Shown here: piece after piece, positions 1-45,308 of the stretch | Layout: every line of letters starts with the position of its first letter | How positions within the stretch are numbered: position 1 is the first letter of the stretch | From: a virus | Virus record (IMG/VR): IMGVR_UViG_3300021963_000215 | Coordinates: 1 to 45,308 of that record | Length of the DNA: 45,308 nt | Direction: 5' to 3' (one strand) | Program-made: the position numbers and the translations under genes | Notes under the pieces: generated by a model | Database searches by the model: none | Told to the model about the DNA's origin: nothing | Seen by the model: the letters and a program-made list of their open reading frames with translations, nothing else

Positions 1-157
1 TATAATATCTGGTTATAGCCTCACCATATACATTAGGTTCAGTATCGCCTAGCTTTATTTTATAGTAGCCAATTTCTTGAGACACAACATCTTCAATGAT
101 CTCTTTTGTAAAGATCTTCATTGTAGCTACATCTCTTATTGATCCAAACATTCCCAT
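1..157 (-). CDS. Partial structural-module protein (5' end only)
   Basis: An open frame starts at ATG 157-155, two bases after the stop of the preceding connector-like gene, and runs off the left edge of the window after 52 codons. A second in-frame ATG is at 151-149. The visible protein begins MGMFGSIRDVATMKIF and has no stop. The tight spacing and same strand place it in the head/neck operon, so a neck or head-completion role is plausible from position alone. I do not recognise the family from this fragment. Confidence 0.6.
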   Translation of the reverse strand, partial: MGMFGSIRDVATMKIFTKEIIEDVVSQEIGYYKIKLGDTEPNVYGEAITRYY

Positions 158-159
158 AT

Positions 160-1335
160 TTACCCAATATATATAAACATTGGCACCTCATTTAGTGTGC
201 TCGATATTGATTGATTTTCAGACTGTTTACGCTCTAACTGTGATTGACGACTTAGTTGATCAAAATCACTACGAAGTCTTTCCCTTAAAGCTGTTTGTTG
301 ATCACGCCCTTTTGATATTAAGTCAGCACCATTTAATGTAACTTCTGCACCAGGCACAGGTACTTGCGTATATTTACCTCTAATCAAACCTAACAACTCT
401 GATGCTAAGGCTAATGTATATTCATAGATCCACTGTTTACCAGGTTGATTAATCTGTGAATAAGTTATATTTGCATATGGTACATTAGATGGATTAGTAA
501 CTAACCCTTTTGATCCAGAATAAGGACTATTTCCTTGAACACTACTTAATTCACTGAATTTAGCATAGTCAATAAAAACAACTATGCCATCTTTATCAGG
601 CCAAGGAAATATAGTTAGTTTGTTATTTGTTAATTGGAATGAATACATTGAACGTCTAACATTATTAGACATTTCAATCTCTTGTATACGGCTTATGTCC
701 CAATAAATAGGAAATAAAACAAAGTTCAAACCTGGTGAATACGATGCCCAACCAAAGTTTTCAGTAGCACCTTGATAGTTAATACTGCCTCCAATATATG
801 GATCATAATACTGATTGATAGCAGGTTGTGCTTCATAATATACCTTATTAACAACAATTCTATCACCAGGTTGAATTAAACTACCAGATAAAGCCCACGC
901 TTCTAAGTCATAAGTTTGTTGACTAGAAGTTAAATACAAAGCAGATTTATACTGATTAACATAGCCACCTACTTGAATAGGTGTGCCATAATTCTCAGCA
1001 ACAGTAATAGTATAGTTTAAATTAGGTAAAACAACTTCATTGTTTAATAGAGAAGCAGTAGAACTACCTTCTAGAGTCAAATAGTTGTCTTTTATTTTAT
1101 GCAAATAAAGCTCTTCAGAATAAACAGAAACAGCTTCTTCAAAACAAGCATAGAATGAACCAGATTGTAGTTCTACCTCCATTATAGGATAGCCTAACTT
1201 TCTTGCACAGAAGTTAGCTACTTTAGGACCATCTGATTGGAAGGCAGGATCTAAATCATAAAAACCAAACGGTGTAGATCCTGATATTGCGCCTCCAGTT
1301 CCATTCCAAATCGGTGTAGTTGCAGTTGAAGCCAT
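160..1335 (-). CDS. Probable neck / head-tail connector protein
   Basis: A 391-residue protein beginning MASTATTPIWNGTGGAISGS. The N-terminal part (about residues 30-85) is helical with the stretch FYACFEEAVSVYSEEL, which resembles the helical core of head-tail adaptor proteins. The middle is beta-rich, and the last 60 residues are charged and probably coiled. Its start ATG overlaps the phoH stop by one base (TAATG), so translation is likely coupled. The place next to capsid genes supports a virion role. The connector assignment is inference from local pattern and context; it could be another neck or decoration protein. Confidence 0.45.
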   Translation of the reverse strand: MASTATTPIWNGTGGAISGSTPFGFYDLDPAFQSDGPKVANFCARKLGYPIMEVELQSGSFYACFEEAVSVYSEELYLHKIKDNYLTLEGSSTASLLNNEVVLPNLNYTITVAENYGTPIQVGGYVNQYKSALYLTSSQQTYDLEAWALSGSLIQPGDRIVVNKVYYEAQPAINQYYDPYIGGSINYQGATENFGWASYSPGLNFVLFPIYWDISRIQEIEMSNNVRRSMYSFQLTNNKLTIFPWPDKDGIVVFIDYAKFSELSSVQGNSPYSGSKGLVTNPSNVPYANITYSQINQPGKQWIYEYTLALASELLGLIRGKYTQVPVPGAEVTLNGADLISKGRDQQTALRERLRSDFDQLSRQSQLERKQSENQSISSTLNEVPMFIYIG

Positions 1336-2000
1336 TAATCGTGAGCTTTATATATTTCAAGAATTTTTTCTACTATTGGGTCACGATGATTTGTTTTCAA
1401 AGTGACTACTGCAAAACCTGGCACTTCTTTAAAGTTAGTGCATATAAAGTTAAAACCACTCATCTTTTTATCTTTCAAATCAATTTGAGCTGTATCACCA
1501 CAAACTATCATTTTACTGCCTTGACATATGCGACCTAATAACAACTCCATTTGTCTGTGAGTAATGTTTTGGCCTTCATCGACAACAACACAACAGCTAG
1601 TTAAGTTTCTTCCTCGCATAAAAGCTAAAGGTATCACTTCGATATGACCTTCAGCCAACTCTTTATCTATCTTCTCTTTGTTATACAACCTATACATGTT
1701 ATCATATATAGCTGCTGTATAAGGAGCTAGCTTATCATCTTTAGAACCAGGTAAAAAACCAATCTCTTCACCTGATGTTACAGCTGGCCTTGTCAATATT
1801 ACCTTCTCTACTTCTTTTCTAAATAGTAGATCTAGTGCTATTTGCGCAGCAACTAAAGACTTACCAGAACCTGCTTGACCTTTTAATACCGTTATTTTAT
1901 TTGACAGTATAATTAACTTAGCGTCTTTCTGTTCTTCATTTAACTGTATTTGAAACCTAATCTCGCTTTTAGGCCTTCTCTTAGCACTTTTGTCAACCAT
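1335..2000 (-). CDS. phoH: PhoH-like P-loop ATPase
   Basis: A 221-residue PhoH-family ATPase, common in marine and T4-like phages; its role in infection is unsettled (RNA-related or phosphate-stress functions have been proposed). Walker A is GQAGSGKS (residues 41-48), a conserved RPAV follows at 71, Walker B is VVVDEGQN (138-145), and a GDTAQ sensor motif sits at 168. I chose ATG at 2000-1998. A TTG two codons upstream would extend the frame, but that start is weaker and the ATG is closer to normal spacing after AAAGG. It lies downstream of the capsid terminator with its own ATATTTATT motif, so it probably has a separate promoter. Confidence 0.92.
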   Translation of the reverse strand: MVDKSAKRRPKSEIRFQIQLNEEQKDAKLIILSNKITVLKGQAGSGKSLVAAQIALDLLFRKEVEKVILTRPAVTSGEEIGFLPGSKDDKLAPYTAAIYDNMYRLYNKEKIDKELAEGHIEVIPLAFMRGRNLTSCCVVVDEGQNITHRQMELLLGRICQGSKMIVCGDTAQIDLKDKKMSGFNFICTNFKEVPGFAVVTLKTNHRDPIVEKILEIYKAHD

Positions 2001-2016
2001 ATTCAAGTACCTTTCA

Positions 2017-2025
2017 AATAAATAT
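2017..2025 (-). promoter_or_regulatory. ATATTTATT motif upstream of phoH
   Basis: On the minus strand GATATTTATTT ends 16 bases before the phoH ATG, just after the terminator that follows the capsid gene. It belongs to the recurrent gene-oriented motif described in the findings and is a candidate late-type promoter element. Confidence 0.4.
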
Positions 2026-2040
2026 CAAAAGACTATAAAT

Positions 2041-2071
2041 AAAAAAAGGGCCTCAAAAAGAGGCCCCTTTT
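2041..2071 (-). terminator. Rho-independent terminator after the major capsid gene
   Basis: On the minus strand a perfect 7-bp stem GGGCCTC/GAGGCCC with a five-base T loop is followed by seven T residues (stem arms at 2048-2054 and 2060-2066). It lies just after the capsid stop codon and before phoH, as expected for a highly expressed gene that is insulated from its neighbour. The plus-strand side also has a short T run, so weak two-way function is possible. Confidence 0.9.
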
Positions 2072-2095
2072 ATTGTTGGTTTAACGAACTAATAA

Positions 2096-3769
2096 TTAGA
2101 TAACGTTAAGGTCACCAACCAATACTAATCCATAGTATTCAGGACGTACCATAGTCATAGCGTAACGAGTCATGATACCTTTACGTGGAGTGAAGGTGTT
2201 TGGATCGTACACTAATGGAGTCATGATCAATGGAACGTATGGAGAGTAAACAGCACCACACTCGAGGAATTGATTTCCACGGAATCCAAGAAGGATAGCG
2301 TTCTCAAGCATGTATGGGTTTTTGTAAACCTTGTAACGGCTGTTCAACTGACCGATCTTCTGTACACCGAAGGCATACTTCATAGTGTCAGCTGCACCAT
2401 CAGTATCAGCAGCAAATCCTGGGATAGACTCAAGAATTGTAGCTACAGTTGGAGAAACTACCATGAAGTTAGCACCACCACGCAAAGTACGCTGATGGAT
2501 GATGTTAGATACTTTCTGAAGCTTAATACCAAGGGTTTGGAACCAGCTCATTTGAGTATAATAAACACCAGCTGTGTTAGAAGTAAATGCTGTACCAGCA
2601 GCGTTGATTTGGTTACCAACTTGTGCAGACCAGTATTCAATGGTTGGAGCGTTTTGGATCAACATGTCAAGGATTTCGAGGTCGATCTCCAAAGAGATGT
2701 GCTCAGAAAGAAGACCAGTCAATTCAGCTTCAGCATCCAAAGAATGGTATGCATTCAAGTCTTGTGCAAATTCTGGAGTCCATTGTGCTTTCAACTTACG
2801 AGTTTTAGCAGAAATGGTTTGGCTCTTCATTTGTACGTTAATCTCAGGGATAACGATAGAAGTTGCAGACAAGCTGTTTGGAACAGATGGAAGACCAGAA
2901 CGATCTTCGAAATCACCACGGCTATTGAAGTCAGTAGCTTTGTTGTAGTAAACAACGAATTGGTTAGTACCAGCAGCAGAACCAGAAATCTCGGAAGTAG
3001 AAGCACTAACGAAGAATTCTACGTTACCACCATTGATCTTAGTGAACTGCTGAAGAGTGTCAGTTGCAGCTGATATAGAACCAGAAGCAATAACCCAAGC
3101 ACGTACACCATCAAAGTTTGGACTAACTAAAGAAGAGGTAGCGAAAGCGATCTTCTTAACGGTAGAAAGTGCAGAATCTGTACCACCTACAATAGAAGAA
3201 GAGAAGTTACTGTTGAAATCAACTTCAGCGAAAGATGCAGAAGAGATAGTTACAGTAGATGAAGCGCTAAACTGGTTCAAAGAATAACCGAAACGGCCAG
3301 CACCATAAAGAGCGCCTGCAGCTTGGTTACCAAAGTTTGCACTTGGTGTACCATAGATTGAATCACCAGCGGTGAATGGAGGCTTAGTGTTACCATATTG
3401 GAAATCCAAATAGAACACAAGACCTGCAGGGAGGTTCATCGGCTGTACAGAAACGAACTCTTTAGAAGCGATCTGTCCGAAGATTTTACGAACCAATGGA
3501 AGAGCTACACCAGCCCATTGCTCACCAGTACCTGGGGTAAAGGTAGCACCGCCGGTGTTAAGGTTACCGTTAGTTGTAGTAGATTCAACTACAAGCTGTT
3601 TAGCTTGGTTTTCGAGAATTACGGCCATGTTGTTGGCGTCGTAATCTTGCATGCCCTCGAGAAGGCCAGACTTGCTCCACTTTTTAGCAAGACGCTGAGC
3701 AACACCATGTTGATCAGAGAAAGCTGTTTGAGCGGATTCAGTCAAAAGGGATTGAACTAAATTTGCCAT
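2096..3769 (-). CDS. gp23: Major capsid protein, T4 gp23-like
   Basis: A 557-residue shell protein of the T4 gp23 family that forms the capsid hexamers. Family signatures include VSVQPMNLPAGLVFYLDF near residue 105-122 and the block KTRKLKAQWTPEFAQDLNAY followed by LDAEAELTGLL, which match T4 gp23 closely. The C-terminus carries the PFTPRKG/TRYA-like region. In T4 an N-terminal piece is removed by gp21 after a Glu; here VVE ending at residue 62 is the best-placed candidate. Residues 73-84 (GGATFTPGTGEQ) recur in the protein at 7268-7807. Its codons are visibly richer in G/C-ending choices than its neighbours, as expected for strong expression. A variant CATTTATTT motif precedes the start. Confidence 0.95.
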   Translation of the reverse strand: MANLVQSLLTESAQTAFSDQHGVAQRLAKKWSKSGLLEGMQDYDANNMAVILENQAKQLVVESTTTNGNLNTGGATFTPGTGEQWAGVALPLVRKIFGQIASKEFVSVQPMNLPAGLVFYLDFQYGNTKPPFTAGDSIYGTPSANFGNQAAGALYGAGRFGYSLNQFSASSTVTISSASFAEVDFNSNFSSSIVGGTDSALSTVKKIAFATSSLVSPNFDGVRAWVIASGSISAATDTLQQFTKINGGNVEFFVSASTSEISGSAAGTNQFVVYYNKATDFNSRGDFEDRSGLPSVPNSLSATSIVIPEINVQMKSQTISAKTRKLKAQWTPEFAQDLNAYHSLDAEAELTGLLSEHISLEIDLEILDMLIQNAPTIEYWSAQVGNQINAAGTAFTSNTAGVYYTQMSWFQTLGIKLQKVSNIIHQRTLRGGANFMVVSPTVATILESIPGFAADTDGAADTMKYAFGVQKIGQLNSRYKVYKNPYMLENAILLGFRGNQFLECGAVYSPYVPLIMTPLVYDPNTFTPRKGIMTRYAMTMVRPEYYGLVLVGDLNVI

Positions 3770-3799
3770 TTTAAATAAATGTTTTGTTTAATAATTGAT

Positions 3800-4885
3800 T
3801 TACTTTTTGATTCCAGCAAGAGTTTGCCAACGGTTGATAAATGGATCAGCGTCCACTATTCTAGCCTTTGGAGCAACGCCAGCTGCTTGTGATGCAAAAC
3901 CAATTGATTCTTTAAGCTGATTTTTCTTAGTCTCGCTAAAAGATTCTCTTAAAGTTTCATAAGTGTTCTTAACTTCGTTCACGCTTACAGCACGATCAAG
4001 AGCATTAACCACTTTTACTTTTTGAGACTCACTAAGAGACTTAGATTTGAACAACTTGTTCATGTAGAGATACTTTGCATTAAGCAAGTTAATCTCTTGA
4101 AGATCTTGACGTAAAGCCTCGATAGTTGATTTAGCTTCTTCAAGCTCTTCTTCCATCTTATCTTTTTCGTCTTCTTTCTTCTCTTCTAACTCTGGATATA
4201 CTGGCTTTTGACTGCCACCGGAAAATCCTGGATCACGATGATCCGCATCTTCCATACCCTCGGCTTCGAGTTCAGCAAGAATTTCGTCGAGAGAAATTTC
4301 AGCTTCAGCTTCAGAGTCAGCATCGGCTTCGTCACCAGCAAGACCTAAGTCTTGAGAACCAGCCATTACAGATTGGAGTACTTGCTTAAGATCTCCGAGA
4401 GTGATGTCGATTACTTTAGTTTCGTCACCTACCATCTCTTCTTCCTCTTCGCCTTCTTCCTCTCCTTCTTCTTCCTCTTCTTCTTCAGCTTCATTTAAAG
4501 CCTCGTCTTTCATTTCTTTTGCTTCTTCTATGTCGTCATGCTTAACCTCTTCCATTTCGTCGTGGCCAGCTTCGTCAACATTAGAAAGCTCTTCGAGTTG
4601 AGCAAGAATTTCTTCTAACTCAGCCTCGTTGATGTCAAGATTTTCTTCCATTCCGTCTTCAGAATAGGTTTCTTCCATCTTGTCATCGTGCATTTTTTCG
4701 TCGATGTTTTCCTCCATCTCTTCAACTTCGTCAAGTTCAGCTTCAGCTTCTTCTGAAAGCTTCAAACGAATCATCTCTTGAATCTTTGGTTCAAAAGCTT
4801 CTTCGAGTGCCGCCTTAGCATTAGCTACCGCAGAAGCTCTTAAAGCTTTAGCGTCAAGGATAGCATCTTGGTAAAGATTGCTCAT
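3800..4885 (-). CDS. gp22: Prohead core scaffolding protein, gp22-like
   Basis: A 361-residue, very acidic, mostly helical protein placed between the capsid and protease genes, exactly where T4 encodes gp22. The middle (about residues 60-160) is dominated by Glu/Asp, including long Glu runs. The C-terminal third (about 235-330) is coiled-coil, and the last residues NRWQTLAGIKK form a short hydrophobic tail that may contact the shell. In T4 the core protein guides head assembly and is then digested by gp21; the many L-x-E sites here are consistent with that. Assignment rests on order and composition more than on residue matches. Confidence 0.82.
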   Translation of the reverse strand: MSNLYQDAILDAKALRASAVANAKAALEEAFEPKIQEMIRLKLSEEAEAELDEVEEMEENIDEKMHDDKMEETYSEDGMEENLDINEAELEEILAQLEELSNVDEAGHDEMEEVKHDDIEEAKEMKDEALNEAEEEEEEEGEEEGEEEEEMVGDETKVIDITLGDLKQVLQSVMAGSQDLGLAGDEADADSEAEAEISLDEILAELEAEGMEDADHRDPGFSGGSQKPVYPELEEKKEDEKDKMEEELEEAKSTIEALRQDLQEINLLNAKYLYMNKLFKSKSLSESQKVKVVNALDRAVSVNEVKNTYETLRESFSETKKNQLKESIGFASQAAGVAPKARIVDADPFINRWQTLAGIKK

Positions 4886-4946
4886 TTCAATAAAATTGTT
4901 TCTGGGATTGCTTATTAGATAGAAAGCAATATAAGGATTTTATTCA

Positions 4947-4971
4947 CTAGTGTCATACTAGATAATGACAC
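4947..4971 (-). other. Competing hairpins in the gp22 leader
   Basis: The 140-base gap 4886-5025 contains no gene. It holds GTGTCAT/ATGACAC (arms 4950-4956 and 4965-4971, 8-base loop) and an overlapping alternative CTAGT/ACTAG (4947-4951 and 4957-4961, 5-base loop). The two cannot form together. There is no T run, so it is not a standard terminator. It lies between an ATATTTATT motif and the gp22 start and may affect mRNA stability or translation. Confidence 0.45.
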
Positions 4972-4977
4972 ATATGC

Positions 4978-4986
4978 AATAAATAT
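4978..4986 (-). promoter_or_regulatory. ATATTTATT motif upstream of gp22
   Basis: The minus strand reads GATATTTATTG 92 bases before the scaffold start, on the far side of the leader hairpins. It would give the scaffold gene a structured leader if it works as a promoter. Confidence 0.35.
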
Positions 4987-5025
4987 CTAACTTAAGAGTA
5001 AAAATATATAAACTCGTAAATATTT

Positions 5026-5655
5026 TTATTTACTCAAGCAACAAACTCCTGATTGCGAACAGATGATATCAGAAATAAGTTGATTAACTCTGCTTGTTGA
5101 TATAGCAATAGTATGATCTACAGACTCTCTTAAACCTCCAACTGGCTTCATATATGCACCGTATGTTGATGGTGTAGATACAAAGTCCCAGCAAATAAGA
5201 TCAAGATCATCTTCAACCTGTACTAAACCTTCACCGATTGGAGTAACAGAACCCATAGCTCTAGAAGATATACCAACAGTGATATTGTTTCTAAACAACT
5301 CTTTTAATATATTTCCTGATGGTGTAGGAAGTATTTCAACATCTCCATAAAGATCTTTACCTTCCCAATACAATCTAACAATGTTATGACTAACATTCTT
5401 AAGGTTAATAATAGAAGATTCAGGATGGTCTAATTCACCTAAAGCTCTATTCTCAGCAATTGGTCCAGCAATATATTTTTGTACTTGCTCAAATAAAGTT
5501 TGATACGGATAAATCCTTCTATTAGCATTAGGTTTATCAGTAGCTTGAACAAGTCCAGATACGACCATATTACCATTAGAAAGGCGCTTTGCCTCAGTTA
5601 AAGATTGCGGAAGCGGGCTAAAAGCATTATATTCTATTAAAAGTTGCTTAGACAT
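5026..5655 (-). CDS. gp21: Prohead maturation protease, gp21-like
   Basis: A 209-residue serine protease of the herpesvirus-assemblin-like prohead protease group (T4 gp21). The catalytic His is in GELDHPE (H77) and the Ser in GISSRAMGS (S130/S131), followed by the family's DFVSTPS segment at 157-163. It should act inside the prohead, cutting scaffold, capsid N-termini and internal proteins after [L/I]-x-E, as known for T4. Its own N-terminus, MSKQLLIE, ends in such a site. The start overlaps the upstream stop by one base (TAATG). The C-terminal Cys-rich tail (ICSQSGVCCLSK) is not typical and may be trimmed. Confidence 0.93.
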   Translation of the reverse strand: MSKQLLIEYNAFSPLPQSLTEAKRLSNGNMVVSGLVQATDKPNANRRIYPYQTLFEQVQKYIAGPIAENRALGELDHPESSIINLKNVSHNIVRLYWEGKDLYGDVEILPTPSGNILKELFRNNITVGISSRAMGSVTPIGEGLVQVEDDLDLICWDFVSTPSTYGAYMKPVGGLRESVDHTIAISTSRVNQLISDIICSQSGVCCLSK

Positions 5656-7124
5656 TATTGTACTTTTTCTTTTGTGTATCTTACTCCAGCTCTCTTTAAA
5701 TCAGCTTCATATCCAGGTGCTTCAGCATCTTTTGTAAAGATAACTTCTCCTCCTGCATGGAATTTTGTAGCCTCTTTTATCTTCTTTATTACTTCTTTCA
5801 ATTTGCCAATCTTTTCCTTGTTACCTTTATGTTTTGCCATATATTTTTTTATGGCTTCACCAAAAGGCTTACCTTTCCATGAACTCCAAGGATTAGTATC
5901 AGCAGGCTTTTCTAAACCAGCAATATCAATGTAGTTATAATTCATTCCATCAAAATAACCAGCCATAATCCTACGCTGCTCAATCTTTAATGAATCAATC
6001 TTAATCTCTTCATTTCTGTCTACAGTAATAGCTTTATCTCCTACTTTGAACTCTACACCTTCAGGACTTATAGCTCTTTGGCCATCTTTATTCATTTTAT
6101 ATCCTTGGAGTAATGGTTCGTCTGAACCTGGAAGGCTTTTATCTGGAGCTGGAAATATGCCTTCTTCTTGATGGCTTTTCTCTGTAAAATGATGCACTGT
6201 ATTGGCCTGATAGTCTTTTAATGAACCATCTTCCATTTCAACTGTAAAAGTACTACCGATAATTTCTGTTACTTTACCATTACCATCAGGAGTGTGTACT
6301 TCTGATCCTATATGGTATTTCCAGTGGCTGTCTTCGTTAATTTGATCTTTTTTTTTAAGAGAATTGGTAAGAGCTTTTAAAGCCTCTTCTTTAAGAGCCT
6401 TAACTTTTACCTTCTTCATCTCATTAGCCTTATCTTTATGATTGGCTTTTTTAACTTCTTGAGTTTGAAGCTTAGCGTCTTTCTTTTCTACATCTTCTGC
6501 ATTAGCAAACATTTCTTTGTCAAATGCATGAGGATTCTTTTGTAATTGCTTAGCAGCTTTATTAAGGGCGAGCTTATATGAATCATTAGTAAGTTCGTCT
6601 TCTTTTGACAACATCATCTGTACACCTTTTTTCAAGAAGTATGGATTAACCCTGTCAACTGCTGGATCGGTAGTTACATTAGCATCTGCCTCATTTAAAG
6701 ACATTTTTTTAGCAGCTAATTTAGGATCACTTTTTGACTTATTATCCATAAAAGAACCATCACCCCACCAAGCAACTACAGAATCTGTATCTGCTGTGGA
6801 ATTAAAATTAGGTCCAGCTTTAAATACGTCTACATGCTGCAATTTTTTATTTGTAGCGGCAAGTTGTTTAGCAAACGCAATTGCAGATTTAATGTCTTTA
6901 AACTTCTTAGATTGTCTGATTCCATCTGAATAGTGAACTTCATAATTCTCAGCAATATCCGCTTCGCTAATGATACCCTTGTTCTTAAGGATCCTTACAG
7001 CGTCATCATAAGATGTAATATTGGTTACCCAAGGAAGGTTATTATCCTTGCGTGCTTCATAAAGAAACTTCTCGCGGCTTACTTCCCCAGCCTTATGTTT
7101 ACGGTATAATTGAATTATCGTCAT
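5655..7124 (-). CDS. Head-module protein of unknown function
   Basis: A 489-residue soluble, charged protein between the protease and the presumed core genes. The N-terminus has a helical leader with FLYE at residues 20-23, an [L/I]-x-E type site. A Lys/Glu-rich helical section lies near 200-260. A small beta-rich region follows around 265-310 (HIGSEVHTPDGNGKVTEIIG), resembling a KOW/SH3-like barrel. A second similar GDKAITV segment lies near 360, and the C-terminus is basic. I infer an internal or core protein processed during maturation; the family is not recognised. The start is 3 bases after an AATATTTATT motif. Confidence 0.7.
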   Translation of the reverse strand: MTIIQLYRKHKAGEVSREKFLYEARKDNNLPWVTNITSYDDAVRILKNKGIISEADIAENYEVHYSDGIRQSKKFKDIKSAIAFAKQLAATNKKLQHVDVFKAGPNFNSTADTDSVVAWWGDGSFMDNKSKSDPKLAAKKMSLNEADANVTTDPAVDRVNPYFLKKGVQMMLSKEDELTNDSYKLALNKAAKQLQKNPHAFDKEMFANAEDVEKKDAKLQTQEVKKANHKDKANEMKKVKVKALKEEALKALTNSLKKKDQINEDSHWKYHIGSEVHTPDGNGKVTEIIGSTFTVEMEDGSLKDYQANTVHHFTEKSHQEEGIFPAPDKSLPGSDEPLLQGYKMNKDGQRAISPEGVEFKVGDKAITVDRNEEIKIDSLKIEQRRIMAGYFDGMNYNYIDIAGLEKPADTNPWSSWKGKPFGEAIKKYMAKHKGNKEKIGKLKEVIKKIKEATKFHAGGEVIFTKDAEAPGYEADLKRAGVRYTKEKVQ

Positions 7125-7127
7125 ACT

Positions 7128-7137
7128 AATAAATATT
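7128..7137 (-). promoter_or_regulatory. AATATTTATT motif before the 489-residue gene
   Basis: The minus strand reads AATATTTATTAGTATG, so the motif ends only 3 bases before the start codon and overlaps the stop of the preceding 42-residue gene. Such short spacing would give a nearly leaderless mRNA if it is a promoter. Confidence 0.35.
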
Positions 7138-7265
7138 TATCTTCCCTGTCCACGATAAGTTTTTTCTGACCTATCGTGTTTGTTAAATGATTTTTGTGCC
7201 TTACCTTTCTTTCTTTTACCAAAATTGATCTTTACTGATGTTCCACCTTTTGATACTTTTGCCAT
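7137..7265 (-). CDS. Small basic protein (42 aa)
   Basis: A 42-residue frame from ATG 7265 to TAA 7137, beginning MAKVSKGGTSVKINFGKRKK and ending TYRGQGR. It is strongly basic with no hydrophobic core, suggesting nucleic-acid or acidic-scaffold binding. The neighbours fit tightly: the upstream stop is at 7270-7268, and the downstream start follows the next motif. The frame fills an otherwise empty gap inside a packed operon and uses codons like its neighbours, so I regard it as real. T4 places small prohead core proteins (gp67, gp68) in this part of the order, but no residue match supports equating them. Confidence 0.7.
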   Translation of the reverse strand: MAKVSKGGTSVKINFGKRKKGKAQKSFNKHDRSEKTYRGQGR

Positions 7266-7267
7266 GA

Positions 7268-7807
7268 CTACTTAAACTTTTTAATGTTTTGATTAAGTTC
7301 TGCAACCATTTCCTTTATCTTACTAAGGGCTTTTTCTGTATGGGCTTTATATTTAAGACCACCTTCACCTTCAGATAATTCTGATTTGAGGCGGCTTACA
7401 TATTCAAACAAACGATTAATTTCTTGTACTTTCTTTCTAACTTCACGAACAGCTTGGTGGAATTGATCTGCTTTACCTCTGGTTTTAGTTTCGGTTTTAA
7501 ACTTAGAGTAGCTTTCATTTAACTCTTCAAACAATTGCTTGTAGATAAAACCACCTTTAGATGGACGGTTAGGTACAGATGGAGCATCTTTCCAACCCCA
7601 TTTATCTTTCATGTATATTTTAGCTTTACCTGCTGCTAACTTAGGCTCAACATCTTTCACTTCTTTCTTAGTCTTCTTTTTAAAAGCCTTATTGGTAGCC
7701 ATTTGTTCACCAGTACCAGGAGTAAAAGTTGCACCTCCAAAGTTGGTAGCAGATGTTTCTTGACGAAGTTTCTGTGTAGCGAACTGATTATTAAACTTTT
7801 TATCCAC
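7268..7807 (-). CDS. Probable prohead core / capsid-associated protein
   Basis: A 179-residue protein starting at GTG (7807-7805), two bases after the upstream stop. Residues 24-35, GGATFTPGTGEQ, are identical to residues 73-84 of the major capsid protein and lie in a similar Ser/Thr/Asn-rich setting. Residues 36-60 are Lys-rich, a W-rich basic patch (KDKWGWKDAPSVPNRPSKGG) follows, and the last 80 residues are a coiled coil. By position between portal and protease it resembles the T4 gp67/gp68 core genes. The shared peptide suggests that both proteins bind the same partner or are cut by the same protease. Confidence 0.7.
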   Translation of the reverse strand: MDKKFNNQFATQKLRQETSATNFGGATFTPGTGEQMATNKAFKKKTKKEVKDVEPKLAAGKAKIYMKDKWGWKDAPSVPNRPSKGGFIYKQLFEELNESYSKFKTETKTRGKADQFHQAVREVRKKVQEINRLFEYVSRLKSELSEGEGGLKYKAHTEKALSKIKEMVAELNQNIKKFK

Positions 7808-7809
7808 TA

Positions 7810-8658
7810 TTAGCCTTTTTTAAGCTCGTCGATTAAATCGAAATATTGTAGAATTCCAGTTATAACCTCATCTTTTATAGATTGATTTTCTTTTATTGGC
7901 AATACAAATTTGATAACCTCTTCAAGTTTAATCTTGATAATGGCATCATTTGTAGTATTTTTTAGTTCAGTTAGCTCTGTCTTAATTTGATCGATTTGAT
8001 TGTTAAGATAAAGCTTAAGGTTCTTTGTGTCTGAGATATTAGTGATATATTCTTTTAACACATCTTTTTGCCTTTCAGACATGCCTTGATACTTGTTGTT
8101 AAACTTCTCAACCAATATTTTGTAAGCTAGAAGACGAATTTCTTTGTCCTCTTTCATGAATTCTTCTACTATAGACTTTGGAGCCTTAGTGTCTCCAGCA
8201 GGTGTTTCTGTAAGATGCTCAAGAAGATTAATCTTATTTAGAATAAGCTGCTTTGTGTCAACAGACTGTGTATTCTGGCTCTCAAATATAGTGTAGATAG
8301 AAGCAAAAGGCTTATAATTATCTACTTTGGTCTTAAAGAAGTTGTCTAAATCGTAAGTCTTTTTGATCTCTTTGATCAAATTATATTTCAACTTGGCCAC
8401 CTTTTGATGGTCTAATTTATTATACTGCTCAATGATAGTTGAAATTAAAATCTCTGCTTTAGCCTCAGATAATTTAGGGCTAGCTGAAAACGTGCTATAA
8501 AGACTATACTCTTTTCCTAACTCCGTATTTGTAAAATACTTTTTCAGGATTTTAACCGCCTTTGAATCTTGATTGTTAAGTAGATCAGACGTCGTTTGTC
8601 TAACTAACAGTTCAAATAAAATACCGGTATTGCGATATTTGCTGTGTTTAATTGCCAT
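7810..8658 (-). CDS. Head-module protein, helical, unknown function
   Basis: A 282-residue, almost entirely helical protein starting MAIKHSKYRNTGILFELLVR. It lacks signal peptide, membrane segments or obvious catalytic motifs. It lies just downstream of the portal and upstream of the core-like gene, in the interval where T4 has gp67/gp68. An assembly or core role is inferred from order only. The 39-base gap before it contains a GATATTTATTATTAG motif, so it probably heads its own late transcript. Confidence 0.65.
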   Translation of the reverse strand: MAIKHSKYRNTGILFELLVRQTTSDLLNNQDSKAVKILKKYFTNTELGKEYSLYSTFSASPKLSEAKAEILISTIIEQYNKLDHQKVAKLKYNLIKEIKKTYDLDNFFKTKVDNYKPFASIYTIFESQNTQSVDTKQLILNKINLLEHLTETPAGDTKAPKSIVEEFMKEDKEIRLLAYKILVEKFNNKYQGMSERQKDVLKEYITNISDTKNLKLYLNNQIDQIKTELTELKNTTNDAIIKIKLEEVIKFVLPIKENQSIKDEVITGILQYFDLIDELKKG

Positions 8659-8681
8659 AATTTTTTTACAAGTCGACTAAT

Positions 8682-8690
8682 AATAAATAT
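8682..8690 (-). promoter_or_regulatory. ATATTTATT motif upstream of the 282-residue gene
   Basis: The minus strand reads TGATATTTATTATTAG, ending 23 bases before the start codon, in the short gap after the portal stop. This is the spacing one would expect from a late promoter with a short leader. Confidence 0.4.
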
Positions 8691-8697
8691 CAATACA

Positions 8698-10611
8698 TTA
8701 ATCTAAATCTCCTTTAATATTATCTTCACTTAAAAGATCTGACTCTTCAAATAGATTGACCTTTCTACCCTTTTTACTACTAAACATTTTATCTAGATAT
8801 TGTTTGTTTTTAAGATATTCATTCATGGTAGATTCAAGAGCTAATGGATTACCTCCTTTATAGTTAGGCCTCATACTATTCTCACCAGTTTCAGCATCCT
8901 TTTTGTATGCTGCGGCTCCTAATGGATCACGTCCAAATGCTGATCCGTCGGTTGAGATAATAGAGGTTTGTGTTTTAGGGCGTCCTGGTCCAACTTGCTT
9001 CTCATCATAACCTTGTGGTACGTTTAATACAGAGTCTTCTTTACCTCCATACAAACTAGCTATCTGATGAGGAGTACCATATGCTTGGCCTGATTCTGCT
9101 GGATCATTACCCTCTTCTTGTATCTGTGCATATCTAAATTCACGCTTCTTGTCTTCTACAATCATATCTTCAAGCTCTGCATATTGATCTTCAGAGAAGT
9201 GGAATATCTTGTCATAGATGAAGTCTCTAGGTAACAAGGATCCTTCCATTGCCTGCTTAGCAAGATCAATCTTCTCTTTGAAAAGTGCTATCCTTTCTTG
9301 GTCATAGATAATAGATGGATTAGTAAGAGATAGCGTAAAGTTTGCTGCTGATTCATTCGTATATCCATGGGCATATAAATGTACTAATGCTATTTTAGTT
9401 AATTCACTTACAATAATTCTTTGAAGTCTCTCAATAGTTCTAGCAAACCTAATGTCTTCAGCAGCAAGTGTTGCTTTACCTGTTAAGTCTTTTTCATAAC
9501 CCATGAAAGCTTTAGGTATCTTGAGAGCTGCAAAAAGCTTCTCACGAAAGTAAGCAACGTCTTCAATACCATTGTATTCAAGGCCTTTTGCTGTGTCTAT
9601 TTTAGTAGAAGTATCATTACCTCTAATAGGGATAAAGAAGTCTTCTAGGAGGTTTTGCTGGTTATACTTAAGGTTATAATTACCTGTATTAGGATCAATC
9701 AAAGGAGTCTTCTTCATCTTCTGAATCATCCTTTGCATATAGTTATCAACTTCACCTGGAGGAATAGCTCCTACATTCACATAGAAAATCCTACGTTCAG
9801 GAGCCCTAACGATACGGTGAATCAACATCGCATCTTCAATAAGTGTATACTGCTTAAATAGTTTACGCGCTGGCTCAAGGTATGATCTACCATAAGGAAG
9901 ATAGTTAACATCACCAGTTAAACGGAAATGCGCCATCTCATAGTTATCAAACCAAATACCGGTATCATTATTTTGTTGGCGGCTATAACCACTAGATGAA
10001 GCTAGTGTAGCATTAGGATCATATTTAAACCTAACCTCTTGAGGGTTTTCTGGGTTGTAGCCTTCTTCTCTGATAATGTTATAAGCTGAGAAAGGAATAA
10101 CATTATAAACGCCGTAGTTTTCTGCGATCTCTAATTTGAGGTAGAAGTCTCCATACTTAGCCATATTCCTAACCCAAGACCAAAGATTAAATTCAATATT
10201 AAGTACAGAATAAAATAAGTTGTAGAGGAGTTTCTGAATATTCTCGTCAGAAGATCTAATTTGTAAAACTTCACCTTGTTCGTTTTTAAGTGTACATTCA
10301 TCAGAAATAATATCAAGAGCAGAACAGCAAATAGCATCTGTGTCCATAGCATCATAGTCTGCATAGATTTGTACCCTTGCAGATTGATAGTTCTGTGATA
10401 AGTTTAAGTTAACACCATATGCTGTAGACGTAGTATATACCTTATTGAATCTATCTACTAATGAATTAGTTTGAATTACACCAGACCTTTGGATAGTATC
10501 TGTGTCGACTACTTTTAACATGTCTCCGCCTTCATTACGAATGATTACATCCGTAGAAAATAAACGTCTTAATGTAGAAAATAGATTATTCTGTCTTTGT
10601 TGTTCTGCCAT
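8698..10611 (-). CDS. gp20: Portal protein, T4 gp20-like
   Basis: A 637-residue portal that forms the dodecameric DNA entry channel and docks the terminase and neck. Typical gp20-family segments are the N-terminal DIISDECTL region (about 95-105), WSWVRNMAKYGDFYLKLEI (about 143-161), and the IVRAPERRIFYVNVGAIPPG block near 268-287. The C-terminal 130 residues are hydrophilic and probably disordered. It is 9 bases downstream of the terminase stop and has no Shine-Dalgarno sequence (AAATAAAAATATGG). Length is slightly above that of T4 gp20 (524). Confidence 0.93.
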   Translation of the reverse strand: MAEQQRQNNLFSTLRRLFSTDVIIRNEGGDMLKVVDTDTIQRSGVIQTNSLVDRFNKVYTTSTAYGVNLNLSQNYQSARVQIYADYDAMDTDAICCSALDIISDECTLKNEQGEVLQIRSSDENIQKLLYNLFYSVLNIEFNLWSWVRNMAKYGDFYLKLEIAENYGVYNVIPFSAYNIIREEGYNPENPQEVRFKYDPNATLASSSGYSRQQNNDTGIWFDNYEMAHFRLTGDVNYLPYGRSYLEPARKLFKQYTLIEDAMLIHRIVRAPERRIFYVNVGAIPPGEVDNYMQRMIQKMKKTPLIDPNTGNYNLKYNQQNLLEDFFIPIRGNDTSTKIDTAKGLEYNGIEDVAYFREKLFAALKIPKAFMGYEKDLTGKATLAAEDIRFARTIERLQRIIVSELTKIALVHLYAHGYTNESAANFTLSLTNPSIIYDQERIALFKEKIDLAKQAMEGSLLPRDFIYDKIFHFSEDQYAELEDMIVEDKKREFRYAQIQEEGNDPAESGQAYGTPHQIASLYGGKEDSVLNVPQGYDEKQVGPGRPKTQTSIISTDGSAFGRDPLGAAAYKKDAETGENSMRPNYKGGNPLALESTMNEYLKNKQYLDKMFSSKKGRKVNLFEESDLLSEDNIKGDLD

Positions 10612-10620
10612 ATTTTTATT

Positions 10621-12216
10621 TTATAAAAGCCAAGTTAAATCCTGATTAACCTCTCCTTGAGGTGTGTTATAATTCATCATCCAAGGGTTTTGATTATATT
10701 GATTGTTTGCGTTATAAGCTATGCTAGTATCTTGAGTTCTAGTAAAGCCATCCAATGCTGCGTAAGTTAAGTTCTCTGCGTTCTTTCTATATCTAAGACT
10801 AGTCTCTCTTAAATACATAGCGATAGCAAAAGACATAACTAAATCATCATTATAACTTTGCATAGCTTGAGCCTTACCATTCTTCCATATAAACACTCTT
10901 AACTCTTCTAAAAGCCTGATCGACTTTATATTGGCTATCTTATTCTCAATCACATCTCTCATCTTCTCAACAGCTAAAGGCCTAGTTTTTTCAGTTGTGC
11001 TAAAACCAGGAACAAGACCATCTGCCTTATTATACTTATCTACGTATTTAGTAAAGTCCATATTTTGATCCTGCTTATAGCTATAGTGAAGGTTATTATA
11101 GCCTCTTTCAACTATTGTCTGAACTACATCCCATCCAATGTTTGCATTTTCTGGGACTAGGAGTGCGTTGTTATATTCTGCTGCTGTACTTAGTAAAGTA
11201 TTGGCATAGTCTCTAGTATCAACTTGGGCTTTATACTCTGCTACTTGGGTTATAGATTCTATATCAATAACATGAAATGCAGAATAGTCACTACCATCAC
11301 CACGCGCAACGTCGGCCACAACAGCATAGTATTTCATAGGATCGGGATATTCCCATATCCACAATGCTTTATCTAAACCACGCCTTTCTATTGGCTCTGA
11401 AAGCATATTAGCTTCATACCAACTAAGAATGTCGGGTTCAATAACAGTATTACCTGATGTTGCAAAGTCACAATCACACTCTTGCGCAGCGTTTCTTTTT
11501 CCTAGTGTTTTATCTTGATCATCTCTCCAAACTTGATCTCTTTCAGGATGTACTGTCCAAGGAAGAGATATAGGCAAGAATTTATTCTTCTGCTCTTGGG
11601 CCGATATATATGTTTTGTGAAACCAGTTACCAACACCATTAGGAGTAGATAGCGCCACGCAACCACCACCAGTGGCCAATGTTTGTTGGGCAGCAGTAAA
11701 GATCGTTTCGATATTATCAATAAACGCTGCCTCATCTATTACCAACAATGACACAGCTTCAGAACGACCAGCATCTGCGGCAGCAGAAACTGCTTTTACT
11801 TGTGAACCATTAGCTAGTCTAAGACTAAGTCTATTGTCTTCTGACGTTCCTATCTTTAACCAAGTCGGTAAGTTTTGATAAGCAAACCTAACTTTAGTTA
11901 CCATGTTCTTGGCAGTGTCTTGCTTAGTTGCAATAACGAGAATGTTCTTATCTTTATTAAAGAGCATTAACCACAATGAGTAAGCAGATACTAGTGTAGA
12001 TATACCTAACTGTCTTGACTTATTAATGATTGAGTAATCGTTCTTTTGAAATAGTCTAAGTACCTTTTCTTGAAATGGGTAAAGGTCGAACATTTGTCGA
12101 CCTCTTTGAGGGTGCTGGATCATATAGTACTTCTTCATGAAGTATACTGGATCTGTTGCGCACTTTACAAACTCCTCCTTTATTCTTTCTTTTATATTCG
12201 GCTGTGTATCAGACAT
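10621..12216 (-). CDS. gp17: Terminase large subunit, T4 gp17-like
   Basis: A 531-residue DNA packaging motor with ATPase and nuclease domains. The ATPase has an adenine-motif-like YPFQ at 46-49, a deviant Walker A SRQLGIST (67-74), Walker B LLVIDEA (157-163), and the coupling motif STPNG (190-194). The RNase H-like nuclease domain begins near 295 with ADVARGDGSDYSA, giving the first catalytic Asp (D302), and ends with the NDDLVMSFA segment carrying a further Asp. The Walker A Lys is replaced by Ile, as in some phage terminases that use a nearby residue. No small terminase was recognised beside it. Confidence 0.94.
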   Translation of the reverse strand: MSDTQPNIKERIKEEFVKCATDPVYFMKKYYMIQHPQRGRQMFDLYPFQEKVLRLFQKNDYSIINKSRQLGISTLVSAYSLWLMLFNKDKNILVIATKQDTAKNMVTKVRFAYQNLPTWLKIGTSEDNRLSLRLANGSQVKAVSAAADAGRSEAVSLLVIDEAAFIDNIETIFTAAQQTLATGGGCVALSTPNGVGNWFHKTYISAQEQKNKFLPISLPWTVHPERDQVWRDDQDKTLGKRNAAQECDCDFATSGNTVIEPDILSWYEANMLSEPIERRGLDKALWIWEYPDPMKYYAVVADVARGDGSDYSAFHVIDIESITQVAEYKAQVDTRDYANTLLSTAAEYNNALLVPENANIGWDVVQTIVERGYNNLHYSYKQDQNMDFTKYVDKYNKADGLVPGFSTTEKTRPLAVEKMRDVIENKIANIKSIRLLEELRVFIWKNGKAQAMQSYNDDLVMSFAIAMYLRETSLRYRKNAENLTYAALDGFTRTQDTSIAYNANNQYNQNPWMMNYNTPQGEVNQDLTWLL

Positions 12217-12217
12217 T

Positions 12218-12904
12218 TTATTTTATAATAAGACCTATTACGGCAGCTCCTAATACCACCTTTTGTATTCTATTCCACTTAAGCTTTCTATCTCTATTTT
12301 TTATATCTTGTTTTAATCCGTTAACTTGTACCTTATACAACTCTTCTTGTTGCACTTTTTTATCAATAATAGATACATAGTTAGTTTCCTTCTCTCTTAA
12401 TTTAGCAATAACCTCAGCTCTATTCTTTAATGAAGAGTCCATAGTTACAATAACACTATCTTGTGTAGCAACTATTTTTTCATTCACTTCACCTTCTTTA
12501 AGATTTACTACAATAGCTTTACTTACTTCTAGTGGTAGGTGAGTTGTGTCTTCAGACTTTTTTGCATATTCACTACTATATTTAACGATAAAGAAACTGT
12601 CTACTTGAGTAGGAGTATACTTTAAAGCGTCTTTAGCATCCTTCAAATCACCTTTTAAATCACCAATCTTATCTTGAAGCTTTCCTGTTTTCTCTACCAA
12701 ATATAAGTTATCTCCTTCTAAAACAGAAATAAAAGTTTCTAGTTTGAAATTATCTTCATGTAATGAATCAACTTGATACTGAAGTGAATCAATCTTAGCC
12801 TCAAATGGTTTAGTGTCAAACTTATCCGGGCTGTAGATAAACATGTACCAAACAGCTAATAGGGCTAAGAGTATAATTATGGCAATACTAATTGTCTTCT
12901 TCAT
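12218..12904 (-). CDS. Membrane-anchored coiled-coil protein, possible spanin-like lysis factor
   Basis: A 228-residue protein with an N-terminal membrane segment (about residues 5-26), a long extracytoplasmic coiled coil (about 35-95 and 155-205), and a hydrophobic C-terminal segment (about 211-227). Lys residues at the N-terminus suggest a cytoplasmic start. The shape recalls i-spanins such as Rz, which join inner and outer membranes in Gram-negative lysis, but the C-terminal hydrophobic stretch is unusual for them. No endolysin or lipoprotein partner is adjacent. It overlaps the upstream gene by 17 bases. The function is inferred from topology only. Confidence 0.6.
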   Translation of the reverse strand: MKKTISIAIIILLALLAVWYMFIYSPDKFDTKPFEAKIDSLQYQVDSLHEDNFKLETFISVLEGDNLYLVEKTGKLQDKIGDLKGDLKDAKDALKYTPTQVDSFFIVKYSSEYAKKSEDTTHLPLEVSKAIVVNLKEGEVNEKIVATQDSVIVTMDSSLKNRAEVIAKLREKETNYVSIIDKKVQQEELYKVQVNGLKQDIKNRDRKLKWNRIQKVVLGAAVIGLIIK

Positions 12905-13241
12905 CTGAGTCTAGTTTAGGGTTTTCAACTTGATCTATTTGTGTCTTTAATAACTTAAGTCTATCTGGCATATTGCCTACCTCTTTTTTATAAGAGGCAA
13001 TATCTTTCAGTTTAAGATTACCATCAGGTCCTCTTTCTGTGTGTTTTGCAATGATAGCTTTTACTTTAGCTTGTAGATCAGCGTACTCTTTTTTCTTTTT
13101 GTCGATATTCCTAAAACTTGCTTCTGACGATTTTAGATCAGCTTTTGTAGGTTCAATTTCTTGGTCTTCTTCATCCTCTCTGATCCTAGAGATCAAGGTA
13201 AGATTGTTCTCGGTTAAATATTTCTCTAAGTTAAATGACAT
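12888..13241 (-). CDS. Small acidic/coiled protein with capsid-targeting-like leader
   Basis: A 117-residue protein starting MSFNLEKYLTE, where L-T-E at 9-11 matches the gp21 cleavage pattern. The rest is a charged helical region with an acidic C-terminus (LDSDEEDN). A similar N-terminus (MKDFNIAKYLRE) occurs in the unrelated gene at 42345-43004, which argues for a shared signal rather than homology of the whole protein. I infer an internal head protein. A palindromic ATAAATATTTAT element lies upstream. Confidence 0.65.
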   Translation of the reverse strand: MSFNLEKYLTENNLTLISRIREDEEDQEIEPTKADLKSSEASFRNIDKKKKEYADLQAKVKAIIAKHTERGPDGNLKLKDIASYKKEVGNMPDRLKLLKTQIDQVENPKLDSDEEDN

Positions 13242-13256
13242 GGTCGTCTATTTACT

Positions 13257-13266
13257 TATAAATATT
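13257..13266 (-). promoter_or_regulatory. AATATTTATA motif upstream of the 117-residue gene
   Basis: The minus strand reads GATAAATATTTATAAG, with the motif ending 15 bases before the start codon. The 12-base core is a perfect palindrome, so orientation cannot be told from this copy alone. Confidence 0.35.
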
Positions 13267-13268
13267 TA

Positions 13269-13514
13269 TCAATCTATAAAATCTTCTTTAGTGGTAGACT
13301 TCCTAAAAGGTCTAGATAACTCCAACCATTTGTCATAATCATACTTTATACCGAATAAATAGTATTCGTCAGGTTTATTATGTCCTTTTGGATAAAGTAT
13401 TGCAGGACCTGTTGGACAGTGGGGTTTAGTAATACCCTTGCTATCTTCGTAAATGTTAAGGATGGTTCCTTCTATAGTCTTGATAGTCCTATAGGTAGTA
13501 TCTTTTTTTGCCAT
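13269..13514 (-). CDS. Small phage protein, unknown
   Basis: An 81-residue basic-to-neutral protein starting MAKKDTTYRTIK. The segment CPTGPAILYPKG followed by YYLFGIKYDYDKWLEL resembles MORN-like or short beta-repeat proteins that occur in many phages, where a GPA-x-Y-x-G turn is followed by an aromatic Y-x-x-G-x-x-Y. No catalytic motif is visible. The 49-base gap before it is A/T-rich without a clear motif. The function is unknown. Confidence 0.6.
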   Translation of the reverse strand: MAKKDTTYRTIKTIEGTILNIYEDSKGITKPHCPTGPAILYPKGHNKPDEYYLFGIKYDYDKWLELSRPFRKSTTKEDFID

Positions 13515-13563
13515 AAACTTAATTTGTGGTTAAATATAAGAAAAAAAGTTGAAATAAAAAAAT

Positions 13564-15165
13564 TTATTTTGCTTTGTAGTCACACATAATGTGAGTAGGG
13601 TATAAACCGCCTTGTTTGTTTCTGATATTAACTTTAAAGTAGTACTTATCAGATTCAAATACAACGTCCACTCTTTTTCCTTTACCATCTATTCCTCCAT
13701 AATATACTTGAGGTTCCGATGTTATAGTAGAAGCTATTTTATTATATTTGTCACTAATCTTAAAGAATTGGTCTTCTCCTTTTCCTGCTTGAGCATAATA
13801 ATATCCAGAACCAATACCTGAGCTAACTAGATTTTGAAGCTTAGCTATATCTGCTTTTATTTGTTTAGGTATAAATTTACCTGCTTTACCTTTCTCATAG
13901 TAATTAAATACAGCACAGAAAGATTTATTGTCTATACCAAGTGTCTTAAGTAGAGCTACACCATTAGCATTTTTGATCTCTCCTTTTTTGATCTCATCAG
14001 CTGGTAAAGTCTTTGCTACTCCTGAATTGAAGAATGTTAATGTACCTCCAAACTTAGCAGATATATAATATTCTTGTCCTTCTTTTATAACTGTAATGTC
14101 TGTTAAAGTTTCAGCTACATTTTTACCGGAAAATGATACAGTAGGACCTGATGAACTAAAAGCTAAAGGTCTAGGTTTATTTGCACTACCATCTAAACGT
14201 ACTGTAAAATTACCTTTTTTAAGACCCAACTCATTAGCTATTTTGCTAATTAACTGAGGATGGTTATACGATTCTATATTTTGTTTAGTAAGACCTTCTT
14301 TAGATAATTTTTCAAGATCTCCTGCTAAACTACCTTCAAAACCAAGTCCTTTAGACTTAATACCACGACCCCCTCTAGAACCTTCACCGAACTTAATGTT
14401 TAGTCCGTTCCATTTAATCTTACCAGTTTTGTTAATGTCTTGCCCTGTTACTTTTTTAATAGCGTCAAGAGCCTTTTTATCTGTTTGAAACTTTCTTGTT
14501 ATATTAACAAAATTAGGTTTAGTAGGATCTAAAGAGATAGGGTCTTCAATATCTGAAACTGTTCTAAGCGCTTTATAGAGGGCTTTAATATTAGGATCAG
14601 TTATTTCCTTCTCAGATTTAGGAAACTCTGTATATGCTTCGCTTCTAAGAATGCTTTCTAATATCCTGTATTCTGCTAACTGCTCTTCACCTTCTTCTGC
14701 TCCTGTTTCTGATGGTGGTGTTGGTCCTGCTTCTTCTGCTGGTCCTTCTGAATCTCTGGTGGCTTGCTCGGCTCCTTCTGGACCTTTTGTCTTTAAAGGA
14801 TTACCATTCCTCAACAACCTTGAAATAGCAACCATGCACCTTTCTTTTTCTCCTATTGACATTAAGTAATACTTCTTACCTTGCACTGTAGCTTCATAAG
14901 CTTTTCCCATAAACTGTAAGAAAAAGTATTCACCGTTGTGAAGTACAATCTTAAATGTAGTTGGTTTAGGAGCTACTACATATATACCTGTGATGTACTC
15001 TTCAAATGAAGGAGTCATAAGATACTCAAGAGTGTTCTTAAGCCCTGCATATTTTCTCAATATAAACTGCATAGGATCGTCCTCGAACGTAGATTGTTCA
15101 GGCTCCATCCTATCTAACTCTTGTAAGAGTATAGTCTTTAATATGTCATGATTACTCACTGGCAT
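13564..15165 (-). CDS. Putative internal head protein, possible nuclease-like C-terminal domain
   Basis: A 533-residue protein with a leader MPVSNHDILKTILLQE ending in L-Q-E. Residues 25-115 form a compact alpha/beta domain; about 125-165 is a Pro/Glu/Gly-rich linker; the remaining 365 residues are a second domain. That domain has DITVIKEGQEYYISAKFGG followed by TFFNSGV, a D-(x)n-S-x-K arrangement reminiscent of PD-(D/E)XK nucleases, with Ser where Asp/Glu is normal. I cannot confirm the fold. It is the largest of the leader-bearing proteins and, if packaged, would be a major internal protein. Confidence 0.6.
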   Translation of the reverse strand: MPVSNHDILKTILLQELDRMEPEQSTFEDDPMQFILRKYAGLKNTLEYLMTPSFEEYITGIYVVAPKPTTFKIVLHNGEYFFLQFMGKAYEATVQGKKYYLMSIGEKERCMVAISRLLRNGNPLKTKGPEGAEQATRDSEGPAEEAGPTPPSETGAEEGEEQLAEYRILESILRSEAYTEFPKSEKEITDPNIKALYKALRTVSDIEDPISLDPTKPNFVNITRKFQTDKKALDAIKKVTGQDINKTGKIKWNGLNIKFGEGSRGGRGIKSKGLGFEGSLAGDLEKLSKEGLTKQNIESYNHPQLISKIANELGLKKGNFTVRLDGSANKPRPLAFSSSGPTVSFSGKNVAETLTDITVIKEGQEYYISAKFGGTLTFFNSGVAKTLPADEIKKGEIKNANGVALLKTLGIDNKSFCAVFNYYEKGKAGKFIPKQIKADIAKLQNLVSSGIGSGYYYAQAGKGEDQFFKISDKYNKIASTITSEPQVYYGGIDGKGKRVDVVFESDKYYFKVNIRNKQGGLYPTHIMCDYKAK

Positions 15166-15168
15166 TAT

Positions 15169-15903
15169 TTATTTTGCTTTTTTAGCTTGACCTTTCCAGA
15201 ATGCAGCACCGGCTACAGCTTCAGGATTATCCGCTCCTGACTTCTTAGCAGCCTTAACGATCTTTTCAAACCCTTTACCTTTCTTTCCCATGTCTTTACC
15301 AGACTTGGCTTTCTTTACGATAGCTGATTTTTGCTTCTTAGAAAGACCTGCTGATGGTTTCTTTTTAGCCTCAAGAAGATCTTCCATCATAGACTGAAGA
15401 GTCATATCTAAGTCTTCTGCATCACCTGCTGGCACTTCAACTGTTCCATCTGGAAGTTCATCCATATCTTGTTCTCCTCCATTATATTCATGGTAATTAT
15501 CTGCAGCTTGGCTAATGTAATTAGCAGCATTAGTAATGTGATCTTGGATCCAAGCTGGAATATCTTTCTCTTGATCTCCCATTTTAGCCTTGAGCTCCAT
15601 AGCAGCTTGTATAATAGATTCTAAACTATTGTTTGCCATAGAAACCTCATGATCTTCGCCTTCTTCCATATCTACAATAGGACCAAGACCTGGAATAGAT
15701 GGTTTTCCTGAATAGTCAGTTGGAGGATTAGTCGTATTAACTTCTTTCTTCATACCTTTCTTAGCACGAAGTGCCTTGAAGTCAGCCGCCGTAATTTTAT
15801 CTTTAGGTTCAGCTGCTTGAGCGATTTTCTCTTGGTTTCCAGGAAGGTCTTTTTCGTTTAACTCTTTCATCAAAAGAGCTTTGAAGAATGAAATGTTGTT
15901 CAT
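15169..15903 (-). CDS. Leader-bearing protein with lysine-rich C-terminal module
   Basis: A 244-residue protein starting MNNISFFKALLMKE, a leader-like helix ending in M-K-E, a near match to the protease site. Residues 85-145 are helical and acidic, with AWIQDHITNAANYISQA, a segment I associate with other marine phage proteins. A second L-L-E-A site lies near residue 178, after which the tail is strongly basic (GLSKKQKSAIVKKAKSGK, ending FWKGQAKKAK). The acidic front and basic back suggest a core/DNA-binding protein cut in two by the protease; this is inference. Confidence 0.65.
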   Translation of the reverse strand: MNNISFFKALLMKELNEKDLPGNQEKIAQAAEPKDKITAADFKALRAKKGMKKEVNTTNPPTDYSGKPSIPGLGPIVDMEEGEDHEVSMANNSLESIIQAAMELKAKMGDQEKDIPAWIQDHITNAANYISQAADNYHEYNGGEQDMDELPDGTVEVPAGDAEDLDMTLQSMMEDLLEAKKKPSAGLSKKQKSAIVKKAKSGKDMGKKGKGFEKIVKAAKKSGADNPEAVAGAAFWKGQAKKAK

Positions 15904-15904
15904 T

Positions 15905-16192
15905 TTATTTTTTCTTTTTAGATTTACTTGCCCTTTTCCATAACGCTTTATCTACTTTTCTTGCTCCACCTTTACCTGTTACAAATGAATTAACTCTGCC
16001 CATTGCCCATTGGTGCTGACCAACTCCAGGACGGTGGCCTGTTTTCCAAGCTGCCAAACCTTTAGCATAAACACTTTTGAGTATAGACTTAGATATGCCA
16101 GTAGACTTTGCCTTGTTTGCTAAGGCTTTTTCTACTTCAGCATCATACTCAAGAATAAGTATCTGCTTTAATATATCTAATTTATTTATCAT
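15905..16192 (-). CDS. Small basic phage protein, DUF5824-like
   Basis: A 95-residue protein starting MINKLDILKQILILE (I-L-E at 13-15). The remainder contains SGISKSILKSVYAKGLAAWK-type sequence, then TGHRPGVGQHQWAMGRVNSF and a poly-Lys end (SKSKKKK). The pattern of a Trp-containing helix followed by TGHRPG..QWAMARVNSF is one I recall from cyanophage proteins named DUF5824. Function is unknown; high positive charge suggests DNA contact. Its last four bases overlap the next gene's start region (ATGA type). Confidence 0.75.
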   Translation of the reverse strand: MINKLDILKQILILEYDAEVEKALANKAKSTGISKSILKSVYAKGLAAWKTGHRPGVGQHQWAMGRVNSFVTGKGGARKVDKALWKRASKSKKKK

Positions 16193-16464
16193 TTCTTTTT
16201 CTTTTTATCTAGTTTCTTTTTAACTATCTCACGAGTTCTATCCATCTTCCTTGCATAAGCAGGATCATCTTTACGATTAAAGTTAGCTTGTTGGTTCAAT
16301 GAGCCTGTTATCTTACTCATATTACCTTTTCTTGTTCTAATCAACCACTTTGCCAACTTCTCTGCAGGCAATTCTTTAAACTTACCTTTGGCATCTGGTG
16401 CACTAGAATGGTGAAACTTCAACCTCTCTTCGTATAACTGCTGTAATAACTCGTGTAGCTTCAT
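16189..16464 (-). CDS. Small lysine-rich phage protein with leader
   Basis: A 91-residue protein starting MKLHELLQQLYE (L-Y-E at 10-12). A central ELPAEKLAKWLIRTRKGN and SKITGSLNQQANFNR segment resembles a recurrent small phage protein family, and the C-terminus is KKKLDKKKKK. It overlaps both neighbours (1 base upstream, 4 bases downstream), which implies coupled translation in equal amounts. A DNA-associated internal protein is the most economical reading; no enzyme motif is seen. Confidence 0.7.
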   Translation of the reverse strand: MKLHELLQQLYEERLKFHHSSAPDAKGKFKELPAEKLAKWLIRTRKGNMSKITGSLNQQANFNRKDDPAYARKMDRTREIVKKKLDKKKKK

Positions 16465-17009
16465 TACTTTTCTTTTTTGCCGAACCTTTTTTCGTATGCT
16501 GATGTTGCTGCGCTCTTCTTAGTCTTATACTTCTTAGTCTTAGCCTTATCAGAATAATCTGCATCCCACTTTTCATAAGCAGAAGGATCATCAGACTTTA
16601 ACTTCTTTACTCTATCAATTTCTTTCTTCATTGCTGCCGCATCTTTAGTAAGATACGCAGGATTAACTTTACCTTTCTTTTTTGCTTCACTTACTCTAAC
16701 ACAGTTAGGAACCATTCTGTTCCCTTTCTTTTTCATGCCTTTTTGTTGATATCCATCCCAGCAAGCTTCTTCAAGAGGCCTTAAATCTAACCCTTTTTCG
16801 ATGTCAATTACATCTTCATAATCAAGATGAAGTAAGTCGTCTTCTAATTTAGCTTGATCTGTATGACCCATTCCAGAAACAAATTGTGCTATTTTCTTTT
16901 TTGTAAAATCGTCAGCATCTAAAAAAGCCTTTAATATTGTTTGATAATGGATGTCTCTACTCGACATCTCAGACACTACTTCACTCAATATGTTTTTAAG
17001 CTTGATCAT
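16464..17009 (-). CDS. Leader-bearing protein with CWxGY and AYxxRFG modules
   Basis: A 181-residue protein whose leader MIKLKNILSE has Glu at residue 10, the same length as the T4 internal-protein signal. Residues 15-80 are helical. Next come ACWDGYQQKGMKKKGNRMVPNC (a short module widespread in marine phage proteins), an internal V-S-E-A site, and a basic C-terminal module ending TSAYEKRFGKKEK. The two conserved cysteines in the CW..PNC module could form a disulphide or bind metal. It overlaps the next gene start by one base and the upstream gene by four. Confidence 0.72.
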   Translation of the reverse strand: MIKLKNILSEVVSEMSSRDIHYQTILKAFLDADDFTKKKIAQFVSGMGHTDQAKLEDDLLHLDYEDVIDIEKGLDLRPLEEACWDGYQQKGMKKKGNRMVPNCVRVSEAKKKGKVNPAYLTKDAAAMKKEIDRVKKLKSDDPSAYEKWDADYSDKAKTKKYKTKKSAATSAYEKRFGKKEK

Positions 17010-17323
17010 TTGTTCCTGATTATTAATTCACCTAATACTTCTAACCTACCAACTTCTCTCTGAAACTCTGTTTGAGTCATATCAAGAGATATGCTCTTGT
17101 ATGTTTTATCGTATTCTTTTTTAGCCTCTTCTATATTAAAGTCACCTTGTTTAGCTTTCTTATAATAAGGCATCTTAACTATAAAGTGATTATAAGTAAG
17201 CATAGAAAGGCCACCCTTTTCTTTTGCATTGTTTGCAATCTTCTCTGCACCCTTCATTCTGGTTTCTGCAAACTCTATGAAAGACTCTTTGATCTCCTTT
17301 AAAATGTCTAGAAGCTTTGTCAT
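17006..17323 (-). CDS. Small leader-bearing protein, unknown
   Basis: A 105-residue helical, charged protein with the leader MTKLLDILKE, Glu at residue 10 exactly as in T4 internal proteins. Nothing in the remaining 95 residues identifies a family. It heads a run of overlapping genes (17323 to 15905) and is preceded by GATATTTATATTCATATG, so it probably begins a transcript carrying the lysine-rich genes downstream. Confidence 0.65.
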   Translation of the reverse strand: MTKLLDILKEIKESFIEFAETRMKGAEKIANNAKEKGGLSMLTYNHFIVKMPYYKKAKQGDFNIEEAKKEYDKTYKSISLDMTQTEFQREVGRLEVLGELIIRNK

Positions 17324-17328
17324 ATGAA

Positions 17329-17337
17329 TATAAATAT
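17329..17337 (-). promoter_or_regulatory. ATATTTATA motif upstream of the lysine-rich gene run
   Basis: The minus strand reads GATATTTATATTCATATG; the motif ends 5 bases before the start codon of the 105-residue gene and spans the gap after the 206-residue gene. Confidence 0.35.
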
Positions 17338-17338
17338 C

Positions 17339-17959
17339 TTAGTTTCCACTTTGATTTATATCATAATAATAAGAGTCAGAATCCTCAGATACCCACCTGT
17401 CTGAAACAGATTCTACATTTAATAGTTCTGTGTCTACTTTAATCATTTTAGGGTCTACTGGGAAGTCTTTAGTTATCCAATTAGAATCTTTCCAGTATAT
17501 TCTATTATTAGGCATGCAAAGTAAATAGCCATCATCAGATACTAAAATATGACCACATTTGTAGTCCGAGGGTTCATTTGAATATGTATTATTCTGCCAA
17601 TCTATTGTCATTAAATATGTTGCCCAGACAGTAGTTTTATCTCTAAGTATAACTTTACATCTCTCGTCTCTCAAAAAGTCGTACTTAATAACAGCAGCAT
17701 CTGATCCAAAACAATCCCAAAGCTGTTTAAAATAGTAAGGTATATCTTTTGTTGGAGGTGTTATGTATATTTCAGACAGAGGAACTCTAGATCTAAGCAT
17801 TCCATAATCTGTCATTACATGAAAGGTTAGTATCTTAGAATCTACTGACTGTACTCCGAAAGCATAACAATTATGAAATGTATTATTATCTTTAGGATTT
17901 TTAGTAAAGTAAGATTGCTTTACAAGGCATTTAAATCCTTCTATATTATAATTTAGCAT
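17339..17959 (-). CDS. Conserved phage protein, unknown function
   Basis: A 206-residue soluble protein with features I associate with a protein found in many marine phages: NCYAFGVQSVDSKILTFHVMT, RSRVPLSEIY, QLWDCFGSDAAV, SDYKCGHILVSDDGYLLCMP and NRIYWKDSNWITKDFP. The high Trp/Tyr/Cys content and conserved short blocks imply a compact beta-rich fold. It has no leader, so it is probably not packaged by the proposed signal. Its neighbours give no functional clue. Confidence 0.72.
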   Translation of the reverse strand: MLNYNIEGFKCLVKQSYFTKNPKDNNTFHNCYAFGVQSVDSKILTFHVMTDYGMLRSRVPLSEIYITPPTKDIPYYFKQLWDCFGSDAAVIKYDFLRDERCKVILRDKTTVWATYLMTIDWQNNTYSNEPSDYKCGHILVSDDGYLLCMPNNRIYWKDSNWITKDFPVDPKMIKVDTELLNVESVSDRWVSEDSDSYYYDINQSGN

Positions 17960-17966
17960 ATTATAT

Positions 17967-18431
17967 TTACCACTTTCTACAAGACCAATATCTGGCTTTC
18001 CATCTTGGTCCTGGATTAGTGTCGCAATGGTGCCTAGCTCTAAAACTCTTCCTACGAGCAGGAATGTTCTTTTTTATCTTCATATTAGGGTCACCAAAGT
18101 TAACCTTAACAACGTTTCCCTTGTCATTCTTTACGTAAACCTTGAACTTCTTAACATCACCTCTCATAGGTTTACCTAGAGGTACTTTACGACCTTTATA
18201 TTCTGCTTCTTGTAAAGAGTTAGCATGCTCTTTTATATATTGGGCCAAACATTGAGGGCAGAATTCTCCTTCATTTAACTCTTCTAAACCAGCCTTAGCT
18301 AGTTTGTCATAGTATTTAGGATCCTCTTTAATATGATCCATAGCTATCTTTAAAGCCAATTTAGGATCATCAGTATGTTCCATCTCGACTTCTATGCCTT
18401 TCTTTATTTGTTTAAGTAAGGCCTTATCCAT
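17967..18431 (-). CDS. Two-module phage protein (DUF5661-like N-terminus)
   Basis: A 154-residue protein. The N-terminal 45 residues (KKGIEVEMEHTDDPKLALKI then AMDHIKEDPKYYDKL) match the DUF5661 pattern as I remember it. After a short linker with EFCPQCLAQYIKEH comes a basic C-terminal module, KVPLGKPMRGDVKKFKVYV, then VNFGDPNMKIKK and RRKSFRARHHCDTNPGPRWK, ending in YWSCRKW. Cys and His placement (CPQC, HHC, SC) could bind zinc. Function is unknown. The start is directly followed upstream by a one-base overlap with the Dps-like gene. Confidence 0.72.
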   Translation of the reverse strand: MDKALLKQIKKGIEVEMEHTDDPKLALKIAMDHIKEDPKYYDKLAKAGLEELNEGEFCPQCLAQYIKEHANSLQEAEYKGRKVPLGKPMRGDVKKFKVYVKNDKGNVVKVNFGDPNMKIKKNIPARRKSFRARHHCDTNPGPRWKARYWSCRKW

Positions 18432-18802
18432 TATTGTAAGAATTTAAGCTTATACTTAGTAGACTCTATAAGTTTAACTACGTTGTCAATCTCATTCTGG
18501 ATATACGAATCTTGTGGAACTTTGGTCCTAATTGCCTCTACAAATTTAGAAAGTCCTTCAAAATACATAAGAGCATTACTGTCTTCTTTTATAGTGCCTT
18601 CCATTCTGTATCCTCTTAAGATACCATAGCGTCCTTGATAAGACTCAACTAGACCGTCAACCAAATCTATAATCTCTTCATAATACTCTTGCAAAGCTTT
18701 ATGAGCAGCAAAAGATCCTTGACCTTCTGTTTGAAGGTGGTAGATATGAGCCTGATTACGGCTTTGCATCAATGTACCAATGAATAAAGCGTATGGGTCC
18801 AT
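18431..18802 (-). CDS. Dps/ferritin-like phage protein (DUF5856-like)
   Basis: A 123-residue four-helix protein. The N-terminal SRNQAHIYHLQTEGQGSF followed by AAHKALQEYYEEIIDLVDGL is the pattern of a phage family related to Dps (DUF5856, from memory): paired His residues and a long amphipathic helix. Dps proteins bind iron and protect DNA, but only some ligands are visible here, so iron binding is uncertain. It overlaps both neighbours by one base. Confidence 0.68.
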   Translation of the reverse strand: MDPYALFIGTLMQSRNQAHIYHLQTEGQGSFAAHKALQEYYEEIIDLVDGLVESYQGRYGILRGYRMEGTIKEDSNALMYFEGLSKFVEAIRTKVPQDSYIQNEIDNVVKLIESTKYKLKFLQ

Positions 18803-19431
18803 TATTTTTCTTTTTTGTCTTCTTTCTTATCTTCTACTTTCTCAACGTTCTTTTTGCTTTTCTCTATCTTTTCCATCTTAGACATAAGATCATCAATCTG
18901 AGCAGCGATCTTAGCAATATGTTCTTTATGTTTAGAAGCACTTTTAGGATCTTCTTTAGCCATATCAATATGCTCTTTACGCTTCTTCTCAAGTTGGTCG
19001 ATAGCTTTTTTTAACTTATCGCCTACTTTTCCTTTCTTCTCTTCAAGTTGGAAAGCTTCATCCATGCAAGATTTATATGCTTCAGCAGCAATTTGTTGTG
19101 CATCTTCTGCGGTTGCATACACCGAATGCACATCTTCCATACCGATGTTCAAAGGTTGAATTCCTTCTAGTGGATTAAATTCCATTACAAGATCAGCCTC
19201 TTTCATATCAGCATGAGGCTTACGAACCACATACATAGAGGCTATTTCTTTCTTTACTTTCTTAGGAAGGCCTTTATGCTTAGTTGCAGCAAATGCTGTT
19301 ACATCTTTAGGATCCATTGATTTAGCCATAGATTGAGCTGATTTTGAAGCTTCACCTGGCTTAACTGTACCTTTTTGAAGAGCGTGAACAAGCCCCATCA
19401 ATTTTTGCTGCTGTTTAGATTTTGCTAACAT
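18802..19431 (-). CDS. DUF3008-like N-terminus fused to a lysine-rich coiled coil
   Basis: A 209-residue protein. I use ATG 19431 rather than an upstream in-frame ATG at 19461, because the longer form would translate the ATATTTATT motif and overlap the upstream gene. The first 75 residues (SKQQQKLMGLVHALQKG, then KDVTAFAATKHKGLPKKVKK) resemble DUF3008 proteins. A middle section contains a V-M-E site and the last 80 residues are a charged coiled coil ending KKEDKKEK. It is probably DNA-associated and internal; this is inference. Confidence 0.7.
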   Translation of the reverse strand: MLAKSKQQQKLMGLVHALQKGTVKPGEASKSAQSMAKSMDPKDVTAFAATKHKGLPKKVKKEIASMYVVRKPHADMKEADLVMEFNPLEGIQPLNIGMEDVHSVYATAEDAQQIAAEAYKSCMDEAFQLEEKKGKVGDKLKKAIDQLEKKRKEHIDMAKEDPKSASKHKEHIAKIAAQIDDLMSKMEKIEKSKKNVEKVEDKKEDKKEK

Positions 19432-19447
19432 ATACTCTAACGATTTA

Positions 19448-20026
19448 TTAATAAATATCAAACTTTTTCCATTCCTCGATTCTGTCTTTTAGCTCTTTAT
19501 AAATGACAGTCTTATCTCCACCAGACCAGTTTTCTATATCACCTTGTTCAGAAACATAAGTATCCTTTTCTTCAAGCCAGGATTCAAGAGCTCTTTCAAA
19601 GTCTTCTAGGCTGGCATTCTTGTTAGAGTTTAGAATATTTTTCTGGTATTCATCAAACTTACCTTCGATTTTAAGTTTAGCCTCCATATCAACAACACAG
19701 TCTAAACACATTTTATGTATAGAATACATCTTCTTATTGAGCTCATCAGACTTCATAGGCTTTTTGCAACATGGACAAGTAAGTGGAAGACTAATCAAAT
19801 GTTTAAACTTGTCTAGCTTTGTAATAGATTGTTTGATACCGTTTTTAATGGTCCATTTCTTTCCGTCTTCTTCCCAAGTATCTCCTTCTTTATGTTCTTG
19901 ATTTTGTTTTTCGTATCCTGCTTGGATTTGAGTTCTATCACCAGTTTTACCAGTGATAATGTTTCTCATCCTTTGAACATCATTTTTCTTGAACTCTTTC
20001 TTTAACGTAGACTGTTTTGGTACCAT
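19448..20026 (-). CDS. Zinc-finger-like conserved phage protein
   Basis: A 192-residue protein with an N-terminal basic region, then GDTWEEDGKKWTIKNGIKQS (about residues 48-67), a hallmark of a family found in many T4-like and marine phages. A metal site follows: TCPCC at 83-87, with CLDC at 107-110 and H104 between them. The C-terminal 70 residues are helical and acidic. Known function is lacking; the zinc ribbon implies nucleic-acid or protein binding. It sits 2 bases downstream of the zincin-HAD gene's stop. Confidence 0.75.
   Translation of the reverse strand: MVPKQSTLKKEFKKNDVQRMRNIITGKTGDRTQIQAGYEKQNQEHKEGDTWEEDGKKWTIKNGIKQSITKLDKFKHLISLPLTCPCCKKPMKSDELNKKMYSIHKMCLDCVVDMEAKLKIEGKFDEYQKNILNSNKNASLEDFERALESWLEEKDTYVSEQGDIENWSGGDKTVIYKELKDRIEEWKKFDIY
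19450..19458 (-). promoter_or_regulatory. ATATTTATT motif embedded in the end of the upstream gene
   Basis: The minus strand reads TTTGATATTTATTAA, which is also the last codons (Phe-Asp-Ile-Tyr-stop) of the 192-residue gene. It ends 18 bases before ATG 19431. Retention of the motif inside coding sequence supports selection on it. Confidence 0.4.
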
Positions 20027-20028
20027 AA

Positions 20029-20922
20029 CTACTTTATTCTAAATTTACTTAATATATCTTTAGTTTTATCTATATCTTTATGCATGATTGCAATACCGCC
20101 TAATGCTTTCCAAGGAGCTAAGTTTGGCCAATAGTCGTCTATTAACATAGAGTTTTTTGGATCTGCTGTCATCATGGAATGCTTATCTCCTGTCTGAGCA
20201 AATAATATCTTCTTAGGCTGAGGATTTAGATTGTTCTTTATCCACTCCTGCTTTCCTTCTTTAGCGTATTTAAATTTACTAGGGCTAGTTAATATGTACG
20301 GCTTATATTTACCTATGATAGACCATAGTTCTTGGCCACCAGGCATCCATTTCATTTTGCTCCAAAATTCAATACCGGCTTCATTTACGGCGTCTTCAAA
20401 TGCCTTTGCTCCTTTTTCTCCATAATATTCTCTAGGCATAACACCATAAAAGTGCTCAAACCTTTCATCAAAGTCACATAATACTCCGTCCATATCACAA
20501 TAGATTTGTAGGCCTCTATTGTTGTCTACTTCGTAAATCTGTTTAAGAGTAGGAAGTAGATGCTCATAGATCATATCATTGTTTTTACCAAAGTCTCGCA
20601 TCATGATACCAGCTAGAGAATTAGCCTGATTTTCTATATGTGAACCAGTCTTACCAGAATCTGGTTTTATCATATTGAGCTCTCTCTGTCTATGATGAAC
20701 TAGCTCGTGACCTAATGTTCTAAGTATATCAGCCAAATTACGATTACCTATGTATACTTCTAGATTACCAGATTCTGGGTTGTACTCTCCGAAGCTTCTT
20801 CTATCTACAGCCCAATCACGGTCGTTTGTAAACCCTATTTGTGGTAGTTTATTTATATCTAGTTTTAATTTACAAAACTGTATAAACTCTTCTATTATAT
20901 TATTTCTTTGTTTGAGTGTCAT
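20029..20922 (-). CDS. Zincin-like domain fused to a HAD 5'(3')-deoxyribonucleotidase-like domain
   Basis: A 297-residue two-domain protein. Residues 1-125 have HELVH at 72-76 and E97 in HIENQANSLAG, the HExxH...E arrangement of zinc peptidases, resembling ImmA-type proteins. Residues 138-297 are a HAD domain: DMDGVLCDF with nucleophile D143 and acid D145, LTSPS as motif II, and LIDDYWPN as motif IV, typical of the deoxyribonucleotidase (NT5C) group that removes phosphate from deoxynucleoside monophosphates. The fusion is unusual and its joint purpose unknown. It overlaps the nucleotidyltransferase gene by 4 bases. It has no clear capsid leader. Confidence 0.82.
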   Translation of the reverse strand: MTLKQRNNIIEEFIQFCKLKLDINKLPQIGFTNDRDWAVDRRSFGEYNPESGNLEVYIGNRNLADILRTLGHELVHHRQRELNMIKPDSGKTGSHIENQANSLAGIMMRDFGKNNDMIYEHLLPTLKQIYEVDNNRGLQIYCDMDGVLCDFDERFEHFYGVMPREYYGEKGAKAFEDAVNEAGIEFWSKMKWMPGGQELWSIIGKYKPYILTSPSKFKYAKEGKQEWIKNNLNPQPKKILFAQTGDKHSMMTADPKNSMLIDDYWPNLAPWKALGGIAIMHKDIDKTKDILSKFRIK

Positions 20923-21509
20923 TTTAATATTTTCAATAGTCTACCAAATATATCTTTTGCCGCTCCTTTATTGTAAGCAGAATCAGGTATAAATTTAGCA
21001 AACTCCTCAAAGTTACCTGTTTTAATAGCTGCTCTCATTTGAGTGGCACTAATTCTACCAAACTGATTTGGTATTACTTCTTTTCTAACTCTGTTAGGGA
21101 ACCTTTTTTGTATTGAATCAAAGTATCCTATGCCTTCAACTTCTTCAGCTCCGCCTGCAACGTAGATTGGGTCAACATCTGGGTTATCTGCCATAAAAGT
21201 AAAAATGTCTTTTATAGGAGTTGATTCTTTAGATATACTAACTGATATTTTAGGATTAGGCTCTGCTTTAAGATACTCTTGCCATATGTAAAGAGAGTCT
21301 TCAGGAGTGATACCATATTTAGTTACATTAGATATAATAACATAAACCTTATTGATATAAGGCTTGGATGCTAAATACTTTGCTGCTTCAAAATGGCCTT
21401 TGTGAGGTGGCTTAAACTTACCAGGATAAAAACAAGGACCAACATCTGAAGACGCTTCTTTTAATAAGTCTTCTACTACTTGCCTACCTATTTTTTTTGC
21501 GTCTATCAT
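20919..21509 (-). CDS. HxGH nucleotidyltransferase (NMN adenylyltransferase / cytidylyltransferase-like)
   Basis: A 196-residue Rossmann-like nucleotidyltransferase. The signature YPGKFKPPHKGHFEAA contains HxGH at 36-39, and ISATQMR at 153-159 is the ISxTxxR phosphate-binding motif. Such enzymes transfer a nucleotide from ATP or CTP to a phosphate-bearing acceptor; the substrate cannot be read from sequence. Before the domain is a 19-residue helix MIDAKKIGRQVVEDLLKE ending in L-K-E, a candidate cleavable capsid leader. The gene overlaps both neighbours by 4 bases, forming a tight unit with the P-loop and HAD proteins. Confidence 0.85.
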   Translation of the reverse strand: MIDAKKIGRQVVEDLLKEASSDVGPCFYPGKFKPPHKGHFEAAKYLASKPYINKVYVIISNVTKYGITPEDSLYIWQEYLKAEPNPKISVSISKESTPIKDIFTFMADNPDVDPIYVAGGAEEVEGIGYFDSIQKRFPNRVRKEVIPNQFGRISATQMRAAIKTGNFEEFAKFIPDSAYNKGAAKDIFGRLLKILK

Positions 21510-22291
21510 GATTTAATAAATGATTTTGCTTTGCTAATAACACTAGAAATGTCTTGTGATTTTAGTTGCGAAACCTGCTTCTCTATATCTCCAAACTGAT
21601 CAGATAATATATCGATTTGCTTATCTACTAAAGCTTTAGACTTGGCTATCTCTTCAGGAGTCTTTTGCTTGGTAGGATCCTTTTTAAAAGTGGACTTAAA
21701 CTGTCCTGATGATAAAAGCTGCTCAAAGAACTCTTTTAACTTTCCAGACTTATAGGCATTTTCAAATTCACCTACCATCTTTATTTCTTCATCAGAACCG
21801 CCCGTTTGTACCAAATAGAATTGATCTCCAAACATTTTCTTATATGTCTCAATATTCTTGTATACATTGTTCCAACTAGAAAGAACTCCTACTGTTGGCA
21901 CCTTTCTCTCTCTTTTAAAGTTGCGAAGGAAGCTAACAATAGGATTAGTATATACCATGACCATCATTACATCATAGCCATTATTTTTGATACCAGATAT
22001 CCTGTCAACATTAGTTGCGGTAGTATCGTACAAGAAGTTATCTCCTGATTTTATGGCATTAGGAAGGTCTTGCTTATCAATCTGGACAGATGCCTTTGCC
22101 AGATTATTATACATAGGACTATCTTTGTCCTCTACATATTTATCTGCATTAAGTTCTACCCAGTCATATTTTTGTAGGTCTGGTTTGATCTGTCTAACAA
22201 AAGTAGATTTGCCGGCACCGGCACCTCCGGCCATTATAATAGCCTTTTTGCCGGATTTGGCTTCCAATAATAAGTCTAGTAGCTTTATCAT
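21506..22291 (-). CDS. Zeta-toxin-like P-loop kinase with capsid-targeting-like leader
   Basis: A 261-residue P-loop protein. Walker A is GGAGAGKST at 22-30, preceded by a beta strand KKAIIMA. DTTATN near 90-95 corresponds to the substrate-side motif of zeta-toxin and related kinases, and RNFKRERKV supplies lid arginines. The C-terminal 90 residues are a helical tail. The leader MIKLLDLLLE has Glu at residue 10, matching the T4 internal-protein signal. Zeta toxins phosphorylate UDP-sugars and poison cell-wall synthesis, but related phage enzymes phosphorylate other substrates. No antitoxin is adjacent. Confidence 0.78.
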   Translation of the reverse strand: MIKLLDLLLEAKSGKKAIIMAGGAGAGKSTFVRQIKPDLQKYDWVELNADKYVEDKDSPMYNNLAKASVQIDKQDLPNAIKSGDNFLYDTTATNVDRISGIKNNGYDVMMVMVYTNPIVSFLRNFKRERKVPTVGVLSSWNNVYKNIETYKKMFGDQFYLVQTGGSDEEIKMVGEFENAYKSGKLKEFFEQLLSSGQFKSTFKKDPTKQKTPEEIAKSKALVDKQIDILSDQFGDIEKQVSQLKSQDISSVISKAKSFIKS

Positions 22292-22297
22292 ACTACT

Positions 22298-22306
22298 AAT
22301 AAATAT
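22298..22306 (-). promoter_or_regulatory. ATATTTATT motif upstream of the kinase-nucleotidyltransferase-HAD unit
   Basis: The minus strand reads TTAATATTTATTAGTAGTATG, so the motif ends 6 bases before the start of the P-loop kinase gene. It would drive three overlapping enzyme genes if it is a promoter. Confidence 0.35.
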
Positions 22307-23100
22307 TAATTACCAAGTTTAACAGTATTAGGAAGAGTAAGCAGTTCTATATCAGTTTCCGGATGCATGATCTTGTATGTCTCGTATGTGTGTATAAACA
22401 TATCAAAGTACTCGTCTACGGTTTTCTTGCCTTCAATTATTTCCCAACCGGCTCCTTGCATTTTTTTGCCACTCTTGTCCGGTCCTCGTTTTGTAGATTT
22501 AAGCCATATGATACCGTTATGATCCACTTTTTGGAGGTATTTTTCTTCATAGGCTTTAGTATAGGCTGACATTTGTAAGTAGTAGCTTTCATGAACTGAG
22601 TTTGATGTTTTTATATCTAATAGCCACTTCTCTCCATTTATATCAACTAAAAGGTCTAAGGTTCCAGAGTACTTATGAGTATCAGAATACATAAACTCTT
22701 CCGATAAAAGAAGCGTAGGTTTATAAGTGGTCCAAAAATCTGTAAAGCCAAGAATCATCTTCCATACGTGAGTATGATAGTTTACCTTGCCATCTGATTC
22801 AATCCATCTGATCTCTTCGCCTCGTAAGAATTTTTCAATTGCTGTATGGACTTGAGTTCCCTCATCACCAGCGCGGCGCATAACAATATCAGCATTGTGC
22901 CCCATATCTTTAAGCCAAGTTTCAAAGAAGTATCCTTTAGGGAAATAGCTAAGGATAGTAGTGACTGACGGGTAAAAAACCCCTGGAGATCTTTGATAGA
23001 ATCTTGAATCATGTAATGTGATTTGTCTTAGTTCAGGATCTGTTTCTACAATTCTTTTTAAGAACTTATCTCTATGGATGTTCTTATTTTGCTCGATCAT
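22306..23100 (-). CDS. PD-(D/E)XK exonuclease (RecB/Cas4-like)
   Basis: A 264-residue nuclease of the RecB-like PD-(D/E)XK group. The order is SVTTIL at 45-50, GTQVHTAIEKFL with H85, the GTLD motif with D149, the DIK motif at 162-164, and the QMSAY motif with Q176. These residues bind the catalytic metals and DNA. In phages such enzymes process DNA ends in replication and recombination. It overlaps the primase start region by 4 bases, fitting a replication role. It has no capsid leader. Confidence 0.85.
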   Translation of the reverse strand: MIEQNKNIHRDKFLKRIVETDPELRQITLHDSRFYQRSPGVFYPSVTTILSYFPKGYFFETWLKDMGHNADIVMRRAGDEGTQVHTAIEKFLRGEEIRWIESDGKVNYHTHVWKMILGFTDFWTTYKPTLLLSEEFMYSDTHKYSGTLDLLVDINGEKWLLDIKTSNSVHESYYLQMSAYTKAYEEKYLQKVDHNGIIWLKSTKRGPDKSGKKMQGAGWEIIEGKKTVDEYFDMFIHTYETYKIMHPETDIELLTLPNTVKLGN

Positions 23101-24026
23101 ATTAGTTGTATTTTTTTGAGAAGTAGATCACTAAATGATAGTGGCTTCGCATGATGTAGTAACTTAGTCATGTTTTCAAAACCAAGTTCAGAAGGATCTT
23201 TCCCTTCTAGTTCAATTAAATATACTTCCTTCCCATGATTAAGAAGGTTTTGTGAATAATCTAATGCTTCTTTCAAAGCATCTTTGTCTAATGCCAAATA
23301 TATAGTTTTTACTTCAGATTCTACTAATTTTAACATGAGTGACTTAGGAATAGTCTTACCAAATAAAGGTACAGCATTTCTACGAATAGCGATTGCATCA
23401 AATATGCCTTCACATAATATTATAGGAACAGACCAATTAACAAAGTACTCTAGACCAATAAGTTCTGTTTTATTGCAACTAGGTGCATCGTACTTACGAG
23501 ATGGATCTGGTTCAAATGATCTAGCTATAAAATAGTTGACATTACCGTCTTTATCATATGATGGAACTATAATTCTGTTTCTATACCTTCCTGCTTTACA
23601 ATAACCTATATTGTATTTCTGTATCTCTTGAATAGATATGTTTCTTTTTTTTAAATATGCAAGAGCATGTCTACATTCAAGTGATTTGTCTGGATTAAAT
23701 AAAGAAATAAACTCTTCTGGTAGTGTTACTTTATTTGGTTTAACGGAATCAATCTTAGTATTATCTCCTTGAAAGTAATTCTTCATCTCAAGTATCTTCT
23801 CTGTAGGAGCGTCTACTTTCTTTAAGAGTGATACCGGTGTTTTACCTTTAGTGGCAGGATGACAGGTCCAACAATTATATTGGCCAGACTTTATATTAAC
23901 TATGAGTTTAGGATTATGGTGCTTACATACTGGACAATAAAAGGCGTAGTCCATAGTTGTTTTAGAACCTTTGCCTTTTCCAAGTACTGTTTCCAATAAA
24001 CCTAAAACGAGCATTTCTTTATCCAT
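23097..24026 (-). CDS. gp61: DNA primase, T4 gp61-like
   Basis: A 309-residue DnaG-type primase. The zinc-binding domain has CPVC (31-34) and CWTC (52-55). After a helical linker (about 60-135) comes the RNA polymerase/Toprim domain with LCEGIFDAIA (E206) and LDKDA (D247, D249), the metal-binding residues. It lacks the C-terminal helicase-binding extension of bacterial DnaG, as does T4 gp61 (342 residues). It makes RNA primers for lagging-strand synthesis. It is the first gene of the minus-strand run and faces the divergent intergenic region. Confidence 0.9.
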   Translation of the reverse strand: MDKEMLVLGLLETVLGKGKGSKTTMDYAFYCPVCKHHNPKLIVNIKSGQYNCWTCHPATKGKTPVSLLKKVDAPTEKILEMKNYFQGDNTKIDSVKPNKVTLPEEFISLFNPDKSLECRHALAYLKKRNISIQEIQKYNIGYCKAGRYRNRIIVPSYDKDGNVNYFIARSFEPDPSRKYDAPSCNKTELIGLEYFVNWSVPIILCEGIFDAIAIRRNAVPLFGKTIPKSLMLKLVESEVKTIYLALDKDALKEALDYSQNLLNHGKEVYLIELEGKDPSELGFENMTKLLHHAKPLSFSDLLLKKIQLI

Positions 24027-24384
24027 TATACTAATATAAGATAAAAAAATGACATAAAAAAATATTTATTAAAAAAGATTTTTCTGTTTCAATAATTTGT
24101 TGTATATTAGTTTTATACTAATGCCGTATACTCAGGCTCTATGCCATAGCTTGGTTAAATTCCATGAGTGAGTTTTAGAATGAGTAAACAACGCGGCTAC
24201 CAGGAGCTAAGACTAAGTACAATGCTTCAGGTATACAAACATAGTTGACAGATAAATTTTAGAATAATATCGGCCATATCCGACGGTTTAGTCCGCTAAA
24301 GGGTTTTAAATATAAACTGTTAATGATCAACAAAGTCAATTCCACTCTAAATAAAGGCTAAATACCTTTAAACTAGCCTATTGT
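24027..24384. other. Divergent non-coding region with candidate structured RNA
   Basis: 358 bases lie between the primase (minus) and the plus-strand small genes. Several short hairpins are visible on the plus strand: ATTAGT/ACTAAT near 24106-24122, ACTCAGG with CC(A)TGAGT (24130-24169, one bulge), TCGG/CCGA (24270-24283), TTTAG/CTAAA with a TCCG loop (24287-24300), and AGGCTA/TAGCCT (24355-24360 and 24374-24379) just before the next start. GTATAC occurs at both 24126 and 24231. A 22-codon frame starts at the ATG at 24180. I see no tRNA cloverleaf. It could be a leader RNA, ncRNA or replication/transcription control region. Confidence 0.5.
24061..24070 (+). promoter_or_regulatory. AATATTTATT motif at the head of the plus-strand side
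   Basis: The exact motif AATATTTATT is on the plus strand in the divergent region, 315 bases before the first plus-strand gene and upstream of the hairpins. If it is a promoter, the transcript would begin with the structured region. Its reverse complement also faces the primase gene. Confidence 0.35.
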
Positions 24385-24552
24385 ATGAATCTAGAAGATA
24401 TTAAAATAGATGATAGCAAAATAACGGAAGAGCAATTAGAAGCTTTATATATATACTTATCAATGTCATATGATACTATGGATGAAGAAGAAAAAAAAGC
24501 TTGGTATTATATTATGAAAAAAATAGATAAAGAATTTTATGAACAAGATTAA
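24385..24552 (+). CDS. Small acidic protein (55 aa)
   Basis: A 55-residue frame starting ATG 24385, five bases after the AGGCTA/TAGCCT hairpin. It begins MNLEDIKIDDSKITEEQLEA and ends KEFYEQD; it is acidic and helical. Its 3' end overlaps the glutaredoxin-like gene by 14 bases, as in other packed phage gene pairs. No family is recognised. It is the first gene of the plus-strand run and may be expressed early. Confidence 0.62.
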   Translation: MNLEDIKIDDSKITEEQLEALYIYLSMSYDTMDEEEKKAWYYIMKKIDKEFYEQD

Positions 24553-24859
24553 ATTGTTATTACTAGAAGGTTGTAGCCGTTGTGACAAATTAAAAAAAGA
24601 GTTAGGTAAGAATTATATTCATTACGACTACGAACTTTGTAAACCTCATAATGTAATTTGCGACTCTATAGAAGACCTAATAGGATGCTCTAATTATCCT
24701 ATAGTATTAAAAATGATAAATAAAACAGTAATAGAAGAGATAGTATATCTTACAAATAATTACGATCATGTAGATAAATCTATAAGTTTAAACAGTAAAG
24801 TAAAAGGAAAAGCATTCTACTCTATAGATAAATTGATAGAGTACGTAATAAAGTTGTAA
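24539..24859 (+). CDS. Glutaredoxin-like thiol protein
   Basis: A 106-residue protein with the redox motif C-S-R-C at residues 12-15 directly after the first beta strand (KIKLLLLEG), as in glutaredoxins. A cis-proline equivalent is in NYPIVLKM near residue 68-75. Phage glutaredoxins usually reduce ribonucleotide reductase. The C-terminal half carries a longer insertion than a minimal glutaredoxin. No reductase gene is in the window. Confidence 0.75.
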   Translation: MNKIKLLLLEGCSRCDKLKKELGKNYIHYDYELCKPHNVICDSIEDLIGCSNYPIVLKMINKTVIEEIVYLTNNYDHVDKSISLNSKVKGKAFYSIDKLIEYVIKL

Positions 24860-24868
24860 ATTAGCATT

Positions 24869-25045
24869 ATGAAATATAAACAATTAATACTAAGAAAGAT
24901 ATTTGAACTAAATAACTTCCTTAATGGTCAAGATGCTCTATTATCAACTGGTAGATCTGTTGATGAACTAAGAGTTCACATGGAAAGAATTAGAGCTAAA
25001 CTGCAAGAGATAGAAGTTCTTGTTAATAGTGAATCTGAACAATAA
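24869..25045 (+). CDS. Small helical protein (58 aa)
   Basis: A 58-residue frame from ATG 24869 to TAA 25045, beginning MKYKQLILRKIFELNNFLNG. It is probably two helices, the second with heptad-like leucines (VDELRVHMERIRAKLQEIEV), suggesting a dimeric coiled coil. It sits between the glutaredoxin-like gene and the HD hydrolase with short gaps. The function is unknown. Confidence 0.6.
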   Translation: MKYKQLILRKIFELNNFLNGQDALLSTGRSVDELRVHMERIRAKLQEIEVLVNSESEQ

Positions 25046-25059
25046 AATAATAATAAGTT

Positions 25060-25683
25060 ATGAAAGAGTTATCTGCTGAACAGATTCAACAGAATCTAAA
25101 TAGGTTCTATGAACTGATTAATAAGTATATTACTGGGGATAGAAAAGACAAGCTACTTGACTTTTATAAGTCATTAGAAGAAGTTTTGGCTTTAGCTCCT
25201 GCCTCTACTAAGTTAGATCATCATAATTGTTTTCCTGGAGGTTATGTTGATCATGTAGTAAGAGTTATTGAAGCTAGTCTAGTGTTTGAAAAGGTTTGGG
25301 ATAAGTTTGGCCAGAAAAAGAACTATACAACTGAAGAGTTAGTTTTCTCAGCGATTAATCATGATCTTGGTAAGTTAGGAACTAAAGACCAGCCATTTTA
25401 TATACCAAATGATTCACAGTGGCATATTGAAAAACAAGGTGCTATATATAAGTACAATTCCAATATTACTCATATGAGAATATCAGATCGCAGTCTATTT
25501 TATCTTCAGCAGCAAGGAATAGAGGTTACAGAAAATGAATATCTAGCTATTAAGCTTCACGATGGATTATATGAAGAAGGAAATAAACCATACTTCATGA
25601 CATATAATAAAGATACAGAACTAAAATCAAACATAGTTTATATTTTACATCAAGCTGATTTAATGGCTAGTAAAGTTGAATAA
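25060..25683 (+). CDS. HD-domain phosphohydrolase
   Basis: A 207-residue HD-superfamily protein. Metal ligands are visible as H65 in YVDHVVRVI, the H101-D102 pair in INHDLGKLG, and D200 in HQADLMA. The HNCFPGGYVDH lead-in is common in YfbR/HDc-like proteins that act on nucleotides or RNA ends. The substrate is unknown: nucleotide hydrolysis or cyclic-nucleotide defence evasion are both possible. It belongs to the plus-strand run before the sigma factor. Confidence 0.82.
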   Translation: MKELSAEQIQQNLNRFYELINKYITGDRKDKLLDFYKSLEEVLALAPASTKLDHHNCFPGGYVDHVVRVIEASLVFEKVWDKFGQKKNYTTEELVFSAINHDLGKLGTKDQPFYIPNDSQWHIEKQGAIYKYNSNITHMRISDRSLFYLQQQGIEVTENEYLAIKLHDGLYEEGNKPYFMTYNKDTELKSNIVYILHQADLMASKVE

Positions 25684-25697
25684 TAAAAAATTACAAT

Positions 25698-25970
25698 ATG
25701 TTAACAACAATTATCGCAATATCTTTATGGATTGCAACTGTAGTAGGTTGGATTATTTTCAATCTATATACAAAAAATAGGAAATTAGAAAAAATGGTAG
25801 TTAATCAACAATTATTTATTGATGGCGTAAAAGGATGCATGAAAGAAATTAACGAATGCGCAAATCAAATTGATTCTAAATTGTGGGTTCAATCAGATCC
25901 AGAATTCTTAAGTCTAATGGAAAATGTTAAACAAATGCAAGGTTCCATCAATAACTTTATAGAACAGTAA
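25698..25970 (+). CDS. Small single-pass membrane protein
   Basis: A 90-residue protein with one N-terminal membrane helix (about residues 3-24, WIATVVGWIIF) followed by a basic stop-transfer patch (TKNRKLEK) and a helical cytoplasmic region. Two Cys residues are in KGCMKEINECANQ. It ends one base before the sigma factor gene, so the two are probably co-translated. No family is recognised; a holin seems unlikely with a single long tail, though not excluded. Confidence 0.65.
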   Translation: MLTTIIAISLWIATVVGWIIFNLYTKNRKLEKMVVNQQLFIDGVKGCMKEINECANQIDSKLWVQSDPEFLSLMENVKQMQGSINNFIEQ

Positions 25971-25971
25971 A

Positions 25972-26724
25972 ATGGTAGATATTTTAGAAAAAGATGAAGA
26001 AGTTCTACTTACTAAGAAAGGAGAACCAAGAAAACGTAAACCAAAGACAAAGAATAACTATTTTACTATAGAAACAGAAGAGGCTATTTTAGAGTATAGG
26101 AATACGCCTAATCAAGCCAAAAGAAATAAAATCTATAATGAAAGTATTCACTACGGCTTTTATAAGCTAGTAGAGAACATTATTCATACGTTTAAATTCT
26201 ACTATACAGAAGTTGAAAATATAGAGGATCTAAAGTATGAAGTAATTTCATTTCTATTACAAAAGATAGATCTATATGATCAATCTAAAGGTAAAGCCTT
26301 TTCTTATTTTGGTACAATTGCCAAAAGGTATTTGATCATATATAATCAAAAGAATTACAAGAAGCTTGTAGCTAAAACAGAAATTGGTGAACAACAGGAT
26401 GACAACTCGCTTGTAAATAGTATCATAGTTAAAGAACCAGAGCCAGAGCTAGATAAGCTAGATATAGTCGAGCTTTTTATCAAATATGTAGATGACAATC
26501 TGTTTGAATTATTTGACAAACCTGAGGATATAAAGGTTGCTGATGCCATTCTGGAGATATTTAAGAAGAGGGAAAATATAGACATTTTCAATAAGAAGGC
26601 TGTCTTTATATATGTTAAAGAGATGACTGATACACAATCTAACACTATCACTAAAGTGATCAAAAAGCTAAAAACTATCTATAAAACCATCCTTGACAAC
26701 TATTTAGAAAATAGTGACTATTAA
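25972..26724 (+). CDS. gp55: Late sigma factor, T4 gp55-like
   Basis: A 250-residue RNA polymerase sigma factor of the T4 gp55 type. The region-2-like core (about residues 60-130) contains YEVISFLLQKIDLYDQSKGK then AFSYFGTIAKRYLIIYNQKN, which parallels gp55 and sigma-70 region 2 (melting and -10 recognition). An acidic section follows around 150-185 and a C-terminal helical domain with TDTQSNTITKVIKKLKTI that could be a region-4-like helix-turn-helix. T4 gp55 is only 185 residues and lacks region 4, so this longer form may contact more DNA. It directly precedes the motif-headed structural operon. Confidence 0.85.
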   Translation: MVDILEKDEEVLLTKKGEPRKRKPKTKNNYFTIETEEAILEYRNTPNQAKRNKIYNESIHYGFYKLVENIIHTFKFYYTEVENIEDLKYEVISFLLQKIDLYDQSKGKAFSYFGTIAKRYLIIYNQKNYKKLVAKTEIGEQQDDNSLVNSIIVKEPEPELDKLDIVELFIKYVDDNLFELFDKPEDIKVADAILEIFKKRENIDIFNKKAVFIYVKEMTDTQSNTITKVIKKLKTIYKTILDNYLENSDY

Positions 26725-26732
26725 TATTTATT
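26724..26732 (+). promoter_or_regulatory. ATATTTATT motif at the head of the baseplate/tail operon
   Basis: TAATATTTATT overlaps the sigma factor stop codon and ends 10 bases before the start at 26743. It is well placed to start the long structural operon (26743 onward) and is the clearest plus-strand copy. Confidence 0.45.
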
Positions 26733-26742
26733 CTAAAAAGTC

Positions 26743-27105
26743 ATGGAACTTGATAAGGAAATATTCAAAGGAAAGACCGTTTCAGATCTAGTTGAAGAGG
26801 TTTATAATAAGCATAAGAATCAAGACTCGTCTATAAAACAAGAGATCATGAGGCTTGCTGATATGATCGAAACACCTGGAGACGCTATTGTTATTGTGCC
26901 TCTTTTAAAGGGGTTTATGGATTCTAGCCTTAAGAATGATGAGGTATTGATGAAACTTCTTGCCCTGTTTCAAAAGGCAGCTGCTGAATCTAAAAAAAGT
27001 GACAATGAGGATTCTGGTGTCCTTACAGAAAAGGATATTGAGCAGTTGTTTTCTGAAGTAAGCAATATTAAAATAAAAGATCCTAAACAACTACCTCAAG
27101 CATAA
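26743..27105 (+). CDS. Small helical protein at the head of the structural operon
   Basis: A 120-residue helical, acidic protein starting MELDKEIFKGKTVSDLVEEV. A hydrophobic helix near 50-85 (DAIVIVPLLKGFMDSSLKND, then EVLMKLLALFQKA) suggests a homo-oligomer. Position as first gene after the sigma factor and before the gp5-like hub suggests an assembly chaperone or baseplate factor, or possibly a T4 gp33-like co-activator of late transcription. The sequence does not decide among these. Its stop overlaps the next start by one base. Confidence 0.65.
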   Translation: MELDKEIFKGKTVSDLVEEVYNKHKNQDSSIKQEIMRLADMIETPGDAIVIVPLLKGFMDSSLKNDEVLMKLLALFQKAAAESKKSDNEDSGVLTEKDIEQLFSEVSNIKIKDPKQLPQA

Positions 27106-28013
27106 TGGCTAATGGATATATTTTTGGACCAAATTTTGATGCAAATGCCGGTCAAACTGGAGGGCAATACTTCCAGATTGGCAGGGTTAAGTCTATTATA
27201 TTAGGTCCCTATAAAGGTAATACTAAAGAGGTAGATCCAGATTATGGAAGTCCAGTAGACATAGGAAAGATAAAATACGAGATACTGTATTCTACTTTAG
27301 GCACATCTAAGTCTCAAGAAGTGTCTGAACCTGCTTGGCCTATCTTCAATTTTATAAGGCAATACCCTATAGTTAATGAAATAGTTCTTATTATAGCAGG
27401 ACCATCAGAGAAGCTAAATGATAGGGCTTCTAACCAGCAGTTCTTCTACTTTCCTCCATACAGTTTATGGAATAGGTCTAATCATGGAGCCTTCCCAAAT
27501 ATGGGAGAGTATTCAGACTTTCTTAAACAGTATAATAATATACAAGGATATTCTGGTAATGCCGTTACTGATGCATCTTTACCTTTAGGTTATACTTTTC
27601 AAGAGAATCAGCAGGTAAGAAACCTGCAACCTTTTGAAGGTGATACTATAATTCAAGGACGTTTTGGTCAATCTGTAAGATTTGGATCAACAGTTCCAGT
27701 TATGAAGCAAGATAATACTTGGTCAAACTCTGGTAAAAATGGAGATCCTATTACTATCATAATAAATAGTCAGGCAGAGGCAAATAAAGCATTTAAATTT
27801 AACACCGCAGTTGAAAATATAAATAAAGATGGGTCTGCTATCTATATGACATCAACTCAAGAGATATTCTTAGAAGACATAAATAATTTTCCTCTTAACT
27901 CATTCGACACTGCTATTACATCTATATCTCAACCAGTTGTAAGAACTGTAACTCCTCCTTTGTCTAATGAAATTCTTTCACCTACTGAACAAGATAAAGC
28001 AAATATAGGATAA
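27105..28013 (+). CDS. Baseplate hub protein with gp5-like OB fold
   Basis: A 302-residue protein resembling the N-terminal region of T4 gp5. An OB-fold section (about residues 20-105) includes GRVKSIILG, DPDYGSPVDIGKIKYEIL and a beta-strand-rich follow-on; LQPFEGDTIIQGRFGQSVRFG near residues 175-195 is a recurring hub motif. No lysozyme domain of the kind present in T4 gp5 is seen. It would sit at the central baseplate hub around the spike. The next gene appears to supply the spike, so the T4 gene may be split here. Confidence 0.82.
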   Translation: MANGYIFGPNFDANAGQTGGQYFQIGRVKSIILGPYKGNTKEVDPDYGSPVDIGKIKYEILYSTLGTSKSQEVSEPAWPIFNFIRQYPIVNEIVLIIAGPSEKLNDRASNQQFFYFPPYSLWNRSNHGAFPNMGEYSDFLKQYNNIQGYSGNAVTDASLPLGYTFQENQQVRNLQPFEGDTIIQGRFGQSVRFGSTVPVMKQDNTWSNSGKNGDPITIIINSQAEANKAFKFNTAVENINKDGSAIYMTSTQEIFLEDINNFPLNSFDTAITSISQPVVRTVTPPLSNEILSPTEQDKANIG

Positions 28014-28450
28014 TGTATAAACCAGTATTTCCATATAAAGGCAATCAACTTATCTTGACTAGTGATAGAGTAACTCTTCATGCTAAGAATGATGCTATCT
28101 TTTTATTCGGGAAACAAGCTGTAGGATTATCTTCTACAAATACAATTAATTTAGATGCAGTAAATAAAGTAGTTGTTGCTGCTCCTGTTATAGAGTTGGG
28201 AAATAAAGCACAGAATCTTGGTGAACCTGTAGTATTAGGAAATACGTTGAATCAAAAGCTAATAGCTTTATTAGAAGCTTTGGATGCTGTTGCTATACAA
28301 TTAGCACAGGCTTCAACATCTAAACCAGGGCAAACAGCACAATATATAAGTCAAGCAGGAACATATTTGTCGTCTCAAGTTAATGCATTAAAAGGCCAAT
28401 TAAAACCAGGCACTTCTGAGATATTATCTAAAAACACTTTTACTAGATAA
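28013..28450 (+). CDS. Probable central spike / beta-helix protein
   Basis: A 145-residue protein starting inside the hub stop codon (overlap of one base). The first 60 residues are short regular beta strands (LILTSDRVTLHAKNDAIFLF, then KQAVGLSSTNTINLDAVNKV), the pattern of a spike such as the gp5 C-terminal beta-helix. The second half is helical and Ala/Gln-rich (IALLEALDAVAIQLAQA). I infer that it joins the hub protein to form the membrane-piercing spike. The family match is only structural. Confidence 0.7.
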   Translation: MYKPVFPYKGNQLILTSDRVTLHAKNDAIFLFGKQAVGLSSTNTINLDAVNKVVVAAPVIELGNKAQNLGEPVVLGNTLNQKLIALLEALDAVAIQLAQASTSKPGQTAQYISQAGTYLSSQVNALKGQLKPGTSEILSKNTFTR

Positions 28451-28452
28451 TC

Positions 28453-30477
28453 ATGGCATCTACATTTACATTAAGTCCTGAGTCAGTAAAGAATATCCAA
28501 GCTATAAATAAAGTTGGATTAGACAAATTTAACAAAGGTTGGGTTAAGTTTGGTAATGATAAACTCAATATCAATACAACCTCGGCTGTAGGCTTAGAAA
28601 AAGCAATCGGAGTTGTTGCTAGATTCATGATGAAAATCCAAGGTAATATTAATCAAATATTATATGGTAAATTTACATCTGGTAAAGAAGACGCTAATTT
28701 AATAAGAAGACTATTAGATAAAGGTATTATTAATCTATTAGAAGGCATAGCCTCAGTTGACTTTTGTAACATTCTAAACTATTCCTTAAATAACCTACCA
28801 GACGGTAAATTATTTGATCCAAATAATCCTCCTCAATCAACAGATGTTGTAGCTAGAAAAAAATGGGAGCTACAGAAAAAGGCTTTCGATACCCAGCAAT
28901 TTATTGATCAGTATTATAGAGAGTATGTAGATACAAATAATCCTCAAAGTAGGATTGGCCTTCTTTTATTATTACAGCAGATTAATGCAACTCTGTCAAC
29001 TGTTATCTCTAATACAAATACTGGATTAAACGATCCTTTAATAAGAGAGAATTTTCCTCAAGTATCTACAGCTAGTAACTTCCTTCAAAATGCTATTGGT
29101 GTATTTAATAGATATACTGATCTCAGGCAAGTACCAGTTCAAGAAATACAAAAAATTGTTAGTCTAGTAGATAGTGTAAGACAGTATGCTATTATAATTC
29201 AAGGTTTAAACAATCCAAAAAATGCAATAGGATTGATTGATAGTTCATTAAATGGTGCTATCCAAAAAGAATTATCAGATATATCTAGACTTATATTACA
29301 ACCTCAAAAGGCTGCAACAATATTAAAAAGCATAATTAAAACTGTTAATACAATTAATAATATAGCCCAAAAGGTATTAGGCTTTATTAACACACTCCAG
29401 ATTATAACAAAAGTGTGCATATTGTTGATTAAAATTTTTAATGTAGTAAGTGCTTTCTTTATAGCCCTACCTATACCTAATATGTCCACTACTATAGGTA
29501 TAACAAATAAGTTCTCTGATATATTGCAGAATAAAATAAAAGAAACGGGTCAAAAAAAATTAATACTCAGATTAGAACAAATATCGGCTGTCTTAAATTT
29601 AACAGCAATAGTTGTTACTAGTTTATATGCTGCCATTCAAAATATCATAGGTAGATTAAAAGTAATACAACTTAATCTAGACAGCTGTCCTAATAAAAAT
29701 GTAGACCTACTTAATGAAATAAATGAATCAATTAACAATTTAACAAACACGTCTGTTAAGTTAGGTAACTTTTTGAATCAATACAATGATCAGCAAACAA
29801 AATCGGAAAGTCAATTTGGAAAATACGCTATCAAAATTGTTACTGAGCAAGTAGTTGATGAAGGAATTAATTTAAGGAGAAGATATGGAATTGCTAGAGA
29901 CACAAGCGGATATATCGTAGTTCAGTCCACTCCTACATTTGCTTCACTTGATTTGATCATAATAAATGAAGTAAAATCCCTATTAGTATCTAAAGGCCTA
30001 GTTTCATCTAATTTATCAAGTCTATCATCAGAAGAACAAGTTACTGTGCTAGAAGCAGCCAAATTCTTAGGAGAGGATGAAATAGGTTTAGATAATATAG
30101 AATTAAGCCTATCAGATATAGAAACTATAGATGAACAAGACTCTGAATTAGGTATAAGTACATTTATAAACAACCTTCCTGGTGGCAGGGCCTTAAGAAA
30201 AAGGGTTAGGGATAAGATGATAAAGAGTGCCAGCCAGTTAGGAAATAGTTTAAAATCAACAGACCCAGGAGGAAAGTTCTCATCTGGACTGATAAAACAA
30301 CAAGAGTCTCAAATTAACAAGCTAGAGATACAAAACCTAGAAGACAGTATTGCTGGTTGGAAAAAAGAAGTGGCAGTATCTGCAGCACAAGGAGTTGCTG
30401 GCTTAGCTATTTTAAGAGATAGGACCCAAAAAATAAAAGATGCGGAAAAGAAGATCCAGCAGTTAAGACAAGGATAA
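28453..30477 (+). CDS. Large helical tail protein, tape-measure candidate
   Basis: A 674-residue, almost all-helical protein with hydrophobic helices near residues 320-345 (CILLIKIFNVVSAFFIALPI) and 381-400. Length and hydrophobic stretches suit a tail-length tape measure: at about 1.5 A per residue it would give roughly 100 nm, similar to T4 gp29 (590 residues), which also sits in the hub. The C-terminus is charged. It lies directly after the spike gene. A baseplate-hub role is also possible. No T4 residue match was found by eye. Confidence 0.6.
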   Translation: MASTFTLSPESVKNIQAINKVGLDKFNKGWVKFGNDKLNINTTSAVGLEKAIGVVARFMMKIQGNINQILYGKFTSGKEDANLIRRLLDKGIINLLEGIASVDFCNILNYSLNNLPDGKLFDPNNPPQSTDVVARKKWELQKKAFDTQQFIDQYYREYVDTNNPQSRIGLLLLLQQINATLSTVISNTNTGLNDPLIRENFPQVSTASNFLQNAIGVFNRYTDLRQVPVQEIQKIVSLVDSVRQYAIIIQGLNNPKNAIGLIDSSLNGAIQKELSDISRLILQPQKAATILKSIIKTVNTINNIAQKVLGFINTLQIITKVCILLIKIFNVVSAFFIALPIPNMSTTIGITNKFSDILQNKIKETGQKKLILRLEQISAVLNLTAIVVTSLYAAIQNIIGRLKVIQLNLDSCPNKNVDLLNEINESINNLTNTSVKLGNFLNQYNDQQTKSESQFGKYAIKIVTEQVVDEGINLRRRYGIARDTSGYIVVQSTPTFASLDLIIINEVKSLLVSKGLVSSNLSSLSSEEQVTVLEAAKFLGEDEIGLDNIELSLSDIETIDEQDSELGISTFINNLPGGRALRKRVRDKMIKSASQLGNSLKSTDPGGKFSSGLIKQQESQINKLEIQNLEDSIAGWKKEVAVSAAQGVAGLAILRDRTQKIKDAEKKIQQLRQG

Positions 30478-30492
30478 AATACCCAGTATAAA

Positions 30493-30501
30493 ATATTTAT
30501 A
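30493..30501 (+). promoter_or_regulatory. ATATTTATA motif upstream of the 147-residue gene
   Basis: AAAATATTTATAAGATATGG: the motif ends 4 bases before the start codon in the 28-base gap after the tape-measure candidate. It may give a second late start within the operon. Confidence 0.35.
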
Positions 30502-30505
30502 AGAT

Positions 30506-30949
30506 ATGGCACAAATAGATGCACTAAGAAAGTTAATTCGTGAGGAATTAAAAGCCGTCCTTAAAGAGGAGCTTCCTAAAATATTAAAGGAGAATCAAGC
30601 CCCTGTAATAAAGGATAGTAAAAAATCATTGCAAGAAGAGGTAAAAGCTAAAATCCCAGGAACATTAAACACCCATGCAAGTAAACCTCAAATAAAGTTC
30701 ACGTCTAATAATCCTATGGCGGCGTTCTTAAATGATACTGCCAAAAATATGATAAATGAAGACTTCTCCATGACTTCAGCAGATGTTCATCCAGCTATGG
30801 CTTTCCAGCCTAGCGAAGTGTCTGTAGGTTCTGTGGAAGGGATGTTAGGGACAGCTAGACCTAGCTCAAATATAAACGCAGTTCAAATTAATGAGGTTCC
30901 GGACTTTAGTGCTTTAATGGGTAAACTTAAAGAAAGGGGTGAAATCTAA
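30506..30949 (+). CDS. Small structural-operon protein, unknown
   Basis: A 147-residue protein with a basic amphipathic N-terminal helix (IDALRKLIREELKAVLKEEL), a disordered Pro/Ser/Asn-rich middle, and a C-terminal motif VPDFSALMGKLKERGEI that looks like a short binding peptide. It sits between the tape-measure candidate and gp25, so it may link hub and wedge or act as a chaperone. Its stop overlaps the gp25 start by one base. Function unknown. Confidence 0.6.
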   Translation: MAQIDALRKLIREELKAVLKEELPKILKENQAPVIKDSKKSLQEEVKAKIPGTLNTHASKPQIKFTSNNPMAAFLNDTAKNMINEDFSMTSADVHPAMAFQPSEVSVGSVEGMLGTARPSSNINAVQINEVPDFSALMGKLKERGEI

Positions 30950-31362
30950 TGGCGTACGGCTTAAAGAAAATATCAGTAGTAGACTTAAAACCGTCAATTG
31001 GAGTTGGCGTTAAAATTCCTTTTGAAGCTGAGAACGTATTTTCTACCGTATATACCACCAAGGATCAGACCAAGTATAACTTGATCAACTTCTTATTAAC
31101 AGACCCAAGAGAAAGGCCATTTAATCCTACTTTTGGAGCAGGCCTTAGAGCAAGGCTATTTGAACCAATAAATCAGGTTACATTTGATGATATCAAAGAA
31201 TCGATCAGGACTCAGATAGAAGCTAACTTTCCAAATGTACAGATTGTTACTTTAGACATTATAGGAAACCCTGATTATAATTCTATAAATATACAATTCA
31301 GTTACCGCCTATTAAGATCAAATGAGAACGACTCTGTAACAATGACTATACAAAACTTCTAA
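30949..31362 (+). CDS. gp25: Baseplate wedge protein, gp25-like
   Basis: A 137-residue protein of the GPW/gp25 family. The family core is LINFLLTDPRERPFNPTFG, containing the PRERPFxPxFG motif, and a second half with the FSYRLLRSN strand. In T4, gp25 sits at the inner wedge and shares the fold of the tail-sheath attachment site, seeding sheath assembly. It lies next to gp6 as in T4-type and type VI-like baseplates. Confidence 0.92.
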   Translation: MAYGLKKISVVDLKPSIGVGVKIPFEAENVFSTVYTTKDQTKYNLINFLLTDPRERPFNPTFGAGLRARLFEPINQVTFDDIKESIRTQIEANFPNVQIVTLDIIGNPDYNSINIQFSYRLLRSNENDSVTMTIQNF

Positions 31363-31364
31363 AG

Positions 31365-33221
31365 ATGCCGAATCAAGTAGACATAAAATACCTTAATAAA
31401 GACTTTACTTCATTCAAGTCGGACTTGATAGAGTATGCAAAATCATACTATCCCACAGTATATAACGACTTCAATCAGGCTTCACCTGGTAGTATGTTTA
31501 TTGAAATGGCTTCCTATGTAGGAGACGTTTTATCATTCTATTTAGATAATCAGATTCAAGAAACGTTCTTAGAATACTCTAAGCAAAAAGGCAACTTGTA
31601 TTCTATGGCTTACATGTTAGGTTATAGACCAAAGGTTACATCTGCTGCAACAGTTGTATTAGATGTATATCAACAAGTTCCTTCTCTAACTATTAGCGGA
31701 AGTACTATACCAGATTTTTCATATGCTATGAGTATAGATCAAGGCATGCAAGTTAAATCTAATGTAGATAGTTCAGTATTGTTTTATGTACCACAAAAGG
31801 TAGACTTTACAACATCTTCTTCATATGATCCAACTACTGTAGAAGTATATACTATTAATGGATCGAATGTTCCTACATCATACCTCTTAAAAAAGAGCGT
31901 TCAAGCATTATCAGGACAGGTTAAAACTCAAACGTTCTCTTTTGGTGCTGCTGAAAGATTTACTACAGTTAATTTACAAGATAACTCTATCATAACAATT
32001 CTTGAATCAAAAGATTCTAATGGTAATACATGGTATGAAGTACCATATCTTGCTCAAGATTATATTCTAAAACCTGTACAAAATACCGCTGCTAACTATC
32101 CTAGTTTATATCAGTATCAGAATCAAGTACCATACATGATTCAAAAACTAACAGTACCTAGAAGGTTTGTTTCAAGGTTTAAAGTTGATGGATCTTTAGA
32201 TATAGAATTTGGTGCAGGTATAAATTCTGTAGCTGATACTGCTGTAATACCTAATCCTAATACAGTAAGTGTTGGTTTAACTGGTGGTGGATTGAGTACT
32301 TTGTCTAGTTCATTTGATCCTACTAACTTTGTAACTACACAAACTTACGGTCTAGCTCCAAAGAATACATCTATAACATTTCAATATCTTGTAGGTGGTG
32401 GTGCAAAAGCAAATGTATTATCAGGTCAACTTACAGAAATAGTTTCATACTCAGTATCTGGTAATACGACATATCAAAATACTATAGTTATAAACAATAC
32501 AGAACCTGCCGCTGGTGGTGGAGACGGGGAATCTGTTGAGGAGTTAAGGTTTAACATAGCAGCAGAATTTCCAACACAACTTCGTGCCGTTACACAACAA
32601 GATTATTTAGCAAGAACTCTTTCTATGCCTGCTCAATATGGTAAAGTGAGTAAAGCGTATATAACAAAAGATGATGCTACTTTTAAGAATTATATGGACC
32701 AAGATCCAGGTCAGAGAGATCCTTTATCAATTAGTCTATACATTCTAGGACTAAATAGTCAAGGACAATTAGATGTACCTTCTCCAGCTATACTTCAGAA
32801 TATACAGACATATCTTAAAGATTATAGAATGTTGACTGATGCTGTCAATATTAAACCTGGATACATTATCAATATAGGTTGTGATTTTGAAATTATCATA
32901 AGACCAAACTATACAAGTCAAGATGTTATTGCTAGGTCTATATTAGCTCTTCAAGATTATTTTAATATAGACAACTGGCAGATTAATGAACCTATCATAC
33001 TAGGAGACATTTATTCAATATTAGATCAAGTAGAAGGTGTTCAAACTGTAAAAAAAGTAAGTATAGTAAATAAAACAGGAGAATCAAATGGCTACTCTAA
33101 ATATGCTTATGATATCTCAGCAGGAACACTAAATGGTGTGATATATCCTTCACTAGATCCTTCTATATTTGAAATAAAGTATTTAAATCAAGATATTCAA
33201 GGTCGTGTAGTAACAATATAA
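31365..33221 (+). CDS. gp6: Baseplate wedge protein, gp6-like (J-like)
   Basis: A 618-residue wedge protein. The N-terminal segment (VDIKYLNKDFTSFKSDLIEY, then GSMFIEMASYVGDVLSFYLD at about 48-68, then YSMAYMLGYRP) is typical of gp6/J-like baseplate proteins, which form the ring of the wedge. The middle 350 residues are beta-rich. The T4 protein is 660 residues. It directly follows gp25, a near-universal pairing in contractile tails. Confidence 0.92.
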   Translation: MPNQVDIKYLNKDFTSFKSDLIEYAKSYYPTVYNDFNQASPGSMFIEMASYVGDVLSFYLDNQIQETFLEYSKQKGNLYSMAYMLGYRPKVTSAATVVLDVYQQVPSLTISGSTIPDFSYAMSIDQGMQVKSNVDSSVLFYVPQKVDFTTSSSYDPTTVEVYTINGSNVPTSYLLKKSVQALSGQVKTQTFSFGAAERFTTVNLQDNSIITILESKDSNGNTWYEVPYLAQDYILKPVQNTAANYPSLYQYQNQVPYMIQKLTVPRRFVSRFKVDGSLDIEFGAGINSVADTAVIPNPNTVSVGLTGGGLSTLSSSFDPTNFVTTQTYGLAPKNTSITFQYLVGGGAKANVLSGQLTEIVSYSVSGNTTYQNTIVINNTEPAAGGGDGESVEELRFNIAAEFPTQLRAVTQQDYLARTLSMPAQYGKVSKAYITKDDATFKNYMDQDPGQRDPLSISLYILGLNSQGQLDVPSPAILQNIQTYLKDYRMLTDAVNIKPGYIINIGCDFEIIIRPNYTSQDVIARSILALQDYFNIDNWQINEPIILGDIYSILDQVEGVQTVKKVSIVNKTGESNGYSKYAYDISAGTLNGVIYPSLDPSIFEIKYLNQDIQGRVVTI

Positions 33222-33231
33222 AAGTATAAAA

Positions 33232-34335
33232 ATGGCCGTATATAAAATATTTGCATCTGCTGACGCTTCGTTATATTCTAACCAACCTGCTAGAAACACA
33301 GGTTTAGACGAAATATTAGAGGTTAGTGTAAAAAATAGTTCTCAACCTCTTAACTTTTTTGTTGATCCTGTCCCATCTGAACCATTATTACAAGATGATA
33401 TTAGAAGGTCTGTTATTTTATTTAGTCAAACAGATTTAAATAAAATAAAAACATTTAGAACAGGTTCTTGGCAAACAAATCTAAGACTATACTTAGCAAA
33501 TGCAGAAAACTTAACTACCACATATAATTTAGAGGTAGCTGCTGTATCCTCTTCTTGGTCAATGGGAACAGGTAAATTAATCGACAACCCGCAAACAAGA
33601 AATGGAGTATGTTGGTATAATACAGGATCGTTTATTTCAGCATCTAATAATTGGCCTAATGCAGCTTACTATTTAACTCCTGGTGGAGGTAACTGGTATG
33701 GTTCATTTGTAAGCCAGTCTTTTGAATATAATGTGAATAAAGATGTAGATGTTAATGTTACACCTATAGTTAATTCATGGTTTAGTGGGTCTAATAATGC
33801 TGGTTTTATAATTAAGCATCCTCAAAGTATAGAGACTAATTCAAATACTTATATCGCTTTAAGCTTCTTCTCAGTAGATACTCATACAATATATCCTCCT
33901 ACAATTGAAATGAAGTGGGATGATAGCTCTTATTCTACAGGAAGTCTTAGTGTTATTAACAGTTCAAATACTGTAGTAACTTTAGCCAATAATACAAGCG
34001 TGTATAAATACGGAACAGACAAATATAAGTTTAGGATAAACGCTAGAGATCAATATCCAACAAGAACATTTACTACTGCATCATTGTATACAGTTAATAA
34101 AGCACTTCCACAAACTTCATATTGGGCAGTCCAAGATGCAAAAACAGAAGATATGGTTATAAACTTTGACGATACATATACAAAGATAAGCTGCGATGGT
34201 ACAAGCAGTTATTTTAACATGTATATGAATGGTTTAGAACCAGAAAGATATTATAAGATACTTATCAAAACAGATTTATCTGATGGTGAGTCTTATGAAA
34301 TAGATAATAATCTCATTTTTAAAGTAGTTAGATAA
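33232..34335 (+). CDS. DNRLRE-like domain tail protein
   Basis: A 367-residue beta-rich protein with an N-terminal DNRLRE-type domain (about residues 5-210): IFASADASLYSNQPARNTGL, RRSVILFSQ, a strand LRLYLANAE, then DVDVNVTPIVNSWFSGSNN-AGFIIKHP. DNRLRE domains are common in secreted or surface carbohydrate-related proteins and some phage fibres. The rest (210-367) may be two small beta domains. It follows gp6 in the place where T4 has wedge and fibre-attachment proteins. A binding rather than enzymatic role is likely; no catalytic site is seen. Confidence 0.72.
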   Translation: MAVYKIFASADASLYSNQPARNTGLDEILEVSVKNSSQPLNFFVDPVPSEPLLQDDIRRSVILFSQTDLNKIKTFRTGSWQTNLRLYLANAENLTTTYNLEVAAVSSSWSMGTGKLIDNPQTRNGVCWYNTGSFISASNNWPNAAYYLTPGGGNWYGSFVSQSFEYNVNKDVDVNVTPIVNSWFSGSNNAGFIIKHPQSIETNSNTYIALSFFSVDTHTIYPPTIEMKWDDSSYSTGSLSVINSSNTVVTLANNTSVYKYGTDKYKFRINARDQYPTRTFTTASLYTVNKALPQTSYWAVQDAKTEDMVINFDDTYTKISCDGTSSYFNMYMNGLEPERYYKILIKTDLSDGESYEIDNNLIFKVVR

Positions 34336-34673
34336 TGGCGAATATAGATCTTGTTAAAGAGATATATGGTATAAACACATACGCAAAAGCTGTTGATACT
34401 CAATTTGAAGAGTTATTACAACCTCAAGTTGTAGAAACGACTTCTACAGTTACTGTCGATCAGTTTTTTCAATATTATCAAGATCTCTTCTTTGAAATAC
34501 CTGTATCTGGATCTATTAACTCTCATACATATCTTGTTGAACAAAGCCAACAATATATTGGAGGATCAGTTATAGATGCAGAAAAACAAGCACTTATTGA
34601 AGAGATTAACTCGCTTCGTCAACAATTGTTAGATTTGAATCAATCGTTTACAGATATTAATAGCTTATTATAA
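34335..34673 (+). CDS. Small tail-operon protein
   Basis: A 112-residue protein with a helical N-terminus (IDLVKEIYGINTYAKAVDTQ), a central hydrophobic section, and a C-terminal coiled coil (EKQALIEEINSLRQQLLDLN). It overlaps its neighbours by one base at each end, so it should be made in equal amount with the DNRLRE and 1402-residue proteins. A trimerising or docking adaptor for those proteins is one reading; function unknown. Confidence 0.6.
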   Translation: MANIDLVKEIYGINTYAKAVDTQFEELLQPQVVETTSTVTVDQFFQYYQDLFFEIPVSGSINSHTYLVEQSQQYIGGSVIDAEKQALIEEINSLRQQLLDLNQSFTDINSLL

Positions 34674-37600
34674 TGGAATTAGTTAACATAGTATATTCTG
34701 GTGAAGGAAAGCAGCCTGTAGAATTAACGCCTTTAGATAAGTCGTTAGTTACATCTAATTTCATTAACTCTAGTTTTGGTGCTACTGGTGACTATATAGA
34801 GTTGTTCATATATGATCAACAAGGACAGTTGTTAACAGCAGATTATGATGCTTTTGACTATTATCCATTTCTATTAAACAATCCAAAGAATAATACATAT
34901 TCTGCGTTAACTTTAGAGCCAGAAAAAGATCTTCGCAATAGAGGATTTAGTAGAGGTAATTTAACAGTGCAATATAACTTCTACAAAAAGTTATTTAACT
35001 CACAATTTGGAACACAGTATTGGATAAAAGAAATCTCACAAACTAGAAGAGAAATCAAGTTGTCGTCCCAAGTATTACCAGACTCAATTATAAGAGATGG
35101 TTTTACCCAATATCAAGCTTATATATCCACTAAAAACTACTACCCAATATTCTATCTGAATTTTGGAAATAATATAGTTTTAACTGCTAATAACATTGCA
35201 TTAACAGAAGACGAAGAGGGTGCATACTTACTCATCAAACTATATGAACCTCTTCCTACAGACTTTGATATTAAAAGTCAATTGTGGATTATAGATAAAG
35301 TAGCAGAGTCTGTTAGCTTTGATGTAGACATTCAAGTCCAAGTAGATCCTCAACAAGATCTTAATGGGCTCCGTGGACCAAACTACAACGTTCGTGTTAA
35401 TACAAAGAATGGACAGACTACACCGTACTATAACTATAATAACTTAATAGCTAGTCCTGTAAGTTCGTCTTTTCAAAAACTATCTAGCTATTATCAAGAT
35501 AAGTCTGTAGATATAAACGTAGATTATACTAACTTCTCAAACTTCATTCACTTCTCTAACGCTGAAGAAAGAGTTAGAAATTTTGTATATAAATTACAAT
35601 TGATAGAATCTAGTAGTTATGATTTAGCAACTCAACAAGCTATTATAGGTGGATCTGGAAGTGCTCAAATTGTTTCTTCTACAGTAAGTTCTATCCAACA
35701 ATCAATAGATAATATCATCAGGAATTTTGATATATATGAATACTATCTATATTTTAATTCATCTAGTTGGGCTTGGCCAAAAAGTACGACTACACAACCG
35801 TATGCTTTATATTCTGTATCCTCTTCTCAAGCTAGTAACTTCTTAGGAGGTGTTAATACTCTTCCAACAGCGACTACCCAATCATTGTTATTTAGTGCAT
35901 CTTATTATGATTTAACTAATAAAGATGCTCTTAGAAATGTAATTCCACAGTATTTACTTGATGATCCAAATAATCAACCTTATGTCACTTTTATTGACAT
36001 GATTGGCCAACATTTTGATAACATCTGGTTATACTATAAAGATGTATCTAACAGGTATAAAGCAACTAATAATCCAGATACGGGTATATCATTAGACCTC
36101 GTTTCTGACGCATTACGCGGCTTTGGTACTCAGTTATATACAAACTCAAACGTATCAGATAACCTCTATTATACATTGTTTGGAATCAATCCAGATGGGT
36201 CCTTGCTTCCTCCAACAGGTTCAGAGGTTATTACTAATTATGTTACTTCAAGTTTAACTACTCTCCCTGCTCAAACTATACAAGACGAGATATATAAAAG
36301 ATTGTATCACAACTTACCGTACTTGTTGAAAACAAAAGGAACAGAAAGAGGTGTTAAGGCATTGATATCTACATATGGTATTCCTGAATCTATTCTAACA
36401 GTAAGAGAGTTTGGCGGTAATCCTATAGGATCAGTTGATGGTGTTGCAGATATGAACACATCAGACTACAAAGTATTAATTACAACAGGATCAGGTGGTA
36501 TTGTAACAGGAAGTTTAGAATTATCTTCATCACTTCTATCACCTTATACAACACTACAATACTATACAAATAATGATAGGATAAATAGCACGAATATTGA
36601 AATAGGTTTTTCACCGGCAGATGTTATTAATGCAAACATTACAGCATCACAAGGTTATTTTGATATTAATCAATTAATTGGTGCTCCTGGCTATCAATAT
36701 TCTGCATCTTACCAACCACTAGTAAGTGCTTCAAATGCTTATTTTGGAACATACACACAATCTAATAGTATTTGGGAATACATAAGGCTTATTAAGTTTT
36801 ATAATAACTCTCTTTTCAAAATGATTAAAGACTTTGTACCAGCTAGAGCTAATGTCTCTACAGGTATTATAGTTAAATCTCATATGTTAGAGAGGAATAA
36901 ATACGCAAGAAATGAACCTGTAGTAACATTTAATGATTACTCTCAGTCTATTGATATGTTAACAATAGATGCAGGAGACGGTGGAGCTATATCTGGTTCT
37001 ACTTATTGGGATGACTTTGTCATTACTCCTTTAGGATTGGCTTCTTATACTAGCTCGCAAAATATGGAGTTGTATAATGGTGAATTAAACGGCTCTGAAA
37101 TAGTAGTTACTAATGGCGATGCTTTAAACCAAAAAGAAGCATCTAACTTGCCAGGAACAGGTTCAGGTTTTATTGAAGTGAATTTAGGAGCATTATATCA
37201 AAATGTAACTTCATCTGTAAGGTCTATTGAATTATTTGATTTGGATTATAATTCTGATCAGTTACTTCCGGTTAACTATGGAATAGTAACTCAGTCTATT
37301 AATAATGCGCAAATAGATAATTACGCAACATACACAAACCCTAATAGTCCGTATGCTCAAGTTCAAGATTATAACTACAATTTAGAAAGATCTGTCATAC
37401 CAAGGTATAGAGGATCACAAACAATTAGTAGTGAGTACAATACAGAAAGCCCAGCAAATATTTCATATGGAGATACTGCTGCTATTGATAAGATAAAATA
37501 TCAGTATGCGTATCTTGTAGATATATATTCATCTTCTTTATTACTACCTAATAGATCTAATGCCCAAATAAAATATATTATAGATAATAATCAAAATGTG

Positions 37601-38881
37601 CTTGATCTTACTAAAGCGAATAAAAATATATTTACAGTTCAAAACATATTTAAGTCACAAGAAACTACAAACATATCTTTGTTCAATTATGATGAAGCAA
37701 ATCCATATACTCAGCAATTAGTAAACAATCCTAACTTACAAATATATGAAGGTGGTTGGAGATATCTCCCTATCTTACATAATATTAGTGGATCGCCATC
37801 AACATCTCAAATATATAATTTAGATAATCCAACTTCAATAACAATTGAGGGAACATCAGGTGGTGGCGGTGGTGCACCAATAGATCCTAATGATCCGCAT
37901 TTAGAAATACTGAACTATTCTATTAATTATTGGAGTATTGAAACACCAGATGGTTTTGGAAATAGTGATTTTTCACTTTTAATGTCGGCTTCTTATATAG
38001 GATCTGGCGGAGCAGCTGCATTTAATGTAACTTTAAATGCAAATTCATTCATAAACATAGGATTTGGAGCCTGTTCATTTAGCCCAATTGTAACATCAGG
38101 TATTGTTATATCTAGTGGATCAACTACTGGATACGTTGGAATAGGAGAACTAGCTGGCGCACCAAGTACAGGTAATGGATCCGGAGAGAGTATAGCGGGA
38201 GGAGCTCATTGGCCTTCTGTATCTTTACCTAGCACATGTACAATAAATATAGGTTCTATTACTGCAGGAGCAAGTGGCGGCGGTGGAGGAGAAAATGTTC
38301 CATCATTTACGTATTATACATCGTTTGTAACTAGTTCTCAGGTATGCTTATATTATATTAGTGAATCAAACCAAGTAATATTTAATTCAGACTTAGCATA
38401 TTACTATTCTAGAGGTCTTACATTCCAATCTACTTCTGACCTTGCTTGGACATCATCTATATTAGATCCTGTTATACTTCCTTTTACGTTAAACGTTGGA
38501 GATAAAATATCTTTTTATGATTCTGCTTCAAGACTTGGATGGAATGAAGCCTTTGAATATACTATTAAAAATGTAGTCTTTACAGGATCTGGAGAAACAG
38601 GATCTAGGATATATACAGAATTAGATAGGCCTGTAAACCTAGCTCTATTTAATTCAGGCTCAGGAAATGTAGATGCTTTTTCTAATGCTCCTTGGAGAGC
38701 GTGTAGATATGTTGTATGGAAACATGTGCCAGATGAAACAAATGTTATGTTAAGATACAATCCTAAAGATCAAAGTATAGTAGAAAACGGGTTACTTTAC
38801 CCTCAATACATAGATCCTATAGTACGTGATAATTCAGGAAATGTTATAAAAGCTCTAAAACAGCAAAACTTAATACAATAA
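34673..38881 (+). CDS. Large baseplate / fibre-attachment protein (1402 aa)
   Basis: A very long virion protein. The first 1000 residues alternate helical and beta-rich parts; KLFNSQFGTQYWIKEISQTR and YKRLYHNLPYLLKTKGTERG (about 540-560) look like baseplate-wedge segments, and the position after gp6 recalls T4 gp7 (1032 residues). Gly tracts at 1063-1067 and 1202-1206 flank a compact beta-rich segment of about 135 residues that appears inserted. The last 195 residues form a separate domain ending in YVVWKHVPDETNVML. Identity with gp7 is inference from order and size. Confidence 0.72.
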   Translation: MELVNIVYSGEGKQPVELTPLDKSLVTSNFINSSFGATGDYIELFIYDQQGQLLTADYDAFDYYPFLLNNPKNNTYSALTLEPEKDLRNRGFSRGNLTVQYNFYKKLFNSQFGTQYWIKEISQTRREIKLSSQVLPDSIIRDGFTQYQAYISTKNYYPIFYLNFGNNIVLTANNIALTEDEEGAYLLIKLYEPLPTDFDIKSQLWIIDKVAESVSFDVDIQVQVDPQQDLNGLRGPNYNVRVNTKNGQTTPYYNYNNLIASPVSSSFQKLSSYYQDKSVDINVDYTNFSNFIHFSNAEERVRNFVYKLQLIESSSYDLATQQAIIGGSGSAQIVSSTVSSIQQSIDNIIRNFDIYEYYLYFNSSSWAWPKSTTTQPYALYSVSSSQASNFLGGVNTLPTATTQSLLFSASYYDLTNKDALRNVIPQYLLDDPNNQPYVTFIDMIGQHFDNIWLYYKDVSNRYKATNNPDTGISLDLVSDALRGFGTQLYTNSNVSDNLYYTLFGINPDGSLLPPTGSEVITNYVTSSLTTLPAQTIQDEIYKRLYHNLPYLLKTKGTERGVKALISTYGIPESILTVREFGGNPIGSVDGVADMNTSDYKVLITTGSGGIVTGSLELSSSLLSPYTTLQYYTNNDRINSTNIEIGFSPADVINANITASQGYFDINQLIGAPGYQYSASYQPLVSASNAYFGTYTQSNSIWEYIRLIKFYNNSLFKMIKDFVPARANVSTGIIVKSHMLERNKYARNEPVVTFNDYSQSIDMLTIDAGDGGAISGSTYWDDFVITPLGLASYTSSQNMELYNGELNGSEIVVTNGDALNQKEASNLPGTGSGFIEVNLGALYQNVTSSVRSIELFDLDYNSDQLLPVNYGIVTQSINNAQIDNYATYTNPNSPYAQVQDYNYNLERSVIPRYRGSQTISSEYNTESPANISYGDTAAIDKIKYQYAYLVDIYSSSLLLPNRSNAQIKYIIDNNQNVLDLTKANKNIFTVQNIFKSQETTNISLFNYDEANPYTQQLVNNPNLQIYEGGWRYLPILHNISGSPSTSQIYNLDNPTSITIEGTSGGGGGAPIDPNDPHLEILNYSINYWSIETPDGFGNSDFSLLMSASYIGSGGAAAFNVTLNANSFINIGFGACSFSPIVTSGIVISSGSTTGYVGIGELAGAPSTGNGSGESIAGGAHWPSVSLPSTCTINIGSITAGASGGGGGENVPSFTYYTSFVTSSQVCLYYISESNQVIFNSDLAYYYSRGLTFQSTSDLAWTSSILDPVILPFTLNVGDKISFYDSASRLGWNEAFEYTIKNVVFTGSGETGSRIYTELDRPVNLALFNSGSGNVDAFSNAPWRACRYVVWKHVPDETNVMLRYNPKDQSIVENGLLYPQYIDPIVRDNSGNVIKALKQQNLIQ

Positions 38882-38896
38882 AAAGTCAAATCGAAT

Positions 38897-38905
38897 ATAT
38901 TTATT
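38897..38905 (+). promoter_or_regulatory. ATATTTATT motif upstream of the 218-residue tail gene
   Basis: AATATATTTATTT occurs in the 40-base gap after the 1402-residue gene, 16 bases before the start of the 218-residue gene. It may begin a separate transcript for the distal tail/fibre genes. Confidence 0.4.
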
Positions 38906-38921
38906 TAAAAGCCATTTTTGT

Positions 38922-39578
38922 ATGTCATATTTAAGTAGTACCTCTGTAGTAGTAGATGCCATCCTTACTAAAAAGGGTCGTGAACTCTTAGCTCGTAATA
39001 ATGGTAGCTTTCAAATCACCCAATTTAGTTTAGCGGATGATGAGATTGATTACACTTTATACAATCCAAACCACCCTTCCGGGTCTGCATTCTATGGTGA
39101 AGCAATTGAAGCTATGCCAATTTTACAAGCGTATCCTAATGATACAGAGATTATGAGATATAAGTTGATTACTCTTCCAAGAGGTACAGCTAAAATCCCT
39201 GTTCTTGATCTTGGATATACTTCCATCACTTTAAAGCAAGGCGCTTCTTTGGCAATCACTCCACAGACACTCAACTACCTTGGAGCTACTTCAACATTTG
39301 AGCAATCTGGTTATACAGCTACAATCGGCGATGTTAGAACTATGTCATCTTTTAACGGTGTAGGTATTAATACACCAGAAGCAACTAGCTTAAATAGCAC
39401 AACAACTATAGGAACTAATGTAAGTAAGACAGTTATTGGAACTACTATCAATATAACTGCTACTACTGTTAATACTCTGTTTGGCTCTAATACAGCATTG
39501 TATACTACATTAGTAGTAACTGGCCGTGACTCTGGTGCTAGAATCTCTATTCCTGTAACAATAACAAAAGTAAACTAA
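38922..39578 (+). CDS. Tail/fibre structural protein, unknown
   Basis: A 218-residue protein. The N-terminal VVVDAILTKKGRELLARNNG followed by FQITQFSLADDEIDYTLYNP is a pattern I recognise from virion proteins of other marine phages. The C-terminal half is beta-rich with Thr/Ser-rich strands and ends in a strand pair ARISIPVTITKVN, possibly an Ig-like domain. Adhesive or decoration role inferred. It starts a unit of three tail genes. Confidence 0.68.
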   Translation: MSYLSSTSVVVDAILTKKGRELLARNNGSFQITQFSLADDEIDYTLYNPNHPSGSAFYGEAIEAMPILQAYPNDTEIMRYKLITLPRGTAKIPVLDLGYTSITLKQGASLAITPQTLNYLGATSTFEQSGYTATIGDVRTMSSFNGVGINTPEATSLNSTTTIGTNVSKTVIGTTINITATTVNTLFGSNTALYTTLVVTGRDSGARISIPVTITKVN

Positions 39579-39585
39579 TTAATAT

Positions 39586-40617
39586 ATGTCATTTACTAGA
39601 TTAGATCCAACAGATTTTGTAGTATCTTCAGACTCAGTTACAGCGCCAGCGTGGAGTAATAATGTAACAGTACTATCTTCATTTTATACAGCATCTGCTG
39701 CAAACACAGGCAGTTATTACATAGATGTTTATAATGCTCCTATAACTACAACTACTGCATCCATACAGTTCTCTATTGCTTATGGAAATTCATTAGGTTC
39801 AGGATCAGCACCTATAAACCCGCTTGTTTTACAAAACACTCCTACAAGAATTACTTTTGGTCAATATAGAAATTTAGTATACGGAGATGCAGAATCTGCT
39901 GTTAACTTTGGTACTGGAAATACTGCATCTATTGACTTAATCGCCCTCCCTGTAGATAGAAATAGATATAAAGAGACCCTATTCCCAGGAACGTGGAATT
40001 TACATTTGTCTGGATCTGGTGGATTGATTAAATTAACCGACAACTCTAATGATGTTACTACAGTAAACTATGTAGATGGAGGTAGAGTTTATTATATAGT
40101 ATCAGGTTCTAATGGCAGTGCTGCTACGGCTCCTTTGATCTCTGGTGCTGCTCAAAGAGGATTCTCCATATCCGGAAGCTATGGATTGTTTTTACCAGAT
40201 ATTGGACTATTCTTATTAAACCCTCTGGCTCTTAGCATAAATGCTGCAGGTGGAGGTATAGGATTGAGCCTGTCTACTTCTGCAACAGCACAAGCAGCTT
40301 CTTTAAACATGACTGGTATTGTAAACACAATAGTTAATGGAAGCTACTTCCAACTAAACTCTCAAGAGACTATCTCTTCTGATTATGTGTTTGTAAGAAT
40401 TAAAAACCAAGATTATAACTATACAACCAATCCATCATTTATCACTGGTTCAGGAACATTGATTTATTCAAACTTCATCAATAGTCCTCAAACCTTCCCA
40501 ACTACTGTTGGTTTATATAATGATAATAACGAGTTGTTAGCCGTAGCTAAAATGTCTAAACCTCTTACAAAAGATTTTACTAAGGAAGCTTTAGTTAGAG
40601 TTAAATTAGATTGGTAA
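39586..40617 (+). CDS. Tail/fibre structural protein, paralogue A
   Basis: A 343-residue beta-rich protein. The last 75 residues (RIKNQDYNYTTNPSFITGSG, TTVGLYNDNNELLAVAKMSKP) are clearly related to the C-terminus of the next gene. The central part (SIDLIALPVDRNRYKETLFPG and a following strand pair) also aligns roughly with it. Residues 165-270 include Gly/Ala-rich segments typical of fibre proteins. Exposed-tail role is inferred from composition and context. Confidence 0.7.
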   Translation: MSFTRLDPTDFVVSSDSVTAPAWSNNVTVLSSFYTASAANTGSYYIDVYNAPITTTTASIQFSIAYGNSLGSGSAPINPLVLQNTPTRITFGQYRNLVYGDAESAVNFGTGNTASIDLIALPVDRNRYKETLFPGTWNLHLSGSGGLIKLTDNSNDVTTVNYVDGGRVYYIVSGSNGSAATAPLISGAAQRGFSISGSYGLFLPDIGLFLLNPLALSINAAGGGIGLSLSTSATAQAASLNMTGIVNTIVNGSYFQLNSQETISSDYVFVRIKNQDYNYTTNPSFITGSGTLIYSNFINSPQTFPTTVGLYNDNNELLAVAKMSKPLTKDFTKEALVRVKLDW

Positions 40618-40627
40618 TAAATAATTA

Positions 40628-41518
40628 ATGAGCAGATCATCAAATACACTGAAGACCTCAGATGTAACTTCTGTACCTATACAAGTAAAATATTTTGCTA
40701 GTTATAATACAGTAAGTCCAGCTCCATTATGGTCTGATACAGGAATCACATATAAAAGAGGATTAAACAATACATCATCATTTTATAAAATACCTGCAGC
40801 AGACACAGCTTCTTTTTTAAATTATAGATCAGCACAACAACTTTATTACTCTAACTATATATCAGGATCTATTCCTACTACTGCATCTTATGCAGATAAC
40901 TGGCTTCAATCAACTGCCGCATCAGGAACATTTGATGAAGATTATAGATTTTTCCCTACAGCATCAAATGCTTCAATTTGGATTGTAAGCATACCTAGAT
41001 CTGTTTATGGACAACAGATTGCTAGAAAGAGTTTTTATATGTCTGGCTCTACTGTTGATGGTATAACAGTAAGAGATTGGCAAATTATAGATGATGGTAA
41101 TGGTAACTTAGTAGAAGTAAATTCTGGTACGGTGGTAAACCAAAAAGTAGGGAATTTATTTTATGCACAAGGAATGGCAGTTATAACTTCTCAAGCTCCT
41201 GAGTTTGGTACATTAATGTTTGATAATGCTTATGATACTCGATTAGATTTAACTGCACAGTTAACGATATATCAAAATGAAGTAAGATGTTTAGTTAATG
41301 AAAATGATTTTAACTATACGCTGAACCCAAGTGCTATAATATCTGGATCAAATGGCGACTACATAAATGCAATCACAGGTTCAGACTTTGATCCATACTC
41401 AACAACTGTAGGTTTGTATAATGATGCAAATGAATTATTAGTGGTAGGAAAACTGTCTAGACCATATAGAATGCCACCTAATACGGACATGGCTTTTATA
41501 GTAAGATGGGATAGTTAA
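40628..41518 (+). CDS. Tail/fibre structural protein, paralogue B
   Basis: A 296-residue protein sharing with its upstream neighbour the block NDFNYTLNPSAIISGSN, TTVGLYNDANELLVVGKLSRP and the final hydrophobic strand. The middle has SIWIVSIPRSVYGQQIARKS followed by a DDGNGNLVEV turn, a pattern seen in other marine phage virion proteins. It lacks the Gly-rich section of paralogue A. The pair probably arose by duplication and may occupy equivalent positions on fibres. Confidence 0.7.
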   Translation: MSRSSNTLKTSDVTSVPIQVKYFASYNTVSPAPLWSDTGITYKRGLNNTSSFYKIPAADTASFLNYRSAQQLYYSNYISGSIPTTASYADNWLQSTAASGTFDEDYRFFPTASNASIWIVSIPRSVYGQQIARKSFYMSGSTVDGITVRDWQIIDDGNGNLVEVNSGTVVNQKVGNLFYAQGMAVITSQAPEFGTLMFDNAYDTRLDLTAQLTIYQNEVRCLVNENDFNYTLNPSAIISGSNGDYINAITGSDFDPYSTTVGLYNDANELLVVGKLSRPYRMPPNTDMAFIVRWDS

Positions 41519-41527
41519 AAATAAAGT

Positions 41528-41983
41528 ATGAATAAATGGTTATATTTTGATCCTCTAGGAGTCACTAGAGAGTTTAATTTAATAGAAGATTTTCCTGAAG
41601 GTGCTGTAGGCTTTATCTATAAGATAACCAATGTTGCCACGAGCAAATTCTACATAGGTAGAAAGGTTCTTTTTAATAATACCAATAAAGCATTAACCAA
41701 GAAAGAGATCGCGGAATGGGACAAACCTGGGCGCGTACCACGCAAGAAGAAGATAGTTAAACAGTCTGATTGGCTATCTTACCATGGAAGTAATAAGCTT
41801 TTGAATCTAGAAAGAAAGGAATTAGGTGATGATATATTCACTAGAGAGATCTTACAGTTGTGTTTTTCTAAGAAGCAACTAACCTACTATGAAGTTTATT
41901 GGCAGATGCACTATAAAGTTTTACATATAGATTCGTATAACGATAATATTCAAGGTAGGTTTTATAGAAAGGATGTACAATAA
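41528..41983 (+). CDS. GIY-YIG family endonuclease-like protein
   Basis: A 151-residue protein with a GIY-YIG-type core: GFIYKITN (28-35) and FYIGRK (41-46), followed by a Lys-rich insertion (54-85), SDWLSYHGSNK, and a C-terminal glutamate in YYEVYWQ (E122), where the family has its metal-binding Glu. Such proteins in phages are homing endonucleases or DNA-processing enzymes. It is the last gene of the structural operon and ends in a terminator, a common position for free-standing homing genes. No intron is apparent. Confidence 0.75.
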   Translation: MNKWLYFDPLGVTREFNLIEDFPEGAVGFIYKITNVATSKFYIGRKVLFNNTNKALTKKEIAEWDKPGRVPRKKKIVKQSDWLSYHGSNKLLNLERKELGDDIFTREILQLCFSKKQLTYYEVYWQMHYKVLHIDSYNDNIQGRFYRKDVQ

Positions 41984-42009
41984 AAAAGCCCCAACAATTA
42001 AGTTGAGGC
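41982..42009 (-). terminator. Two-way terminator between converging operons
   Basis: GCCCCAAC/GTTGAGGC (41988-41995 and 42002-42009) with one mismatch and a 6-base loop. On the minus strand the hairpin is followed by six T residues, so it ends the block 42037-45206; on the plus strand a weaker T-containing tail follows, after the GIY-YIG stop codon. It marks the meeting point of two opposed transcripts. Confidence 0.82.
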
Positions 42010-42036
42010 TAATTTATGCATGGGTTTTTGCAAGAG

Positions 42037-42342
42037 TTATTTTGTAGGGAGAACTCCTAGTTTAGCATTAGCTTCTGCCATCGCACCTTCAAGAGCATCT
42101 AATCGTAAAGCAATTTTATTAAGAGCGCTTACCCATTCCCTTTGTCCACTTTGACTTGCCATTGCATGAGCACTAGCTAATTCATTTCTAAAGGCTTCTA
42201 GATGATCTCCGGCCATTTGCCAGATATCTATATCTTCACTAATACCTTCCATTTCAACTCCGGATGAACTAACTGTTACTTCCTCTTCTATTTCTTGTAA
42301 GAGTGGATTGTTTGATGTATAAGACTTAAAATTAAATGACAT
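42037..42342 (-). CDS. Small acidic leader-bearing protein
   Basis: A 101-residue protein starting MSFNFKSYTSNNPLLQE, with L-L-Q-E at 14-17 as a candidate protease site, followed by an acidic stretch and a helical region to the end. The N-terminal MSF-N-F pattern resembles MSFNLEKYLTE at 12888-13241, supporting a shared targeting role. It lies last in its operon, 2 bases after the gene at 42345-43004. I infer an internal head protein; otherwise unknown. Confidence 0.6.
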   Translation of the reverse strand: MSFNFKSYTSNNPLLQEIEEEVTVSSSGVEMEGISEDIDIWQMAGDHLEAFRNELASAHAMASQSGQREWVSALNKIALRLDALEGAMAEANAKLGVLPTK

Positions 42343-42344
42343 AG

Positions 42345-43004
42345 TTAGAATTTTTTACCTTGCATTGCTGCATTAACGTGAGCGTTTATAAACATTTTAC
42401 ATGCGTCTAATATATCTTCTGGTTCGAATCCATCGTCAAGCAAAGATATAATACCTTGCTCAATTTGATCTCCACCAAGATCCATCATCCTAGTATCATC
42501 AACTTGTTCTTGATCATTTGCATAGATGTTCTCAGGTTTTTCAAGCTCTTCTAGTTCACTATCAAGAAGTTCAGGATAGTAGTAAGCAATATCTTCTTCT
42601 TCCATATCGTAGAACTTGCTTGTAAGATAGGCAAGAATGTCTTTTTTTCTACCAGTAACTTCGAATGTTCCAGGATTACCATTTATTTCTTGTACTTCTA
42701 TACCGTATTGATCAAATGCGGCTTGTGCAGCTGCATCTTCTTCTGGATCCATGTGATCCCAAGCCATATCAAGTTCGATAGTTACAATATCATTTTCATT
42801 TTCTGATACAGGTTGAACTTGGTCAAACTCGTCACCAAACCCGTCTAATTTAGTATCTGCACCTACATAAGGTACTTCATCTACAGGCTTATTGTTTCCA
42901 ACCTCTTCTTCTTTTAAAGCGTGGAGGTCTACGTATTTACCAAGAAGACCATGAGAACCGAGATAATTCTCTCTTAAATACTTTGCGATATTAAAATCTT
43001 TCAT
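42345..43004 (-). CDS. Acidic leader-bearing protein
   Basis: A 219-residue acidic protein starting MKDFNIAKYLRE (L-R-E at 10-12), close to the leader of the gene at 12888-13241. About residues 70-135 show an alternating strand/helix pattern (IVTIELDMAWDHMDPEEDAA, then a GTFEVTGRKKDILAYL unit) suggesting a small alpha/beta domain. The C-terminal 60 residues are helical. Packaging into the head is inferred. An AATATTTATTATC motif lies 19 bases upstream. Confidence 0.65.
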   Translation of the reverse strand: MKDFNIAKYLRENYLGSHGLLGKYVDLHALKEEEVGNNKPVDEVPYVGADTKLDGFGDEFDQVQPVSENENDIVTIELDMAWDHMDPEEDAAAQAAFDQYGIEVQEINGNPGTFEVTGRKKDILAYLTSKFYDMEEEDIAYYYPELLDSELEELEKPENIYANDQEQVDDTRMMDLGGDQIEQGIISLLDDGFEPEDILDACKMFINAHVNAAMQGKKF

Positions 43005-43023
43005 GTTGTTAAATATTACTGAT

Positions 43024-43032
43024 AATAAATAT
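43024..43032 (-). promoter_or_regulatory. ATATTTATT motif upstream of the acidic gene pair
   Basis: The minus strand reads TCAATATTTATTATCAG, ending 19 bases before the start at 43004, in the 32-base gap after the membrane-protein gene. It would drive the pair of leader-bearing acidic genes. Confidence 0.4.
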
Positions 43033-43036
43033 TGAA

Positions 43037-43321
43037 TTACTTGATAAATATACTTTTAATACTAATCCACAGGAAAATCAAAGGGCTTACAATTAAAACC
43101 GATACTACACCGGCAAACATAGTCACTAAGATAGTTACAAGTAGCAAAGAAAAACATATAGTTGCTATTTGTATTCCTAGTTCCATGTTCCAAGGAATAG
43201 TGATAAGACCTATTGCTAATAGTGAAAGTAGTATTAGACAAAAACTTAGAACAAATCTAAATAGTTTGACTACAAGAAAACAGACGAATAAAGATAAGAG
43301 AATAACAATTAGATATGACAT
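43037..43321 (-). CDS. Small multi-pass membrane protein, holin candidate
   Basis: A 94-residue protein that is hydrophobic nearly throughout, with probable membrane segments at about 3-20, 25-44, 50-67 and 70-90 (boundaries approximate). Start and end residues include Lys, consistent with a bundle of helices. Small multi-pass proteins of this size are often holins, which time lysis, but no endolysin is adjacent. An overlapping plus-strand frame (43032-43361) is its antisense shadow. The upstream sequence has CATTTATT directly before ATG. Confidence 0.6.
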   Translation of the reverse strand: MSYLIVILLSLFVCFLVVKLFRFVLSFCLILLSLLAIGLITIPWNMELGIQIATICFSLLLVTILVTMFAGVVSVLIVSPLIFLWISIKSIFIK

Positions 43322-43387
43322 AATAAATGTTTTGTTTCCGCATAGGGGCCTAAAAATATAGTATTTACAAATATATAATATAATCTA

Positions 43388-43891
43388 TTAACGACTATCA
43401 AAATCTTTTGGAGTCACGGTTAACCGCTCACCCATCTCCTTGATAACATTAATGGCATCCTTAGAACTTATCTCGAAGCCTTCACGTTTAGGGTTTACTC
43501 TATAACCAAGCCTCTCTAGATGTTCATGAACCGCCCTTTCAAGGACTCGGCTATTAATACACTTGTACTTGAAGACAGAGAACCACGGCGTTATCACGCC
43601 TGTTGCAGAGTTGATCTCCTTTATCCTTTGGTTTACACTAGTCGTAGTCATACCGATCTTACAGATCCCGGGCATAGACTTGTTAACCAAAACGTAGACC
43701 CACTCAGGCTTCTTTATACTTTGAGTAGGATCTAGTATGCCCTCTCCGTAGTAGGTAATATTTTCCCAGCCTTCCCAACCCTCTTCAGTACAGGGAGTCA
43801 ACATGTAGGCAACTGCTTTCCTCATTTTATAAGGATCTTCACCTGTTAACTCAATGTAATACTGAGCCTCTTCTAGGGTTATTCTTTTCAT
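43388..43891 (-). CDS. T5orf172 / GIY-YIG-superfamily protein
   Basis: A 167-residue protein; I start at ATG 43891, four bases after the upstream stop, rather than at 43981, which lies inside the upstream gene. The domain starts at about residue 63 with VYVLVN (65-70) and CKIGMT (77-82), then R89, LERAVHEHL (near 117-125) and GFE (138-140). This is the T5orf172 variant of the GIY-YIG fold, a nuclease-type domain found in many phages. The N-terminal 60 residues have no recognised family. Confidence 0.8.
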   Translation of the reverse strand: MKRITLEEAQYYIELTGEDPYKMRKAVAYMLTPCTEEGWEGWENITYYGEGILDPTQSIKKPEWVYVLVNKSMPGICKIGMTTTSVNQRIKEINSATGVITPWFSVFKYKCINSRVLERAVHEHLERLGYRVNPKREGFEISSKDAINVIKEMGERLTVTPKDFDSR

Positions 43892-43895
43892 ACGT

Positions 43896-44141
43896 TTACT
43901 TATTGTTTGTTGAGAAGAATTGACCACTCTCATATATAATAGCCTTGTCACCACCAGTAAAATAGGCTCTAGTAACTTCAATCCCTTTTAGTAAAGATTC
44001 TGTAATTACAGTTTCCAAATACTTCTTTGCAGATTTAACATTTACTCCTCTTGTAAAGGATCCATCTGAAAATTCAATGGTAATGAAAGAACCTCCTGGA
44101 ATAAGAGTTAACGGGTTTACGTCGAATTTTTCTTTTTTCAT
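43896..44141 (-). CDS. Small beta-rich protein, unknown
   Basis: An 81-residue protein starting MKKEKFDVNPLTLIPGGSFI. It is beta-rich with alternating strands (ITIEFSDGSFTRGVNV, AIIYESGQFF) and no known motif. It precedes the T5orf172 gene by four bases and so is probably in the same transcript. An ATAAATAC element sits about 10 bases before the start. Function unknown. Confidence 0.6.
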   Translation of the reverse strand: MKKEKFDVNPLTLIPGGSFITIEFSDGSFTRGVNVKSAKKYLETVITESLLKGIEVTRAYFTGGDKAIIYESGQFFSTNNK

Positions 44142-44161
44142 ATTTTTGTATTTATGTGAAT

Positions 44162-44254
44162 TTACTTTTGTAAGCTTTTAATTCCATAGTATCCTATATT
44201 GTAACCGATACAAAAGGATAATAATATTTTAGCTAGCACAATTATTATAAACAT
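44162..44254 (-). CDS. Possible very small membrane peptide (30 aa)
   Basis: A 30-residue frame from ATG 44254 to TAA 44162, with sequence that begins MFIIIVLAKILLSF and ends YGIKSLQK: one membrane helix with a basic end. It fills the gap between two accepted genes and has no Shine-Dalgarno sequence, like the others. The frame is short enough to occur by chance, so this is tentative. Confidence 0.38.
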   Translation of the reverse strand: MFIIIVLAKILLSFCIGYNIGYYGIKSLQK

Positions 44255-44276
44255 ATATTTACTCTTTCTAGGGAGT

Positions 44277-44537
44277 TCAATTTTTCCCGGAACTTGGCAT
44301 GAACGCTTCTATTTCTTTTTTGTATTTCCCGGTTTCCGAATCTATAAGTAGATCGTAATTGGCATGGTGAATTGCTGAATCTAGGCTTGTACCCTGTTCC
44401 ATAAGCTCAACTACTAGATCAACGAATTCTACCATTAGGCCTGCATCATTTATTTGTTCAAAACAATATAGAGCTTCTGTGAATTGTTCTTTGGTTAAAG
44501 ACTGAGAAAGGGTTAGAATGTTTAAATATAGAAACAT
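44277..44537 (-). CDS. Small helical protein, unknown
   Basis: An 86-residue protein. I use ATG 44537; the longer frame to 44597 would overlap the upstream gene by 49 bases. It begins MFLYLNILTLSQSLTKEQFT, has acidic helices (DAGLMVEFVDLVVELMEQ), and ends KKEIEAFMPSSGKN. No motif is recognised. It sits in a run of small minus-strand genes that could be early-expressed host-takeover genes; that is only a guess. Confidence 0.55.
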   Translation of the reverse strand: MFLYLNILTLSQSLTKEQFTEALYCFEQINDAGLMVEFVDLVVELMEQGTSLDSAIHHANYDLLIDSETGKYKKEIEAFMPSSGKN

Positions 44538-44548
44538 GTAATTATTTT

Positions 44549-44713
44549 TTAATGTGAATCGTAAGGGTTTTGACTGACTATGTGGTCTCTCCACCATTTA
44601 TTGAATCTAGACTTTGGGAACTTAGTTGCGATGCCGTCTCCTATGATTAGCAATAGAACCAATACTGTAGCAGAAAAGAAGATCCACATAAGGATGTCGA
44701 TAATTGTTTGCAT
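44549..44713 (-). CDS. Small single-pass membrane protein (54 aa)
   Basis: A 54-residue protein starting at ATG 44713, directly after the upstream stop (TAACATG). Residues 6-26 are a membrane helix (WIFFSATVLVLLLIIGDG), and the tail is basic and aromatic (RFNKWWRDHIVSQNPYDSH). A longer frame starting at 44788 is rejected because it overlaps the upstream gene. Function unknown; small membrane proteins of this kind may affect host envelope processes. Confidence 0.58.
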   Translation of the reverse strand: MQTIIDILMWIFFSATVLVLLLIIGDGIATKFPKSRFNKWWRDHIVSQNPYDSH

Positions 44714-44714
44714 G

Positions 44715-44978
44715 TTATTTCTTTTTATAATAAATACCCGAATACTTACCGTTGTCATTCTTATAGACACCACAAGGACCTTTACCATTTACCATGTAGC
44801 CATTCCATTTCTTAACAAAGTTGGTGGCAAAATAACCACGGTCTGGAGAATTACTATCGTACACGTAGTCCTTTCCTTTATTGAGTTTTAGAATATACTT
44901 GATCATGTCTGTATAGCGGAAGTCATTTCCGTTTGCTATCATGTGATCAACAAGTTTTTTCTTTATTGTCTCTCTCAT
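44715..44978 (-). CDS. Conserved small phage protein, possibly DNA-binding
   Basis: An 87-residue basic protein starting MRETIKKKLVDHMIANGNDF. A helix-turn-helix-like N-terminal half (FRYTDMIKYILKLNKGK) is followed by a beta-hairpin with RGYFATNFVKKWNGYMVNGK, a segment I associate with small phage proteins of unknown role. The winged-helix reading is tentative. It overlaps nothing and ends 1 base before the following ATG. Confidence 0.6.
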   Translation of the reverse strand: MRETIKKKLVDHMIANGNDFRYTDMIKYILKLNKGKDYVYDSNSPDRGYFATNFVKKWNGYMVNGKGPCGVYKNDNGKYSGIYYKKK

Positions 44979-45206
44979 TTATTTGCTATATGTTTGGTTA
45001 TAGTATTCTGTTAACATATCTTCATCGCTGTAGTGATAATAATATTCTGCATTTTCTGGTGTATCATTTCGTCTCATCCAATTGTAGAAATTAATCATTT
45101 GTTCTTTCTCATGATCTAGAAACGACATTTCCATTTCGTATTCTAAGTCAAACCCACGTTGCTTTACATATTCAAGTAACATTTGAACTGCTGTCTGTTG
45201 TGTCAT
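44979..45206 (-). CDS. Small acidic helical protein
   Basis: A 75-residue protein. I start at ATG 45206 (MTQQTAVQMLLEYVKQ); the longer frame to 45305 would need the GC-rich palindromic stretch as coding sequence. It is helical and acidic, with C-terminal Tyr-rich YYYHYSDEDM. A TATAAATA element ends 10 bases upstream. Function unknown. Confidence 0.55.
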   Translation of the reverse strand: MTQQTAVQMLLEYVKQRGFDLEYEMEMSFLDHEKEQMINFYNWMRRNDTPENAEYYYHYSDEDMLTEYYNQTYSK

Positions 45207-45216
45207 TTTATTTACG

Positions 45217-45224
45217 TATTTATA
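45217..45224 (-). promoter_or_regulatory. TATAAATA element (exact T4 late-promoter consensus)
   Basis: The minus strand reads GAATATAAATACG ending 10 bases before ATG 45206. TATAAATA is the known T4 late -10 consensus, so this copy differs from the ATATTTATT motif used elsewhere. In an AT-rich genome it could occur by chance. Confidence 0.35.
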
Positions 45225-45234
45225 TTCTATTAGG

Positions 45235-45308
45235 ATTTGAAAAATTCCCGGGTGTGTGCGACCGGTCAACGGGGGGCCCCCTGCTAGGGCCCTCCTATCT
45301 ACCACAAT
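45235..45308. other. GC-rich palindromic terminal stretch
   Basis: The last ~70 bases contain CCCGGG, GACCGGTC, GGGGGGCCCCC and AGGGCCCT, a cluster of perfect palindromes in sequence far more GC-rich than the rest of the window. No gene with matching codon use is visible here. It may be a genuine structured element or foreign/artefactual sequence at the contig edge. Confidence 0.55.

Follow-up and report, generated by a model that had tools for sequence, protein, structure and literature searches.

A twelve-residue peptide shared by the major capsid protein and a putative core protein of a T4-type virus: possible mimicry of the capsid N-fist

For certain proteins, the mechanisms of localisation to the core of T4-type proheads "remain mysterious" (PMC9958956). 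A question of this kind is raised by the window analysed here, i.e. the whole stretch of DNA, a virus record of 45,308 bases whose minus strand encodes a head module of the T4 type. Two of its otherwise unrelated products, the major capsid protein (MCP), which is gp23-like, and a small protein of 179 residues, both carry the peptide GGATFTPGTGEQ. What holds one and the same sequence in two different head proteins?

The head gene module

The module is arranged in the order large terminase, portal, a 282-aa protein, the 179-aa protein, a 489-aa protein, prohead protease, acidic scaffold, MCP and PhoH, where the PhoH assignment is based on position and annotated relatives. All features described below are encoded on the minus strand. 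The MCP (557 aa, 2096–3769) is homologous to T4 gp23, as indicated by phrog_138 (E 6.7e-69), by PDB chains of gp23 (E about 1e-33), and by the best Foldseek hits, which are likewise to T4 gp23. The prohead protease (5026–5655) is gp21-like (phrog_207, head maturation protease, E 7.9e-47) and presumed to cut both proteins of interest, and the portal (8698–10611) is gp20-like (phrog_213, E 4.4e-67). The acidic scaffold (3800–4885) was assigned from its gp22 position and its composition. Outside this set, a 533-aa protein (13564–15165) matches phrog_8438 of unknown function (E 4.4e-58).

The 179-aa protein (7268–7807, GTG start) is found at the position of T4 genes 67/68, and its orthologues lie at the same place in relatives. 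It is putatively a prohead core (internal head) protein and will be referred to as the core protein for brevity. The search for a named family returned only weak coiled-coil-type matches, no relatives were found in the PDB, and tblastn gave no match in cultured phages. Homology to gp67 or gp68 was considered and rejected (hhalign probability about 0.2% or less). The structure model and the alignment describe a conserved N-terminus, a disordered tail that bears the peptide, and a helical C-terminal part (residues 90–179, 7271–7540) with helices at 90–107, 112–147 and 155–178, a block pLDDT of up to 87, and the conserved pattern YS.FK.ETKTR...EI...EY..RLK. Many of the aligned homologues carry long variable insertions between GGFIYKQLFEE and the C-terminal helices; the window protein is free of such insertions. 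A very basic ORF of 42 aa at 7137–7265 (MAKVSKGGTSVKINFGKRKKGKAQKSFNKHDRSEKTYRGQGR) separates the core protein from the 489-aa gene; T4 gp68, encoded in the corresponding interval, is likewise very basic at its C-terminus.

The shared peptide and its paired evolution

The peptide is an exact match in both ORFs, at residues 73–84 of the MCP (3518–3553) and at residues 24–35 of the core protein (7703–7738). In agreement with the original prediction, six of the twelve codons differ between the copies and every change is synonymous, and the stretches ahead of the peptide read VVESTTTNG in the MCP, with NLNT separating it from the peptide, and RQETSATNF in the core protein. The 45-kb record contains no third copy of the peptide, which is the longest word common to different ORFs of the window, the next longest comprising eight residues. 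When the ORFs of the window were shuffled (200 shuffles), the longest shared word was mostly six or seven residues and never exceeded eight.

Relatives were drawn from IMG/VR and from cultured phages, and many of the IMG/VR relatives, although diverged, have both copies. When every ORF of the window and of four contigs (162–174 kb) was screened with a profile of the junction, ten proteins matched, i.e. one MCP and one core protein per genome in all five genomes, and no further match was obtained up to E = 10. The scaffold, which was not among the matches, is devoid of the peptide. The core homologue of one contig (G006, 84 aa), which was outside the training set of the profile, was recovered with E 9e-11. 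Moreover, a full MCP profile weakly finds core proteins and a core profile weakly finds MCPs, presumably through the shared stretch. No paper on the peptide TPGTGEQ was found in a literature search. A match by chance, or by way of a generic low-complexity linker, would be in keeping with flanks rich in S/T/G/N, but it is very improbable given a 12-mer against at most eight residues in the shuffles and only two matches per genome, and it is contradicted by the permutation test described below.

Among the relatives, the MCP and core copies of one genome are more alike than copies from different genomes. This was quantified by scoring the MCP junction against the N-terminal part of the core protein from its own and from other genomes under permutation of whole clades, which were defined on the body of the MCP with the junction excluded. 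The test returned P values of 5e-5 for 10–40 clades, 1e-4 for 8, 0.0015 for 6 and 0.008 for 5 clades, whereas two control segments of the MCP gave P 0.25–0.55 under the same permutation. Individual genomes illustrate the pairing, with NGATFTPGNGEQ (L048), TGTGASFTPG.GEQY (L151) and TGGGVSNGATFTPGTGEQ (L028) each present in both proteins. The agreement of codons at shared residues was 220 of 505 (0.436) in matched pairs, compared to 0.473 in unmatched ones. As codon identity is not raised in matched pairs, recent DNA copying is excluded, in line with the suggestion that the peptide is conserved at the amino-acid level. Copying old enough for synonymous sites to be saturated would escape this comparison. 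An old, short duplication, by which the core gene received the MCP junction or vice versa, with gene conversion repeated in some clades and no shared function, would explain why two unrelated proteins share 12–18 identical residues within one genome, and saturated sites may conceal it. We regard it as a distinctly improbable account, since codon identity is not raised in matched pairs, which implies that the two copies were later maintained at the amino-acid level.

The peptide is not universal. For 73 distinct core N-termini, the motif was present in core protein and MCP in 33 cases, in the MCP but not the core protein in 35, and in neither in five. Some of the 35 motif-less cores are near variants, e.g. 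ASVTPGTGEG; the motif-less cores often read like EEGSVTGSGEAYLAGLDVPEKVYK, and many carry GEAY.PGLDVP..KY. At the place of the peptide, cores without it (L014, L016, L017, L027, L042 and others) often have another short element, GEAY.PG(L)DVP.KKY, and the L045 core has the peptide and the alternative element in tandem (FTSGTGEQYAPGLDVPNKKY). Cultured homologues of the core protein were identified by gene position in Flavobacterium phage immuto (73 aa) and by profile in Microcystis phage Mel-JY01 (178 aa). Both cores share the gene position and a Glu followed by an S/T/V-TG element; FTPGTGEQ is absent from core protein and MCP in these phages, although both proteins show a Glu and then a TG-containing element. 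In the outgroup Cyanophage S-RIM2, no shared peptide was found in gp23 or in the small protein at the gene-67 position, and none of the cultured relatives identified in this analysis has the motif. Given its absence or alteration in many cores and in the outgroups, the peptide is a feature of one branch, in both proteins. The original prediction would have fallen with relatives that lack the peptide: it stands in part, with both copies recurring in many relatives, and is weakened by the 35 cores and the cultured outgroups.

Predicted cleavage and the position of the two copies

In the MCP, residues 1–62 (3584–3769) are predicted to form a propeptide ending in LVVE, at a position similar to residues 1–65 of T4 gp23. 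E62 is invariant in 47 sequences and L59 is invariant as well; cleavage behind E62 is a prediction. The structure model is poor (mean pLDDT 56) and shows helices at 2–32 and 42–59, followed by Glu62, a stretch of very low confidence, and a helix at 83–101. The segment behind the predicted cut, STTTNGNLNTGGATFTPGTGEQWA (residues 63–86, 3512–3583), is located where the N-fist is expected in a gp23-like MCP, i.e. immediately after the propeptide, and the profile alignment places GGATFT.GTGEQ on residues 14–25 of gp23*, i.e. 79–90 of full-length T4 gp23. Conservation peaks 18–22 residues past the cut (G80, G82–Q84), G82, E83 and Q84 being invariant, and the nearly invariant kernel G.GEQ(W/Y) is directly joined to the helix 83–101.

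The N-terminus of the core protein, MDKKFNNQFATQKLRQE (residues 1–17, 7757–7807), includes a low-confidence helix at 10–17 and ends in E17, which is at least 90% conserved and closes the conserved stretch FNNQFATQ.LR.E of about 17 residues. Capsid-targeting propeptides in T4 comprise 10–19 residues (PMC9026906), and this short N-terminus ending in Glu, conserved in relatives, resembles such a sequence (CTS), its removal being predicted. Behind it, the peptide resides in a tail that is predicted to be disordered.

The original prediction had noted a Glu ahead of both copies, which is borne out by the conservation of E62 and E17. For the core protein this refers to the alignment, as the regular expression used to collect junctions demanded Glu and its P1 count is thus not evidence. 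The predicted sites are LVVE and LRQE, with V and R at P3 in place of the L/I-x-E motif of gp21-type cleavage (PMC9026906); Leu occupies P4 in both, so that both read L-x-x-E.

The element might be an extended P′-side recognition sequence of the prohead protease of this clade, found in its two precisely cut substrates. It directly follows the conserved Glu in both proteins, and P2′ is mostly Ser in both, albeit in a core set preselected for Glu and S/T/A/G/N at P2′. Still, conservation in the MCP is strongest 18–22 residues beyond the cut, the scaffold and all other proteins of the five genomes searched are without the element, and many cores keep the Glu yet lack the peptide. Moreover, a short motif ahead of the cut is nearly all that T4-type prohead proteases require (PMC9026906), and giant-phage enzymes likewise require no more than a short motif (PMC10052503). 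This reading, which is weaker than that of a common prohead partner discussed below, is considered improbable; as regards the suggested shared protease boundary, it is unlikely that the peptide itself acts as the protease signal.

A possible docking role and comparison with T4

Paired change across lineages without recent DNA copying suggests that both copies bind the same place in head building. With the same sequence under selection in two otherwise unrelated head proteins, each behind a predicted cut, the simplest cause is one binding site. Paired evolution is best accounted for by a common docking site, as had been proposed, the docking itself being inferred. Mimicry of the N-fist is favoured because the MCP element is the shell's own N-fist segment. 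In T4, the N-fist is disordered within the unexpanded prohead, moves from the inside to the outside on expansion, and then grips neighbouring capsomers (PMC9958956).

In the proposed mechanism, the first ~17 residues of the core protein would act as a capsid-targeting propeptide, and the gp21-like protease would cut behind Glu17 of the core protein and Glu62 of the MCP. Each new N-terminus would then display the same disordered element, an S/T/G/N linker followed by the peptide. The MCP copy would function as N-fist segment, as in T4, whereas the core copy would mimic it and dock in the same MCP pocket, most plausibly in pockets that are vacant at pentons or around the portal, or else for a limited time before the shell expands. 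In this way, the helical core protein would be tethered to the inner face of the shell. Taken as a whole, a core protein tail that mimics the capsid N-fist after cleavage and docks at the same MCP site is our best explanation, held with a confidence slightly short of even. That such mimicry of the fist, which cleavage creates at the N-terminus of the phage's own capsid protein, lets the core protein fill the same shell pockets under co-evolution of the sequences, and anchors internal proteins or caps vacant N-fist sites at pentons or portal, is tentative and somewhat more doubtful. The final position of the T4 N-fist on the outer surface speaks against docking, since an internal protein could gain access to it only across the shell. 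Docking through the peptide is not essential in all lineages either, as 35 of 73 cores lack the motif while their MCP has it.

The main alternative is a third prohead partner, such as the scaffold, the protease body or the portal, that binds both elements and forces their paired evolution. It fits the paired evolution and the position too, and T4 MCP N-termini are inside the unexpanded prohead, where core proteins are (PMC9958956). Conversely, a near-invariant MCP kernel joined to the helix 83–101 is what would be expected of a structural element of the shell, and the evidence names no such partner. We consider a third partner unlikely, albeit a serious competitor of N-fist mimicry. A peptide held alike by selection in shell and core of one genome points to one directly testable site and suggests a simple rule for recognising capsid-docked internal proteins: to seek a further copy of the MCP stretch that lies behind the cut.

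The head gene order follows T4 genes 17, 20, 67, 68, 21, 22 and 23, but without genes 18 and 19 in between. In four near-complete contigs (G003–G006, L229–L265), one gp23/gp24-like protein was found per contig and no second, so a separate gp24 may be dispensable for pentons in this clade. The T4 gp23 N-fist comprises residues 66–91, is stabilised by inter-capsomer contacts, and is disordered in the five subunits facing the portal (PMC7136217). The MCP segment resembles it in lying directly behind the predicted propeptide cut, with the peptide aligned to gp23 79–90, and in the distance to the next conserved helix (about 24 residues compared to 27 in T4), but the T4 sequence is unlike the peptide. 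A copy of the N-fist stretch was found neither in gp67 nor in gp68 of T4, and no mention of one in another T4 head protein was found in the literature. The core protein is similar to gp67/gp68 as a small head-assembly gene between portal and prohead protease, and to T4 IPII/IPIII in its short, predicted N-terminal propeptide ending in Glu, although the CTS differs in sequence. In T4 IPII/IPIII the CTS is shared among internal proteins, whereas the shared part described here lies behind the predicted cut and is held in common with the MCP.
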